A DNA stretch of 64,000 nucleotides from Tetradesmus obliquus (taxonomy: Eukaryota > Chlorophyta > Chlorophyceae > Sphaeropleales > Scenedesmaceae): positions 1,285,001 to 1,349,000 of the forward strand of contig CP126195.1 of NCBI GenBank assembly GCA_030272155.1. The letters are read 5' to 3'. The translations under genes and the position numbers were made by a program. The notes below the pieces were generated by a model. It ran no database searches, was not told the DNA's origin, and saw only the letters and a list, made by a program, of their open reading frames with translations. Positions 1-64,000 of the stretch are shown here, in pieces (positions within the stretch are counted from its first letter, which is position 1; each line of letters begins with the position of its first letter).

Positions 1-113
1 GCCACGCTGCACTGTTATGCTAATTATCTATCAGACAGCATTCAGCCGAGATATGCCAAGCACTTGCAGCCTAGGCTGCCAACGTAGTTGTTGCTTCTGC
101 TGTTGCTTCTGCT

Positions 114-147
<34 letters not shown>

Positions 148-161
148 GCGTTTCAACTCAC

Positions 162-662
162 ACAGCAGGTGGTGTTGTTTGGGCCAGCGGTCGTGTTGTA
201 GTTGCTGTTGAACACGGAGTTAGGACCATCGCAGGGGAAGTTGCCGCCAGTGCTTGTGTACACAGCACACGTTTGCACAACGGTGATGACGGTGGTGGCG
301 GGGCCGTTGTTGCCCGTGTTCTGCTCATTATCGGTCGTGACATTGCCGGTGGTGGTCAGCGGGCCTGGTGCAACTGGCTTGACCACGAGAGGAATGTCAA
401 AGCTGCTGTTGGCCGGGATGCTGCCAAGGTTGCAGGTCACTGTCTGGCCGGTGGTGTTTGCGCTGCCAGTGACGGTGCAGTTTGATGGGCCGCTCACGTA
501 CTCCAAGCCAGGAGGCAGCACCTCAACCACCACGGTGTTGGGCGCGGGGCCGCCGCCGGTGTTGTTGACTGTCACGGTGTAGGTGCCGTTGCTGCCGATG
601 GGGATGCTCACTGTGGGGGGCTTCTCAATCGCCACATCAGGGGATCGCGTCAGCTGTTGGGG

Positions 663-703
<41 letters not shown>

Positions 704-3700
704 TTACTTCAGTATCAAACAGCAGATGCAGTGCATTCAGGTGTTTGTATCACATGGTCGCAAATTGTGTTGCGGAGTTATTGATAGGTGCTTGCCACGC
801 TGCACTGACACGCCATGATCTGTCCCGGAACTCACACAGCAGGTGGTGTTGCTTGGATTGCTGTTGGTGGCGCTGCCGTTGTTGAACACTGCGTTGCCAA
901 CGCACTCGAAGGGGCCGCCAGTGCTGGTGAACGCAGCACACGTGCGCACAACAGTGATGGTGTTGGTCGCAGGGCCGTTGTTGGTCGTGTTCTGCTCGCC
1001 AGCCGCTGCGACAGTAGCACTGGTGATGAATGGCCCTGCTGCTGTGGGCCGCACAACAATGCCGAGCGTGGTGTTGCCGCTCGCAGCGATGGTGCCATTG
1101 ATGGTGCAGGTGACCGTGGTGTTGCCGCTTGCCACGCAGCCTGCAGTGAAGCCAGGGCACGGCGCTTGTGGAAGCAGAAAACTGTAAAACCAAACATACT
1201 TGCAAACATCACCATCCAACCAAAACCATATGCAAACTGTTGACACGCTGACTCGTGTTGTCTCGCTTGCTGTACGTTTGGGAGGCAGCAATTTCGGCAG
1301 TGCATGCCATGCAGCAGCTGCACGGCTAGAAACGAAGCTGCTACAAGCTGTTGTCCGTGTCTCTCGTACAGGCTGTGGATGTGGTCTAGTCTGCTTGCTG
1401 TGCCTCACCTGCCGGCCCGCTCACGTACACCAGCCCTGCGGGCAGCGTCTCAGTGACCACCACGCTGCTGGCTGCCGCGCCGCCCACGTTGCTGACGGTG
1501 ATGCTGTAACTGGCGTTGCTGCCGATGGCCACGCTGACGTTGGCAGGGGACTTGGAAACGGTGACGTCTGGGAATAAAGCCGTCTGCAGCAGCAGCAGAT
1601 GACAAGCACCAATAAGAATGGTTGACATTGCAACTTGTACTGCATGATCTGCAAAAGTGCTCCACATAGCGATTTTGATTTGGGCTGCAAAGGTACGTAC
1701 AGAGGTTTATGCAACATACTGGTGCAAAGCATAAGGTGAAGAAGCAGGGTGCGTTGCAACAAGTCAATGATCCCGGAACTCACACAGCAGGTGGTGTTGC
1801 TTGGATTGCTGTTGGTGGCGCTGCCGTTGTTGAACACTGCGTTGCCAACGCACTCGAAGGGGCCGCCAGTGCTGGTGAACGCAGCACACGTGCGCACAAC
1901 AGTGATGGTGTTGGTCGCAGGGCCGTTGTTGGTCGTGTTCTGCTCGCCAGCCGCTGCAACAGTAGCACTGGTGATGAATGGCCCTGCTGCTGTGGGCCGC
2001 ACAACAATGCCGAGCGTGGTGTTGCCGCTCGCAGCGATGGTGCCATTGATGGTGCAGGTGACCGTGGTGTTGCCGCTTGCCACGCAGCCTGCAGTGAAGC
2101 CAGGGCACGGCGCTTGTGGAAGCAGAAAACTGTAAAACCAAACATACTTGCAAACATCACCATCCAACCAAAACCATATGCAAACTGTTGACACGCTGAC
2201 TCGTGTTGTCTCGCTTGCTGTACGTTTGGGAGGCAGCAATTTCGGCAGTGCATGCCATGCAGCAGCTGCACGGCTAGAAACGAAGCTGCTACAAGCTGTT
2301 GTCCGTGTCTCTCGTACAGGCTGTGGATGTGGTCTAGTCTGCTTGCTGTGCCTCACCTGCCGGCCCGCTCACGTACACCAGCCCTGCGGGCAGCGTCTCA
2401 GTGACCACCACGCTGCTGGCTGCCGCGCCGCCCACGTTGCTGACGGTGATGCTGTAACTGGCGTTGCTGCCGATGGCCACGCTGACGTTGGCAGGGGACT
2501 TGGAAACGGTGACGTCTGGGAATAAAGCCGTCTGCAGCAGCAGCAGATGACAAGCACCAATAAGAATGGTTGACATTGCAACTTGTACTGCATGATCTGC
2601 AAAAGTGCTCCACATAGCGATTTTAATTTGGGCTGCAAAGGTACGTACAGAGGTTTATGCAACATACTGGTGCAAAGCATAAGGTGAAGAAGCAGGGTGC
2701 GTTGCAACAAGTCAATGATCCCGGAACTCACACAGCAGGTGGTGTTGCTTGGATTGCTGTTGGTGGCGCTGCCGTTGTTGAACACTGCGTTGCCAACGCA
2801 CTCGAAGGGGCCGCCAGTGCTGGTGAACGCAGCACACGTGCGCACAACAGTGATGGTGTTGGTCGCAGGGCCGTTGTTGGTCGTGTTCTGCTCGCCAGCC
2901 GCTGCGACAGTAGCACTGGTGATGAATGGCCCTGCTGCTGTGGGCCGCACAACAATGCCGAGCGTGGTGTTGCCGCTCGCAGCGATGGTGCCATTGATGG
3001 TGCAGGTGACCGTGGTGTTGCCGCTTGCCACGCAGCCTGCAGTGAAGCCAGGGCACGGCGCTTGTGGAAGCAGAAAACTGTAAAACCAAACATACTTGCA
3101 AACATCACCATCCAACCAAAACCATATGCAAACTGTTGACACGCTGACTCGTGTTGTCTCGCTTGCTGTACGTTTGGGAGGCAGCAATTTCGGCAGTGCA
3201 TGCCATGCAGCAGCTGCACGGCTAGAAACGAAGCTGCTACAAGCTGTTGTCCGTGTCTCTCGTACAGGCTGTGGATGTGGTCTAGTCTGCTTGCTGTGCC
3301 TCACCTGCCGGCCCGCTCACGTACACCAGCCCTGCGGGCAGCGTCTCAGTGACCACCACGCTGCTGGCTGCCGCGCCGCCCACGTTGCTGACGGTGATGC
3401 TGTAACTGGCGTTGCTGCCGATGGCCACGCTGACGTTGGCAGGGGACTTGGAAACGGTGACGTCTGGGAATAAAGCCGTCTGCAGCAGCAGCAGATGACA
3501 AGCACCAATAAGAATGGTTGACATTGCAACTTGTACTGCATGATCTGCAAAAGTGCTCCACATAGCGATTTTGATTTGGGCTGCAAAGGTACGTACAGAG
3601 GTTTATGCAACATACTGGTGCAAAGCATAAGGTGAAGAAGCAGGGTGCGTTGCAACAAGTCAATGATCCCGGAACTCACACAGCAGGTGGTGTTGCTTGG

Positions 3701-6700
3701 ATTGCTGTTGGTGGCGCTGCCGTTGTTGAACACTGCGTTGCCAACGCACTCGAAGGGGCCGCCAGTGCTGGTGAACGCAGCACACGTGCGCACAACAGTG
3801 ATGGTGTTGGTCGCAGGGCCGTTGTTGGTCGTGTTCTGCTCGCCAGCCGCTGCGACAGTAGCACTGGTGATGAATGGCCCTGCTGCTGTGGGCCGCACAA
3901 CAATGCCGAGCGTGGTGTTGCCGCTCGCAGCGATGGTGCCATTGATGGTGCAGGTGACCGTGGTGTTGCCGCTTGCCACGCAGCCTGCAGTGAAGCCAGG
4001 GCACGGCGCTTGTGGAAGCAGAAAACTGTAAAACCAAACATACTTGCAAACATCACCATCCAACCAAAACCATATGCAAACTGTTGACACGCTGACTCGT
4101 GTTGTCTCGCTTGCTGTACGTTTGGGAGGCAGCAATTTCGGCAGTGCATGCCATGCAGCAGCTGCACGGCTAGAAACGAAGCTGCTACAAGCTGTTGTCC
4201 GTGTCTCTCGTACAGGCTGTGGATGTGGTCTAGTCTGCTTGCTGTGCCTCACCTGCCGGCCCGCTCACGTACACCAGCCCTGCGGGCAGCGTCTCAGTGA
4301 CCACCACGCTGCTGGCTGCCGCGCCGCCCACGTTGCTGACGGTGATGCTGTAACTGGCGTTGCTGCCGATGGCCACGCTGACGTTGGCAGGGGACTTGGA
4401 AACGGTGACGTCTGGGAATAAAGCCGTCTGCAGCAGCAGCAGATGACAAGCACCAATAAGAATGGTTGACATTGCAACTTGTACTGCATGATCTGCAAAA
4501 GTGCTCCACATAGCGATTTTGATTTGGGCTGCAAAGGTACGTACAGAGGTTTATGCAACATACTGGTGCAAAGCATAAGGTGAAGAAGCAGGGTGCGTTG
4601 CAACAAGTCAATGATCCCGGAACTCACACAGCAGGTGGTGTTGCTTGGATTGCTGTTGGTGGCGCTGCCGTTGTTGAACACTGCGTTGCCAACGCACTCG
4701 AAGGGGCCGCCAGTGCTGGTGAACGCAGCACACGTGCGCACAACAGTGATGGTGTTGGTCGCAGGGCCGTTGTTGGTCGTGTTCTGCTCGCCAGCCGCTG
4801 CGACAGTAGCACTGGTGATGAATGGCCCTGCTGCTGTGGGCCGCACAACAATGCCGAGCGTGGTGTTGCCGCTCGCAGCGATGGTGCCATTGATGGTGCA
4901 GGTGACCGTGGTGTTGCCGCTTGCCACGCAGCCTGCAGTGAAGCCAGGGCACGGCGCTTGTGGAAGCAGAAAACTGTAAAACCAAACATACTTGCAAACA
5001 TCACCATCCAACCAAAACCATATGCAAACTGTTGACACGCTGACTCGTGTTGTCTCGCTTGCTGTACGTTTGGGAGGCAGCAATTTCGGCAGTGCATGCC
5101 ATGCAGCAGCTGCACGGCTAGAAACGAAGCTGCTACAAGCTGTTGTCCGTGTCTCTCGTACAGGCTGTGGATGTGGTCTAGTCTGCTTGCTGTGCCTCAC
5201 CTGCCGGCCCGCTCACGTACACCAGCCCTGCGGGCAGCGTCTCAGTGACCACCACGCTGCTGGCTGCCGCGCCGCCCACGTTGCTGACGGTGATGCTGTA
5301 ACTGGCGTTGCTGCCGATGGCCACGCTGACGTTGGCAGGGGACTTGGAAACGGTGACGTCTGGGAATAAAGCCGTCTGCAGCAGCAGCAGATGACAAGCA
5401 CCAATAAGAATGGTTGACATTGCAACTTGTACTGCATGATCTGCAAAAGTGCTCCACATAGCGATTTTGATTTGGGCTGCAAAGGTACGTACAGAGGTTT
5501 ATGCAACATACTGGTGCAAAGCATAAGGTGAAGAAGCAGGGTGCGTTGCAACAAGTCAATGATCCCGGAACTCACACAGCAGGTGGTGTTGCTTGGATTG
5601 CTGTTGGTGGCGCTGCCGTTGTTGAACACTGCGTTGCCAACGCACTCGAAGGGGCCGCCAGTGCTGGTGAACGCAGCACACGTGCGCACAACAGTGATGG
5701 TGTTGGTCGTAGGGCCGTTGTTGGTCGTGTTCTGCTCGCCAGCCGCTGCGACAGTAGCACTGGTGATGAATGGCCCTGCTGCTGTGGGCCGCACAACAAT
5801 GCCGAGCGTGGTGTTGCCGCTCGCAGCGATGGTGCCATTGATGGTGCAGGTGACCGTGGTGTTGCCGCTTGCCACGCAGCCTGCAGTGAAGCCAGGGCAC
5901 GGCGCTTGTGGAAGCAGAAAACTGTAAAACCAAACATACTTGCAAACATCACCATCCAACCAAAACCATATGCAAACTGTTGACACGCTGACTCGTGTTG
6001 TCTCGCTTGCTGTACGTTTGGGAGGCAGCAATTTCGGCAGTGCATGCCATGCAGCAGCTGCACGGCTAGAAACGAAGCTGCAACAAGCTGTTGTCCGTGT
6101 CTCTCGTACAGGCTGTGGATGTGGTCTAGTCTGCTTGCTGTGCCTCACCTGCCGGCCCGCTCACGTACACCAGCCCTGCGGGCAGCGTCTCAGTGACCAC
6201 CACGCTGCTGGCTGCCGCGCCGCCCACGTTGCTGACGGTGATACTATAGCTGGCGTTGCTGCCGATGGCCACGCTGACGTTGGCAGGGGACTTGGAGACG
6301 ATGACATCGGGGGCTGCACATGACAACAGGGACAGCAGCAGATGAACGTGAGGTGTCATGTCATCCTTGCTCATAGCAGTGTCATGCGCAAACGTGCTGG
6401 GTGTGTTGACCATTAGTGTGTAATTGATGCCGTTGAAACAGCTTGCAGGATACCCTTCGTGAAGTTACTGTGCTGGCTTGCAAGAGAGCCCTGCAGAGTA
6501 CCGTTACGCTCCTCTGCTGCTTTTCTCATTGCTCGGCTGCTTAAAACAGCTCAACATGCATGCCCGTTGTAGCTCATCTTAGCATGAGTGCTGCCAGAGC
6601 ATGGCCACTGCTTGCAGGAAAGAGCGAGCCAGCTGCAGGAGTGGTTGCTGCTGAGAAAGAGCCTCACTCAGGGGCTCAGCATGCATGCATATGCATGGCT

Positions 6701-9610
6701 TCTTGGCTGCTATGCTCTTGGCTCAGCTGCTCAACAGCCATGCATCGTTACAGCGTATTCTGACAGGAGGGCTGCTAGAGGATGGCCACTGCTTGCAGGA
6801 AAGAGCGAGCCAACTGCAAGCCTGCTTGCTGCTGAAAAAGTGCCTCACTTACGAATTCTGCAAGCACAGCTCACAGCCTCACCTGTTACTCTTGTGGTGC
6901 AGAAGGCCTGGTTGTTTGTGGCATCATTGTCGGCAGGCGGCTTCACAACAACTGTAGTTGTCCAGTTGCCGAGTGCAAGCGCCCTGGTGGTGATGGTGTA
7001 GACCAGCGTGGCATTGCTTCTGAGCGGCGTGGTGGTAGACGTTGTTACCGTGCACACATACACGGTGTTTGCACCGCTGGTGACACCCGATCCACAGGTG
7101 ACTGCAAACAGCGGCACCAGCAAGCACAGGGGAATCTTTAGTGTGTGACAGCTGCCCTCAGGCTACAGGATTTAGAGGTCAAGGGTTGAGGGTTTAGGCC
7201 TACATCCTGCTCCTCAGCCATGTTATCTTTAACAGTCTACGGGGCCTGATTGAGCTTCCGCCTCCCGCTGTTGTGCATGTCTCTATTGCTTCTTGGATGC
7301 GCGCCACACATAGTCTGCAACACCACCAAGTTTGTCCTGCAAGCAACAGTGCAGCTTTGTTTTGTGCAAACAAGCGGTTACATCTATGCCTGTGTGCTTG
7401 CCCGGTTGCCAGATGCTCACTTGGAGGCGCGCCTGCTGTTGCTGTCACGCCCACTAGTGACAGCCCGGCAGTTGGCAGTGTGATGTTCATAGGGATGGCA
7501 CCGGTCACATCGTATGGGCTCGGGTTGTCGAGCGTCAACTGCACTGTTCCGTTGCCACCCACAGCGACGCCATTGGCGCTGCAGCCGACCCCCACATCCA
7601 CGTCAGTGCAGGCAGCTTTCACAATTGTGTCGATAATTGCCCCAAGCGCGCTGAAGGAACTGGCAGTAAAATTGTAGTCACTAATTTTGTCGAGCCAGTC
7701 CGACCTGATGCCGCTTCCAACGCCGATGGACACGAGAGTGATTTGATCCTGCCTGATCTTAGCAGCTGCAACATAATCACGGAAGCAGCAAGGCAGACAG
7801 TTAGATAGTCATCAGTGGCAGTACAGACATGCAGTGAAGGCTGCTGCAGCAGGCAACTAAAATGCTTAATGTCCTTTTCACACATCTTGTACTTGCTGGC
7901 GTGGAGCACTTAGGTGTTGCAGCAGGCATTTGCCCGCCGGCTGATGTCTTTGTACATGTGGGGTGCAGTGCCTTTTCTTGCACCTTGGTGGGAGAATAGC
8001 CACATGAGCATGCCGCTCTTTCCCGCAACAGCAGCAACACCTGGCAACGACGATGATTGAGGCTCACCTCTACCCTCCGCAGCAACATCAGCACACGTGC
8101 AAGTGCTGGCCCCGCACCAGCAGGCGGTGTCGGGAATTGCAGAGCTGTTAGTGCATGATTGACAGTTTGTGCCAGGTACAATGGGGTTCGTGGCCCTGCA
8201 CGCAGAGAAGCAGGACACCAGCATTGCTCAGTCTCTGATGCATCTCAAGCACCAGGCTGATTGCATGATGCACACCAATGCATTGGAGTTGATAGCTGCT
8301 GGTGGTGCACCGCAAGCGATCACAGCTGTGGTGTGTGCAGCAGTACTGCAGGTGACCACCTAAAAGGCTGTGTTCCAGGTGGCAAGCCGCCGCTCAACAA
8401 GCGCTATTGCCAGCTACACGCAGTTAGCAAAAGCAGCACCGTTTGCAGACATTTGGACGAGAAAACAGCCAAGTAAACTGCAATACAACGCATACAGCAT
8501 GATCGCCTGGGCTTGATGCTTACTTGTCGTATACGTTGGCGTTTCCGTCAGTCAGCAGCATCACCATGCGAGGAAGCGTACTGTCGATGTTGCGTGTGAG
8601 AATGCCTGATGTAGAACTTGCGTAGCTGCAATGATACAAGTGTCAGATGACAGCAGCAGCAGCAGCAGCAGCAACGGCAGCAGCAGCAGCAGCCACAGGG
8701 CAAATCAGCAGCCTGTCAGCAGCAGGAACACCCTATGTCACAGCAGCAGCAAACCCACCACATCTGCGCCGTTGACTGCGATTGCTGCAAACTGCACTGA
8801 ACATGCGCATCCGTGGTGTACAGCACCCGGAGCAGTGCACACATCTTCAGTGACGGTTGCAAGCAGCGCGCGCATGCAAAGGATGCTGGCACCATGCTCG
8901 TTGCAAGTGCGGACAGCGCTCTGGCTTGTGCCGCTGTTCAGAAGGGCTCAACCAGAAAGGAATCAGTCACTGCATGCCTGCACATGATGCGGCACCTGTC
9001 ACTGACGCCGCTGCTGCTGCTGCTGCTGCTCAGAACCATCACGGAGCTCACCAAGTTGCTAGCCCAGCGTCTGTATTGGTGCCTCCCGTCGACTGGTTGT
9101 TGGCGTTGATGGCAGCTAAGGCAGCTGCTGTGTTGTTGGTCATGCTGGCCAACCCCGCCACAGCCGTAGCGCTGCTGGCAAACTCCGCGGCGCCATACTG
9201 GGATTTGGCTGCAGATGATGTGCCGGGCAAATAGATTGAATTGGCACAGTTGCCTTGGCGTTGCCTCGTGTTTTGTGTACACGAGCATGTGCAGCTGGAC
9301 ATCAGGCCACATATAAGCAGCCTGAGGCTGGATGGCACACTCTATACCTGTCAGATACGGGCTAGCCACGCAGCACAGGACACATACAGATCCGTCCAGC
9401 ACAGGCAACCTACGCAGCAGCTCATTCAATGGCTGATATGCTGCAATGTGCCCACAACACTCTGCGACCTTGTCTGCTGAATATGCTGTGCGTCCGTTAT
9501 GTTGAAAAGCCGCTCACTTGATAAATTTGCTATTTTGTTGATGACGTCACGCGTGAAGTTCAAGGCCCTGGTGAAGTCAGCCGCCGCAATAGAGCCGCTC
9601 TCTGCACAGC

Positions 9611-9641
<31 letters not shown>

Positions 9642-9990
9642 TGATGTTGGCTGGCACCATAGCAACTGAAGGAGAGCTGCAACTGACAACGTTGACTGCC
9701 TTTGAGGTCAACAGACGCTGCTGCACTGGAGCTCTGCCTGCAGATCACAGCCGCAGCAGCCCGAAGCTGCACGCAGCCTAGTGCAGCCAGTAGTGTTTGA
9801 TGCGCCATAGCTGCATGCAGAGTAGCAGGTAAGCCAGCAAACGTCCTGAGAGCCTCTCACCATCAATGACAAAGCACACGGCAATGCCGCATGTACCGCG
9901 CTGTGCCTGCACTGCTGGTGCATTCATGTACAGGCAGGCGGCAGCCACCAGCACGAGCAGCAGCTGCCGCAAGCCGCTGGCTGCTGCCAT
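162..9990 (-). CDS. Secreted VWA-DUF11 repeat protein (partial, continues past left edge)
   Basis: Twenty exons were modelled, all with compatible phases: 9990-9861, 9601-9518, 9208-9052, 8625-8524, 8195-8068, 7765-7421, 7101-6883, 6313-6149, 5904-5576, 5375-5201, 4956-4628, 4427-4253, 4008-3680, 3479-3305, 3060-2732, 2531-2357, 2112-1784, 1583-1409, 1164-836 and 653-162. They encode at least 1557 residues. The N-terminus is a signal peptide (hydrophobic LLLVLVAAACLY, then AVQAQ). A von Willebrand A domain follows with a complete MIDAS: DESGS formed across the exon 1/2 junction, GGTNTDAGL, and LLTDGN. After it come eight DUF11-type (PF01345) beta domains. Each array repeat carries about eight N-glycosylation sequons and paired cysteines. 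I infer an extracellular matrix, cell-wall or adhesion protein. The start is the first ATG before the signal peptide. The VWA core between exons 2 and 3 is shorter than usual, so a small exon may be missing from the model. The gene is clear; the exact splicing is less so. Confidence 0.82.
823..6242 (-). repeat. 948-bp tandem array of DUF11 exon pairs (about 5.7 copies)
   Basis: The same 948-bp unit recurs with its exon A donor at 1409, 2357, 3305, 4253, 5201 and 6149. Each unit holds exon A (175 bp), an intron of 244 bp, exon B (329 bp) and an intron of 200 bp. Exons A plus B make 504 bp, or 168 codons, entering and leaving in phase 0, so units can be gained or lost without a frameshift. I saw only a few single-base differences between complete units, for example near 1955, 2624, 5711 and 6082. 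Near-identity ends at about 823 on the left and 6242 on the right. The introns are as conserved as the exons, which points to recent amplification or gene conversion. Confidence 0.95.
6590..6852. repeat. Tandem duplication in intron 7 of the VWA-DUF11 gene
   Basis: A block of about 80 bp at 6590-6670, which includes ATGGCCACTGCTTGCAGGAA, recurs at about 6771-6852, offset about 181 bp. The copies are clearly related but not identical. No coding function is seen. Confidence 0.7.
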
Positions 9991-12078
9991 GGTGCTGCAC
10001 TAGCCGCCTGTTGACGGCGTCACCGGCAGCTGCTGCTGCCGCTGCTGTTTGTCAGCTTAGGGTAAGGGGCTACTGCTGACAGCAGTTGAAAGGGCAGGTG
10101 GCAGCGGCAGCAGCAGCAAGAGCTATGTGCGGGATGTATGTGATGTGCGCCGTGACAGCCGTTCATGCACCGCACAACAGGGTAAAATGGTGCCAGCACT
10201 TGCAAATAAGGCACGTGGCAGCGTTCACCCAGCAACTTTGATGTTGACTACAGCGTGCCTTGCTGCAGAGCTGCTGCTGCCTGGCAGGTGGTTGACCATA
10301 AGGCAGAAAAGTTGTTGAACGCGTTGTGCTGGATGCAACAGCTGTGCATGTCATGTAAGTGGCCGATCGTTCGATTCGTGCAATACATACGTAACATGCA
10401 CGGTGCTCCTGCTGGTATCGGCTGCTCCAGCAGTTCTGCTGGCAGGCAAGCAGAGGCAGCTGCATGGTCCTCACCAATGGCCGCAACCTGATGCTGTCAA
10501 GCTCCAGCCAAGCGCACACTACTCGTTGAAAGGTGGAAGATTTGGGTATTGCAACTTGCGATAGCTATTCGTCGGCTGCTGCAGGGCCCGCAGACCTCCA
10601 AGAGGAAGCGAGGCCGTTTGCGGGAAAGAACAAGTTGCCTGCTCCCAACCTCTCCGTATCAAGTGTGTGATCTATGTTTCAGATCCTTGAACAAGCCACG
10701 CGAGGACAGACGCACGTGTGTGAACCAGAGCAAGATGTTCCTTGTGACGGGCTGATGTCACAGTTCTATTGAGGGTGCTGACCAAACAGTTCCAAAGAAC
10801 TTACATCCAACAATCTTTGCACGCCCGTACAGCGTGGAGTGAGGGAAGCTGGGGAACGGCGACCGCAAAGGGTCGTACCCGAAATGACATCCGAACATCT
10901 CACGTTTGTGCATTAACGTCGCCTGTCTGGCACTTAACCTTTAAAAACACTGCTTGTTAAACGGCGTTAAACTGCTATATTCATGACACACGCTGAAGAA
11001 GTTCAATTTTACTTTACGAGGTAGAAGCGTGGTGCATAGCCACCTAAGAGCCGTGATATGCTTAACGTTTGAGTCAGAAACACTGTTCAGTATGGTAAAA
11101 GTGGATGACAGAAGCAAGAAGTGCCCCAAACCTGAACGTCAGCAATACCAGAGAAACCCGCACAAAGCCCGTTCGGAATGTCCTAAAAATTCAAAAGGTA
11201 CAGTTCAACGTTTTTCATATGCACGAATACGTCTAGTATAACCTGCATTGAAAAGTTCGGACTCGCAGCACATTGAAGTGCCAGCACCAGCTGCATCAGC
11301 GCTGCGCTCACCGGCTAGCTCCCGTGCAAGCGATTTTGAAATCAATTCTACATAGCACGATTTTGGTGAGCTCAAACCCTGTTCACGCACGGCCAGCATG
11401 CCATGATCGCAAGGCACACCATCACCACATGGTGCATGCATGGGTTACTCGACCTCCGAAGCTGCTCGCATGATTGCGCACTTAAAAGCTGGTATAACCT
11501 AGAGGGCTAAACGCTACGTAACACTGCGTTTGCTACTGCCATTGCTGCAAGAAGTGCGGTACAAGGCTTGCGCCACACTTGACAAGGCACATCCCGGCCA
11601 TGCACGCTCTGTGCTGCCGCTTCATCGCTGCACATAATACGCTTAAATTACAGTACTTGCTGACTTGCTCCCCAACAGTGCACTGCAGGCTTGTCCATGG
11701 CTACTGTCATGTCACCTGGCACCATCACACAGCAGGCATGACTGATCTGCATGTGCACCATGCACTCATCAGCAACCATCTGCATGCGGGCTACCAGTTA
11801 CTGTACAGATACGTGCAGGTACACGGTACTGAGACAGCATCACACATTGCTGTGTGCCCCAAACGGGCCTTCTGCAACGGCCAGCTGCAGGGGAACTTGC
11901 CATGCACCCACAGCACGCATGCGCATCATCAATACAAGCGCAAGCCCGTAAGAAGAACATGTGCAAGCCCTAGATGGCAGCTGCAGCTTGTGCTGCTCAC
12001 AGCAACTGGCACACAAGGCATGCTGAGTCACGGAGTCCAAGCAAAACTGCTTCTTGGCAGCTTCCAGGTAATTGGCGC
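9991..12078. other. Intergenic: promoter side of the VWA-DUF11 gene and 3' region of the FAD oxidoreductase
   Basis: No convincing gene was found. About 10540-11250 is noticeably AT-richer than its surroundings and holds only short open frames, for example a 49-residue plus-strand frame starting near 11092 that is rich in Lys and Arg. About 11560-12078 is CA-rich on plus, so TG-rich on minus, which resembles the 3' untranslated sequence seen after other genes here and may belong to the minus-strand oxidoreductase. Confidence 0.4.
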
Positions 12079-12980
12079 CTGACAGCAGGGGGCTCTTCAG
12101 GCCCAAGCTGTCCAGCACGCCGCGCACTGCTTGGTTGGCCTGCTTGGCTGCTGCTGTGTGCGGCTCATCAGCCTCAACGTCCAGCACCACTGCCATGCTG
12201 CCCTGCCCGCAGTGTATGTTTTGCGCGCATGCTGCCTGCTGCAGCAGCTGCAAACTTGTGCCTCTCACTGCAGCAGGCAGAGCCAGCTTGCAGCAGCCAT
12301 GCATGCTGGAAGCTCTCGAATGCATGCTGTTGCTGCTCACAGCAGGGGGCTCTTCAGGCCCAAGCTGTCCAGCACGCTGCGCACTGCCTTGTTGGCCTGC
12401 TTGGCTGCTGCTATGTGCGGCTCATCCCGCTCCAAATCCAGCACCACTGCCTTGCTGCCCTGCCGGACTTGTTTGTGTTGCAAGCCCATGCTGCCTGCTG
12501 CCTGCTGCAGCAGCTGCAAAACTGCGCCTCTCACCGCAACAGGCAAAGCCAGCTTCGCAGCAGCCATGCATCCTGGCAGATTCCGGTTCAGCTGTTGCCT
12601 CACAGCAGGGGGCTCTTGAGGCCCAAACTGTCCAGCACGCCGCGCACTGCTTGGTTGGCCTGCTTGGCTGCTGCAATGTGCGGCTCGTCAGGATCTACGT
12701 CAAGCACCACCGCCTTGCTGCCATGTCCTCCGCAAGCACTGCTGCAAGCGCTGCTGCAGCAGCTGCACAGCTGTGGTGTTGAAAGCAGCGGGACAGCCAG
12801 CAGCCATGCATCCTGGCAGCTCCCCGTCGCCTGCCGCTTCACAGCAGAGGGCTCCTGAGCCCCAAACTGTCCAGCACGCCGCGCACTGCTTGGTTGGCCT
12901 GCTTGGCTGCTGCTATGTGCGGCTCATCCGGCTCTACATCCAGCACCACCGCCTTGCTGCCCTGCCCGCAGTGGTCCACA
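12079..12980 (-). repeat. Four tandem copies of the C-terminal exon of the FAD oxidoreductase
   Basis: The segment encoding DEPHIAAAKQANQAVRG and LDSLGLKSPLL occurs four times on the minus strand, ending near 12839, 12600, 12337 and 12079 (spacing 239, 263 and 258 bp). The first three copies end CTG CTG TGA. The fourth, most downstream, reads through to SGANYLEAAKKQF, which resembles the conserved end of the desaturase family, so it may be the ancestral terminus. Copies differ at a few residues (DVEPDEP, DVDPDEP, DLERDEP, DVEADEP). Confidence 0.85.
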
Positions 12981-13043
12981 ACAAGGTTGGCTGCAGTGAG
13001 GCCGGTCACGTACGCGCGCTCCTGGCTGAGGCCATTAGCACCT

Positions 13044-13099
<56 letters not shown>

Positions 13100-13187
13100 G
13101 ATCATGAATGTGCAGTGGTCAACCACAAGGTTGGCTGCTGTGAGGCCGGTCACGTACGCGCGCTCCTGGCTGAGGCCGTTGGCGCCT

Positions 13188-13228
<41 letters not shown>

Positions 13229-14896
13229 GATCATGAATGTGCAGTGGTCAACCACAAGGTTGGCTGCGGTGAGGCCGGTCACGTACGCGCGCTCCTGGCT
13301 GAGGCCATTGGCGCCTGCAGCAGCAGCGGTGAAAACGACCATCGTTTCCATGATGGGGAAGCGGCAGCCACAGCCTGGAGAACGCCGTTATTCCGGGTGC
13401 AGCACCTTGGTCTGAAACAGCTGTTGCTGTTCAAATGCATACTGCGCACAGCCCAGGTACTGCCTGCCCGAGCGCTGACTGCGTTTAAGCAGCTTCAAGC
13501 ATGCTGCTGCTGCTCCTGCTGCTGCTGCTAACGCTACTGCTGCTTGTGCAGCATATGCTGTAATGTAGGCTCCCAAGCGCCTTGAACAAGCTGGCTGCCG
13601 CTGTTCCTGCTGCTGCTGCTACTAGTGAGCATCATCGAACCCCATCAACCAGGGTGCCGCAGGTGCAGACGGCATAGTAGTACGCTGTGCCACATGGCTC
13701 ACCGTGGCTCACTCCCTTCACCCAGTCCCCAGCCAGGAAGCAGTTAGGGATGCTGGTCGCCTGGAACGGCCTGCACAGCAGGCAAGACCAAGAACAGGCA
13801 GGCACCATAGACACAGAAACGCTGTGAGCAGCAGTCGGATGAGCACGTCAGGCACAGCGAGCTGCCCACGCGAAGGCGCAACACGCACCATCAGCAGCAG
13901 CACCAGCAAAGCACCAGCATAGCCGTAGTGATGTGTCCAAGGCAGGGCTTGCAGGAATGATGAAGGATGAGCGATATGCTTTGCTGCGCGGTATGCGCTG
14001 CTGTGCACTCACCGTGATGCGTAGGAGCCCGGGCTGAAGTGTGTGACCGCCTTGGGGAAGCGCAGCACTGCACTGTCCACCACCTGGGCGCCCTTGAAGT
14101 CCGGCTCACACACCTGCAGCCGGCAATATGAAACAAAGTCATGCTCAAGCCTTGATGTGAAGCATAGCAGTGTGCAGCACCGTGCTGTCCACCACCTGGG
14201 CGCCTGACTGACAGCGCCCTTGAAGCCCGGCTCACACACCTGCAGCACGCAACATGAAACACACACTCTTGTCAGTTGTCAGCGTCGTTTGAAATGAGGA
14301 CTTGTAGTGAGGCACAGCAGTGAGCAACACCGCACTGTCCACCACTGTTGCACCCTTGAAGCCCGGCTCACACACCTGCAGCCAGCCAGCAACACAAGGC
14401 AAAGCTGTTTGACTGCAATCATGATCAGTGCTGTCCAGCACTTGGGCGCAATCAAAGCCCGGCTGCCGCACCTGCAGCCGGCAGCAGGGCAAATAAAGTA
14501 CATTGAGGACGTATGGTGCATCACAGCATTGTGCAGCACTGCGCTGTCTTGATTACTCATGCATTCTTGAAGCCCAGCTCACACAAACCCACACGGCCAC
14601 CACCATGACGCTAGTGGTGAGCAAGTGACAGTCATGATTGCTGCACTGCTCCACAAGCCAGGATCACAAGCACCTCAAGGATGCTTCGCTGAAGCCGCCT
14701 GGGATACGGCGCTGGCGCCGACATTGTTGGGAACAACATCAACGCTGCAACCACGGTCAACAGCGCCTAACCTCTAAGTGTGACTTCACGCGCGCCACAA
14801 CCTCCTCGTCAGTCAGCGGCAGCAGCTCGTTGGCACCGTAGAAGTCGGCCGTGATTACGGAGCCCGGCGCGTCCTTGTACTCGTCCTGCACAGGCA

Positions 14897-14933
<37 letters not shown>

Positions 14934-15423
14934 TTGAGTCAACACCGGTCAAGTCTCCTCCCTCCCATACCGGCTGTGCACTGCTGCATGCAACACAATC
15001 TAGTCTCACCTGCAGGACGTTCAGGTTGAAGAAGGTGGCGCCAGCTGTTGTTTCAAAGCCCGACAGCACATTGGCCGGGTAGCGTGTGGGCGCCAGCTTG
15101 CCAAATCAGCAGAAGAGCACCATACTCATGTTTTTTTAAGCCCGCTGGCATAAAGAACAGCGCCTGACTAATCGCGCATCACAAACAGTTCCCACATTCG
15201 CAACCGCATCCTCAGGTATTTACCGGCGGCAAAGCTTCATATGTATACAACCCAGCACCAGGCAGTCTCACCTGCAGGTCGTTCAGGTTGAAGAAGGTGG
15301 CGCCAGCTGTTGTCTCAAAGCCCGACAGCACATTGGCCGGGTAGCGCGTGGGCACCAGCTTGTCGAACCACAGCCGCGTGGCGATGACATCGATGGAGCG
15401 CAGGTTCATCACCTGCAGCAGCA

Positions 15424-15468
<45 letters not shown>

Positions 15469-18194
15469 GCAGCAGCAGCAGCCTGCCTGTGATACCACTT
15501 GCAGCAGATCCTGCACTGGTGTAGTGCCACGCATGCTTGGACAACAAAAACTCGTTTGTATACAAAACCGCTTTTAAAGCAGCTCACTGCTGCTAGGGAT
15601 CAAGCAGCTCACTGCTGCTAGGGATCGGCAGCTCACTGCTGCTAGGGATCAAGCAGCTCACTGCTGCTAGGGATCAAGCAGCTCACTTCTGCTAGGGATC
15701 AAAGCGCTGGCTTTCACTTGTCAACATATGGCAGCGTTCACGTGCATTTCCCACCGTGAACATCACTTTGCAGGTCGGCCTTAGATCAACACATATTGCA
15801 TGTCTTTTTCCTGCCTCCAGCAGCCTGCATGGTGCCCTTGCTGCAACACATGCATACCAGACAAGACGTTCACACCTTGAACTTCCAACCAAGAAGTTCA
15901 CACCACACACTTCACATAGTGAAGTTCACCTTGCGGAACTCCTGCCTGTCCCCCAGCAGCCTGCACTGCTGCACCAGCTTCTGCATGCCAGTGATGCCAA
16001 TCGCAAACACAACTGCATCTGCCTCGTGCGTTGTGCTGCTGCCAGTTGCCACGTCACGTGTCACTACAGCAGCAATGCTGCGGCCATCTGGCCCTGGCTG
16101 CAGGTCTGTCACCAGCTGCCCTCCCAGCACCTGAGCAAACAGAGTCACAGAGTGCAAACACATGCCGCAGCTGTGAACAAAGAGATTCCTATGTGGTGAG
16201 CAAGGGCTGGAACACAGCTGGCCTGTCCTTGGTGCGGCAGTGTGCAGTAATGGTACACAGCCGACAACAGATGTGCACAAAGTAGTTCATACATACTTCA
16301 TAATGCCAGCAGCCTGGTGTACATGACGAAGGCATGAAGGTGGACAGCAGTCACAAAGATCCCACAAACCTGCAGCGGCTGGATACCTGTTTGTGCAGAG
16401 ACATTGGACTGAGGGTGCACAGCACACAAGCACGCGCATCCTGTAACAGCGGGCTACAGATTTATTTGCTGTCATGCAGCACAGCCTCGCAGCGAGCAAA
16501 TAGGAGACGCAAGGATCAGCAACCGCACCACCCACCTGGCCGCCTGCCGACTGAATGCGCTCCACCATTGGTGTGAAGATCGTCTCAGCAATGGAGCCGC
16601 GGGGCCAGCACACATCGAAGTCGTTCTGGTGCGCCAGCGCTGCACACGCATTGCAGCAGGCAACAGCATATATGTGAGGAGACAGCAGTACATGAGGCAC
16701 TCCAGCCGCCAGCACACATCAAAGTCATTCTAGTGCGCCAGCTGTGTGCATCAGCGCACACATGCATTGCAGCCGGCAGCAGCAGGTATGTGAAGATTGT
16801 CTCAGCAATGGAGCCGCGGGGCCAGCACACGTCAAAGTCAGTCTGGTGCGCCAGCGCTGCAATCATGCATTGAGTGCAGCAGGCAACAGCAACTGTGTGA
16901 AGATCGTCTCAGCAATGGAGCCGCTGGGCCAGCACACGTCAAAGTCGTTCTGGTGCGCCAGCGCTGCACATGCATTGCAGCAGGCAGCAACAGCTGTGTG
17001 AGGCAGCAGCTCTGGAAAGTGTCATAGATGCACCAGCACACGTCAGTTCGTTCTGGCACGACAGCGCAGCACACATGCATTGCCGCAGGCAGCAGCATGA
17101 GTGTCACACGTCATTCCCGTGGCAAGCATACACACAGAACAGCGCAGCCGAGTGCGCCTGCACTACAGCAGAAGGCACCCTTGATTCACTCTTTCTGCTG
17201 CTTGGTCATAGAAGCTGCAACATGCGGCCATGCTGCACACAAGGCCGTAAATTGAACCAAACCAGGGCCCTGCAGCCCTGCACCACCTGTAGGATTGCAC
17301 TTGAACTTGCATTCCAACCTTAACCTAAACACAGGCCAGGAAACCATCTCACCGTAGAAGTACAGTGTCTCCAGCATGGATGCTGCTGAGATCTCCTCAG
17401 GTGGAGCAAACAGGCCGACCAGCAGCGTGGGCCTGCAGCAGCACATGCAGCAGATGCAGCAGCAGCAAAGCGTGAGCGCGCAATGTGCATGTGCTGCAGG
17501 CAGTGCGTGTGTTGCTCCACTTGTGCCTCCTGCAACGCTTGCAGCAGCTGCTGCAGGGTTACCCTCAAGGTGTGGCCAGCAGACAGCAGTCATCATGGTG
17601 ATTTGGTCAACGTAGCAGCCCTGCCCTGCATGCAGCGTACATACTGTGTTGCTTCCCCTCTCACCTCAGGAACTCCTGTTAGCAGCGATCGCCGACTCCC
17701 CACAGCAATTTTGCTTTATGAAGCACAAAATGCATGAGTGCGTGCAGCGTGCACACTGTGTCACTGCCCCTCCCACCTAAGGAACTCCTGGTAGCAGCGC
17801 TCGCTGACTCCCCACAGCCTGAACAGCTCGCGTGCACTCATCTTGTCATACCTGCACGCGCACATGCAGGCAGCATCCGCGTGATCTGTGTCAGCATCTA
17901 AACCATACACTTGCTCACGAGGTGTGCATGTAGTGCGTGCAAGGATGCCAGCAAGAAGTGCATCTTGACGCCGGGCAGCCGCTGAAGCACTCAGAACTGC
18001 ACAGCAGCCGCCGCTCACATTTCCTGGAGACTGGCAGCAAACAGAACTACGGCGTTCCATTGGCGTGCAATTAGTCTTGCATGCAACCTGTACTGGCTGA
18101 ACTATGAGCACTGACCGCTCGTACACCTCTGGTGAAGCGTCATAGTCCACAAAGGACAGCAGGAACGGCAGCATGGTCAAGCGGTCCTGCAGCA

Positions 18195-18239
<45 letters not shown>

Positions 18240-19820
18240 CGTTGAAGCAAGATCTCAACACAGCATGAAGGGCATGATCAGCTAAAGCCATCAGGTGCAG
18301 CTCGGGTCTAGATGCTGCAGACTGCATGGAGACGAACACCACAAGAGTCAATGTGACAACAGCGCAGCCCCGGCAACAAATGCGTGAGCACACCCCGGCA
18401 ATGCTTTACATTGCCCACACAGCACACATGCGCGCATCAACAGATGCAGCGGCTGCCAGCTGCACACACACATCACAAAAAGCGCAGCCACACCTGCAGC
18501 GGCAGCGACCAGTGCAGCGGCGCGGTGTGCACAAACTGACCCAGCAGGGTGGGCAGCCTTGGCAGCTTGCTGAAGACCGGGGCCTCTGTGGTGAGGCCCT
18601 TGGGGCTCCAGAAGCCAGAGGTGGTCCAGTCAGTGAGGGGCCAGGCACCTCCCAGGTCCTGTTGCAGGATATTTGCAAGTGGCAGAAAGAGACGGCAGCA
18701 AAGCCAATCATGAGCGTGGTGTGAGAGGAAAGAGCAGAAGAGAGGCCCTTTGGGTTCCCAAGGCCTGAGGTGGTCCAGTCTGTGAGCGGCCAGGCGCCCC
18801 CAGGTCCTGTTGGAGCAGGAGGGAAGGGTGTTGCAGGACGTTAACGAGCAGCATTGTAGCCGGAGACAGACTAACAACAGGAGAGAGGGAGAAACAGCAC
18901 ACGAGAGGGCCCCTATGGTCATTGAGGGGGCAGCTGCAGCAACAAGAAGATAGCACGAGGTAGACTGGTCAATAACGGGGCAGCTGCATCCTAGGTCCAG
19001 TGACAAAGGGCTCAAGTGAACATGCGCCTGCGCTACTGTGCTCAGCCACCCACCTTGAGCAGCGCAAAGATGTTACTGTAGCTGTACCAGAAGCCCTTCA
19101 TGCCTGCAGCATGCAGCACCACAGCAGCAGAAGCAGAAGCAGTTTGACAGTTACGACGGCTCACAGCAGCACAACCACCTCTCTGCTAGCTGGCAGGACA
19201 AAGCTGTACAGCAGGGGACAGCAACCAAGAAAGCTTGGTTTTAGAGCTTGCTGCTTCCAATGTCAGCGGTGTCTGCCAGACCAGGCTGCAGAGCTATGCT
19301 GCGCCTACACTTTGCCAACAACTAGCAGCAAGAGCCGCATAATTTGGCATCTGCTGTTGCCTGGTTTGACTGCTGGCCCCTCACCCGCCTCAACCACCTT
19401 GCCGCTGCTGGTCCTGAACCCTCCAGACAAACCGCCAGGGTTTTTAGCAGCCTCGATCAGGGTCACTGCGTAGCCCTGCTCTGAGAGGTGTTTGGCAGCT
19501 CCAAACCCTGCCCAGCCACCACCAACCACCACCACTTTCTTGCGAGTGTCGACAGGCCCACTGCTGCTGCTGCTGCTGGCATTGCTGCTGCTGCTGGTGG
19601 TTGCAGAGCTGTCTAGTGGCTGGAAGTCACTGCTTGCTGCTGCTGCTGCTGCTGCTGCTAGCACACTCCTGCTGTGTGGGCTACTTGCTGCCTGGCGGAG
19701 GTTCTGCCTGCTGATGCGCAGAGGTATCCTCTGCTGTTGTTGCTGCTGGCTAGCTCTGCTGCAGTGCCTGAGGCGCAACAGGAACACAACATGCACATGG
19801 CCAACATGTCGCCAGGTCAT
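12839..19820 (-). CDS. FAD-dependent amine oxidase, zeta-carotene/phytoene desaturase-like
   Basis: Thirteen exons, all phases compatible: 19820-19385, 19103-19054, 18658-18494, 18186-18116, 17851-17777, 17432-17353, 16639-16536, 16130-15930, 15412-15272, 14885-14772, 14113-14013, 13770-13703, and a last exon to 12839. The last exon can begin at 13314, 13185 or 13041, giving 693, 650 or 602 residues; 602 fits the family best. A Ser/Ala/Arg-rich N-terminus of about 90 residues looks like a plastid transit peptide. The Rossmann FAD site follows (VVVVGGGWAGFGAAKHL, with the ribose-binding Glu in TLIEA, then GGLSGGF). Later family signatures are GMKGFWYSYSNIFALLK, DFDVCWPRGSIAETIFTP and, near the end, FLAGDWVKGVSHG followed by GLSQERAYVTGLTAANLVV. 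Members of this family oxidise carotenoids or related substrates using FAD; the substrate here is unknown. The introns hold many partial exon copies, described separately. Confidence 0.85.
13041..13340 (-). repeat. Triplicated exon start with CTG-run acceptors (exon 13)
   Basis: The stretch GLSQERAYVTGLTAANLVVD is encoded three times, beginning at 13314, 13185 and 13041 on minus. The second and third copies are each preceded by an uninterrupted CTG run in the sense strand (13189-13227 and 13045-13098), the first by a short run. All end CTGCAG directly before the copy. The copies share one reading frame, and read through, the runs would encode polyalanine. Confidence 0.9.
14180..14600 (-). repeat. 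Four degenerate copies of the exon 11 start
   Basis: The acceptor and first codons of exon 11 (VCEPDFKGAQVVDSAVL) recur upstream in the intron near 14180-14240, 14330-14390, 14430-14490 and 14540-14590. The copies become more degraded with distance from the functional exon at 14113-14013. None has a matching donor, so they look like non-functional shadow exons. Confidence 0.75.
15009..15105 (-). repeat. Partial copy of the exon 9 end with donor
   Basis: This repeats the last ~95 bp of exon 9 (RYPANVLSGFETTAGATFF) including the CTGCAG|GTGAG donor, and lies downstream of the real exon (15412-15272) in the transcript. One difference changes NDLQ to NVLQ. Confidence 0.85.
15577..15701. repeat. 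25-bp minisatellite, five copies
   Basis: The unit AGCAGCTCACTGCTGCTAGG plus GATCA is repeated five times with one or two changes, in the intron between exons 9 and 8 of the FAD oxidoreductase. Confidence 0.9.
16676..17095 (-). repeat. Four shadow copies of the exon 7 start
   Basis: The acceptor and first part of exon 7 (HQNDFDVCWPRGSIAETIFT) recur near 16700-16750, 16795-16865, 16900-16985 and 17025-17095, upstream of the real exon at 16639-16536. The middle two keep an open frame up to AETIFT and then run into intron-like sequence without the PMVERIQ part or a donor. Spacing is roughly 110-120 bp. Confidence 0.85.
17645..17700 (-). repeat. Partial copy of the exon 5 end with donor
   Basis: About 50 bp covering the end of exon 5 (ERCYQEFLR) and its donor region are repeated downstream of the functional exon (17851-17777), with several substitutions. 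Confidence 0.75.
18189..18239 (-). repeat. CTG run at the exon 4 acceptor
   Basis: In the sense strand a nearly pure CTG run ends in TTGCTGCTGCAG, the 3' splice site of exon 4 (exon starts 18186). It seems to stand in for the polypyrimidine tract. Confidence 0.85.
18735..18975 (-). repeat. Two shadow copies of the exon 3 start
   Basis: The beginning of exon 3 (DLGGAWPLTDWTTSGFW and PKG) with its upstream CAACAG acceptor region is repeated at about 18735-18830. A more decayed copy lies at about 18895-18975. Both are upstream of the real exon (18658-18494) in the transcript. Confidence 0.7.
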
Positions 19821-21000
19821 AGGCCATACACATGGATCATTGATGCAGTGATCTGCCTTTTGCAGGTTCTACAGCCATTCAGCACTCATGCAGTGCAAAG
19901 TGTGCTGCTGCAGCAGCTGGTGACCATGGTGCAAGCAAACTGCTACCACACACACTGGTGCACCCATCACTACTTACCTGCGCATGCTCCCAGCGTGAAG
20001 CGCCATGATTTACTTTTTTGGATATGTTTATGTGTTGATTGTTGGAAACTTTGATCGCGCCTTGAATAGAATTTCCCAAAGACGTCCACACACACCGTCC
20101 ACAGACTGCAGTACAGCAGCGCCCGCGTGTAAGCTGATAAAGTCGCAGTCACTTGACACCGTGTTCAAAGTTTCAATGTAGGTTGGTAAACGATGATGCA
20201 GTGTTCAGTTCTTTCCCTCCTTTTTGTGTCACATGTGTCTGTGGCTGTTCTACAACACCCTAGGCGATCGCTGTAGCTCGGCAACTGTTCAAAGATCAAT
20301 GTTATCTGATTGTTATTCATTCAATCTTTCAGCATCACCTGGTGAATCCCAACTGCCTCTGGTACTGCAGCAGAAGACGACAGGCGCAGATTGCAGGGCC
20401 CAGACAGGGCAGCAGCAGAGCCTGTTCACATGCAAGCATCGCACAGCAGCAGCATTCGAGGTCGGCAGTTGCCTACCCCTGGCCAGCAGGGCTCCTGCAA
20501 GCCCAGGCGGCAGCACTGCTGGATGCAGGCTCGGAGCAACAGCAGCAGCAGCACTGGCTTTGACACAGCATCATATGATGCCGAAAGGCTGAAGCTGGAT
20601 GAGCAGGTGAACGTGCTGCCCTTCTGTTAGGAACAGCCGACTATGCAATGCAGGCTGCTTTCATGGCTTGCGCTGGGTTCAAATTCAGCAGCCGCTGCAG
20701 CGGCTGTGGCAGTTGCACCAGAAGTTTGCACAGCAACATAGCGCAGCCCATTGACAGCCGCTGCTTGCTCAACCTGCCGGACATCATCTACCTGTTGCTA
20801 ACAGCTGAGGTTAACACCTGGCATGCCTTTCAGCTTCTGCACAATCCAAGTCAACCATGGCCAGCAAGCATCTGCAGCAGCTGCCAAACCTTGGTCAAAC
20901 CAAGTTTGAAGTCAAACTAACAGCCGCCTGTGCTCGTCCTGCCGTGTCCAACTTGGCCAAACATGGTCAAACTTTTTGGTGTTGCTAGGCGCGCACAGCT
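19821..21000. other. Divergent intergenic region between the FAD oxidoreductase and the MTHFSD-like gene
   Basis: About 1.2 kb separates two start codons that point away from each other, so it should carry both promoters. A T-rich stretch lies near 20205-20230. Only short, low-complexity open frames occur (CAG-rich near 20385-20560), and I see no supported gene. Confidence 0.5.
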
Positions 21001-23643
21001 ATGGTCAGCAAGGCGGTGGCTGAGTCAGCAGCAGAGGTGGCAGCGCCCGGCAGCAAAGAGGGTGCATGGAAATGGGCCATCCGAAAGAAGATGTGGGATT
21101 ACATGGAGGAAAATGACATTGCCAGGTGAGCAGCTGTGGCAGCAGCACCCCACTGCCGCAACAGCAGTACAGACCAGGTGTAAGGGTTGCTGCCCACAGG
21201 CATGAGATGCCTGGCCAGCTGCTACAACAGATGGGGCGCTGCATGATGAGGACAGCCGTGCTGTGCCTGGAGTGCTGCTAGGGCTTGATGCTCCACAGTA
21301 CACCACCTTCACACCTACACTCGCTCAAGCTCCATCCCCATCAAACAGTATATGCCTGCTAAGTCAGCAACCCTGATTTGCGCGTATGTCCTTGCAGGTT
21401 CCCTCGCCCGGTGCACCACCGCATCCCAAACTTTGTCGATGCTGAAAAGGCAGCCGCACGCCTGGCGCAGCTGCCAGAATTTAAAGCAGCAGCTGTGGTC
21501 AAAGTCAACCCAGACACGCCACAGAAGATGGTGAGCATGCGCTTATTGCAATGACCTGGCGAGCTGAGAAGCGTGCGCTGAGAAGCGTGCGCTGAGAAGC
21601 GTGCGCTGAGAAGCGTTGCTGAGCCTGGACGTGGTGGAGCAGCAGCTGGTCACCTAGATGCGCAGCAATGACAGCACACCACTTGTTGACAATGTTGTTC
21701 CATGTTACTACAGCACAGCGCTGCCAGCTGCTGAGGACAGCTTTCAGCAGCAGCACACCATGCAGCCGGCAATCAACTAAGCGAGATCATTGTCAGCCAT
21801 CAGCCCCTAGCGTACTATACCGCAGCACTTACAGCAACGACACAACTCCCTAAGCGCATTGCCTGACTGCCTTGTGTCCCGCAGGTGCGCTTCGAAGTTT
21901 TGTCATCAGGCAAAACCCTGCTCACCCCTCAGCCGCGCCTGCGCACCGGCTTCTTTTCAACCCTGACTGCCGCCTCATTCGAGAGCAACGCTATAATGGA
22001 GGCCTGCACATCTGCAGGCGTAGCCAAGTATGGCAGTCCCGTGGGACTGCAGCAGCAGGGCCTGAAGGTGGACATGATTGTAGTGGGCAGCTCGGCAGTG
22101 TCACGCAACGGCGCGCGACTGGGCAAGGGAGAGGTGCGCTATGGTGCACTCGTCCGGTTGATTTGCTGTAATGTGTAGCTGGGTGCTGCGTGCTGTGTGC
22201 TGCAGAGGGCGATGGCTGGATGCAACGGCAGTAGCGCATTGTGGCGGCAGCCAATGAGCTGGAGCAGATGTCTCAGGTTCTGAGCAGCCGTTGGTGGCCA
22301 CTGTTCAACATGCACTTCTTGCAAACCTCTGCCTGTTGCCTGTCAACAGCTACCCTGCCATGCCTGCTTTCTTGTTCTTGCGTACAACCTGGGTGTTGCA
22401 GAGCTGGAGTGTGGCATTCTGCGCTGGATGGGCACCATCGGCCGCCTGCCGCTGATACTGCCGTGCTGTGCTGCTTTTTGTCACAAGTGACCAGGATATC
22501 GCAGAGCTGAAATTCGGCATCCTGCACCGGCTGGGCACCATTCATTCAGATCACTGTGCCTGCTGCCTATCCTGCCATGCCTGGCTGCTCACTGCCATCT
22601 GTTTTACTCAGGGTTTTGCGGAGCTGGAGTACGGCATTCTGCGCTGGATGGGCGCCATTGATGAGAACACTCCTGTGGTATGCACCATCCATGACTGCCA
22701 GCTGCTGGAGGAGGAGATCGACCCTGCGCAGATGCTGGAGCATGACGTGCCTGTCGACATCATTGTGACACCGACACAGGTGGGGCAGATTTGACTCTTG
22801 AAATAGTTAGGTTGCCCGAGGAGGGAGGGCATAATCCCTGCTGTTACAGACGCTGAAGCATGACGTGCCTGTGGACATCATTGTGACACCAACACAGGTA
22901 GGGCTCTGCAGGCCCAGCAGCATGTGACTTGCACACTACACATTGTGGCGCTGCAGCAACTTGAGGAGCATACTGAAAGCGTGTTTTGCCTGTGAGCCGA
23001 TCAGCTGAAGGTAGCCTGCAAGCAGCCAGGAGGGTGAAGAGTGTAAACAGGTACACTGATGTGATGTCTGCAGACTGTTCAAACCCGCTTTTCAGGAACA
23101 CACAAACAGCTGTGCCTGTGATTAGAAAATAAGGTTTATGTCTTGCGCTGCGCCCGCAGGTCATCCGTACCAACAGCGGGCTGCCCAAGCCTGCAGGCAT
23201 CTTGTGGCACAAGCTCAGCCCGCAGAAGCTGGCGCAGATCCGCGTGCTGCAGCGGCTCAAGCGGCAGATAGAGGAGCAGACTGGGCAGCCGCTGCCGTCA
23301 GGTGCGGCTTGTGGCTGCAGGCGCTGGGGTGGGGGCGGAGCCAGCGCTGTGGCAAGATCTGCAGATGCATACGTACAATGCGCGAGCATGCAGCCGCCAG
23401 CAGCTAACGCGGGGCGTGCTGCAGTATGGTGTGCAACAGTAGTGTTTGCAATGTGTTGTTGATGGACGTCAGCAGTGGACAGAGAAGTGCGCTGGGCGCA
23501 GCCAGCTCTGGTGAAGCAGCAGCTGCTGACTGCCATGTGGAGAGCCTGCTGCTTGCTTCTTCGGCGATGCAGGCCGTGCTGAGGTGCTGGCAAGCACAGC
23601 AATGTTAGCTGGTGTGTGACCACAAGCTCTGTTTGCTGTGTTG

Positions 23644-23683
<40 letters not shown>

Positions 23684-23855
23684 TGCAGGCCCTGACGAAG
23701 TGCTGCCACCGCTAGCGGAGCGCAAAGGCCGAGGCGGCAAGGCTGGAGGCAGGGGCAGAGGGGGTAGGCGCAGCAGCAGCAGCAGCAGCAGCAGCAGAGG
23801 CGGCTCTGGCAGGGGCGGCGGCAGAAGCAGCGGAGCACAAGCAGCGTCTCAGTAA
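21001..23855 (+). CDS. MTHFSD: MTHFSD-type 5-formyltetrahydrofolate cycloligase-family protein with RGG tail
   Basis: Six exons in phase: 21001-21125, 21398-21530, 21885-22133, 22612-22779, 23160-23301 and 23689-23855, giving 327 residues. The body follows human MTHFSD closely: an N-terminal helix with [20 protein letters not shown], then [43 protein letters not shown] and VDIIVTPT. The GKGEG motif corresponds to the conserved glycine-rich part of 5-formyl-THF cycloligases. The last exon encodes a low-complexity tail with several RGG motifs and a serine run instead of the RRM found in human MTHFSD. Enzyme activity is unproven for this subfamily, and the tail suggests RNA binding. ATG 21001 is the first in-frame start. 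Partial copies of exon 4 lie on both sides of it. Confidence 0.9.
21563..21618. repeat. 14-bp tandem repeat, four copies
   Basis: GCTGAGAAGCGTGC is repeated four times head to tail just inside intron 2 of the MTHFSD-like gene. Confidence 0.9.
22394..22545 (+). repeat. Two shadow copies of the exon 4 start
   Basis: Two degenerate copies of the first ~45 bp of exon 4 lie upstream of it: one reads [15 protein letters not shown] (22394-22443), the other [15 protein letters not shown] (22497-22545). The functional exon reads [15 protein letters not shown] from 22612. Confidence 0.85.
22850..22897 (+). repeat. Copy of the exon 4 end, a possible 48-bp cassette exon
   Basis: The last 16 codons of exon 4 are repeated ([16 protein letters not shown]), preceded by TGTTACAG and followed by GTAGGG. 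The segment is 48 bp and would be phase 0-0, so including it would keep the frame. Confidence 0.8.
23645..23681 (+). repeat. CTG run at the exon 6 acceptor
   Basis: About twelve CTG units end eight bases before exon 6 (TTTGCAG|GC) of the MTHFSD-like gene. Confidence 0.9.
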
Positions 23856-24020
23856 CAGCAGTAGTAACAGCAGAGTCAACCCACTGGAGTGATTCGGGGA
23901 GGTTGCCCACTTGCTGCAGCGGCGAGGCCATAGCAGCAGCTGCAGAACAACCCTAGCTCTGTTTGAGGTGCTTTGGGCGACCGGCTGTGTCCTTGCACGG
24001 CAGGCTGTCGGCATCTCCCG

Positions 24021-24025
24021 TGTAA
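24021..24025 (+). terminator. Putative polyadenylation word TGTAA after the MTHFSD-like gene
   Basis: TGTAA, the usual chlorophyte polyadenylation signal, lies about 165 bp past the stop codon. Confidence 0.4.
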
Positions 24026-24854
24026 GCATTCAGTGTTGTTCCCCTTTATACATTGGCGAAGTATGCTGGCTGCAGTGACTTGGCTGCCACCGTGACAGCA
24101 GCGGCAGTGGGGTGCAACCATCAGCACAGCACTGACAGCACGTCCGACCTCCACAAAGTCTGTGGCCACCATGGAGGCAGTGCGTGTCCGATCAGGCAGC
24201 AATCCGTGATGTATACTCCGAGAGGTAAGATGGTGCAAACATTGACTGGCATCGAATTTGATTGCCTGCTGTATGGGTGTACCTTAACTGGGTAACTGGG
24301 TCACTGGGTAACTTTGTACACAAACTTTGTGTTCAAACAATGCTAGACACGGCTGCAGAGGCAGCTGCAGTCACTGCAGCAGGCGTGGCTGCAAATCTCA
24401 TCCTGCAAACCCTTGATACATATCAACCAACCTGAGAGTGTCAGCAGCGGTTCTAATGACACATGCCTGTGACGGGTCAGAGCTGCCGGGCACTACTGTC
24501 AGCAGTGACCACCAGGCCTGACGAACCCAGCCCAGCAATGCTTGCAGTGCGCACTCACGTTGGCGGAAAACAGAGCATTTATGACTATAAAGAGCCTAGC
24601 GGGGGAACTGCTGGTCAGCAACATGAGCTTCGCTGAGGACCGGTGTCCAGCCGCGGAACGAGACGTCAACCTTCCGGTCAGCTGCTTAGGCAGCTGCCAA
24701 CTGACTTTTGATGTGGCTACGTGCCATTTTTCTTTGATGGGGGCAAGGCGCTCGCAAATGAGCTGTTCCATGTCCTACAGTGTGACCATCAAATCAAACG
24801 ACATCGTAATCAACCCAAAAGCGTGCCCACCGATGTTCTTGGTCACGGCCGCGC
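24026..24854. other. Intergenic, with a possible small minus-strand ORF
   Basis: A minus-strand frame from 24771 (MEQLICERLAPIKEKWHVA...) stays open to a good donor, AAC|GTGAGTG, near 24557, so it could be a first exon. An overlapping plus-strand frame over 24590-24950 is equally open. Neither matches a family I recognise. Confidence 0.25.
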
Positions 24855-24860
24855 TATATA
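24855..24860. promoter_or_regulatory. TATATA box, possibly bidirectional
   Basis: TATATA at 24855-24860 is the only clear TATA element upstream of the small gene starting at 25045, and no ATG occurs between it and that start. The element is palindromic and could also serve the minus-strand frame starting at 24771. Confidence 0.35.
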
Positions 24861-25044
24861 GGCCCTTCAACGAACACGAACCCTATACCGTTGCTCTCAT
24901 CCGCATCTATATCGTGAATTTTAGCTTTGTACCAGCAGTAGCAGCATCCTAGGCGCGGCCACCAAGTTCCGGACTAGCCCCAGCAGCACCGATATCAGCT
25001 TCTTCAAGAAGCTTCCTAAGCTCAACAGCCCAGACATAGCAACC

Positions 25045-25778
25045 ATGAAGTCCTTCGCCGTCGCAGGTGTGTATGGCGCGCGGTCAAGGCGCTTGCTGCA
25101 GCTGGTCACGGCACCTACTTCCGTCAGCCCTCTGTACGCTTCAGGACCCCGGCTAATCCTGATTCTCCGTTGTATCAAACCCCAACTATATACTTCACAG
25201 GTACCCGTCTGCTGCAGCATCATAACGCGAGCCTGCTGCACCACCATCAGTTGCACCAGGAGCCAAAGGCCCCAGTTGCAGCAGCACTACGCAACAGCAC
25301 GCACGTGCAGCACTCAGCACTCCTGCAGCAGCATAACCAGCTCCAGACCCCAGCAACAGCCAGTGTGGCTGCTTGCTATGCAGCTGCCATGCCAGCATCT
25401 CTGCGCAGCACTTGGTCGTATGATGCCGATGATGAACCAACAGCATGTGGCATGAACGGTGGCGGTCTCGACCGCATCAACCAGCTGTTTGTGTCCTATG
25501 ACAACTACTCCTCAGCTGGAAGCATCTGCAACAGCGACGAGTACGAAAGCTTTGGCAGCAGCGACACCGCGAGCCTGCCCAGCAGTGATGCAAGCTTCTG
25601 CACAGGTAGCAACCTCAGCACTGACAGCTACTCACTGGATCAGCAGCTACGTACCACCAGCAGCAGCAGCAGCAGTAATGCTGCTTTCTGGCTGTCGCCA
25701 TCAGCGCTGCAGCAACTGGAGGAGAGTTGGTGCCAGCAGGGTAGCAGCTTCTGCATGGCGGGCCACCAGTGCCGATGA
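25045..25778 (+). CDS. Small Ser-rich orphan protein
   Basis: Two exons, 25045-25066 and 25201-25778 (CAG|GTGTGT donor, TTCACAG acceptor), give 199 residues. The start is the first ATG after the TATA box at 24855 and has context AACCATGAAG. The first half is rich in His, Gln and Ala. The second half is acidic and Ser/Tyr-rich (YDADDEPTACGMNGGG, SDEYESFGSSDTASLPSSD), with a Ser run encoded by AGC repeats. There is no signal peptide, membrane segment or recognised domain. It could be a disordered regulatory protein. The model rests on phase agreement and context only. Confidence 0.45.
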
Positions 25779-28186
25779 TGGCATTGCTGCCCAGGATGCA
25801 GCACACCAGAGAGTGCTCGCGTGGCTCCACAGCAGCTGTGCACAGTGATTGAGACGTTGAAACACCTGAGAAGAGCATTGTGCTTGCATACAGCACCTGA
25901 GAAGAGCGTTCCTGGCTGCACTTAGTGGCTGAAGCTCCGGGGCTGGGCCAGAGATGTGGCAGCAGATCGTAGCTTGTCAACAGGGTTGTTTGACTGTTGA
26001 TCATGCTTGCTGTTGTTGCATCATGCAGTGTGGATGCAGTTTGTGACACACAGGCTGTGAGCCGGCCGTATTTATTATTCCTGAGAGCTCAAGGTTGCAT
26101 TCATCTGCTATGGGTGATGTGCCAGTGAGTTACTCAGCTGCATGGTGGTTGCAATGTAGGATACAACCCCGGTGGTTTAGAACTGCAAACAGAGCTAGGG
26201 CTTGCACCATCATACTGCGCCTGCCCCTAGCTGCGTTATGCGTGAGAATGGGGGTTCGTGGCTTTTACACCTGGATATTGTACAATGAGGCACCACAGCA
26301 CTGCTGTTTCAGCAATGTTGCCGCAGACGGCAACATACCCTGTACCATGCACATTGATTAGCAGCAGCAGCAGCAACTGTTGTTGCACTGTTGAACCTGC
26401 TGTGGAGCGTGCTGTCACAATGACACTGCTTCGAAGGTCACTACTGCTGCTGATATGCATGCATGCCTCGAACTGTACGAAGCCTGGCGCTGCAGAAGCG
26501 CCATCTGCATTCATGCATTGCAGAAACATCATTCTTTGCTTCTCAAAGGGTCCAGAGCCCGGGCAGCAGCCAAAAGCTGTTTGCTGTGATGGCTGCAATA
26601 CAGCCAGACTCATCAGCAGTGAGGTGTATTGTCGGCTGTATTGTGTGCGCTTGGTGCTGACTGCAGCAGGTGCGCCGGGTGCTCACCTTGATGTTGCTGC
26701 TATGATGTCAAAGATCACATCAAGCAACACATCAGCGACCCTGTTGTAGCTGAGGCTGCACCGCAAGCGAATCTGAAAGATTTGAATGCATTCTTGTTTT
26801 CTAGTGGGGCTGACCGTTGCGTGCGATGTGCAACAGTGTGGTGTGACACTTCAGCTTCAAGCTGGCAGCAGCAGCATGCTGGCAGCTGTCTCACCCACAA
26901 CTGAGACCTGGTACTGTCAGCCCCATGCATGCAAGCACTCTTCAGCTGAGTGCTGATACTCTTTGTATTGGCCTTGACTTGTGATACAGGAGGATTTGTG
27001 TCAGGATTTGGGCGGTGCCTTTAACACATGAATGGAGTGCTCCGCTATGTTTGATGCTAGAGTTCACACTCCCAAGGGCTTGCTGATTAGAGTGCATGCT
27101 GTGCCGCATCAGGCCAGCCTTGACGCGCTATGGCACTGCCGTGTATGGCATGCACAGCACTGGGATACAGCCAGTCGTAAGATATGGCACCATGCCAAGT
27201 CACTCTGCTATGAAGCAGTTTTATGTTTGTGTAAGCGCGCGGTCACCGCAACAGTTGCAACACAGCTCCAAGACAAGCAGTCTGAGGCATTGAAATGTGC
27301 AATTCTGGGCTCTTTTGTATGGCCTGCAGTACGCTTACTGCTCCTGTCGCTGTAATGTTGCACTATGGATTCCACTTGTAAGTTACCACCCGGCACCAGG
27401 TGAAACACTAAAACGCCCCTCTGCCGTCAATCAGCGAGGTCACTTGATCACATAAGCGCATCAGGCACGCCATGCCTGTATGGATGCCACATGCAGTGCA
27501 TGCGACAGGTGACGGATGCCTCAGCAAAGGATGCATGCCACCATAGAAACAACACACAGAGCGTCGTTGCATGCAGCCCAAACAGGACTCAGTCCTGTCA
27601 AATCCTCGCTGAAATTGCCAGGAGTTCTGCACAAGTCCCCCCTGGTCCAGCAGTGCTTTTCCCAGTGCACAGCTTGCTTTCACCCAGTGTCCAGACCATG
27701 CTGAAAATGTTTAATGACTGTAACAGTGACGAAGCCTCAGCGCGCTGGAACACGCTGCAGCGGGCAGTTGCCTGGCAAGTAGTGCAGACACAAACAACAT
27801 GCTCGCGCTCCAGCAACGCGTGTAAATCCCGACTCAGACTGATCCTGGCTCACTGGTCACCAGGTCACAGAAACATGGGCAAAACAGTTCACTTCACCCA
27901 GAAGCATGCCACCGCATGACAAGCCCAGCCTCACACTGCAACTGCCCCCCACTGACTCCTTCGTCACTTCATCATACCGTATGGTGAATGGCATGCACCA
28001 TGCAGCCTGCCACTCAAAGCGTATGCGGGCACTTGTTGCCGGCACTGGCAACCCCTGTTACTGTTGTCAGTACATGCAAATGTCTGTGCTCAAAGCACCA
28101 GGCGTTTCAATCAGTGTGCTCAACTCCGCTCAACTGTGAGCAGGCATCCAGCCTGTGGCTGGGTGCCGTATCAGCCCTGCAGCGCA
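25779..28186. other. Intergenic stretch without a supported gene
   Basis: Open frames here are short, overlap on both strands and lack splice-consistent partners. A 14-bp direct repeat (CACCTGAGAAGAGC) occurs at about 25862 and 25890. Part of 25779-26060 is probably 3' untranslated sequence of the Ser-rich orphan, and the right part that of the minus-strand gene ending at 28187. Confidence 0.4.
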
Positions 28187-30433
28187 TCAAGGCTGGAAAG
28201 CGAGGATGTCTCCGCCGCCCACAAAGTTGCGCTGGCTGCTGGCGGCCTGCTGCTGCCTGTTGACCTCCGCTGCCTTGCTGTACACACCCGCGTCAAAGGT
28301 GCGCTCAGAGCCAACCTGCGGCAGCAGCAAAGCGAAACAATTTAGCATCAAGCCTGCAGCTCAAGCGAGTGTTGTGCAACATCGTCCAACGCCATCATCA
28401 GCTTGCTGACAACGCACACAGCACGGCGCACTGTTGCTTTTGAAATACGTTCTAGAATTATTATGATTACAGACAGTTCCTGCTGCTTTATGCTGATGCC
28501 TGCTGCAGCTGGGTTTGGTGCACCAGCCATGCACTAGACACCCCTCCTCTGCCCTCGACAGCAGCTGTGACCCACCTTGTCTGCGAACGCCTTGCCAGCA
28601 GCCTTTGGGTGGTAGTCCTCCCTCTGCCACTGCTGCTTGAACTCATCACTGGTGGCGAAGGGGCAACTGCCACCGCCTGCAGCGCCTGCGCCAGAGCCGC
28701 AGTTGCGCTGCTTGCTCGCCTGCTGCTGCTGCGCGTGATCCAGAATGCTCTGGCGGTACACCTCAGCATCAAACGTGGTGGCTGCACCAATCTGCAGGCA
28801 ACAGAGAGGAGCGGTTGCCAGGTAATGAACAGGCACCGGCAATGCCAACCACACTATAAACAGCGACTCACTTACACAGTACTCATGCGCAGCACTCCCT
28901 GCAGCATGCAGGAGCGGCCTGTTGCGATGCTGAATGAAAGAGGCTGCTTTCACAGCAGTCCAGTCCAGCATTGCCAAGATGCGGAACACAGTACTAGATA
29001 TTGATGCACACACCCTTGCTGAGGACACCAGCCAGCTGCGTGCCGGTATATTCTGCTAGCCAACCCACCTTTTCTGCCATCTGCTTGCCGGGCTCTTGCA
29101 TGTGGAAGGAGTGGCCATTGCGGGTGTACATCGATGCCTGGTCAACATCGTGCATGGCATATGGGGTGCCAGCACCTGCGCATAAACATGACCCATGCAT
29201 GAGTGTCAGACCCGCTGTCTCAAAACCAGCAGCATTTTAATGGATGACAGACATTGCGTGTCAGACATTCATTGCTGCTCACACTATGGGCAGGAATGCT
29301 GCTGTGGCCAGTGACAGTGCACATACATTTGCCTGGTATGCAGTACACAGAGCAGCTGTTCAAGGGTTGAAAAGGGTCAAGCGGCCGGCAGCTGCACCCC
29401 ATCAATGACAGTAGGCATTAGTGTCTGCAGTGTGCAGACCTGCAGTGCAGGGCTAGCTGCTGCTGCTGCTGCTGGTGAAGTTTAGAAGAAAGGTTGCTGC
29501 AAGAGGTGTGGCACTTGCTGTGTTCACCTGAGTAGTTGCGGGTCTTGCTCTCGCTCATGTTGGTTTTGTTCTCAAGCCTGTTGGCAAGGTAGACCCTTGA
29601 GTCAAAGCCATCAGCTCCAGCCTGAGACGCAGGTAACAACATAAGCAGGTAACTGCTTGACTGGAGTGCATCGACTGGAGTGCATCGACCACAAACGCAA
29701 AAAAACATGCATTTGCAGCAGAGCAAACACACCATGCAGTGCTGCAGCAAACTGTGGCCTACATAATGCTGATTTCTGTAGCCCAGTAGCCCAGTAGGAG
29801 AGCAGAATGTCATGAGCGCTCAACAACCCAACAGCTTGCTCCTACTTGCTCCTGCTTGCTCCTACTGTTGACAGCTGCACATGGTCTTATACTGTCGTCC
29901 TTTTACATGGCACCTCTGCATCAAGAACAGCTGCAGTTACACGGCTGCGAGCAGGCTCAACAGCAGCCTGCCCTTGGTGACTGCCTCAGTATCAGCATTG
30001 CATACCCCTTTCTGAATCCTACCTTGCCTGTGACCTCCTGCTTCATCCTGGTCACCAGGTGGAAGTCGCTTGGGTACACATCACTGGGGGCTTCTGCCAC
30101 AGCAAAGGGGGCGACCTGAGGCGCTCCTGCTTGCGCGCCGTGCCCTGAAGCAGCAGCAGCAGCATGCATGCTCAACATCGTGCATAGGATAAGTAGGCTC
30201 TGTGTGAGCAGCCTCAAGGCAACTGACCATGAGTACAGGAGCCATTACTGCTGCAACATGCACCACTGCAGCCAGGCTGCACCTTTGCCTCCCGTGGTGA
30301 TGCCCGCATCTGCAGAGCCCTCCCACCCAAAGAAGCTTCCTGAGCCTCCTGCTGCATTCGCGGGCCTGCGTATGTAGAACGCGTGTGAGGAGGACGCAAA
30401 GTATCCCAGCAGACTGCGGGGTCCACTGTGCAT
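28187..30433 (-). CDS. Unrecognised 272-residue protein with repeated FDxxVY motifs
   Basis: Six exons in phase: 30433-30283, 30144-30023, 29621-29528, 29175-29069, 28791-28576 and 28315-28187. Each of exons 2-6 carries a related motif: PSDVYPSDFH, GFDSRVYLANRLENK, DVDQASMYTRNG, TFDAEVYRQSILDH and TFDAGVYSKAAEVN, several followed by S-K/Q-x-R-N (SESKTRN, ASKQRN, SSQRN). The first exon has a Gly/Ser-rich segment ending FFGWEG. There is no signal peptide or membrane segment. The composition and the loose repeat resemble small microtubule- or flagellum-associated proteins of algae, but I cannot name a family. The start is uncertain: another ATG at 30462 is in a different frame. Confidence 0.65.
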
Positions 30434-31703
30434 GCCAGTGCTTGCCTGGCACGGCGGTCCATGTCTGTCAGATAGGCAAAAAAACGTTTTTAGTTATGTT
30501 TTCGTCCAGTAATGCCGGAGCCGGTGAGGAGTCGAGAAAGTCAAGAAGATATTTCGCTGAGCTGATGTTACGAATCCTCGCCAACCGCACTTGTGGGCTA
30601 TAAGACAGCCTTTATGAGACGTATACATTGTGTGGATGGTGTGCGAGGAAGGCACGAAATATTTTTTGAACACAAGTTGTCACTACTGATATGACAGTCG
30701 TGGTTCACTGCAGCCAGTGCTCGCACGACAGCGACAAGAGCACTCAACACAAGCGTTTCCAAGCGAATGACGCTGGCCCAGAAGGTCTTAATCCCACAGA
30801 CGCTGTACAGATGCGGGGCCATGATGGCAGGAATCATCAGGGCCTGCAGTGGATTCAATGGCCAGTGGCCCATCCTTGCTTGGGACCCGGAGGCGCCAGC
30901 TTCACAAGAACCGCGTTTAGAATGCCTTGCAAGCTAGCAAATCGTACTAAATAATTTTGCCAACAGCCACCTGATATGAACATCCAAAAAAAGAGGTCAC
31001 CAAGTGGCAGTGCCACTCGCAGACTGAGTGGAATCTGAATACTGCACCACATGCAAGGCAGCATTGCAGCTGCAGTCCAAGGCGAGGCACTTAAGATGGC
31101 AGGAACCATGTGTACATCAGCCACCATGCGTGCACAAGGCGCCACACCGCACTGTGAACTCACCTAGCCTAGGTCCCAGTAGGAGGTTGCATGGATCATC
31201 CATGCACCATGATGGTGCACTATCCACATGCAGTGACAGTAGACTACATGTGGCAGCAACATCACACGGCACAATCAAGGCATGGCCCATAAGTTTTACG
31301 CAATACAGCGGGCTATAGGCAGCACAATCCCACTGCGCTAGGATTCCTCTCAAGCGCCAAGGATTGTCAAGCATCGGGGAAGCATGCGCTCGGCAGCAAA
31401 CCAAGGAACTCTGATGCCACCAGGTTGGCCGCAGCACTCTGTAGGCTGCAGTGCGCTGTGGCACACACAGCGTAAACAGAGTGCGCCTCGAAGCCTGATC
31501 AATCACTGCTGCTGCACAGCCATGGGAATCCAGCCAACTTGGCTGGTGACCAGCATGGATTAAAGCACGACTGTCTGCAAAGACCATGCTGCAGCCCCTG
31601 TTGGCACCGCCTCTGCTGCACAGTGTGTGCCGCGGCAACAGCTGCCAGGATTTGCAAGCGTCTCTCTCCAGCATTCTCAACCGCTCAGCGCTGCATGCTT
31701 ACA
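30434..31703. other. Intergenic, with one possible small ORF
   Basis: The left part should hold the promoter of the 28187-30433 gene (A/T-rich tract at 30470-30500). A minus-strand frame at 30873-30598 (MGHWPLNPLQALMIPAIMAP..., 91 residues) has a hydrophobic middle but no partner exons, and an 87-residue plus frame overlaps it. I do not call either a gene. Confidence 0.3.
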
Positions 31704-33798
31704 TCACTTCGCAGCATCGCCTGACAAGCCTCCCATGAATGTGCGTGCATTGGGAGCCGCGCCGTTGAAGGTGGCGTTGGAAAAGTCAAAGCCAGGGTGC
31801 TGCAGGGTTCAGGGCAGAAGATGGGGTGGGCAATCCCATCGGCACAAGAGTCAGAGGATACATGCATGCAGACGGTGAGTTGTCGTGGAGCGGGTGACCC
31901 AAACAGTTCTGCATTGACGACATGAGTACTGCTTGCTTTCCTACAAGTGCTACAGCCAAACCATAGACACACCATGTCACCCATTCCTCAGCGGGGAAAA
32001 CCACCACTGGAAGCATAAATCAACGCTGTTCAGCAATCTTTGAGCCGCACCTCTCGCTGGAAGCGCTCCAGCAGCAGCCGCTGCTGGTCGGCCTGCTGCT
32101 TGGCTGGGTCCAGCTCATGGCCCTGCAGCACTGCCAGCCACGGCTCGCCCTGCAGCCAAAACAAACAAATAGGCGGCAAACAGAACTGACAGTCCCACTG
32201 TGGTGGCCACAAAGTGCGCCGACGGCACCCTCGTTACTCCTGCTCCAAAGCACAAGGTGCAGCAGGTGCAGCGCAGCGCAGCAACTGCACACTGCAACTT
32301 CCTGCAAGATTTGCTTGCTGTACTGTGCAGTGCACGCTGGCTGTGTCGAGTAGCACTTGAGCTCCATGGTAACGGTCGTGCTGTACTGCCGTGTGCTGCT
32401 CTGCAACCCCATATTCCTGCATGGGCGACGCACACCTGCTCCAGCTTGGCGAAGGAGATGTGCAGCACGCCATCCTCTGCATCAACCAGGCAGGGCAAAG
32501 CAGACCAACATGCCGTGAGAATGAATGAATGAATGAGCTTCGCGTGGTGCGTTCACACTTAACACCCGCGTAAGTTAAGGAAGGGGACGTGTGTGGCGAT
32601 GAGGATACCTCATGCGCCTTCACGCCTCCTACCATTTGCCGTGAGACAGCAGGTTACAGCTACGCTGCTGTGCCTTGCTGTCACGGACAACAGCGGACAC
32701 TGGCCACCTGAGGTCGTGTAACAGTGGTCTGCAAGGACTTGATTGCGCAAGGACTTGCCCAGCTGCCGGCCTATATACGCTCATGCTTGCTTGCATCATC
32801 ACCGTCGGGCTGTCGCGCAGCCTGCTGTGCAGCTTGCGCATACGGATACAGGTTTCCACATTCTGCTGCATGCTTACGTCCTCTGCTTATATGTACAAGG
32901 CACACTCAAGTTAACTATCTATCCCCATTCAGCAGATTGCTGCTGGCGTGTGGGCTGCATGGCTGTCGCCGCCGCTGCTGCTGCTGCTGCCGCACCTAAT
33001 GTCCAGATGCAGTCCGACACTTTGACTGCTTTATGTAAGTCCATCTGTGACGAAAAAGCGAGGTACATGAGTAGCGCCATGCTTGCAGTGAAAGTGTGCG
33101 GCTCATCTTTGCTGCACAACCAGGCAGCCCCAGCAGCTGTGTGCAACTGCTGCATACTTCTTGCAGTTGTGAAAGTCCAACATGAGACGTGCAGCAATCA
33201 ACGCCTTACACTTGGTGCATGCATCCTGTGTTGCTGCCAGTTCCAGCTGCAGGACAGCTACACCACTGCAGGCTTCACAGCAGCTGTCCAGGCTGGCAGT
33301 CCTGCACTTCGCTCTGCTGCTGGCAGCTGGCATGTGTTTCTTACACCTTTGCAATATGGGTGCCGCTCACGTCTAGGAAAGGAGGGTTGCCTTGCCGCCC
33401 AAACTTGAGGTGCTGCTTGCTGATGTCACAGAAGATCTCCTTTGCCCGCATGTCTGGAGGCACAGGCACATACCTGCAACAAGTCAACGCTGCTGTTGAC
33501 CAGCACATCATATCTTGGATTCGTGGTTACATGCAGTTGATGCAGGTCCAGCACACCACAAATCAAAACAGTAATCATGCAGCATGCATGCTGGTGTTTG
33601 AATGATCCCCTTCTCTTGCAGGACAAGTTGGCGCGTAGTTGCAGGGCGTCACGCTTTGCAACGGCGGCAGCGGCGGCACTGTGCAAAGATGCCTGCAGCT
33701 CACATGTTGACCTCTGTTAAGGTCTGGTCCCACTCATATATAGTGCGCCCATTGTGCGTGTAGGTGTGTGTTTCTGATGGCGCTAACCGCTCAGCCAT
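31704..33798 (-). CDS. NUDCD2: NudC domain-containing protein 2 (CS-domain co-chaperone)
   Basis: Six exons in phase: 33798-33704, 33473-33371, 33044-32996, 32476-32436, 32149-32051 and 31799-31704, giving 160 residues; human NUDCD2 has 157. The order matches the family: N-terminal YEWDQTLTEVNMYVPVPPD, the CS (p23-like) beta sandwich with LHKAVKVSDCIWTLEDGVL and ISFAKLEQ, then GEPWLAVLQGHELDP, the helix LLLERFQREHPGFDFS and the tail NATFNGAAPNARTF. NUDCD2 works with HSP90 and stabilises LIS1, so a role in dynein regulation and cell division is likely. Two small exons (49 and 41 bp) encode the CS core. A short CAG run (sense) follows the exon 3 donor. Confidence 0.93.
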
Positions 33799-34391
33799 GC
33801 TGCTGCTATCTGCAGGACCAGCTACAACCCGGTTGGCAGACTGCCACCGACACCTAAGCAAGATTCTGATGTTGATGACGGGATTGGGTGACGCTCTGCC
33901 CACTAGTTTGATGCTGTATCCTCAAAACAGATGGAACGCAAGCTGCTGCTGCTTGCACTTTCAGAGTGAATGGGTGCAGCAGGTGTTGTGCAGCTGGCAG
34001 CCTTGTAAGCCTACAGATGACGCAGGGAGGTGGTGAAACCGCAAAGAGGCTTGAGTAACGCATTGACACGCACAGAACTTGCAATTCAGGGGAGTGTTGT
34101 ATGCATGTATTCAGGGGAGTGACACGTGCCTGAAACCAAAGCCCTTGTTGTCACTTACAACGCTGCCAGCCTTTGTTTTTCTTGGAACGCAACCCAGTTG
34201 ATTAAAGTCGTCACGATCACTGCTTGTACCGTTCAGATTGGCATCAGAAACGTCTACCTGGCGAGGCACAAGCTTTCTCACCGTGACACTTGAGTTGCGC
34301 GCTCTGTGCTGGGGCCCAGGAAGCTGACACCGACATTTTCCACTGTTAATACCTAACACGCTTCTACCTGTGTTCGGGGAAGGCGGTAAGC
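33799..34391. promoter_or_regulatory. Divergent promoter region between NUDCD2 and a small membrane protein gene
   Basis: 593 bp separates the two start codons, which point apart. It is lower in GC toward the right side. A minus-strand open frame at 34111-34419 covers much of it but overlaps the neighbouring first exon and has no supporting features. Confidence 0.5.
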
Positions 34392-35431
34392 ATGCCTCCA
34401 CAACCACCTGGGCCTCCAAGAAAGCTGACCAAGCAGCAGTTCACATACTTCTCCCTAGGCCTGCCCATCGGGCTGATAGCAGTTTCAGTTGGCCTTGTTG
34501 GCATACTCATAATCATGGGTAAGCAGTGTTAGGTTGATCAATGCAGCGATGCTGATCCTGCAGATGCTGCAGCAGCAGGACAGCAGCAGCGCAAGCAATG
34601 CGGTGCGGAGCATGCCTGGAGTAGGAGTGTTGTCATGCAACAACGTATCAGATACGTGTTTACAGAATTACAAACACACATTGGAAATGGAGCCAGAAGT
34701 AAGGCTCACACTGCTGTGTTACAACCTGCAGACACTGATCAGAAGTCAGCACTGGCCAAGACACACTTTGCCCTGTTGTGGCGCCGCGCGGTGCAACACA
34801 ACCCATTCATTCAAGCCTTCATGCTCAACTTTGGCGGCATAGGTGAGCTTGATGCTTGTTGTCAGGCAGCTGGCAACAGCAGCTGCAGCTGTTCCTGGCA
34901 ACTGGCAGGCACAGGTTGCTTGGCGGCCGGCATACTCATCTACCAGGTATACAACACATTTGACAGCACGATGGAACAATCGAATTGCCAGCACAATTCC
35001 TGCCCTGTATTGGCTTGTCAATCTGCAGTGCAATCCTACCAGCTTACCCTTGCTGCATCACACTAACGGCTTGTGCTGCTTCGCAGGCTTTGGTTACAGC
35101 CTTGTCAGGCTGCTAGAGCACAGGAGAGCACTTCAGGTGAGCTGCTGGTGCCATTGATGTAACCTGCTGACAGCAGCTGCATCTACAATGCATGCCTTGC
35201 GCGTGTGCTGATGCGCACGATCCACAAGACCAAACCAGTGCACAAGTGGGTGTCCACGTTCGTTCTTACACAAGTAGCCGCGCAAAGATCTGTAGCTCAG
35301 CAGCAAGGTCAGTCACTTGCTGCTGTTTCACCCTGCGCCGTTGCTGAATGTGTGTGTTGCAGGCAGAGCAGGAGCAGCGGCAGCCACTGCAGCGGCAACA
35401 ACACCAAGCGGAGACGCGGAAGAATCAGTAG
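34392..35431 (+). CDS. Small membrane protein of unknown function (140 residues)
   Basis: Four exons in phase: 34392-34518, 34666-34842, 35087-35136 and 35363-35431. A proline-rich start (MPPQPPGPPRKLTKQQF) is followed by a transmembrane helix (GLIAVSVGLVGILIIM). A middle domain has the basic stretch FALLWRRAVQHNPFIQAFML. A second, weaker hydrophobic segment lies around NFGGIGFGYSLVRLL, and a charged Gln-rich tail ends the protein (AEQEQRQPLQRQQHQ). The topology suggests a small organelle or endomembrane protein. I do not recognise the family. The start is the only ATG that precedes the helix and gives a consistent frame across all four exons. Confidence 0.7.
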
Positions 35432-36107
35432 CATGCAGCTGTGCTTAGTTGCTGCGACACGCCCGGGTGTGGCCCTCTGGCTGTGGCGGTTAGTCCTCCA
35501 ATGCACTCTCACACACCGCCATGGTGTCCGCAGTCATAGCAGTACCCACCAGTCATGTGCAGTACAGGGCGCTGAGAGCAGGTCTAGCTGACGCAGCGCC
35601 AAGCGCGTGCTTGCGTGGATGCTCACGGTCTGCAGCACTTTGCATCGGGCTGCAGTATTGGTCCCTCCAGGCTGCTGGTGCTTCAGCATCTTGTGTTGGC
35701 TTCATGTTTCGTGCTGAGCCTGTGGTGGTGCCACCTTCAAATGTAGGGCTTGCTCTGCCCTTGCTGGTTGCTGATGAAAACCCTCTTGCTGGCGACAGCC
35801 TTGCCGGGTTGATTGTATGCTCTTGGCTTAAAATAGCGTCTGGAGCAAAACTACGTGCCTTTTTATGATCCTCAGGCGTGTTTGAGCAAAGACACCCCTC
35901 AGGCGTGTTTGAGCAAAAACACCATGGACAAGTGACACCAGTTGAGCGTGGCATTGGCCGATGGGAGCTGCAACTTACTGCTTGCTGTTTAAACATTGAA
36001 TTCCTGAAGTTGTATTATTCGTGCGCAGTTCGTTGCTCAAACCAGCAAGCTCACACCAGGAACCTGTTTGCTTTGCGCACTCGTGCAGCCCCAGTGGAAG
36101 AGTTCTT
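35432..36107. other. Intergenic between the small membrane protein and the RINGv gene
   Basis: A ~27-bp direct repeat (CTCAGGCGTGTTTGAGCAAA) occurs twice at about 35873-35921. No supported gene; presumably a 3' untranslated region followed by a promoter. Confidence 0.4.
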
Positions 36108-37180
36108 ATGTGTCAGTCTCCTATTGCATCAATTGGTAGCCTGCCAGAGCCACAGTGCAGCGCCAGGACGCCAGAGCGGGATCACGTTTCTCTCACAAGC
36201 CAAGAAACATGCCGTGTGTGCTGGAGCAGCGATGATCTAACATGCTTAGTGCAACCGTGTGACTGCAGCGGGAGCATCGAGCATGTTCACGTCGAGTGAG
36301 TAGTGGTTGTCGAGGGGTCTCATAATCGCAGACCTACAGGGTGCTTGGGGCGTCAAAAAGGCCATCATGTACTCTCATTGGTGATGTTCATTACATGCAG
36401 GTTGCTCGGATGTGCCTGCATGTCCAACTTCAGCAGTGCTGCTGTTGCAGCTGCTCATTTTAACTTATGTGCCTTCCTTGCATGTGCAGGTGCCTACAGC
36501 AATGGCAGCGCGTGCTTTGGCAGTCCGGCCAGTGTCGACGAGCGCTGCACTGCGACGTGTGCAGGCAGCCTTACAAGCAGCCATTCCTCAGCTTCCCGCT
36601 GCAGCAGCGCTTGCCGCTGCTGGCACGTGCGCGGCAGTTGCTGCTGCGGCTGTACCACAACCCTGACCTAGCTCTCAAGGCCTGGCGCTGCTGTGTTATG
36701 TTTGGAGGCCTTGCTGCTGGCACACACAGAGGCGTCACAGGCTTCAGGGCTGGCCTTACAGTAGGCCTGAAGTCAGCATGGCCTCTGGCATCCTGCACAC
36801 TGCGGCTTGCTCCACAAATGAGCATGCTGGCAGCCATGCTGCCGCACCTGCAGCCGCTGCTGCGTGCAGCGCTGCGCTGCAGCTGCGCAGTGATGCTTGC
36901 AGAGGTGGCGCTGGCTAGTGCAGCTGGGCTACTGTGCGGCGGCTTGCTTGGGTTCTGCCTGGGCACGTTTGGCGTGGTGCGCCTGACAGCGCAAGGCAGC
37001 TGCCATGCAGCCTCGTCAGCAGCAGCACTTGCGGCATGGCTGGCAGCCCGCAGGCCACCACGAAGGGCCGCAGCTGGGCCTGCTGCTGCAGCAGCTGCTG
37101 TGGGCTCTGCTGCAAAGCCTGGCGGCGCAATGTCAGCAGCGCTAGCGGCGGCGCTGCTGCGGCTACGATCGCCATGTTAA
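36108..37180 (+). CDS. RINGv (MARCH-like) membrane E3 ubiquitin ligase
   Basis: Two exons, 36108-36295 and 36490-37180, give 292 residues. The junction falls inside the zinc finger and restores it exactly. The C4HC3 RING-CH pattern is complete: CRVC, CDC, seven residues to His, HVEC, then CDVC, with the typical CSGSIEHVHVECLQQW core. The rest of exon 2 encodes Ala/Leu-rich hydrophobic segments (around LAEVALASAAGLLCGGLLGF and others), then an Ala/Arg-rich tail. MARCH-type ligases sit in endomembranes and ubiquitinate membrane proteins; the substrate is unknown. ATG 36108 is the first in-frame start, though an upstream exon cannot be excluded. Confidence 0.85.
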
Positions 37181-39468
37181 GCAGAGCAGCATCTGCCGCA
37201 CCTCGCACGCTGCGCCGGCATTGTTGCTGCTGTCAGCTGCAGGATATTCTTGCAGGGTGTGGGGCTCAGTTGTAGGATGGCGCGGCAGCACGTGGTTATG
37301 TCCGGGCACTGTCTGTCCTTTGTGTTTGGGTATTTTCACAGCCGCATGGTTTTCCCTTCATGCAGCAACGCTTTGAACCCAATCCCAGCAGTGCAGCAAG
37401 TGTCTTTGGTGGCACTGTGGCCAGCTGGCTGTTGCAAAAACAGGCGTGCAAGACAGACGCCACAGCTTGCAGGCAGCAGTGCAGCACGTACCATTTGGCA
37501 GCATTGGCGCCCAGCTGTGGGCTTCTTTGTGGATTTGTGAATGGTGTTGCTGCCTGGCACAGCTGCTGGCATGGCTTGAGTGTCGTGTTTGTTTGGTTTA
37601 ATAGAGGGATGCTCCTGCTGTAGTCGTACTAGGCGAAGAAGTCTCTGGAACCGCATGTGTTGCCATGCATTGGTGCTCTTTGTTGGACTGTCGCAGTTGC
37701 TGCCCCTGCAGCGTGTGTTTTTCAGTGCGCCAGGTGCCGCCGTTGCCCTTTATGTGATCGTTGTTTGGGGCCTGGGGCAAAATCCATGTGCCGAACAGTA
37801 AAAACTTGGTTATTTAGTGACAGGTGGGTGGGTGGGTGATTGATGTGGGGCATCTCAAGGGATGTTCATTTTGGGGACACCGGTGCTGGCTTCGCTAGCT
37901 AGCTAGCTTGTCCTCCATGTGTATCCGTACATCATGCATTTGTACGTGTTTTTAGTTGTATCTATACAGTTGGCGAGGCTGCAGTTGTCACTGTATCTGT
38001 ATTATCGTGCAGGCTGGTGTCCCGCCTGGCAGCAGCATGTGACTGCATCGTGAGACCTGCCTTAAGGTCTGGCCTTTTTGCTATGTGCACGTGATGGCAT
38101 GTGCATGTTTCCCCTGTATCTTTTCTTGGGGTGGTCACTTCCTATGGAGTTCGTCATGTACCTCGGCTGTGCTCTCGTTTTCTTGCGTGAGAGCACGTGG
38201 CTTGACATGAGTCGTACCATGGTTGCGTTTTGGGTTGGATCAGCATCAAGGCCGGTTTTATGCATCAGGGTCTAGGTCAGGTCGTGTTTGGTTTTGCTGA
38301 GATGTGCCATATCTTATGCTGGTGCTAGTGGGGCGACATGCTGCAGGCACCAACAGTTGCATTGTGTTGCGTGCATGGGGGCAAAGCTGCTAGTTGGTGG
38401 TTATGTCGCTCTCCTCCTGAGGTGTGAGATACAGAGAGGCCGGGGGTGGGTAGTTGACCCTGGCCTTTTTGTCACCTGTTGACAGTACGTGCATGGGCTG
38501 CACCCGTGAATGCCATGGCATTAGCTTAGGTCAGTTGTGCGTGCTTGCGCCAGCTTTGTATGTGTGTCGACTGCCACGCGATTGGCTTTCATCAGCACCA
38601 CTGGTGTGTTTCTTGCACTGATCCGGGATACTCGCACTGAACTTGTGTGCGCGTGCTGTGGGCGTCGTGCGCGCAGCAGGGGTGACAGCAGCATCTGTGA
38701 TGCAGCTGCAGCTGCCAGGGATTGAAGGAACGGCCCATGGTCATGCGTGACCAAGTCGCCTGTACTGTATAGCGTAAAACGTACACACCAAGGGGCTTCC
38801 AGGTTTGACATGTGCCTTTGGATCTGGCTACTGCTGTGCATTGGGAAGTGTGCCCATGAGCAGCAGGTGTTGCGCGTGCGCCTGAGGCCAACACTTTGCA
38901 CGCAGTGGATTTGTAGGGATGATGCTTGGATGCGTGTGGGTCTGTTAGGTGATGGGTACTGATGAAAGTATACATGCATCTGGTGGGTCATGGGATGTCT
39001 TATCAAACAGACAGAGAGCTGGCTGCAAAGTTGCTGCCTGCAGTGATGCGTACCAGGCACAAACATGCATCTGTTAGTGCACCCTGTGTGCTCCGCAAGT
39101 CAAGTTGCAGCCATCAAGATGCTCCTGCGGTTAAAACTCATGGCAACACACTATCATTGCCAGAAAGCTGCAATGTATGCTTTTACATGCAGCGCAGGTC
39201 AGTCGTGGCAATCCTTGGCAATTGACCTTTTGTCTGCTAGGCAGGGCCGTCTGTCTGGTCAGGTGTGGTGTCACCAAAACCCCACAGGCACTGTTGCCCA
39301 TATGAGCTTGTATCCTGAACTTCAGTGAATTATACAGGCTGTTCTAGGCCTAATTTTGGTGACACTTGCTATTATCTGGCGTGAAACGTGCCTCTCTTCA
39401 TTTGAATGTACTGCACAGCCTGATGATGAACGGCCCCTAGCACAGCAGGCAATTCAAGTGCCTCAGCC
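37181..39468. other. TG-rich intergenic or long 3' untranslated region
   Basis: About 2.3 kb with strong T and G excess on the plus strand and no supported gene. It holds small simple repeats (GGTG units near 37823-37838; CTAG units near 37893-37908). It follows a plus-strand gene and precedes CFAP58, so it may be a long 3' untranslated region plus a promoter. Confidence 0.45.
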
Positions 39469-42400
39469 ATGTCGGGAGTACAGGCTGCCCTTAGGGCTTC
39501 GCAAGAGGCCTCGAAGCTGGGTGACAGCAAAGCGTACGACGCTCTCGAGGGAGATTTCCAGGAGGTAAGTCGGAGCCAGCACAGGCATGCCACGGGCAAT
39601 TGCTGATATATAATAGTTTTGATTTGTTGCCTGGAAAACGATATCATTGGCTGCTACTCGGTCAGACGCGGGAGAGGGTCAGGCACACTGCAATGGGCTG
39701 CTGTTCCCTGTGTGTTGCTTGTCTGCTTGTGCACGGCACTACCTGCAGGTGTTACAAGAGCTTGCCAGTGACAAGGGGCTTGAGAGGTTCCGTATTGAGT
39801 ATGAAAAGCTCTACAGGGCCCTCAAGAAGTCACATGGCAAGTTACCTGATGCTGACAGCAGCAGCACACCGCCTGTGTATGTTTCAGCACCAGAGGAAAC
39901 AGGCAGCTGCTTGCTTAGCTGGGAGAGCTTACTACAGCACTGTACAAACTGAAGTTGGAGCATGCACAGCACATATGTGCCTGCAGCATCCAGCACGCAT
40001 CTCAGGCTGAGTCAGCGTGCAGCATGTCCGAGCAGTGCAGCTGCTGCTCGGCAAGTGCATGGACACTTGGCTGCTGAAGCAGAGTTCTTGAGCATGTTCC
40101 CTGCCACTGCCTTGCAGACAATGAGAAGCGCTTGGTCAAGAAGTGCCGGGAGCTCAACACAGAGATTGTTGGTAATGCAGCAAAGGTGCAGACAGCACTC
40201 AAGCTCAGTGAGGAGGACCAGCAAACCATTGTGGCACTCAAGAAGGAGATTGAGAAAGCATGGAAGATGGTAGATGCCAGCCATGAGAAGGTGCGGGCAA
40301 TTGCAACTGCAACGTCAGTGCGCTGCATCTTGCAGAGCAGCTTGCTTGCAGGACAGCAGTGGTCCCGTGCATGCAGCACATGCTGCAGCTCGCTTCTGCC
40401 AGCACAGCACCACCGCAGCACAAGCACAGCTGTTCCTGCAAGCTGCAATGCTACTTTGCTGAGCAGCAGTGCATGTCCCCATCAGCAAGTGGCTCCCTGT
40501 GTGCACCCGTTCAACACCGTGACCACTTGCTCCTGCAGGAGGCCAAGGCCAAGGAGGCCATAATGCAGCTCAAAGCAGAGATCGCCAACCTCACCCGCCT
40601 GGCTGAGGCAGGCAGCGCGCTCAGCATGGGCGAGGAGGCCACTCTCAATGAGCTCATGAAGCAGCGCGATGAGCTCGCGCGCGAGCGGGATGCGCAGGTG
40701 CGAGCGCCGTGCAGGCAGCTAAACTGGCAGGTGTTGGGTGACATGGAATGTGTGGCAAGCGGGCAAGGCAACACGAGCTGCGTTGACCACAAGCAGGAGC
40801 AACCGGCCGTGTTGCATTGGCCAGTGGAAGCAAGGACGATGCTGAGGCAGAGCTTGTAGCATAAACAGCAGAGCAACATGGCATGCTCAGCCACTGTTGC
40901 AACTGACGTGCCTAGTGGCGGCTGGTAGCCGGTCCACCACAGCCATCAGCCCTGTGCAATAACACTGTTTGAATTGCTGAAATTGTTGTCCTAAGAACAT
41001 GGTCATTGCTGTGCTGTGCCTGCTGTGGGCAATGCTTTGCAGGTGGAGCAGATCTTGTCGCTGCGCTCAGACCTCATGGATGCTGCTGAGAAGCTGCGCA
41101 GGGCAGAGTCCGACAAGCAGCAGGCAGAGGCAGACATTGCCAGTCAGAAGCAGCAGGTGTGAGGCGAAGCTGGCAGCAGCAGCAGTGAACCTGCTGTCTG
41201 CAGGTTGCAGGCAAGCAAGTGCAGCAGGAGTAACAGACAGGCTGCAGCAGCAGCGCACATTGGCAATTGCCCGGCAGTTTGTTAGGCCGACTTTATTGCA
41301 CGTGCCACAGCAGCGAAAGCAACTGCAGCTGCACCTGCACAGCATGTTGCCTCCCGCATGTGCACATCTGTGAATGCCTGTTCAAACTTGCAGCGCTCCC
41401 CCTGATCCTGACCTGCAGATTGCTGAGAAGAAGTCTGAGGCTGAGCGCGAGGGGCGGCGGCGTGAGCGGCTGGAGCGGGAGGTGCGCGACCTCAAGGCGC
41501 AGGTGGAGGCGAAGAACATGGAGGTGCGCAGGCCTTGTCAGCAGACCTTGTCATGTGGCCGCCCGATAATGTGTTGTCAGACCCCATCATATGATGGCAT
41601 GGCAGGCGCAGCAGCAGGCGGCTAGACGCAGGTTGTGACACACAGCCAGACGAGGAGCTGTGTGGGACTACATGCACCCATCCTGGCTTGTGCTGCTGGT
41701 GGGCCTGAAACAATCAGCAATGAACATCAAATGCAGGTTGGCATGGGTAGGCCACGCCGTGCTCAGCTGCTGTTTCTGGTTTATGTGCAGGTGCGCACCA
41801 AGCAGCTGGACATCGCTGGCGCTGAGGAGCAGGTGGCTCGCCTGGAGGGCCTGGTGAAGGAGGCCAAGGGCGCCACAGACAAGGTCCAGAAGGAGTTCAA
41901 CGCACTCAGCGAGAAGGCGAGTGAGGGATGCAGCTGCAATGGGCTTGGCCGTGTTGTAATGTTGTTGCTTCATATCAGACAGCAAACGTAATCTGTTAGA
42001 AGATATCGACTGCATGGCACATTCGGTTGCTGACAGGCTGTTGTTGCTGCTGCTGCTGCTGCTGCAGGTGTCCAAGCTGCACCATGACCTGGAGGAGGCG
42101 GTGCACACCAACACGCAGCTGCTGGCTGACAGCAGCAGCAAGCAGGTGGAGCTGCACGGCAAGGAGGAGGAGCTGGCAGCGCTGCGGGTGGAGATGGCCA
42201 AGGTGGTCAAGGTGAGAGAGATGAGATGAGAACAACTTGTGCAACACACCCACCTCGGTGCCCTTTTTGCGCTGATATATAATCACAGGCGATGTACAGA
42301 ATGTGCGCAACGAGGCAGGCACTAGCAGTCACTGCTGGGGCGTTGCAGTGATATGGCGCATGGCCTGGCTTCTGACCCTGCAACAATTGTGCCATGCAAA

Positions 42401-43392
42401 CTGCCGTGCATGCGCAGCAGCTCATGTGAAGTAAAACGTGCCTGCTTTCTGTCTAAGCTACCAGCTAATAGTTGCGTCTGATGGCGCGGCTTGATGCAGG
42501 TGAAGGACGCCACCATGAAGAAGATGAAGTCGCTGGAGGACGCCAAGGAGGCCGTGGAGTCTGAGCGGGACGGGCTCAAGGCCACAGTGGCCAGCCTGAA
42601 GCGTGATGTCGATGCGGCGCGCCAGGCGGCCTCCAGCGAGCAGAAGAAGCTGGATGAGCTGGCGCATGAGCGCGACATCCTCAACAAGCTGCGCACACAG
42701 GTGTGTAGCTGGCAGTTGGTTGGAAATGTGACGGCAGGTTTGTGGGCTGCAGGGACAGCAGACAGGAGCACCGCACAGGAGTTGAAAGAGTTTGTATTTA
42801 GTTGTAATGGCATGTATGCTGGCGGAGTGTTGAATGCATTGCTCTTGTCTATGCTGCTGCTGCTGCTGCTGCAGGCGGACTCTGCTACGCAGAAGCAGGT
42901 GGACCTAGTTCGCATGACTGAGAACACCAAGAGGAACCTGGAGCAGGAGGTGGCAGCATATAGGTGAGGCAGCAACGGGGCAGCTGCCGTGCAAGAAGGA
43001 TCTTGATGCATGTACACAGCAGTGTGGCCGTCAGTGATGCTGGCAAGCCGCAGTAACCAGCTGCGACAGGTGGCTGTAACGAGGTGCGCTTGTTGGTGTT
43101 GCTACTTACTTGGCTGTCGACATTACTGCACTGCAGGGCGGAGGCACAGCGCAGCGCCAAGCAGCTGGTGCAGTTGGAGAAGGAGCGGGAGAAGTACAGC
43201 CTGGAATCGAGTGAGGCAAATGCACGCTACATGCAGGTGAGGCATGGCAATGTCTGCAGGCACAGGCTGCACACCCCAACTGTGTCAGCAGTGCTGAGGC
43301 GCGGCTGTCACACTGCCAGTCCTATTGCACAGTGCACAATGTTCAACAGTGAAGAGTGACATGCAAAAACAATGCTCCATCATCTCATTTTG

Positions 43393-43446
<54 letters not shown>

Positions 43447-46400
43447 CGCTTGATGAGGTGAAGGTGCGCGAGGTGGCGCTGGTGGAGCTGCAGAAGCGCA
43501 TCACCGACGGCGACGGCCGCCTGAAGCAGCAGCAGGCGCTGTACGAGGCTGTGCGCGCTGATCGCAACATGTACAGCAAGTCGCTCATTGAGGCACAGGT
43601 GCGCAAAAGACTTGGCTTTCCAGCAGAGCGCAGCGTGTTGGGACAAAGTGAGTGTGTGCACGGTTTGCAGACGTACCGCTCTATGTACATATGCATGGGT
43701 GCATGGCTGCGCATACGTTGCTTGCACGACAGCCACAGTCCACCAGTGCAAGTCCAACAAAGTATGTGCAATCGTCGTCTCCCCTCTGACACAAACATTC
43801 ACAAACATGCACAAACACACGCAATCACACATACACGCGCAGGACGAGATCAGTGAGATGAAGCGCAAGTTCAAGATCATGGGCCACCAGATCGAGCAGC
43901 TCAAGGAGGAGCTCAGCGCCAAGGACCTGGCGCTGGTCAAGGAACACTTTGACCACATGAAGGTGGGCGGGGTGGGGCTGGAGGCAGCAGATATGGACAG
44001 ATGCCTGGGCTGCAGGGGGCATGCCGCAGCAGGCGCAGGATGTCTGCTGCCAATGCATCTGTTCGCACACGTTACAACAGGCTGGGTTGTGTGCGCAGGG
44101 CTGCCGGAGCTCTGCTTGCAGTGCACCTGCACCATCCCCATACACATCATATCGCATGCGTTTATCCCCTGCCGTTGCAACCCCAACAGGTTGAGAAGGA
44201 GAAGGAGGGCCTGCGCATGGAGCTGAACAAGGCCCGCAACAACATCGGCGAGGCGGAGAGCGCCATCGCCACGCAGAAGGCGCAGCTGGAGAAGCTCAAC
44301 CACGTGGTGGCGGAGGCGGACGCAGGTGGGGCTAGGGGCGTGCAGGCTGCAGCCGCGTATGATATTTCGCCATTTGTTACCGCAGGCAGCAGCAGCGGCA
44401 GCAGCAGCTTGGCCACTACTGGCTGTATGATAATCCGAGAAATGGATGTGTTTGTTCAAGTGTAATGCTGTTGTGTCTGCTCGACTACACGTTTACATAC
44501 CATGCGTGACAATCTGCGTGTGCTGCAGAGCGTGTACGCCAGAAGAAGGAGCTGGACCTGGTGCTGGGCGAGCGCGACATCCTGGGCACGCAGCTCATCC
44601 GGCGCAACGACGAGCTGGCGCTGCTGTACGAGAAGGTCAAGATCCAGCAGAGCACGCTCAGCAGGGGGCAGCTGCAGTACAGGGACAGGTGAGGGCAGCA
44701 GCCGGCTGCTGGCTGCTGAAAGTGGCGAACCTATGCTGCACAAGTATTTGCGCTTACATCCATCCATGCCCAGCACCCTTTGAGGTGGGTGAGGCAGTTG
44801 ATGACAGTATGGGTTTGTTGCGATCTGCCTCATTGACTGGTGCATTAATCACAGTGTGTGCTGCTGTCTGCATGCTGCTGGCCTCAGGCTGAATGAGATC
44901 CGCGTGCTGAAGATCAAGCTGGCCGACCTGAAGCGCGAGCTGCACGTGCTGCGCACCGGCGTGGCAAATGTGGACGTGCTCAAGCGAGAGGTGAGGGGTG
45001 TGGGCAGCCTGCGGTGCAGCACGGCCACGGATCTGTTTGGGAACCTACAATAAAGGTGGCTGTGTGGTTGGCAGCAGAGTGAGCTGCAAAGAGCAAACAG
45101 CTGGGGAGCTTCCATCCACTGGCTCCTTCCCCTTCATGTCTGCCTCGAAACTGCTTTGCATGCCTGTGCATTCGTCTCACAATTCTCATGTCTATATGTA
45201 TCAAGCGGCTTGACACGCTGCTTGCTGCACTGTCTCTGCTGCTGCTGCTGCTGCGGCGGTGGCTGGCCGCCAGGTTGCCAGCCTTGGCCGGCAGCTGCTG
45301 CAGGAGCGCACCAAGGTGCGGGCGCTGGGCGAGGAGCTGGAGAACCCGCTCAACGTGCACAGGTGGGTGGTGTGTGCAGCTGGTTGGCATGTATGTCTGC
45401 GGGGCAGCGTTGTGGTGGTCTAACCTGCATGTACATGCTGTTGGCGCGCGCTTCTTGTGCAAAGTGCAGCGTGTGTGTCTGCAGCACAACGCAGGACTGT
45501 GGATGTTGGGGGTGTTGAGTTGAGTCTGCTCTATGGGTAGTGTAGCGTCTGTGGGTTGCTGCTGAACTGTGACTGCTGCTTGGTATGCGGTAGCACAGGG
45601 TGGCAAGGTAGCCTGCGCTGGGTAACGTTGGCTGCTTGATTCTTTGGAGGTAGCATGATGCATGGAGGAGCGTGTGCCTGGCATTGTTGAGCTTCGTCTG
45701 CTAGTGCTACAAGCCATGGGGACGTCTGGTGTATCAAGTAAGGAGTGCTGGGTGCTGCTACAGCATCAATCAACATATGCCTGCCTCTCCGCCCCGCAGG
45801 TGGCGCAAGCTGGAGGGCAGCGACCCCTCCACGTACGAGATGATCCAGAAGATCCAGACGCTGCAGAAGCGCCTCATCAGCAAGACAGAGGAGGCCGTGG
45901 AGAAGGACCTGCTCATACAGGTGAGGAAATGTTGTGCAAATGGGATGCAGGCAGAGAGTGTAGCATGAACCTGTGCATGGTTGCCACCGTGTCTGGCTGT
46001 CACCCTCTCATGCAGTGCCAAAGGGTGCCCAGCATTGTGTGAGGCCTGGGTACCCTGCAAATCGCAGCGCCAGTCGCTGTAGTTAGACCGACTTGGCTGG
46101 GATGTGTGGTTTGATAGCGTGTGTCTCGTTCGTGTGCGCTTGCAGGAGAAGGAGAAGCTCTATGTGGAGCTGAAGGGCATCCTGGCTCGCCAGCCTGGCC
46201 CGGAGGTGGCCGAGCAGCTGAGCATCTACCAGGTGAGAGCAGGGAGAGGGGTGGCAGCTCCACATGGAGTGGGTGCAGGGCTTAGGGTGCGGCATCAGTG
46301 TGGTAGGACGGCGCTTGCTGCGGATGCCAGGCCAGCGCTGTGTAGTGAGATCAGATCACTGCATCCACGGCGTGCATGCAGCTTACTAACACAGCCAGCA

Positions 46401-47100
46401 TGTGCTACTGGCTGAACAGCTGCTGGCTGTCGTGACTGAGCAGAGTGTGCTCTGTTGATGTGAGCCGGGCTGCTAGACTGTTCTCGACTGGCTGCTGTTC
46501 TGTTGTTTTTGCTAATGTGCAGGCGAGCTTGCGTGACAAGACCAAGCAGCTGAAGGCCATGGCTTCAGAGCTCAACATGTACCAAGCACAGGTGGGCTAG
46601 CAGCAAGTATCAGCTGCAAGCCGCAGAGCCCGAATGAGCCACCTGCGCTGCACTTGGCACAGCACATGGTGTCGCTGTCATGTCAGTTGATTTGAATTCC
46701 TACAGCCTAGCACCATCACATGGCTGCTGCATTGCAGCATCTGTTGTTGCTAGCAAGGGCAGCATTTTGAGCATGGCTGCTGGGTGTCGCCGGCGCCTTT
46801 TTTTCTGCGCAGGTTGCGGAGTACAAGTACGAGATAGAGCGGCTTACACGTGAGCTGGCTGGGCTAAAGAAGAAGTACTATGAGGCAAAGAAGCGAGAAC
46901 AGCTGGACAAAGAGGCAGCACGGGGCGCAGCAGCAGCAGCTGGGGCGCTGGGCAGTGCAGCAGGCCTGATGGGCATGCTGGGGGCTGCTGCTGCAGGCAG
47001 CGGCACAGCAGGCAGCAAGGCGGCGCCTGGCGGCCAGCAGCAGCAGTTGCAGCAGCAGCGCTTCACAGGGGGAGGGTTCTCACTCAGCACGGTAGGATGA
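39469..47100 (+). CDS. CFAP58: Cilia- and flagella-associated protein 58
   Basis: Twenty-one exons, all in phase: 39469-39564, 39749-39836, 40118-40290, 40539-40697, 41043-41156, 41419-41523, 41791-41916, 42068-42211, 42500-42700, 42875-42963, 43137-43236, 43446-43598, 43843-43962, 44190-44325, 44529-44688, 44888-44990, 45274-45362, 45800-45920, 46146-46232, 46523-46591 and 46813-47100. The product is 906 residues (human 872), almost wholly coiled coil. Family signatures are strong in the C-terminal half: GTQLIRRNDELALLYEKVKI, ELENPLNVHRWRKLEGSDP, LQKRLISKTEE, ARQPGPEVAEQL, EYKYEIERLTREL and the tail FTGGGFSLST. CFAP58 is an axonemal protein needed for cilium or flagellum assembly and motility. 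An Ala/Gly/Gln-rich insert precedes the tail. Introns 2 and 7 appear to be GC-AG. CTG runs abut several acceptors. Confidence 0.97.
43394..43441 (+). repeat. CTG run at the CFAP58 exon 12 acceptor
   Basis: Sixteen uninterrupted CTG units end at CTGCCAG|GCG, the 3' splice site of exon 12. No other pyrimidine tract is present. Confidence 0.95.
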
Positions 47101-47127
47101 TGATTGTGCCCAGGTTTTTGCGCAAAC

Positions 47128-47132
47128 TGTAA
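47128..47132 (+). terminator. Putative polyadenylation word TGTAA after CFAP58
   Basis: TGTAA lies 28 bp past the stop codon; another occurs near 47202. Confidence 0.4.
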
Positions 47133-47709
47133 CGTCTGATTGCTGAAGTGCGCAAAGTGCGAGTCACCAAGTTTCTTTATAGGGGCCTTGCTTCGCCATT
47201 GTGTAAAGGCATGGCTCAGAGGGTCCATCATTTGCTCAGCTTGAAAGGAAGCGAAGGACGGGTCCAAGCCTGGAAGTAAACCTTGGTGCTGTTGTGAGCC
47301 TTGACATTCCTGAAAATACCTGAAAGTTACAGCATGTGGAACAAGAAACCGTGGCTATCATTGAGCTGAGATAGCCTGGCCGTGGTGCAGCAATCGTCGT
47401 TGCAGTGTGACCTGCCCAATTACCTGCCCCTGCCCAGGGCTGAGGCTGTAGCAGAGCAAGCAGTCAACGACGCGTTACGGCACCGCCCGTCGGCCCGAGG
47501 CTGCTGAACATATATTTTTTTTCTCTGCCATACGTGTTGAAGTGCTTTCGCCATAAGTTGACCAGGATCTTGTGTGCGGTTCTAGAGGGGTGACGTGCCA
47601 GTTTGAGTAGCATGATCTAACCAGCTAAGGCTGTGGCGTGAGCGGCGATCTACTTTAGACTTGATTCACAACAGCCAATTGCCCGACATTGCTCTAACAG
47701 CTTGTCACC
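47133..47709. other. Intergenic between CFAP58 and the DUF3054 gene
   Basis: No gene seen. CATATATTTTTTTTCTC near 47508 is the most promoter-like stretch, about 200 bp before the next start codon. Confidence 0.4.
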
Positions 47710-50144
47710 ATGCAGTCGCTCGTCCTCTCGACACATGCACCCCACAGTGTGCACCGTTTCGGCAGCAGCAGGCCATGCCGCAGATGCCTTGTAATCGCTC
47801 TAGCAACTCCTGACAAACCCAGCACATCAGGCAGGCCCGCAGATGCACCGGCAGCACCTGCTGCTGCTCGGGAAACAGCTGGTGCAGCAGCAGGACCCAG
47901 TGGCAGGCCCAGGCCTTCTCCGAGGCAGATGCCGCCTCGTGTGGGGCCTAATGGTCGTCCCATGATGATGGGTCCAGATGGGCAGCCTGTAGAGGTATGT
48001 GCACAGGGTGCCGAGGCTCATGCTACAGCTGGCAGCACTGCACATGGGCTTGTCGCCTGCTCGCCATGATATCCTCGTCTGACAAAGTAAAATGCATACC
48101 TTGTCATGGAATCAGAGGTGGTGCTGTCGTCATAAGCATTGTATTGGTTGCTGACTGTGGCGCAGGCAAGTGATGCATGTGTTGGCTGGCAGCATGCCGC
48201 CGCAATTGCGTGCTACTTGTCGGTGGTGTTTTGTTGTGTTTTTTAAGCTGCAACTGCATCACTGCTGCTGCTTGCTGCAGATGGTGGCAATGGAAGACAG
48301 GCCAGATGCTTTTGTGGGCATTGCAGCAATGGACAGGGGAGAGGACGACAACCCAGCCGACCCAAAGTGAGGGCACATGCAGCTGCAGCACTGCCCATTG
48401 CAACCTAGCAGCATAACATGCTGCTCTGCTGATGCATTTACAAGAGCACACAAGTATGTGTGGTCAGGCTAGCTAATCCTATTGATCGGCCTGTAAGCAA
48501 CGCCAACAGGCGCACATGCGTATGTGGCTTTTGCGCGTGTGTGGCACAAATAGGCAGCTTTAAAGAACATCAGCCATGCTATGAGTTGGAGTCCCAATGC
48601 CACACGTATGCTAAGGCTTGGGGTGCTGCCTTGGCTGCTTGCAGGCGTGTGGCCCTCCTGGCAGCTGGCGACTTGGCGGTGCTGCTGGCGTTTGCTGCTG
48701 TGGGGCGCGTCAACCATGGCGAGCCACTCAGCGTCAGTGACACAGTGCTCACTGCACTGCCCTTCATCATTGGTGCGTGCTGTTGGCAAAGATGCGCCAT
48801 GTAGCTAAGCTTAGTTGAAGCAACAGCCAGCTGTGGACTGGGTCTGCGCTCCACTGCGAGGCGGCACGGTTCTAGCATGCGGGCCAGTTGCTGCTCGCAC
48901 CGCATGTGCACGACAGCCTCCTGCAAACAGCTGGTGTGCTGCATGCTGCCAACTGGTGCCACAAGAGACGTCCTGTCATGATTGTTCAAATGCTTTATCT
49001 GTTTGTTTCCCGTTGTCCTGCAGGCTGGTTCACATCTGGAGCGCTGCTGGGCGGGTACGGCAAGGAGGCCCAGGGTGGCAACACTGGCGCGGCAGCAGTA
49101 GCAGCGGCAAAGACATGGGCGCTTGGCGTGCCTCTGGGCATTGCCATCCGCAGCATCGGCAGGTGAGCTGAAGCAGCAATGTGTTGCGTTGTCGCTGGTG
49201 CTATCGCTCTGATGCAGGCCCAAATGGTGCTGGCTGGCCTTCTGCTGTAAGATTGTGGAATGCGGCATACGTGCTGCCGGCACACACTGCGGCTGCATGC
49301 TATTGCTGCCAGCAAACTGCCTGCGCTTGCTTGCCACAGCTGCGAGTGCAGCAAGGTAATTTACGCCTCACTCCTGTCTGTGCCTGCTGCTGCATCCAAT
49401 CCTGCAGGGGATATGTGCCTGCTGCCAGCTTCATTTATGTGGCGCTGGGCGCAACCAGTGTGCTCATGATTGGCTGGCGTGCAGCACTTGCAGCAGTCAC
49501 CCCAGAGGTGAGCAGATTGATGGGTACAATTACTATAATCCTCATGAGCGGAGTATCGGCTCGCTGGGCTTGTGCCCGAGGAAGGTTTCAACCCTCAAAG
49601 TATTGTATTGTATTGATGGGAGGTTGCACCTCCCTGGTCAGCGCAAAGCAGTACAACAGCATGCTGCAGGGCAGCTGGTATGACAGCGTGGATCCAGGCT
49701 GATCCCCATGTAATATGACAGTTTTGGCATGGTCAATGCACAACCGTTCACCTGCAAGCAATGCTGGTCCAGAAGCCCCCCTGTACAGCTGGCAAGATTG
49801 ACGTGTCAGGTTGCGGTTCTGTCTGGGCTGGTTTCTGCGACAGTTGCGATGCCAACAGTGCTAGCCTCTGCTCCACTGGAGTGAGCGCCTTCACTCTGTT
49901 CATACACTAGCAGGTGGTGCATGCGTGTCGGTTGCTCTGTGCACAGAGCTTCAGTCAATGTTGCTGAAGTGCTATTCAGCACGCCCTTGCACAGGTGGCC
50001 CTTCTGTGCAAACTTGCTTGTTTGTTTGTGTGTGTGCAGGCGGAGCAGCTAACGCCAGCGCAGGCAGCAGCAAGGCGCAAGGACAAGACTGGCGGCTTCT
50101 TTGAGGGGCTGCAGATGATCATGTCGCTGACGAAGCGCTGGTAG
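47710..50144 (+). CDS. DUF3054 membrane protein, plastid-targeted
   Basis: Six exons in phase: 47710-47994, 48281-48366, 48645-48772, 49024-49162, 49408-49507 and 50040-50144, giving 280 residues. The first ~60 residues look like a transit peptide (Ser/His/Arg-rich, then Ala/Pro-rich), followed by VGPNGRPMMMGPDGQPVE. The DUF3054 core (PF11255) has its typical signatures: ALLAAGDLAVLLAFAAVGR, TALPFIIGWFTSGALLGGYG, ALGVPLGIAIRSIGRGYVP and SFIYVALGATSVLMIGWRA, making about four membrane helices. A short charged tail follows (AQAAARRKDKTGGFFEG). DUF3054 proteins occur in cyanobacteria, other bacteria and plastids, and no biochemical role is established. The start is the first ATG of the open first exon. 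Confidence 0.9.
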
Positions 50145-50194
50145 CTGCTTGCGCAGCCAAGCAGAATGACTAATAATAATAATAGTAGTCTTCT

Positions 50195-50199
50195 TGTAA
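50195..50199 (+). terminator. Putative polyadenylation word TGTAA after the DUF3054 gene
   Basis: TGTAA lies 51 bp past the stop, after an A/T-rich TAATAATAATAATAG stretch. Confidence 0.45.
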
Positions 50200-50925
50200 G
50201 CCATACCTTGTCATCGGCATCGGCAACCACGCCCCGTACGGAGCGGAAACAGAAAGCAGAATGACTGTGCTGCTGTATCCACGTATTTTAGCCGTGCTTG
50301 TGGCAACACCAGTTTAGTTTAGTTTACCGTTGAAAGTTGGTAGCCTGGTGGGGTTAGTAGAGGCAGAAGCAGGTTTGTTCGTGTACAGGCAGCCAAATGC
50401 CTGTAGTGGCAGGTTGTCAGGAGTCAGGCCCTGAGGGACACTGGCTGGCTGACGATTTTGGCCGCCACTGCACCGAGCGAGTAACATTTGGTTGGTGTGT
50501 CGGAGGTGAAAGAAAGCCCTGCAGCCCGAGGGGCACGGTGGGTGGTGTTCTGAGCGAGTTAGCCCAGCACCCCAGGCTGGCCCCAGCTCAGCCCTGGCAG
50601 GGTTGGGACAGGAAAGCCCTAGCCTAGTGGGTTGCGGCTTCACAGCGCGATCACCAAGCTCAGCAGTCAGCTAGACTGCATAGCATTTGGTCGGTTGGTC
50701 GTCTGTCGATGCGGACGGCTCGCTCTAGACAGTCGCGAAGGACGCACACGTCACTATCGCTGCTTTCCTGTATCACATGGTGATGAACCAACCAATCTCA
50801 TGGAAAACGTTGACGAAATAACCATGAGTAGTAGCTGATATGTAAGGCCTGGTGCAGACGGGGCATCAACGCAACAACAGCTGTCTGCTGCCCTGCAGCA
50901 CGGCAAACAGGCCATCCCGCAGGTC
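50200..50925. other. Intergenic before the multi-pass membrane orphan
   Basis: A plus-strand open frame at 50632-50838 ends in TGA in the same frame as the next gene, but has no ATG-led or spliced support. It is treated as leader or promoter sequence. Confidence 0.4.
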
Positions 50926-52999
50926 ATGGCTCGTGATCGAGACACGGGGTCACCAGGAGCAGCAGTTCAAGCAGATGAGGGCCTAGCATTAGCTGTCTGC
51001 AGCCCTGTGCTTGCGCCAGAACCCACGTTGGAAGAGGCTTTCTGGAGCAGCAGCGACGTCAAACAGTGAGTGACAGCGTATGCTTGACATAGAGGACTGC
51101 AAGGAGTGCACTGCTGCAGCAAGTGTGCCCTACATGTGTAGCTGCTTCAGCTGTGTTGTGCTGCAGCAAGCGGCCGCGTAGTGCTGCAGAACTTCAGCAT
51201 GCCATCTGCAGAGGCAGGTGCGAATGAAAGCCAGCAATATGTCAGCTGCTGCCACATCTCAGCAGCACCCAACCACAGTGCGTTTGCAGCAGCACAATAC
51301 AGCACTATACAACCCTGCAGCAGTAGCAGCAGCAGCAGCAGCGAACACACACATCACTGTACCCGCTGTTTGCGGTGAAACTGCTGCCACCAAGCATGGT
51401 AGACACAGCAGCATGGGCTGAAACGCCGTTGCTGCTGCTGGTGCTGTTGCTCTTCAGGGCGTACGTGCGCTGGGACACCATTGCATGTGAGTACAGAGCT
51501 GATGGCAGGATAGGTGCATATGGAACACTGTGACAGGTAGCAGCTAGGCCCTGGTTGCTGTGCATGCACCATGTAGCTCTGGTGTCTGAGGCGCCAGTAG
51601 GCTCTTTGAGGCTGCACCTCCCTTTACGCTCCACACAACGCCCATCAGAGGACGCCAGTGATCCTGCAGTTTGAAACCCCACTCACAGCATGTTGCTGCT
51701 GCTGCTGCCGCCACTCACCTGCCATACGCGCACACTGCCGCCAGTGTGCCACGCGCTGTTCAACAACACAGCAGTCCTCTACGCAACGCGGCACCTGCTG
51801 CTGCACCCTGTGCACGGCCCAACGCTGTGGGCGCACACGCTACAGCACGTGCTGTACCTTGTGGCAAGCCTGCTGCAGCTGGCCTACATATCTGCAGCAC
51901 CACAGAGCTACACACGGCACCGGCACGCTATCTCTGCTGTCAACCGCTTTGCCCGCCTGGGCCTAGTGGCACTGCAAGCCGCCACCAGCAGTCCTGCAAG
52001 CTGGGCGCTGCTTGCAGGAAACAGCGTCAGCAACAGCAGCAGCACCAGCGCAGCATCCCGCTGGCCTGGCTGCACAGCAGCCATCCAGCTGGCAAGGCAG
52101 CTGCTGGCTGTTCCGGTTGTTGCGTGGGCTCCTGCAAACTGGCTGCTGCCGTTCCGCTGGATGCTCCCGGTGCAGCTAGCCACTGTGGCGCTGCACATGA
52201 TCACAAATAGGTCTCAAATGTGCTGGCTGCAGCAGCAGGCGGCGGGTGAGGTGCGTGCGCTGCTGCTGCCGACCTGCCAAGGGCTGCAGCAGCTGTACAC
52301 GCTGTCAAGCCACCTGCTGGGATCCAGCACGGTCGGCCACAGCAGCAGCTGCGCAGAGCCGATCGCAGCGCACCTGACGCTGATGCTCAACCTGCATGTG
52401 CTGCTGCTGCTGCTGGCGCCGTGCTTTGCGTTCTCTCATGTCGAGTTTGTGCTAAAAGACAGGTTCCTGCGGGCGCGGTATAACGCACGGCTGCGGCGGC
52501 TACTGCCAGAGGGTTTTGCATCTGTGGAGGTGCTGGTGTTGGTCATTGTCATGACCTGGTCAGTTTCTGCAGCGCTTGTGTCAACCTTGCCGCAGTTTGG
52601 TGTACTGCAGATGGGCTGCTGGTGCCATTGCAAGCCTTGCCAATGCATCAAGCAGCAACATCAGGCACATATGCGTATCAGCAGTTGTTGAACGGCTCGA
52701 GCTGCAGGGCATTTGCATGCCAGCTTGGGGATAGTGCTGCTGGCATCTGCAGCAGTACTGTGGCGGCTCCAGTAGGGTTTGTTGCAGCCACAGCAGGGCA
52801 GGCTGCCACATGCAGTGCTGTCGGGCACTGCGGCTGGCTTGCTGTGATTGCGCTGGTTGGCATGCCAGTTGTGATCATCAGCGTGTACTCGTGGATTGCA
52901 CGCATCTGCTTGTGCTCACCCAGCTGCTGCATTTTGTGTGCAGCGCTGCATTTTGCGCGCAGCGGGTGGCATGTGGCTTCGTTTGTGCAGTGCCGTTGA
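50926..52999 (+). CDS. Multi-pass membrane protein, unrecognised
   Basis: A five-exon model in phase: 50926-51065, 51167-51217, 51458-51486, 51745-52599 and 52788-52999, giving 428 residues. The N-terminal part is soluble (EPTLEEAFWSSSDVKHKRPR, then AYVRWDTIALCHALF). Many hydrophobic segments follow, including HVLYLVASLLQLAYI, LHVLLLLLAPCFAF, LVLVIVMTWSVSAALV and WLAVIALVGMPVVIISV, with a basic stretch (RFLRARYNARLRRLLPEG) between two of them. This resembles the large families of lineage-specific multi-pass proteins in green algae. The 29-bp exon 3 and the last junction (weak GTGTAC donor) are the least certain parts. If exon 4 is not spliced, the frame ends at 52691. Confidence 0.55.
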
Positions 53000-55900
53000 C
53001 ATGTTGTTGTTTCATCCTGGTTGCATTGTCTTTTGTGACACAAGCCTCCCTCCATACTGCGCTGAGAACGGTAGTGTTCATGAACAGTTGTCATTCCTCT
53101 GTTTGTGGTTGTCGCTGGACAGTCTTGAGCTCTGTTCAGTTTGAGCTGGCGTTTGAATGCTGCACAGCACCAGGCTGATTATTGCTGCGCATCGTGCACA
53201 TCAAAGTACTGCTGCTAAGTCATCATCACATACACTGCATTGCATTGCTGTTTATTGTTTGGCATGCTGCACCACTAAAGATATCATGCATATGATTGGG
53301 CGACGGCTACCAATGCTGTGCCAGCACTGCACAGCGTGTATATACTTATAACAGATGTCAGTAACATCATGCTACGCATTCAATCCTGACGACCAAACTG
53401 ACAAGTGCGCAGCCTCGTGGTGTGCCTATGACCTCTGGCTTGTGCACATTTGTGTTACGGTGCGTTACGTAATACGCATGTTGTTGTATGTTACATTGCA
53501 AAAGCTTGATGGTGCGCTTGATGAGACACAGCAGTCTGCCAGACAGGACTCAGCTGCTGATTGTCAAGTACACAGCATAGTGGTCTGCCAACGGCTGTCC
53601 CTGTCCACAGCCTACTGGTGTGCCTGTTGTGACACAGCAGTCTGCCACATAGGTCTCAGCTGCTATCTGTCAGGAGGCAGGGCTGTCAGCAGCATCTGTA
53701 TCTTGGTAGTACTTGTGCTCTGCACATTGTGTTAGTGTATTGCTCCTCTGAGGAATGTTTCAATGAGAAGCTGCATCGCATCTCTTTGAGCTTGCTGGCA
53801 TTTGGGCTGCCTGCAGCACAGTGCCACCAACAAGGGGTCTGCTGCTGTAGTGCCATAGTGTGTTCATCAGATGCTGTGGTAGGTATCATGAACATACTGT
53901 TGTGCTCTTGTTCTGGCACCACGTGGTGCACCAACAAGGCCGGGGCCTGCTGCTGTAGTGCCATATTGTGTGCATTGTATGTTGCTCGTGGATTCCACAT
54001 AATGTACTGTTGCGCGCTTGTCATAGCATCACAGGTGGATATCAGGCTGTTGGTAAGCGCCTGCCAGAAACAAGACAGCAAACAAGCACTGAGGCAGGCA
54101 GTCCCACGCTGCTTGACTGACCAGATGGCAGCGCTTGATGCATGGTGGCATCATCTATACTATGTGGAGCATGCCCCACCTTTTAGACTTTTTGACTTTT
54201 TGCAAAAAGTCCAAAAGGACTTTTTTCAGTTGCGCCCACTGTGGGGCTGTTTGCATAGGTTTGCAGTTATAGACTGTTGGTGGTCAGCACTAGGGTTCAG
54301 CATGTCACAACTTGCAGCCCTAAACCCTTCGCAGTGCAGCGCAGTGCCGCCATGCAGATCATGTGCATAAACGCAGCATAGCTGCACTGGGCAGCTGCCG
54401 CAGCTGCGCAGCTGGCACTGTTTGCTGTGTGATTGCCGCAGCCTACAAGCATGGATGCGAGCTGCTGTCACTGCAAGAGAAACTGGGAGTTTGGCCTGAT
54501 GCAGTCTGCAGTGAGCAGCTGCTGCAAGACTCCCCGCTAATAACTATCGCATCCGATTCGATGATTGAAGTCGTGATGGGTAGTCGTTGCCATCCTGCGA
54601 TACGGGGACATGGCGTGCCAGAACCAGCGAAACAGATCGTCACTGCCACCACCCATCACAACTGGCGACTTGCTGTGCTGCACTATCTCAAGTTAGCCGA
54701 CTCGGACACTGTGCAATATGTGTCTAGTAGATCTGTATGTATCTTTGTTGCTGTGCAAAACGACACTCCGCTGTCGTGTATCGTCGGCGAATGCCCAGCA
54801 CACGAGGTTGCACTGTGATGAGCATTGCAGCAATATATAATACCGGGCGACACGGAGCAGCACAAAATAATACGTTTACGTGTGTCCGCCACAACCTACG
54901 GCCAGGCTGCTGACACACAGCTGACAGCTGACGTATAATAACGTGCCAAGGTTTCCTGGAACACCACGAAGAACTGCGACTCTCTTACCATGCAATTCGT
55001 CCAGCATCACGATGCACTTTGACAGTAAGCAGGGCGCCCAAGGCCTTAGTTTGTGCAAACTGGCTTTTTGAGCTTTTTGGCACTTTTTGCATTCGCCCAG
55101 CGCTGCACAGCGCAGGTGCGCCAGCCGCCGCTGCTGCAGCGCAGGCAGGTAGCCCCCTACCCCACCCCACCCGCACACGCTGTGCACGCCACAGTATCAA
55201 GCCTCGCTGCGACGAAGGGGGGGGGCGCAAGCCCGCAAAAAGTCCGCGGGGCATGGTCCGTAGGGAAGAGTATGGGTTGCGAATGTTATCGTCAAGCATA
55301 GCTGCTGGCAGCAGTTGCTGGATTTGTGTCGCTGGTCAGCAGCTCTGCTAGCAAGGTTCAGTGTGAGCAGCTCATACACGGTCTGTCCTGCTGCCTCGCT
55401 TGCTGCCATTTGGTGTGTCATGATGACAGGTTACAAGCGATTATTGACGGTGATGGCTGCTGGCGCTTGTGCTGCTGTACAGCCGTTGGTGTGAGCAGGC
55501 GCCCAGTACTGGATGCTGGGTGCGGAACAGGCTGCGGGTTGTGTATGCGTCATAGTGTGTGTCTGTAGGAACAGAACAGGGGGTTGCATTCGGTTCACCT
55601 TGTGGTCATCCCCATGGAGATGCATTTATTGCCTTCTGGTGGCACCCGCAATGCCTGCCTGGTGGCGTTTCTGCTGTGCAGCAGGCAGCAGCAATCATCA
55701 TCAGGATCTGCTTGTGTGTCTGCTGTTTTGTCTGCAGTGTCTCTTGTCGCTTCAGTTGCGGACTGTGCGCATGCGAGCCTTGTATCTAGCACCGTTGGTT
55801 TGAGAGATGTGCTAATGGTCAGCCGACAATGCTGCGAGGCTGACTTTTCAGCGGGCAGGCGACCCGACTGTGCTGCCCTATGCATGGTAGCTGCTCAAGG

Positions 55901-56350
55901 CGTTACCTTCTGATTATGTGCTGCCTGCCGCACCAAGCACTGCTAGGCACCAACCGCAAGCAGGCTGAGCTGTGTATGCATGCATGTTGGTGTGCTACAT
56001 ACCGTCAACTTCAAGCCAGCATGTGTTCTTTGTCGCCAGGGGGTTGATATCTTACTGGCTAGCCATAAAACAGCAGGCATGTGTGCCGTCTGTCCTAGCT
56101 AGCTGCTGTAGCAGGAGCCTGTGGGGCTGTCACAGCTAGTGGTGGCAGCGCAGCACGCGCTGCTCTTGAGTGTAAAATGGGCTGCTAAGACGCGTTTGTA
56201 GGACCATGTCAAGGTTCCCGAGGCGCTCTTTCGGAGTCAGCATGTTACACCAAAGGGACGGGCCTCACATTGTTCTGCTGTCGAGGCTTTGAAACTTTCA
56301 GAGGTGTGAAAACCGCCACCATTGCAAGCTTTTGTTGACACAACTGCTCA
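53000..56350. other. TG-rich gene-poor region
   Basis: Most of it has T and G excess on plus. A ~110-bp imperfect tandem duplication with CACCAACAAGG and TGCTGCTGTAGTGCCATA lies at about 53826-53980. A perfect palindrome lies at 54194-54211. A plus-strand frame at 54363-54818 (DSMIEVVMGSRCHPAIRGHG...) has varied, protein-like composition, but no partner exon or family is apparent. About 54980-55300 is GC-rich with a run of nine G. Confidence 0.35.
54194..54225. repeat. Perfect palindrome overlapping a hairpin
   Basis: GACTTTTTGCAAAAAGTC (54194-54211) is an 18-bp perfect palindrome. AAAAAGTCC (54204-54212), then AAAA, then GGACTTTTT (54217-54225) forms an overlapping 9-bp hairpin. GCAAAAAGTCC recurs near 55239. 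Confidence 0.85.
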
Positions 56351-59300
56351 GCTTCTGTCGCAACATATCCCAAATGTCACATTAAGCCGATGAACAGGCT
56401 GATGGCCATGCATGCTCTGAAACAAGCCATGCTGTGCTTGGCGGGTGTCAGGATCACAACTCTGGACGTTACACAGGTTCTCCTCGCCCGTTGGGGACCA
56501 CGCCGGGCGATTGCCTGGCTTGCTGCCAGTGCACCCGCAGGTGGCGGCTGCACATGCCAGCCACATAAGCACAGCAGATTGCCCGGCTGCAACAAACAGC
56601 ACTGCAGGCAGCTGCAACCTTGGCCGGCTTGCACGCAGGTCAATGCACAGCCACAGCAAACATCCACAGCAGCTGCATTGCAGCGCCAAACATCTGCTGA
56701 TCCTGCTGATGCAGGCCAGTCCCTGCACTTCTGCTGCCAGCCGCACATAGCATCCAGCGGCATTGTCGGAAACACAATGCACCACACCATGCATCGCTAG
56801 TCTGCTTGATGCATCCTTTTGCATTTTCCCTGTCAACGAACAACAACAATCAAGACTCGTTCGCTGAGCCTCCACCAACCGTTGCCAGCACCCATGGCAC
56901 ATGCATGTGTCGCCAAATGGTGCGGGGGCCAACCCACAGAAGAGCACTGGCGACTTGTCAGGCCCTGCATGTTTCTTTCATGTGCGAGGCCGTTCACACC
57001 TCCCGCCGTAATCAATCCTGCTGCACTTCCAGCAGCGCCTGATCTCTTCAAGCATGCACCACACAAAATGGTAACATGATGATGATGCACCACACACAAC
57101 TTGAAGTATAGTAGCGCAGCTTGGCGCTGCCCATGCAGTTGACTGGCAGGGTGGCGCCGCGCGCACAGATTTTTGAAAGTGTAAGAATAACGCAAGGCCT
57201 GCAAGATACTTGCAAGAACACATCTGCATGCACTTGCGTATGGCAGTGTCTGGCGCAGCTTTGCAGCTCAACAATCCACCAGAAAGTAACACTGCCACGT
57301 GTGGCTGAAGTCAGCTGGTTGCCAATGGCAGATTCAAGCCAAGAGCAGCCGAAGCACTGTCTGTAACGCTGTGTGGTGTGCTGCTTTCATCAAAGCAGCC
57401 GACAGCGCTGCTGTGCAGTCCGGCACTGACCTGTCTGCCTCACCGGAATGTGAGGTGTGCACATGCTGCAATGCAGCTCGACACAAGCTGAGAACACAAA
57501 TGCTGTGCTATTCTAGCACCGCCAAGCTGCCACGAGATGATCTGATCTGACACACCACAGATGGCTCACTGCTTCTGCCTCTCTGCCCAAAGTCCTGGGC
57601 TCCAACGCACTACCTGTGTCAGCGCTACCAACTCAAGCATCTGTATGCTCCTTCCAACTCGGCAGCTGCACGCTGCACGACGACAGATATAGCAGCAACA
57701 ACAACAACAAGCACGCAGGCGTATTAGTACTACAGTTCTGCCTGTTCGTTGCTGTCGCAGCAGCCTCAGCAGCACGCGCAGTGCTGGGCCAACCACTCTG
57801 TCACCTGTGCCTACACAGGAAAGCCAACACAACAAGAGGCTGCCGCTGCTACTACAGATAGCAGTGACACCATGCAAACTGCAAATGGACCAGAGCAGCC
57901 AAACACCATGCTCCACCAGAACAGCTGGAAGTGCATGTGTGCTGCCAGCGTAGATCAGTTCAGACAGCAACAAGCGCCAACACCGCACTGTGCCAGTGCT
58001 GGTCCCGTTCTGCAGTGCAGGACACAGGAAACACAGCTCCTGTCGGTGATGCAGTCAGTGTTGGAGTGCATTAGCTGATGCTGTCCGCAACTCTAGTACA
58101 CACATGCCTCTGGCAGCACCTCCAATGAGAGTACTGCTGCTAGACACGGAACTCTTTTGCAGAGCAAATATTATAACCGCTTCCATCTGGTCAGGCACTT
58201 AAAGAATGTCTGCCTACTTTGACACACGCAGGCGACGGGATATACTCTGCAGCCTGACTGGTAAGGACGGCTGCTGCTCCGTATCAGGCAGCGCCGAACT
58301 TCAGTTTGCTCTCTTCCTCACTGGTCGCAGGCATGACTGCTGCTGCTACCCAGACGTCGAACAAAGGCTCTGCAGTCAGCACCCGGACGTGTGCATGCCA
58401 GGTGCCGCGCGCGTCATCACTAACAGGTCACAATGCGTGGCGCAGCAATGCAGCCTATGCTGCATTGCTGAGCATACATACGCCTGAACAGCATCACAGC
58501 TGCAGGTCACCCTGATCACGCAAGTCAGCAGCCAATCAGGCAACATCAGAATGGCAAAGCAGATACAAGCAGGTGCAGCATCCTCTTCACCAAAGCCAAG
58601 GGAAGCGGCAAGCAGCATACAACACCTTCTAGGCACTACCTGCATGGCAGGCCATCTAACAGTGCTGCCGCCGCTCTGACATGAAATAGCCGCCCTGACA
58701 CAACAACAGCAAAGCATCAGGTCGAGTCCTGCCATGCTCATCCCCGCCAGCACAAACCACACAGAAAGGAAGAGGAAAACTCGTGCCAGTGGGGCTGAAA
58801 GGAAACCAGCCAGGAGGAGTGGTGGGCAGCGCAGCAGCACTTGCACACATGCTGTCTGTCTGAGACAAGGAACGACCGACTGCATGCAGCTGTGATGAGG
58901 ACAGGCGGGCAGCCCTGGTACCGGTTTGCCACGCTCCGCTGAATACAGCGCACCTCCACACTCCAAAGCAACGAGTTGAGTACAGTTGCGATATCACCAC
59001 AACGAGTGCTGCCTGGCACAGGGGAACGCTGCAATGCATATAACACTGTCAAGACTAGTAACAGTGATGACACACCAAAGCATTGCCGCACGCCACAAGC
59101 TCATCATAACGCAGACTGCTTCACCAAGTGCGCTGCCATAGCAACAAGTTCGAAGGCGAGGCCTCGGGCCGTGCTGCGCACTTTTGTCAACACTGCAACA
59201 CTGTTGACGGCTGCATCTGCTGCTGCTGTGCACGGCGCACCATCACGCAGACAAGCACGTGCGTACAGACACGCACAACATACCCCCCCAGTGATGTGCG

Positions 59301-62085
59301 AAGCAGTGCGGTTGTTGGCCATGTGATGATCGGCACATGCACCGCGCGGCATGCACTTACGGCAACACCAACAGAAGAAGACCGGAACACAGCAGTCCGC
59401 CGCCAACATACAAGACAGTGCTCAGTTGTAGTACAGTGAAGCGGGCTGCACAACAGGAAAGCGTGATCAAGACGAAGATAATGCCACTGCGGGCTAATCA
59501 TGACTGGGCGGTAGTAGCTCAATGCCTTGACAAGACATGCACAGGCACATGCAGCAGGCATTTTGGGGCGATGTAAAGGTTTTTGAAGCGCCCCTGGCAC
59601 ATGTACCAACACGTGCAGCAGCTGCTGCACGTGCACATGCAAAAGTGAAGGCCTGCTCAGATGTAGCAGCCAGTTACGCCAGTATGAAACACAAGCACAC
59701 ACACCTGCAATCAATGGAGCAACGTGTTTATATACATACATGCCGCTACACACACCTCTGCCATGCTGCCAAGAAACAGCCAGATGAATCCGCCAAGCCC
59801 GCCAAGCAAAAAAAGAGGCCGCAAGCTTATTCAAAACCAAAGCACCTGTTCAACCAAACACCAACATGCCCCATCGCAATGGATGATGCACTCACAGCTA
59901 CAACAACATTGATCGCCAGCACTCCTGATAAGGACCCCGCAGCAAGGCACTGCCGACAGCAGGCAGCTGACAGTCTTCCACAGCATGCCCTTACGTGCCT
60001 GTGAAATATGCAAAGGGACATGGTTTAGGGTTTGGCACAGCCACGTGCTTCCAAACCCTAAGCGCCACGACACCACATGCAGTCATGCTACACAGGACCC
60101 AACACAAACAATCGACATCCTTTTGACCGTACATATATGTGACACAATCGAGCCAACCATGGCAGCACAGCAACGCCAGCCAGCAGTACATGCCTGGTGC
60201 AGCACCAGCAAGCGACTGCTGTTTGCCCATCTATGCTGGCTGCAGCAGCAGCAGCCGACACACAGAGCGGGCGGGCGTCTCTGATTCCAGCATGAATGCG
60301 TGATCGTCCAAATAATGTGTGATGACACACATCGAGCAAAGCACACAACACCTGCAGCAACAAGCGCGCACAAGAAGAGTACACGCGCCTTGCGAAAACA
60401 TACTAGCAAGGCACAGACAGCAACATACAAGAAGAAACACAAGAGACTGCCAGCACCGAAAATGCCTGAGCGCAGCGGCTGCATGCGTGCTGGATCAAGA
60501 TCCATAGAACGCTTCCAACATCAAGCAAAGCAAAGGCTGCAGCACGACCGGCCTTGCTGCACCTGAGCAGCCATGACAACCGACTACAGGTGACCATGCG
60601 TTGTTGCGAAGCATCGCCACAACATGATGTGCCAGGCACCCATGCGCATGACACGCCTCACTGTCTCCTTTCGTCAGCAAGAGCTGATACAACCTAGCCG
60701 GTACATGTGAATCAACACCCGAAGCTGCGATGCTTGGCTGCTTTATGGACACATGCAGCCAGCAAACCTTCCTGAAATGTAATCAAAAGACTGCGACACG
60801 TGAGATCTAGCAGCTAGCACTGCGTGACACACCGCCAAAGAAGCCCTCAACCCCACAGCAGCAGCGCCCAAGCGGCGTGCTCAGCCCCATGACTGGATGA
60901 GCGCTGAGACACAGCTAAGCTCAGCCTCAGCATGCAGGCCCGCTGCTGTGTATGTGTTATATAACATGTAAAGACGGCAAGCTGCCGTCCTGCAAGCAAC
61001 GCATGCTTGCAGGAACTCTTGCAGGAACTCCCGGCATTGATGCAGGGCATCAGCACATGCCAGCAGCCGATGCAGCTACAGCTGTGGGCATCAGCAGAGC
61101 GCAGAAGAAAGAAGCGTGCAAGCACTACTACTAGGTGTGAACATATGAGCCAGGCACTGCACTGACAGTAAGCGTCTGCAGAGCAGCAGCCGCTGCTCAG
61201 AACAGCAGCGACGCTGACACCAAAACCTCCATTCAGTCATACGAAGCACCACAAACTGGCAGCAACATCTAGCAATAACGCCACCATTCTGACATACAGC
61301 ACAGCACACATCACCCCACTGGGGTCAACAAGCAGCTAGTAAGCAGCCAGACAAGCAAACAAAGGCAGCAGCTACTGAACGCTGCCAATCATTCAAACCA
61401 GACACAGCCAACTGCTGTGCACACGTCGACACGCGCTGCTACTCGCAGCAATCCACTGTGGCCAATTTCCTGTGCTTGGACAACACAGCACGACCGGATG
61501 CGCAACAGCTCAGTACAGCTGATCACTACACCATGCACAGGAGTTTGTGATGAAAACTCCAGATGCACTGTCAGGTGTGATGCTTCGGCACAGCACCTAC
61601 TCCACTCGCGGCAGCTGCATGATTCGGTGAGCTCTCTGCGAAGCAGCCGCAACAGCTAATGCTGCTCCTCGCTGCCGGGGAAGCATGCTTTTGCAGACTG
61701 TCTGCGCACCAGAACACAGTCTGATGCAGGGACACCTGTTCCTCTCATGCTCTGCCAGTCCTGCGTGTCGACTGATGCGCAGGCTCGTGCCAACCCCTCT
61801 TTCATAGCAGTTGGTGTTGGATGTCAACTCAAATGTGAACCACCTTGCTCTTCCTAGCAGCCATCAACTCGAGCAGCATTGCAGCTGCGCAGCACTGCCA
61901 AACTCATTCCTGCCTACTACACACTGCCACAAGTGCCTGAAAACTACTCCGCAGTGTAGCAACTGAACTACTGTATGCGCTGGCCATGTCATTATCAACA
62001 CAACACCTCTGCTACTATGTTTCGCCAAGTATGAGCTGAAGACATAAGGCGGGCACACACACGCCAACATCATGCTGCAGCGCCA
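56351..62085. other. CA-rich gene-poor region
   Basis: On plus it is rich in C and A (TG-rich on minus) for over 5 kb. Open frames on the minus strand, such as 58966-58376 with a hydrophobic stretch, are compositional and lack splice-consistent neighbours. This may be a very long 3' region of the minus-strand gene ending at 62086. Confidence 0.35.
60025..60061. repeat. Inverted repeat of telomere-like sequence
   Basis: TTAGGGTTTGG (60025-60035) and CCAAACCCTAA (60051-60061) are perfect 11-bp inverted arms around a 15-base loop that contains CACGTG. Confidence 0.85.
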
Positions 62086-62952
62086 TCACCACCTGCAGTT
62101 GCCAGCACGCTCTCGCTCTGCAGGGGCAAACCTGGAGCGGCGTGTGGGCTTGGCAGTGGTCTCTGCAAGTGCTGCCCAGTAGCGGCGAGGCAGGCTCTCC
62201 ATCTCTGCAGCTGGCAGTGCTGCCAGCTCATCAGCAGAGAGGGACAGCTGCTGCTCAGACAGAGCCCATTCTCCAGAGTCCCAGCACTTGCGCACGCGAC
62301 CAGCCTGCAAACAATTTCGAGTTGATGCAAGCAGCAGCCAGCCACGCAGGCGATTCGTCAACAATGAGAACGCGGCCACGACAGAGCACCAGAGCCTGTG
62401 ACCACCATTTGAACAAACAACAGCTGTGCTTGTTGGTAGTTTGGACGTTTGCAGCTGGGGTCTAGTAGTCAGAAGGGGCATGTGTCGCGCAAGATTCTGC
62501 ATGCTAGCTTTGAAAGCAAAGATATTTTCAACCAACGCCAGCACGCTACCCCGTTGGCGACCAAAAAGGACTGTGATGTGCGCACGCAAAGTTGAAATGT
62601 AAAGAAATGATGTCAAAGCAGGCCATGTGCACAGGAACGCACCTTGGTGAAGGTGCGCCTGGGCGCAACCTCTGGCTCTGGTGCAGCCTCCTTGGCCAAG
62701 CTCAGGGCCACCTGCGCCGCCTGGATACTCTTCAACGTTTGATCCCTGTTTAGGTACCCCTGCAGGACAGCCACAGCGGTGAGGTGAGCGGAGGTCACGG
62801 AGATACTTGCCAGTCGGTTGCAGCAGCAGTGCCATATCTTCACCCACCAGGGTGGTCACATCCTTTGCCGCGCATACCAGCGCATCAAAGCAAGCATCTA
62901 GGCTTGCATGCGCGGCGCGTTCCAGCTTCACGGGGCCTGGGCACTTGCACAT
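62086..62952 (-). CDS. Unrecognised three-exon gene
   Basis: The last two exons are well supported: 62759-62643 (GYLNRDQTLKSIQAAQVALS..., CCTGCAG acceptor, AAG|GTGCGT donor) and 62304-62086 (AGRVRKCWDSGEWALSEQQL..., TTTGCAG acceptor, stop at 62086), phase 0-0. The first exon starts at or before ATG 62952 (MCKCPGPVKLERAAHASLDA, then CFDALVCAAKD); the frame is open up to an ATG at 63141. Its donor is uncertain; GAT|GTGACC near 62860 would keep the phase. The product would be about 140 or more residues, helical and charged, with no signal peptide, membrane helix or known domain. The tail is basic (RRSRFAPAERERAG). Confidence 0.5.
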   Translation of the reverse strand: MCKCPGPVKLERAAHASLDACFDALVCAAKDVTTLVGEDMALLLQPTGKYLRDLRSPHRCGCPAGVPKQGSNVEEYPGGAGGPELGQGGCTRARGCAQAHLHQGAFLCTWPALTSFLYISTLRAHITVLFGRQRGSVLALVENIFAFKASMQNLARHMPLLTTRPQLQTSKLPTSTAVVCSNGGHRLWCSVVAAFSLLTNRLRGWLLLASTRNCLQAGRVRKCWDSGEWALSEQQLSLSADELAALPAAEMESLPRRYWAALAETTAKPTRRSRFAPAERERAGNCRW

Positions 62953-64000
62953 GTTGGCTGGGCCTGAAGGAGCAGAGCTAGCAAACAAAGCCTTCGTGTT
63001 TAGAATTAGTTCTAGCTTATAAATCATTAGCGTCAATCTGCATGTGTTCGCTGCTACGCTGGAGGAAACCATAAAGGGGCAGGACGAGTGGTCTCGCGGG
63101 TTCAAAATTGTGACGTTCAGCCAGGCTGTAAAATGCATCAAATGATACTTATGTAAGACCTTATACTCCAGAAGGGTGGCGTAAGAGCAAAAGTCGACGT
63201 AGCACCGCAGGGCAAGGCGTCACTAGCCTGGACTGGACTCCAGTGGAGGGGGTACACTTGCAGCGAGTGATACTTGCAGCGTCTTCGCTTGTAGTGCTAT
63301 AAAATCAGCTGTACCAGATTAGAAACGTCTATTTGATTGCTGACTCCTGCAAGAGCGTACAATAGTCGCCTGCGCGGCCCAGGCACCTACAGCGGTACCT
63401 CTCTCAGAGTCTGCACACACGTGACAGCTGTGCAGGCACCTAATGTTGTGCAGCACAGCTGTGCAGCAGCAATGCCACGGCTAGCTGTCTTTGTGGCTTG
63501 TTTCAGTTGTGACATGGTTGAAATACTGTTTGCTTGCTATAGCCTGATAAACGCTGTTGGCAAAAAATTGTTGTTGTGACTTGAAGCACGCAGCTACTGA
63601 TCATCAGCCAATGGAGAATACGGCGTAGGTTCTTACTGAAGTCTATGAGCTTTATGTAGCTACATGCACACCAAGCCTAACAGGCACTTCTGCAGCACTA
63701 TATACTTTTGAATGGTCTGCAATGCAAGCCTGCAGCTGCATCGTGACGGTGCAGTGCATCTGCTTGCCACACCTGCTGTGTTTGTCACACACGCCGGACA
63801 GCAATTCTTCATTATGCAATACGTTTTAATGCCTTACATTTAAACAGGCTTGTTATTGCATGCATAGCAGCGAACCTTCCCAATGATACAAATTTAATCC
63901 AAGTGAAATGCAGGCAGAGTCGAATGAAACCATCCAACATACCTAGACAAACCTCCACACCAATGCAGAGGCACCTTGCCTGCAGCGTCAGATGCCAAGC
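62953..64000. other. Right-edge region without a supported gene
   Basis: 63142-64000 holds only short frames. The left part may be the promoter or first exon of the gene ending at 62086; the rest is AT-richer and unassigned. Confidence 0.35.

Follow-up and report, generated by a model that had tools for sequence, protein, structure and literature searches.

Near-identical DUF11 exon-intron units in tandem within a modelled vWA gene of Tetradesmus obliquus, and arrays of like build at other loci of the genome

In a stretch of 64,000 nucleotides from the green alga Tetradesmus obliquus (the window), a tandem array of 5.72 units of 948 bp occupies positions 823..6242 on the minus strand. Each unit contains a pair of DUF11 exons and two introns, and the introns are repeated as faithfully as the exons within one modelled gene. 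In our view the gene probably codes for a secreted vWA-DUF11 protein. A DUF11 module would have been amplified recently to six copies, misaligned recombination would keep these copies uniform and the product would be rod-like.

The array was delimited by base-to-base comparison at an offset of 948. Across 823-6242 there were 6 mismatches in 4472 comparisons; the neighbouring periods 940-947 and 949-956 (n = 16) gave 21-34% identity. The mismatches trace back to four private variants (1958, 2625, 5710 and 6082), two of them in exon B and one each in intron 1 and intron 2. This bears out an earlier sequence-only reading, which had described about 5.7 near-identical units at these coordinates. 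A unit is composed of exon A (175), an intron (244), exon B (329) and a second intron (200), together 948 bp. The same reading held the introns to be conserved like the exons, and the mean pairwise divergences agree with this: 0.0020 for exon B (6 copies), 0.0014 for intron 1 (6 copies) and 0.0020 for intron 2 (5 copies). Exon A diverges by 0.0155, which is entirely due to the copy at the 5' end of the gene.

The coding part of a unit has 504 nt, i.e. 168 codons. Its outer junctions are phase 0-0 and the inner intron is phase 1. Five full units are present on the minus strand, at 4628..5375 (exon A 5375-5201, exon B 4956-4628), 3680..4427, 2732..3479, 1784..2531 (with the silent private variant at 1958) and 836..1583. 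All five encode one identical peptide of 168 residues with 7 cysteines and 8 N-glycosylation sequons. They agree at silent positions too, bar one site in exon B, and only two private variants were found among these five internal units. The gene-5'-most exon pair (5576..6313, minus strand) is different. Its exon A (6313-6149) has 165 nt and is entered in phase 1, while exon B spans 5904-5576. Eight variable columns lie within the first 80 or so columns of this exon A, and besides the shorter start there are two amino-acid differences; the one in exon A changes T to I. Because of the phase 1 entry and these differences the copy is not an interchangeable 168-codon unit, as the other five are. The phase 0-0 unit of 168 codons, as proposed earlier, thus holds for the five full units and fails for the gene-5'-most copy. 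With exon and intron repeated in tandem, in one frame and phase-symmetrically, the array has the build of a coding VNTR with introns.

In the gene model the array lies inside a 20-exon gene (9990-153, minus strand) of 1559 residues without internal stop. GT..AG is found at 19/19 junctions and the phases are compatible; for exon 5 two donor sites are possible, which lie six bases from each other and keep the same phase. Exon 1 (9861..9990) provides the ATG, a hydrophobic N-terminus which by eye resembles a signal peptide, and the start of the vWA domain. Exons 2-6 (7421..9601) contain the vWA domain, matched by PF00092, and the adjoining region. Exon 7 (6883..7101) is a diverged DUF11-like exon with a weak match (E=0.017). 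It is followed by the six DUF11 exon pairs and by a diverged DUF11 in a single terminal exon (153..653; E=3.4e-14). All these exons are on the minus strand. In the terminal exon an in-frame TGA directly follows a donor-like TGT/GTGAGT, and 7,500 N adjoin the left edge of the window. At 153 the gene may therefore either stop or be spliced on beyond the window.

In the spliced protein, residues 1-553 matched PF00092 with E=1.8e-18 (67.8 bits, cut-off 23.8) and DUF11 with E=3.8e-17. The spliced unit scored 57.2 bits against DUF11 PF01345 (cut-off 24.6), and TIGR01451 gave 40.6 bits (cut-off 24). In unspliced stretches the vWA domain reached only E=0.24, and a six-frame vWA search of the genome returned 2 hits without this gene. 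The vWA domain thus emerges on splicing, which supports the gene model. The metal-binding MIDAS motif of vWA domains is DxSxS; by eye, DESGS was found at the junction of exons 1 and 2. The best PDB sequence match was a vWA matrix protein, PTMP1 (4cn8, E=1.1e-11), with the best stretch at residues 198-255. For the terminal DUF11 exon a single-sequence AlphaFold prediction had a mean pLDDT of 41.3 and contained strands only; the DUF11 fold was not confirmed by it. The earlier suggestion of a surface protein fits the signal-peptide-like N-terminus and the vWA match, by which the protein may be placed outside the cell.

One assembly (104,662,953 bases in 17 contigs) was scanned for comparable loci. 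In the following, C5 denotes the 948-bp array, and C17, C10 and C13 denote three others. A DNA search led to C10, a DUF11 search to C17 and a scan of neighbouring loci to C13. C17 has a period of 891 bp (exon A 175, intron 145, exon B 311, intron 260) and four exon pairs; its first exon A also has 165 nt, like the gene-5'-most copy of C5. In C10 the period is 685 bp (exon 447, intron 238, one intron 241 nt), with six full exons and a partial seventh; all C10 exon counts below are based on the six. The C13 units recur every 1099 bp, in one case after 1094, and their exons, of 144 and 147 nt, encode a different, Cys-rich domain. This array has at least 3 copies, a lower bound as the match reaches the end of the examined stretch, and its strand also carries a DUF11 hit at a distance of about 3 kb. 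In all four arrays the coding length of the full unit is divisible by 3. The genome search with DUF11 gave at least 40 matches, and the same profile also matches in 4 of 14 control genomes. A scan for periods of 150-3500 with at least 95% identity over 200 bp detected no further array in the window at 6501-64000. Applied to 11 other loci it had hits in two (L048 and L044); these loci had been chosen at or near DUF11 hits and so are not a random sample. In a viral collection 29 stretches match a pattern, and none encodes a relative. The genome profile searches also returned 52 matches for light-harvesting proteins (PF00504), which point to a photosynthetic eukaryote, and one, over cut-off, for the pherophorin type (PF12499).

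The C10 and C17 genes are paralogues of the gene in the window, since they share its vWA-tail exon (53% identical in C10, 46% in C17). In a protein tree with 24 rows the units clustered by locus (C5 100/99, C17 100/99), which indicates that amplification was independent at each locus. The joining of C5 with C17 (94/96) was below the starred level. One row, C10_u6, was disregarded; it had been read past the exon end (1233 nt, with internal stops), so that its position next to C10_o6 is artefactual. A phase-1 intron splits the C5 and C17 units at a matching place, and the C10 units are unsplit. The first DUF11 of the C10 gene (around 5064408 and 5063776) is likewise in two pieces. Judged from the reading frames rather than from a formal alignment, amplification therefore probably took hold of the split first domain in C5 and C17, and in C10 of an unsplit domain further on. 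The introns of the three DUF11 arrays had no mutual similarity (blastn, E<=1e-3, in the sequence examined). For C5 intron 1 a single 34-base match of 82% was seen elsewhere in the window, at 19226.

The edges of the arrays were compared next to their exons. Array identity begins at base 1 of exon A in C17 and 71 bases into exon A in C5, and both arrays end 12-13 nt beyond the donor of exon B. The introns flanking the two arrays are unrelated to the array introns. With edges at or near exons, the limits of the repeated module lie in coding sequence or not far from it. The seventh exon of C10 follows the array without a difference over 257 nt and then changes to another sequence inside the exon, i.e. 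there is a breakpoint in coding sequence. The opening four of the seven units alternate in an ABAB order at 10 of the 19 exon sites that vary, and the later units u4 and u5 break this order. Such an alternation is as expected if blocks of two units had been exchanged, of which it would be a trace. With these marks of exchange or conversion in a paralogous array, the earlier view of a frame-neutral exon-intron array in one gene, recently homogenised, was upheld.

Does unequal crossing-over account for the uniformity, or mainly non-reciprocal gene conversion at a stable copy number? We consider the latter a minority possibility, although a serious one. It is favoured by C10, where third codon positions are variable at 16/149 against 5/238 in the intron (Fisher p=3.8e-4), as if the exons imported tracts from other DUF11 exons; of the 19 exon sites that vary, 16 are third positions. 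The greater uniformity of the introns compared with silent sites fits exons which swap with other DUF11 exons and introns which exchange only within the array. Further, five differences private to u4 are crowded together at exon sites 206-242. However, taking all exon sites (19/447 against 5/238) the difference is not significant (p=0.19), and C17 shows no exon-intron contrast (intron 1 0.0149, exon B 0.0070, intron 2 0). The test for a donor exon was unclean as well: the older exon o3 has the variant allele at part of the sites and lacks it at the rest, and no donor could be named. The ABAB order, the differing unit numbers among the paralogues and tandem growth itself require an exchange that changes copy number.

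Two other explanations were weighed against recent amplification with misaligned recombination. Assembly could have multiplied or collapsed near-identical copies, the true units being fewer or more, and that the five internal units are separated by only two private variants is in keeping with this. Yet the four variants are located in particular copies, the two edges of the array enter different flanks, and three other arrays were found with other periods, one of them with ordered unit types. The assembly, with 17 contigs for 104.66 Mb, is probably built from long reads. Mis-assembly could thus have altered the unit number given by this single assembly, hardly the existence of the array; as an explanation of the array we regard it as improbable. 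Even less credit is given to an old array which selection on exons and introns has kept uniform. The equal conservation of introns and exons would suit it, and introns constrained in sequence are conceivable. Against it stands that the C5 array introns resemble neither the flanking introns nor those of C17 and C10 at the same blastn threshold in the sequence examined, so that no common intron sequence is required. The five full units, moreover, match at their silent positions as well, with one exon B site as the exception.

Recent amplification followed by misaligned recombination remains our preferred account, and we hold it to be likely. A nuclear gene of T. obliquus would encode a secreted vWA-DUF11 protein. 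Homology between older DUF11 exons probably seeded the first duplications, and a DUF11 exon pair with both its introns would then have been amplified to six tandem copies. Misaligned recombination, by unequal crossing-over, gene conversion or both, would homogenise exons and introns together. As the unit begins and ends in phase 0, one unit more or less shifts the protein by one 168-residue domain with the frame kept. From domain content and glycosylation sites, the protein is probably a rod stabilised by disulfides and glycans, with a vWA binding head, which would reside in the cell wall or extracellular matrix; the number of units would set the length of the rod. Two private variants in the five internal units correspond to about 8e-4 mean pairwise differences, hence, at a mutation rate near 1e-9 per site per generation and very roughly, to an array age of some hundred thousand generations, a figure which homogenisation would make too young.

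The form of the array is already known, as two described systems share its anatomy. In LPA KIV-2, as set out in passages of one source, exons of about 160 and 182 bp are contained in a unit of 5.6 kb that is present in 1 to about 40 units, and in humans this variation accounts for 30-70% of plasma-level variance (PMC11462820). There, too, an extracellular domain is assembled from two short exons with intra- and inter-domain introns and is repeated within a gene (PMC11462820). The algal unit is smaller (0.948 against 5.6 kb; PMC11462820), and it differs further in that its domain is DUF11 and not a kringle, its host is a green alga, separate arrays occur in several paralogues and it is known from one assembly. 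Among the matches listed in a literature search on exon-intron repeats, a paper on Tetrahymena LRR genes came closest. Passages of it describe 1500 T. thermophila genes (566 + 934) with exons of 90 bp and introns in phase 2, and a linked retrotransposon (PMC6564038). This is likewise a protist family, in which the intragenic exon/intron units agree in exon length and in phase and for which the authors proposed unequal crossing over (PMC6564038). By contrast, the algal arrays, which lie in three vWA-DUF11 genes, consist of units of 149-168 codons whose outer junctions are phase 0; the 948-bp array has DUF11 in place of LRR, exons of 175/329 nt and an inner phase of 1, and so does not belong to the Tetrahymena type. 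Mussel proximal thread matrix protein 1, the 4cn8 match above, is also a vWA protein of extracellular material; the match is limited to the vWA part and a transfer of function is a suggestion. Literature searches for DUF11 tandem arrays in green algae found nothing on such arrays, and those for von Willebrand factor with Scenedesmus or the green algal cell wall found only unrelated work. As far as these searches go, what is new is the lineage, the DUF11 domain and the occurrence of parallel arrays in paralogues within a single alga.

One small genome contains four arrays of the same form, each with a period of its own, and three of the four belong to paralogous vWA-DUF11 genes. Arrays of this kind disturb short-read assembly and gene annotation; in draft genomes the gene lengths in the vWA-DUF11 family may therefore be misreported. 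They are natural replicates for questions of how a module is amplified and homogenised. A wider and rather doubtful conjecture is that they form a family-wide system of domain number, in which vWA-DUF11 arrays flare up independently, introns serve as extra recombination homology, rod length varies between strains at several loci simultaneously and adhesion at the cell surface or in the colony is tuned by copy number. For the alga, the arrays mean that a protein could change its length by whole domains, and they allow one to ask whether the domain number of a surface protein varies as a trait.

The left edge of the window directly adjoins a run of 7,500 N (G000:C5:1277501-1285000, ending immediately left of window base 1), and just past it another DUF11 match was located at C5:1276302. 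Therefore, the gene that carries the 948-bp array, or a neighbour, may extend into this region.

On contig C10, a paralogous vWA-DUF11 gene contains an array of 685-bp exon-intron units (G000:C10:5054246-5058635; loci L009 and L010) in which unit types alternate across units 1-4. Close to DUF11 matches on C13, a 1099-bp tandem array carries a Cys-rich domain other than DUF11 (G000:C13:246659-250000; loci L046 and L047). Its unit has exons of 144 and 147 nt, each phase 0, and the array was still continuing at the end of the examined stretch (C13:250000). On C1, irregular repeats with periods of 276, 465, 645 and 741 were observed (locus L048, about G000:C1:9946280-9947370). They are situated ~2 kb before a DUF11 match at C1:9949309, which sits within a 1490-aa open frame; possibly they represent an intronless repeat relative.

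Within the window, the intron upstream of the 948-bp array has its own tandem duplication (6508-6849; ~161 bp, 77% identity). A 257-bp tandem repeat (3.6 copies, 79% matches) and a 129-bp tandem repeat (2.1 copies, 98%) at 12048-13327 are accompanied by (GCA)n, lie within long minus-strand open frames and are possibly further intragenic duplications.

(CAG/CTG)n tracts are numerous in the window, e.g. at 89-147, 664-700, 8651-8693, 13044-13098 and 43394-43442. CTG runs terminating in CAG constitute the 3' ends of some introns, i.e. intron 2 of the 948-bp array and the introns of the C10 array, where two acceptors read CTGTAG as opposed to CTGCAG otherwise. Thus, in such introns the splice acceptor is provided by the microsatellite itself.
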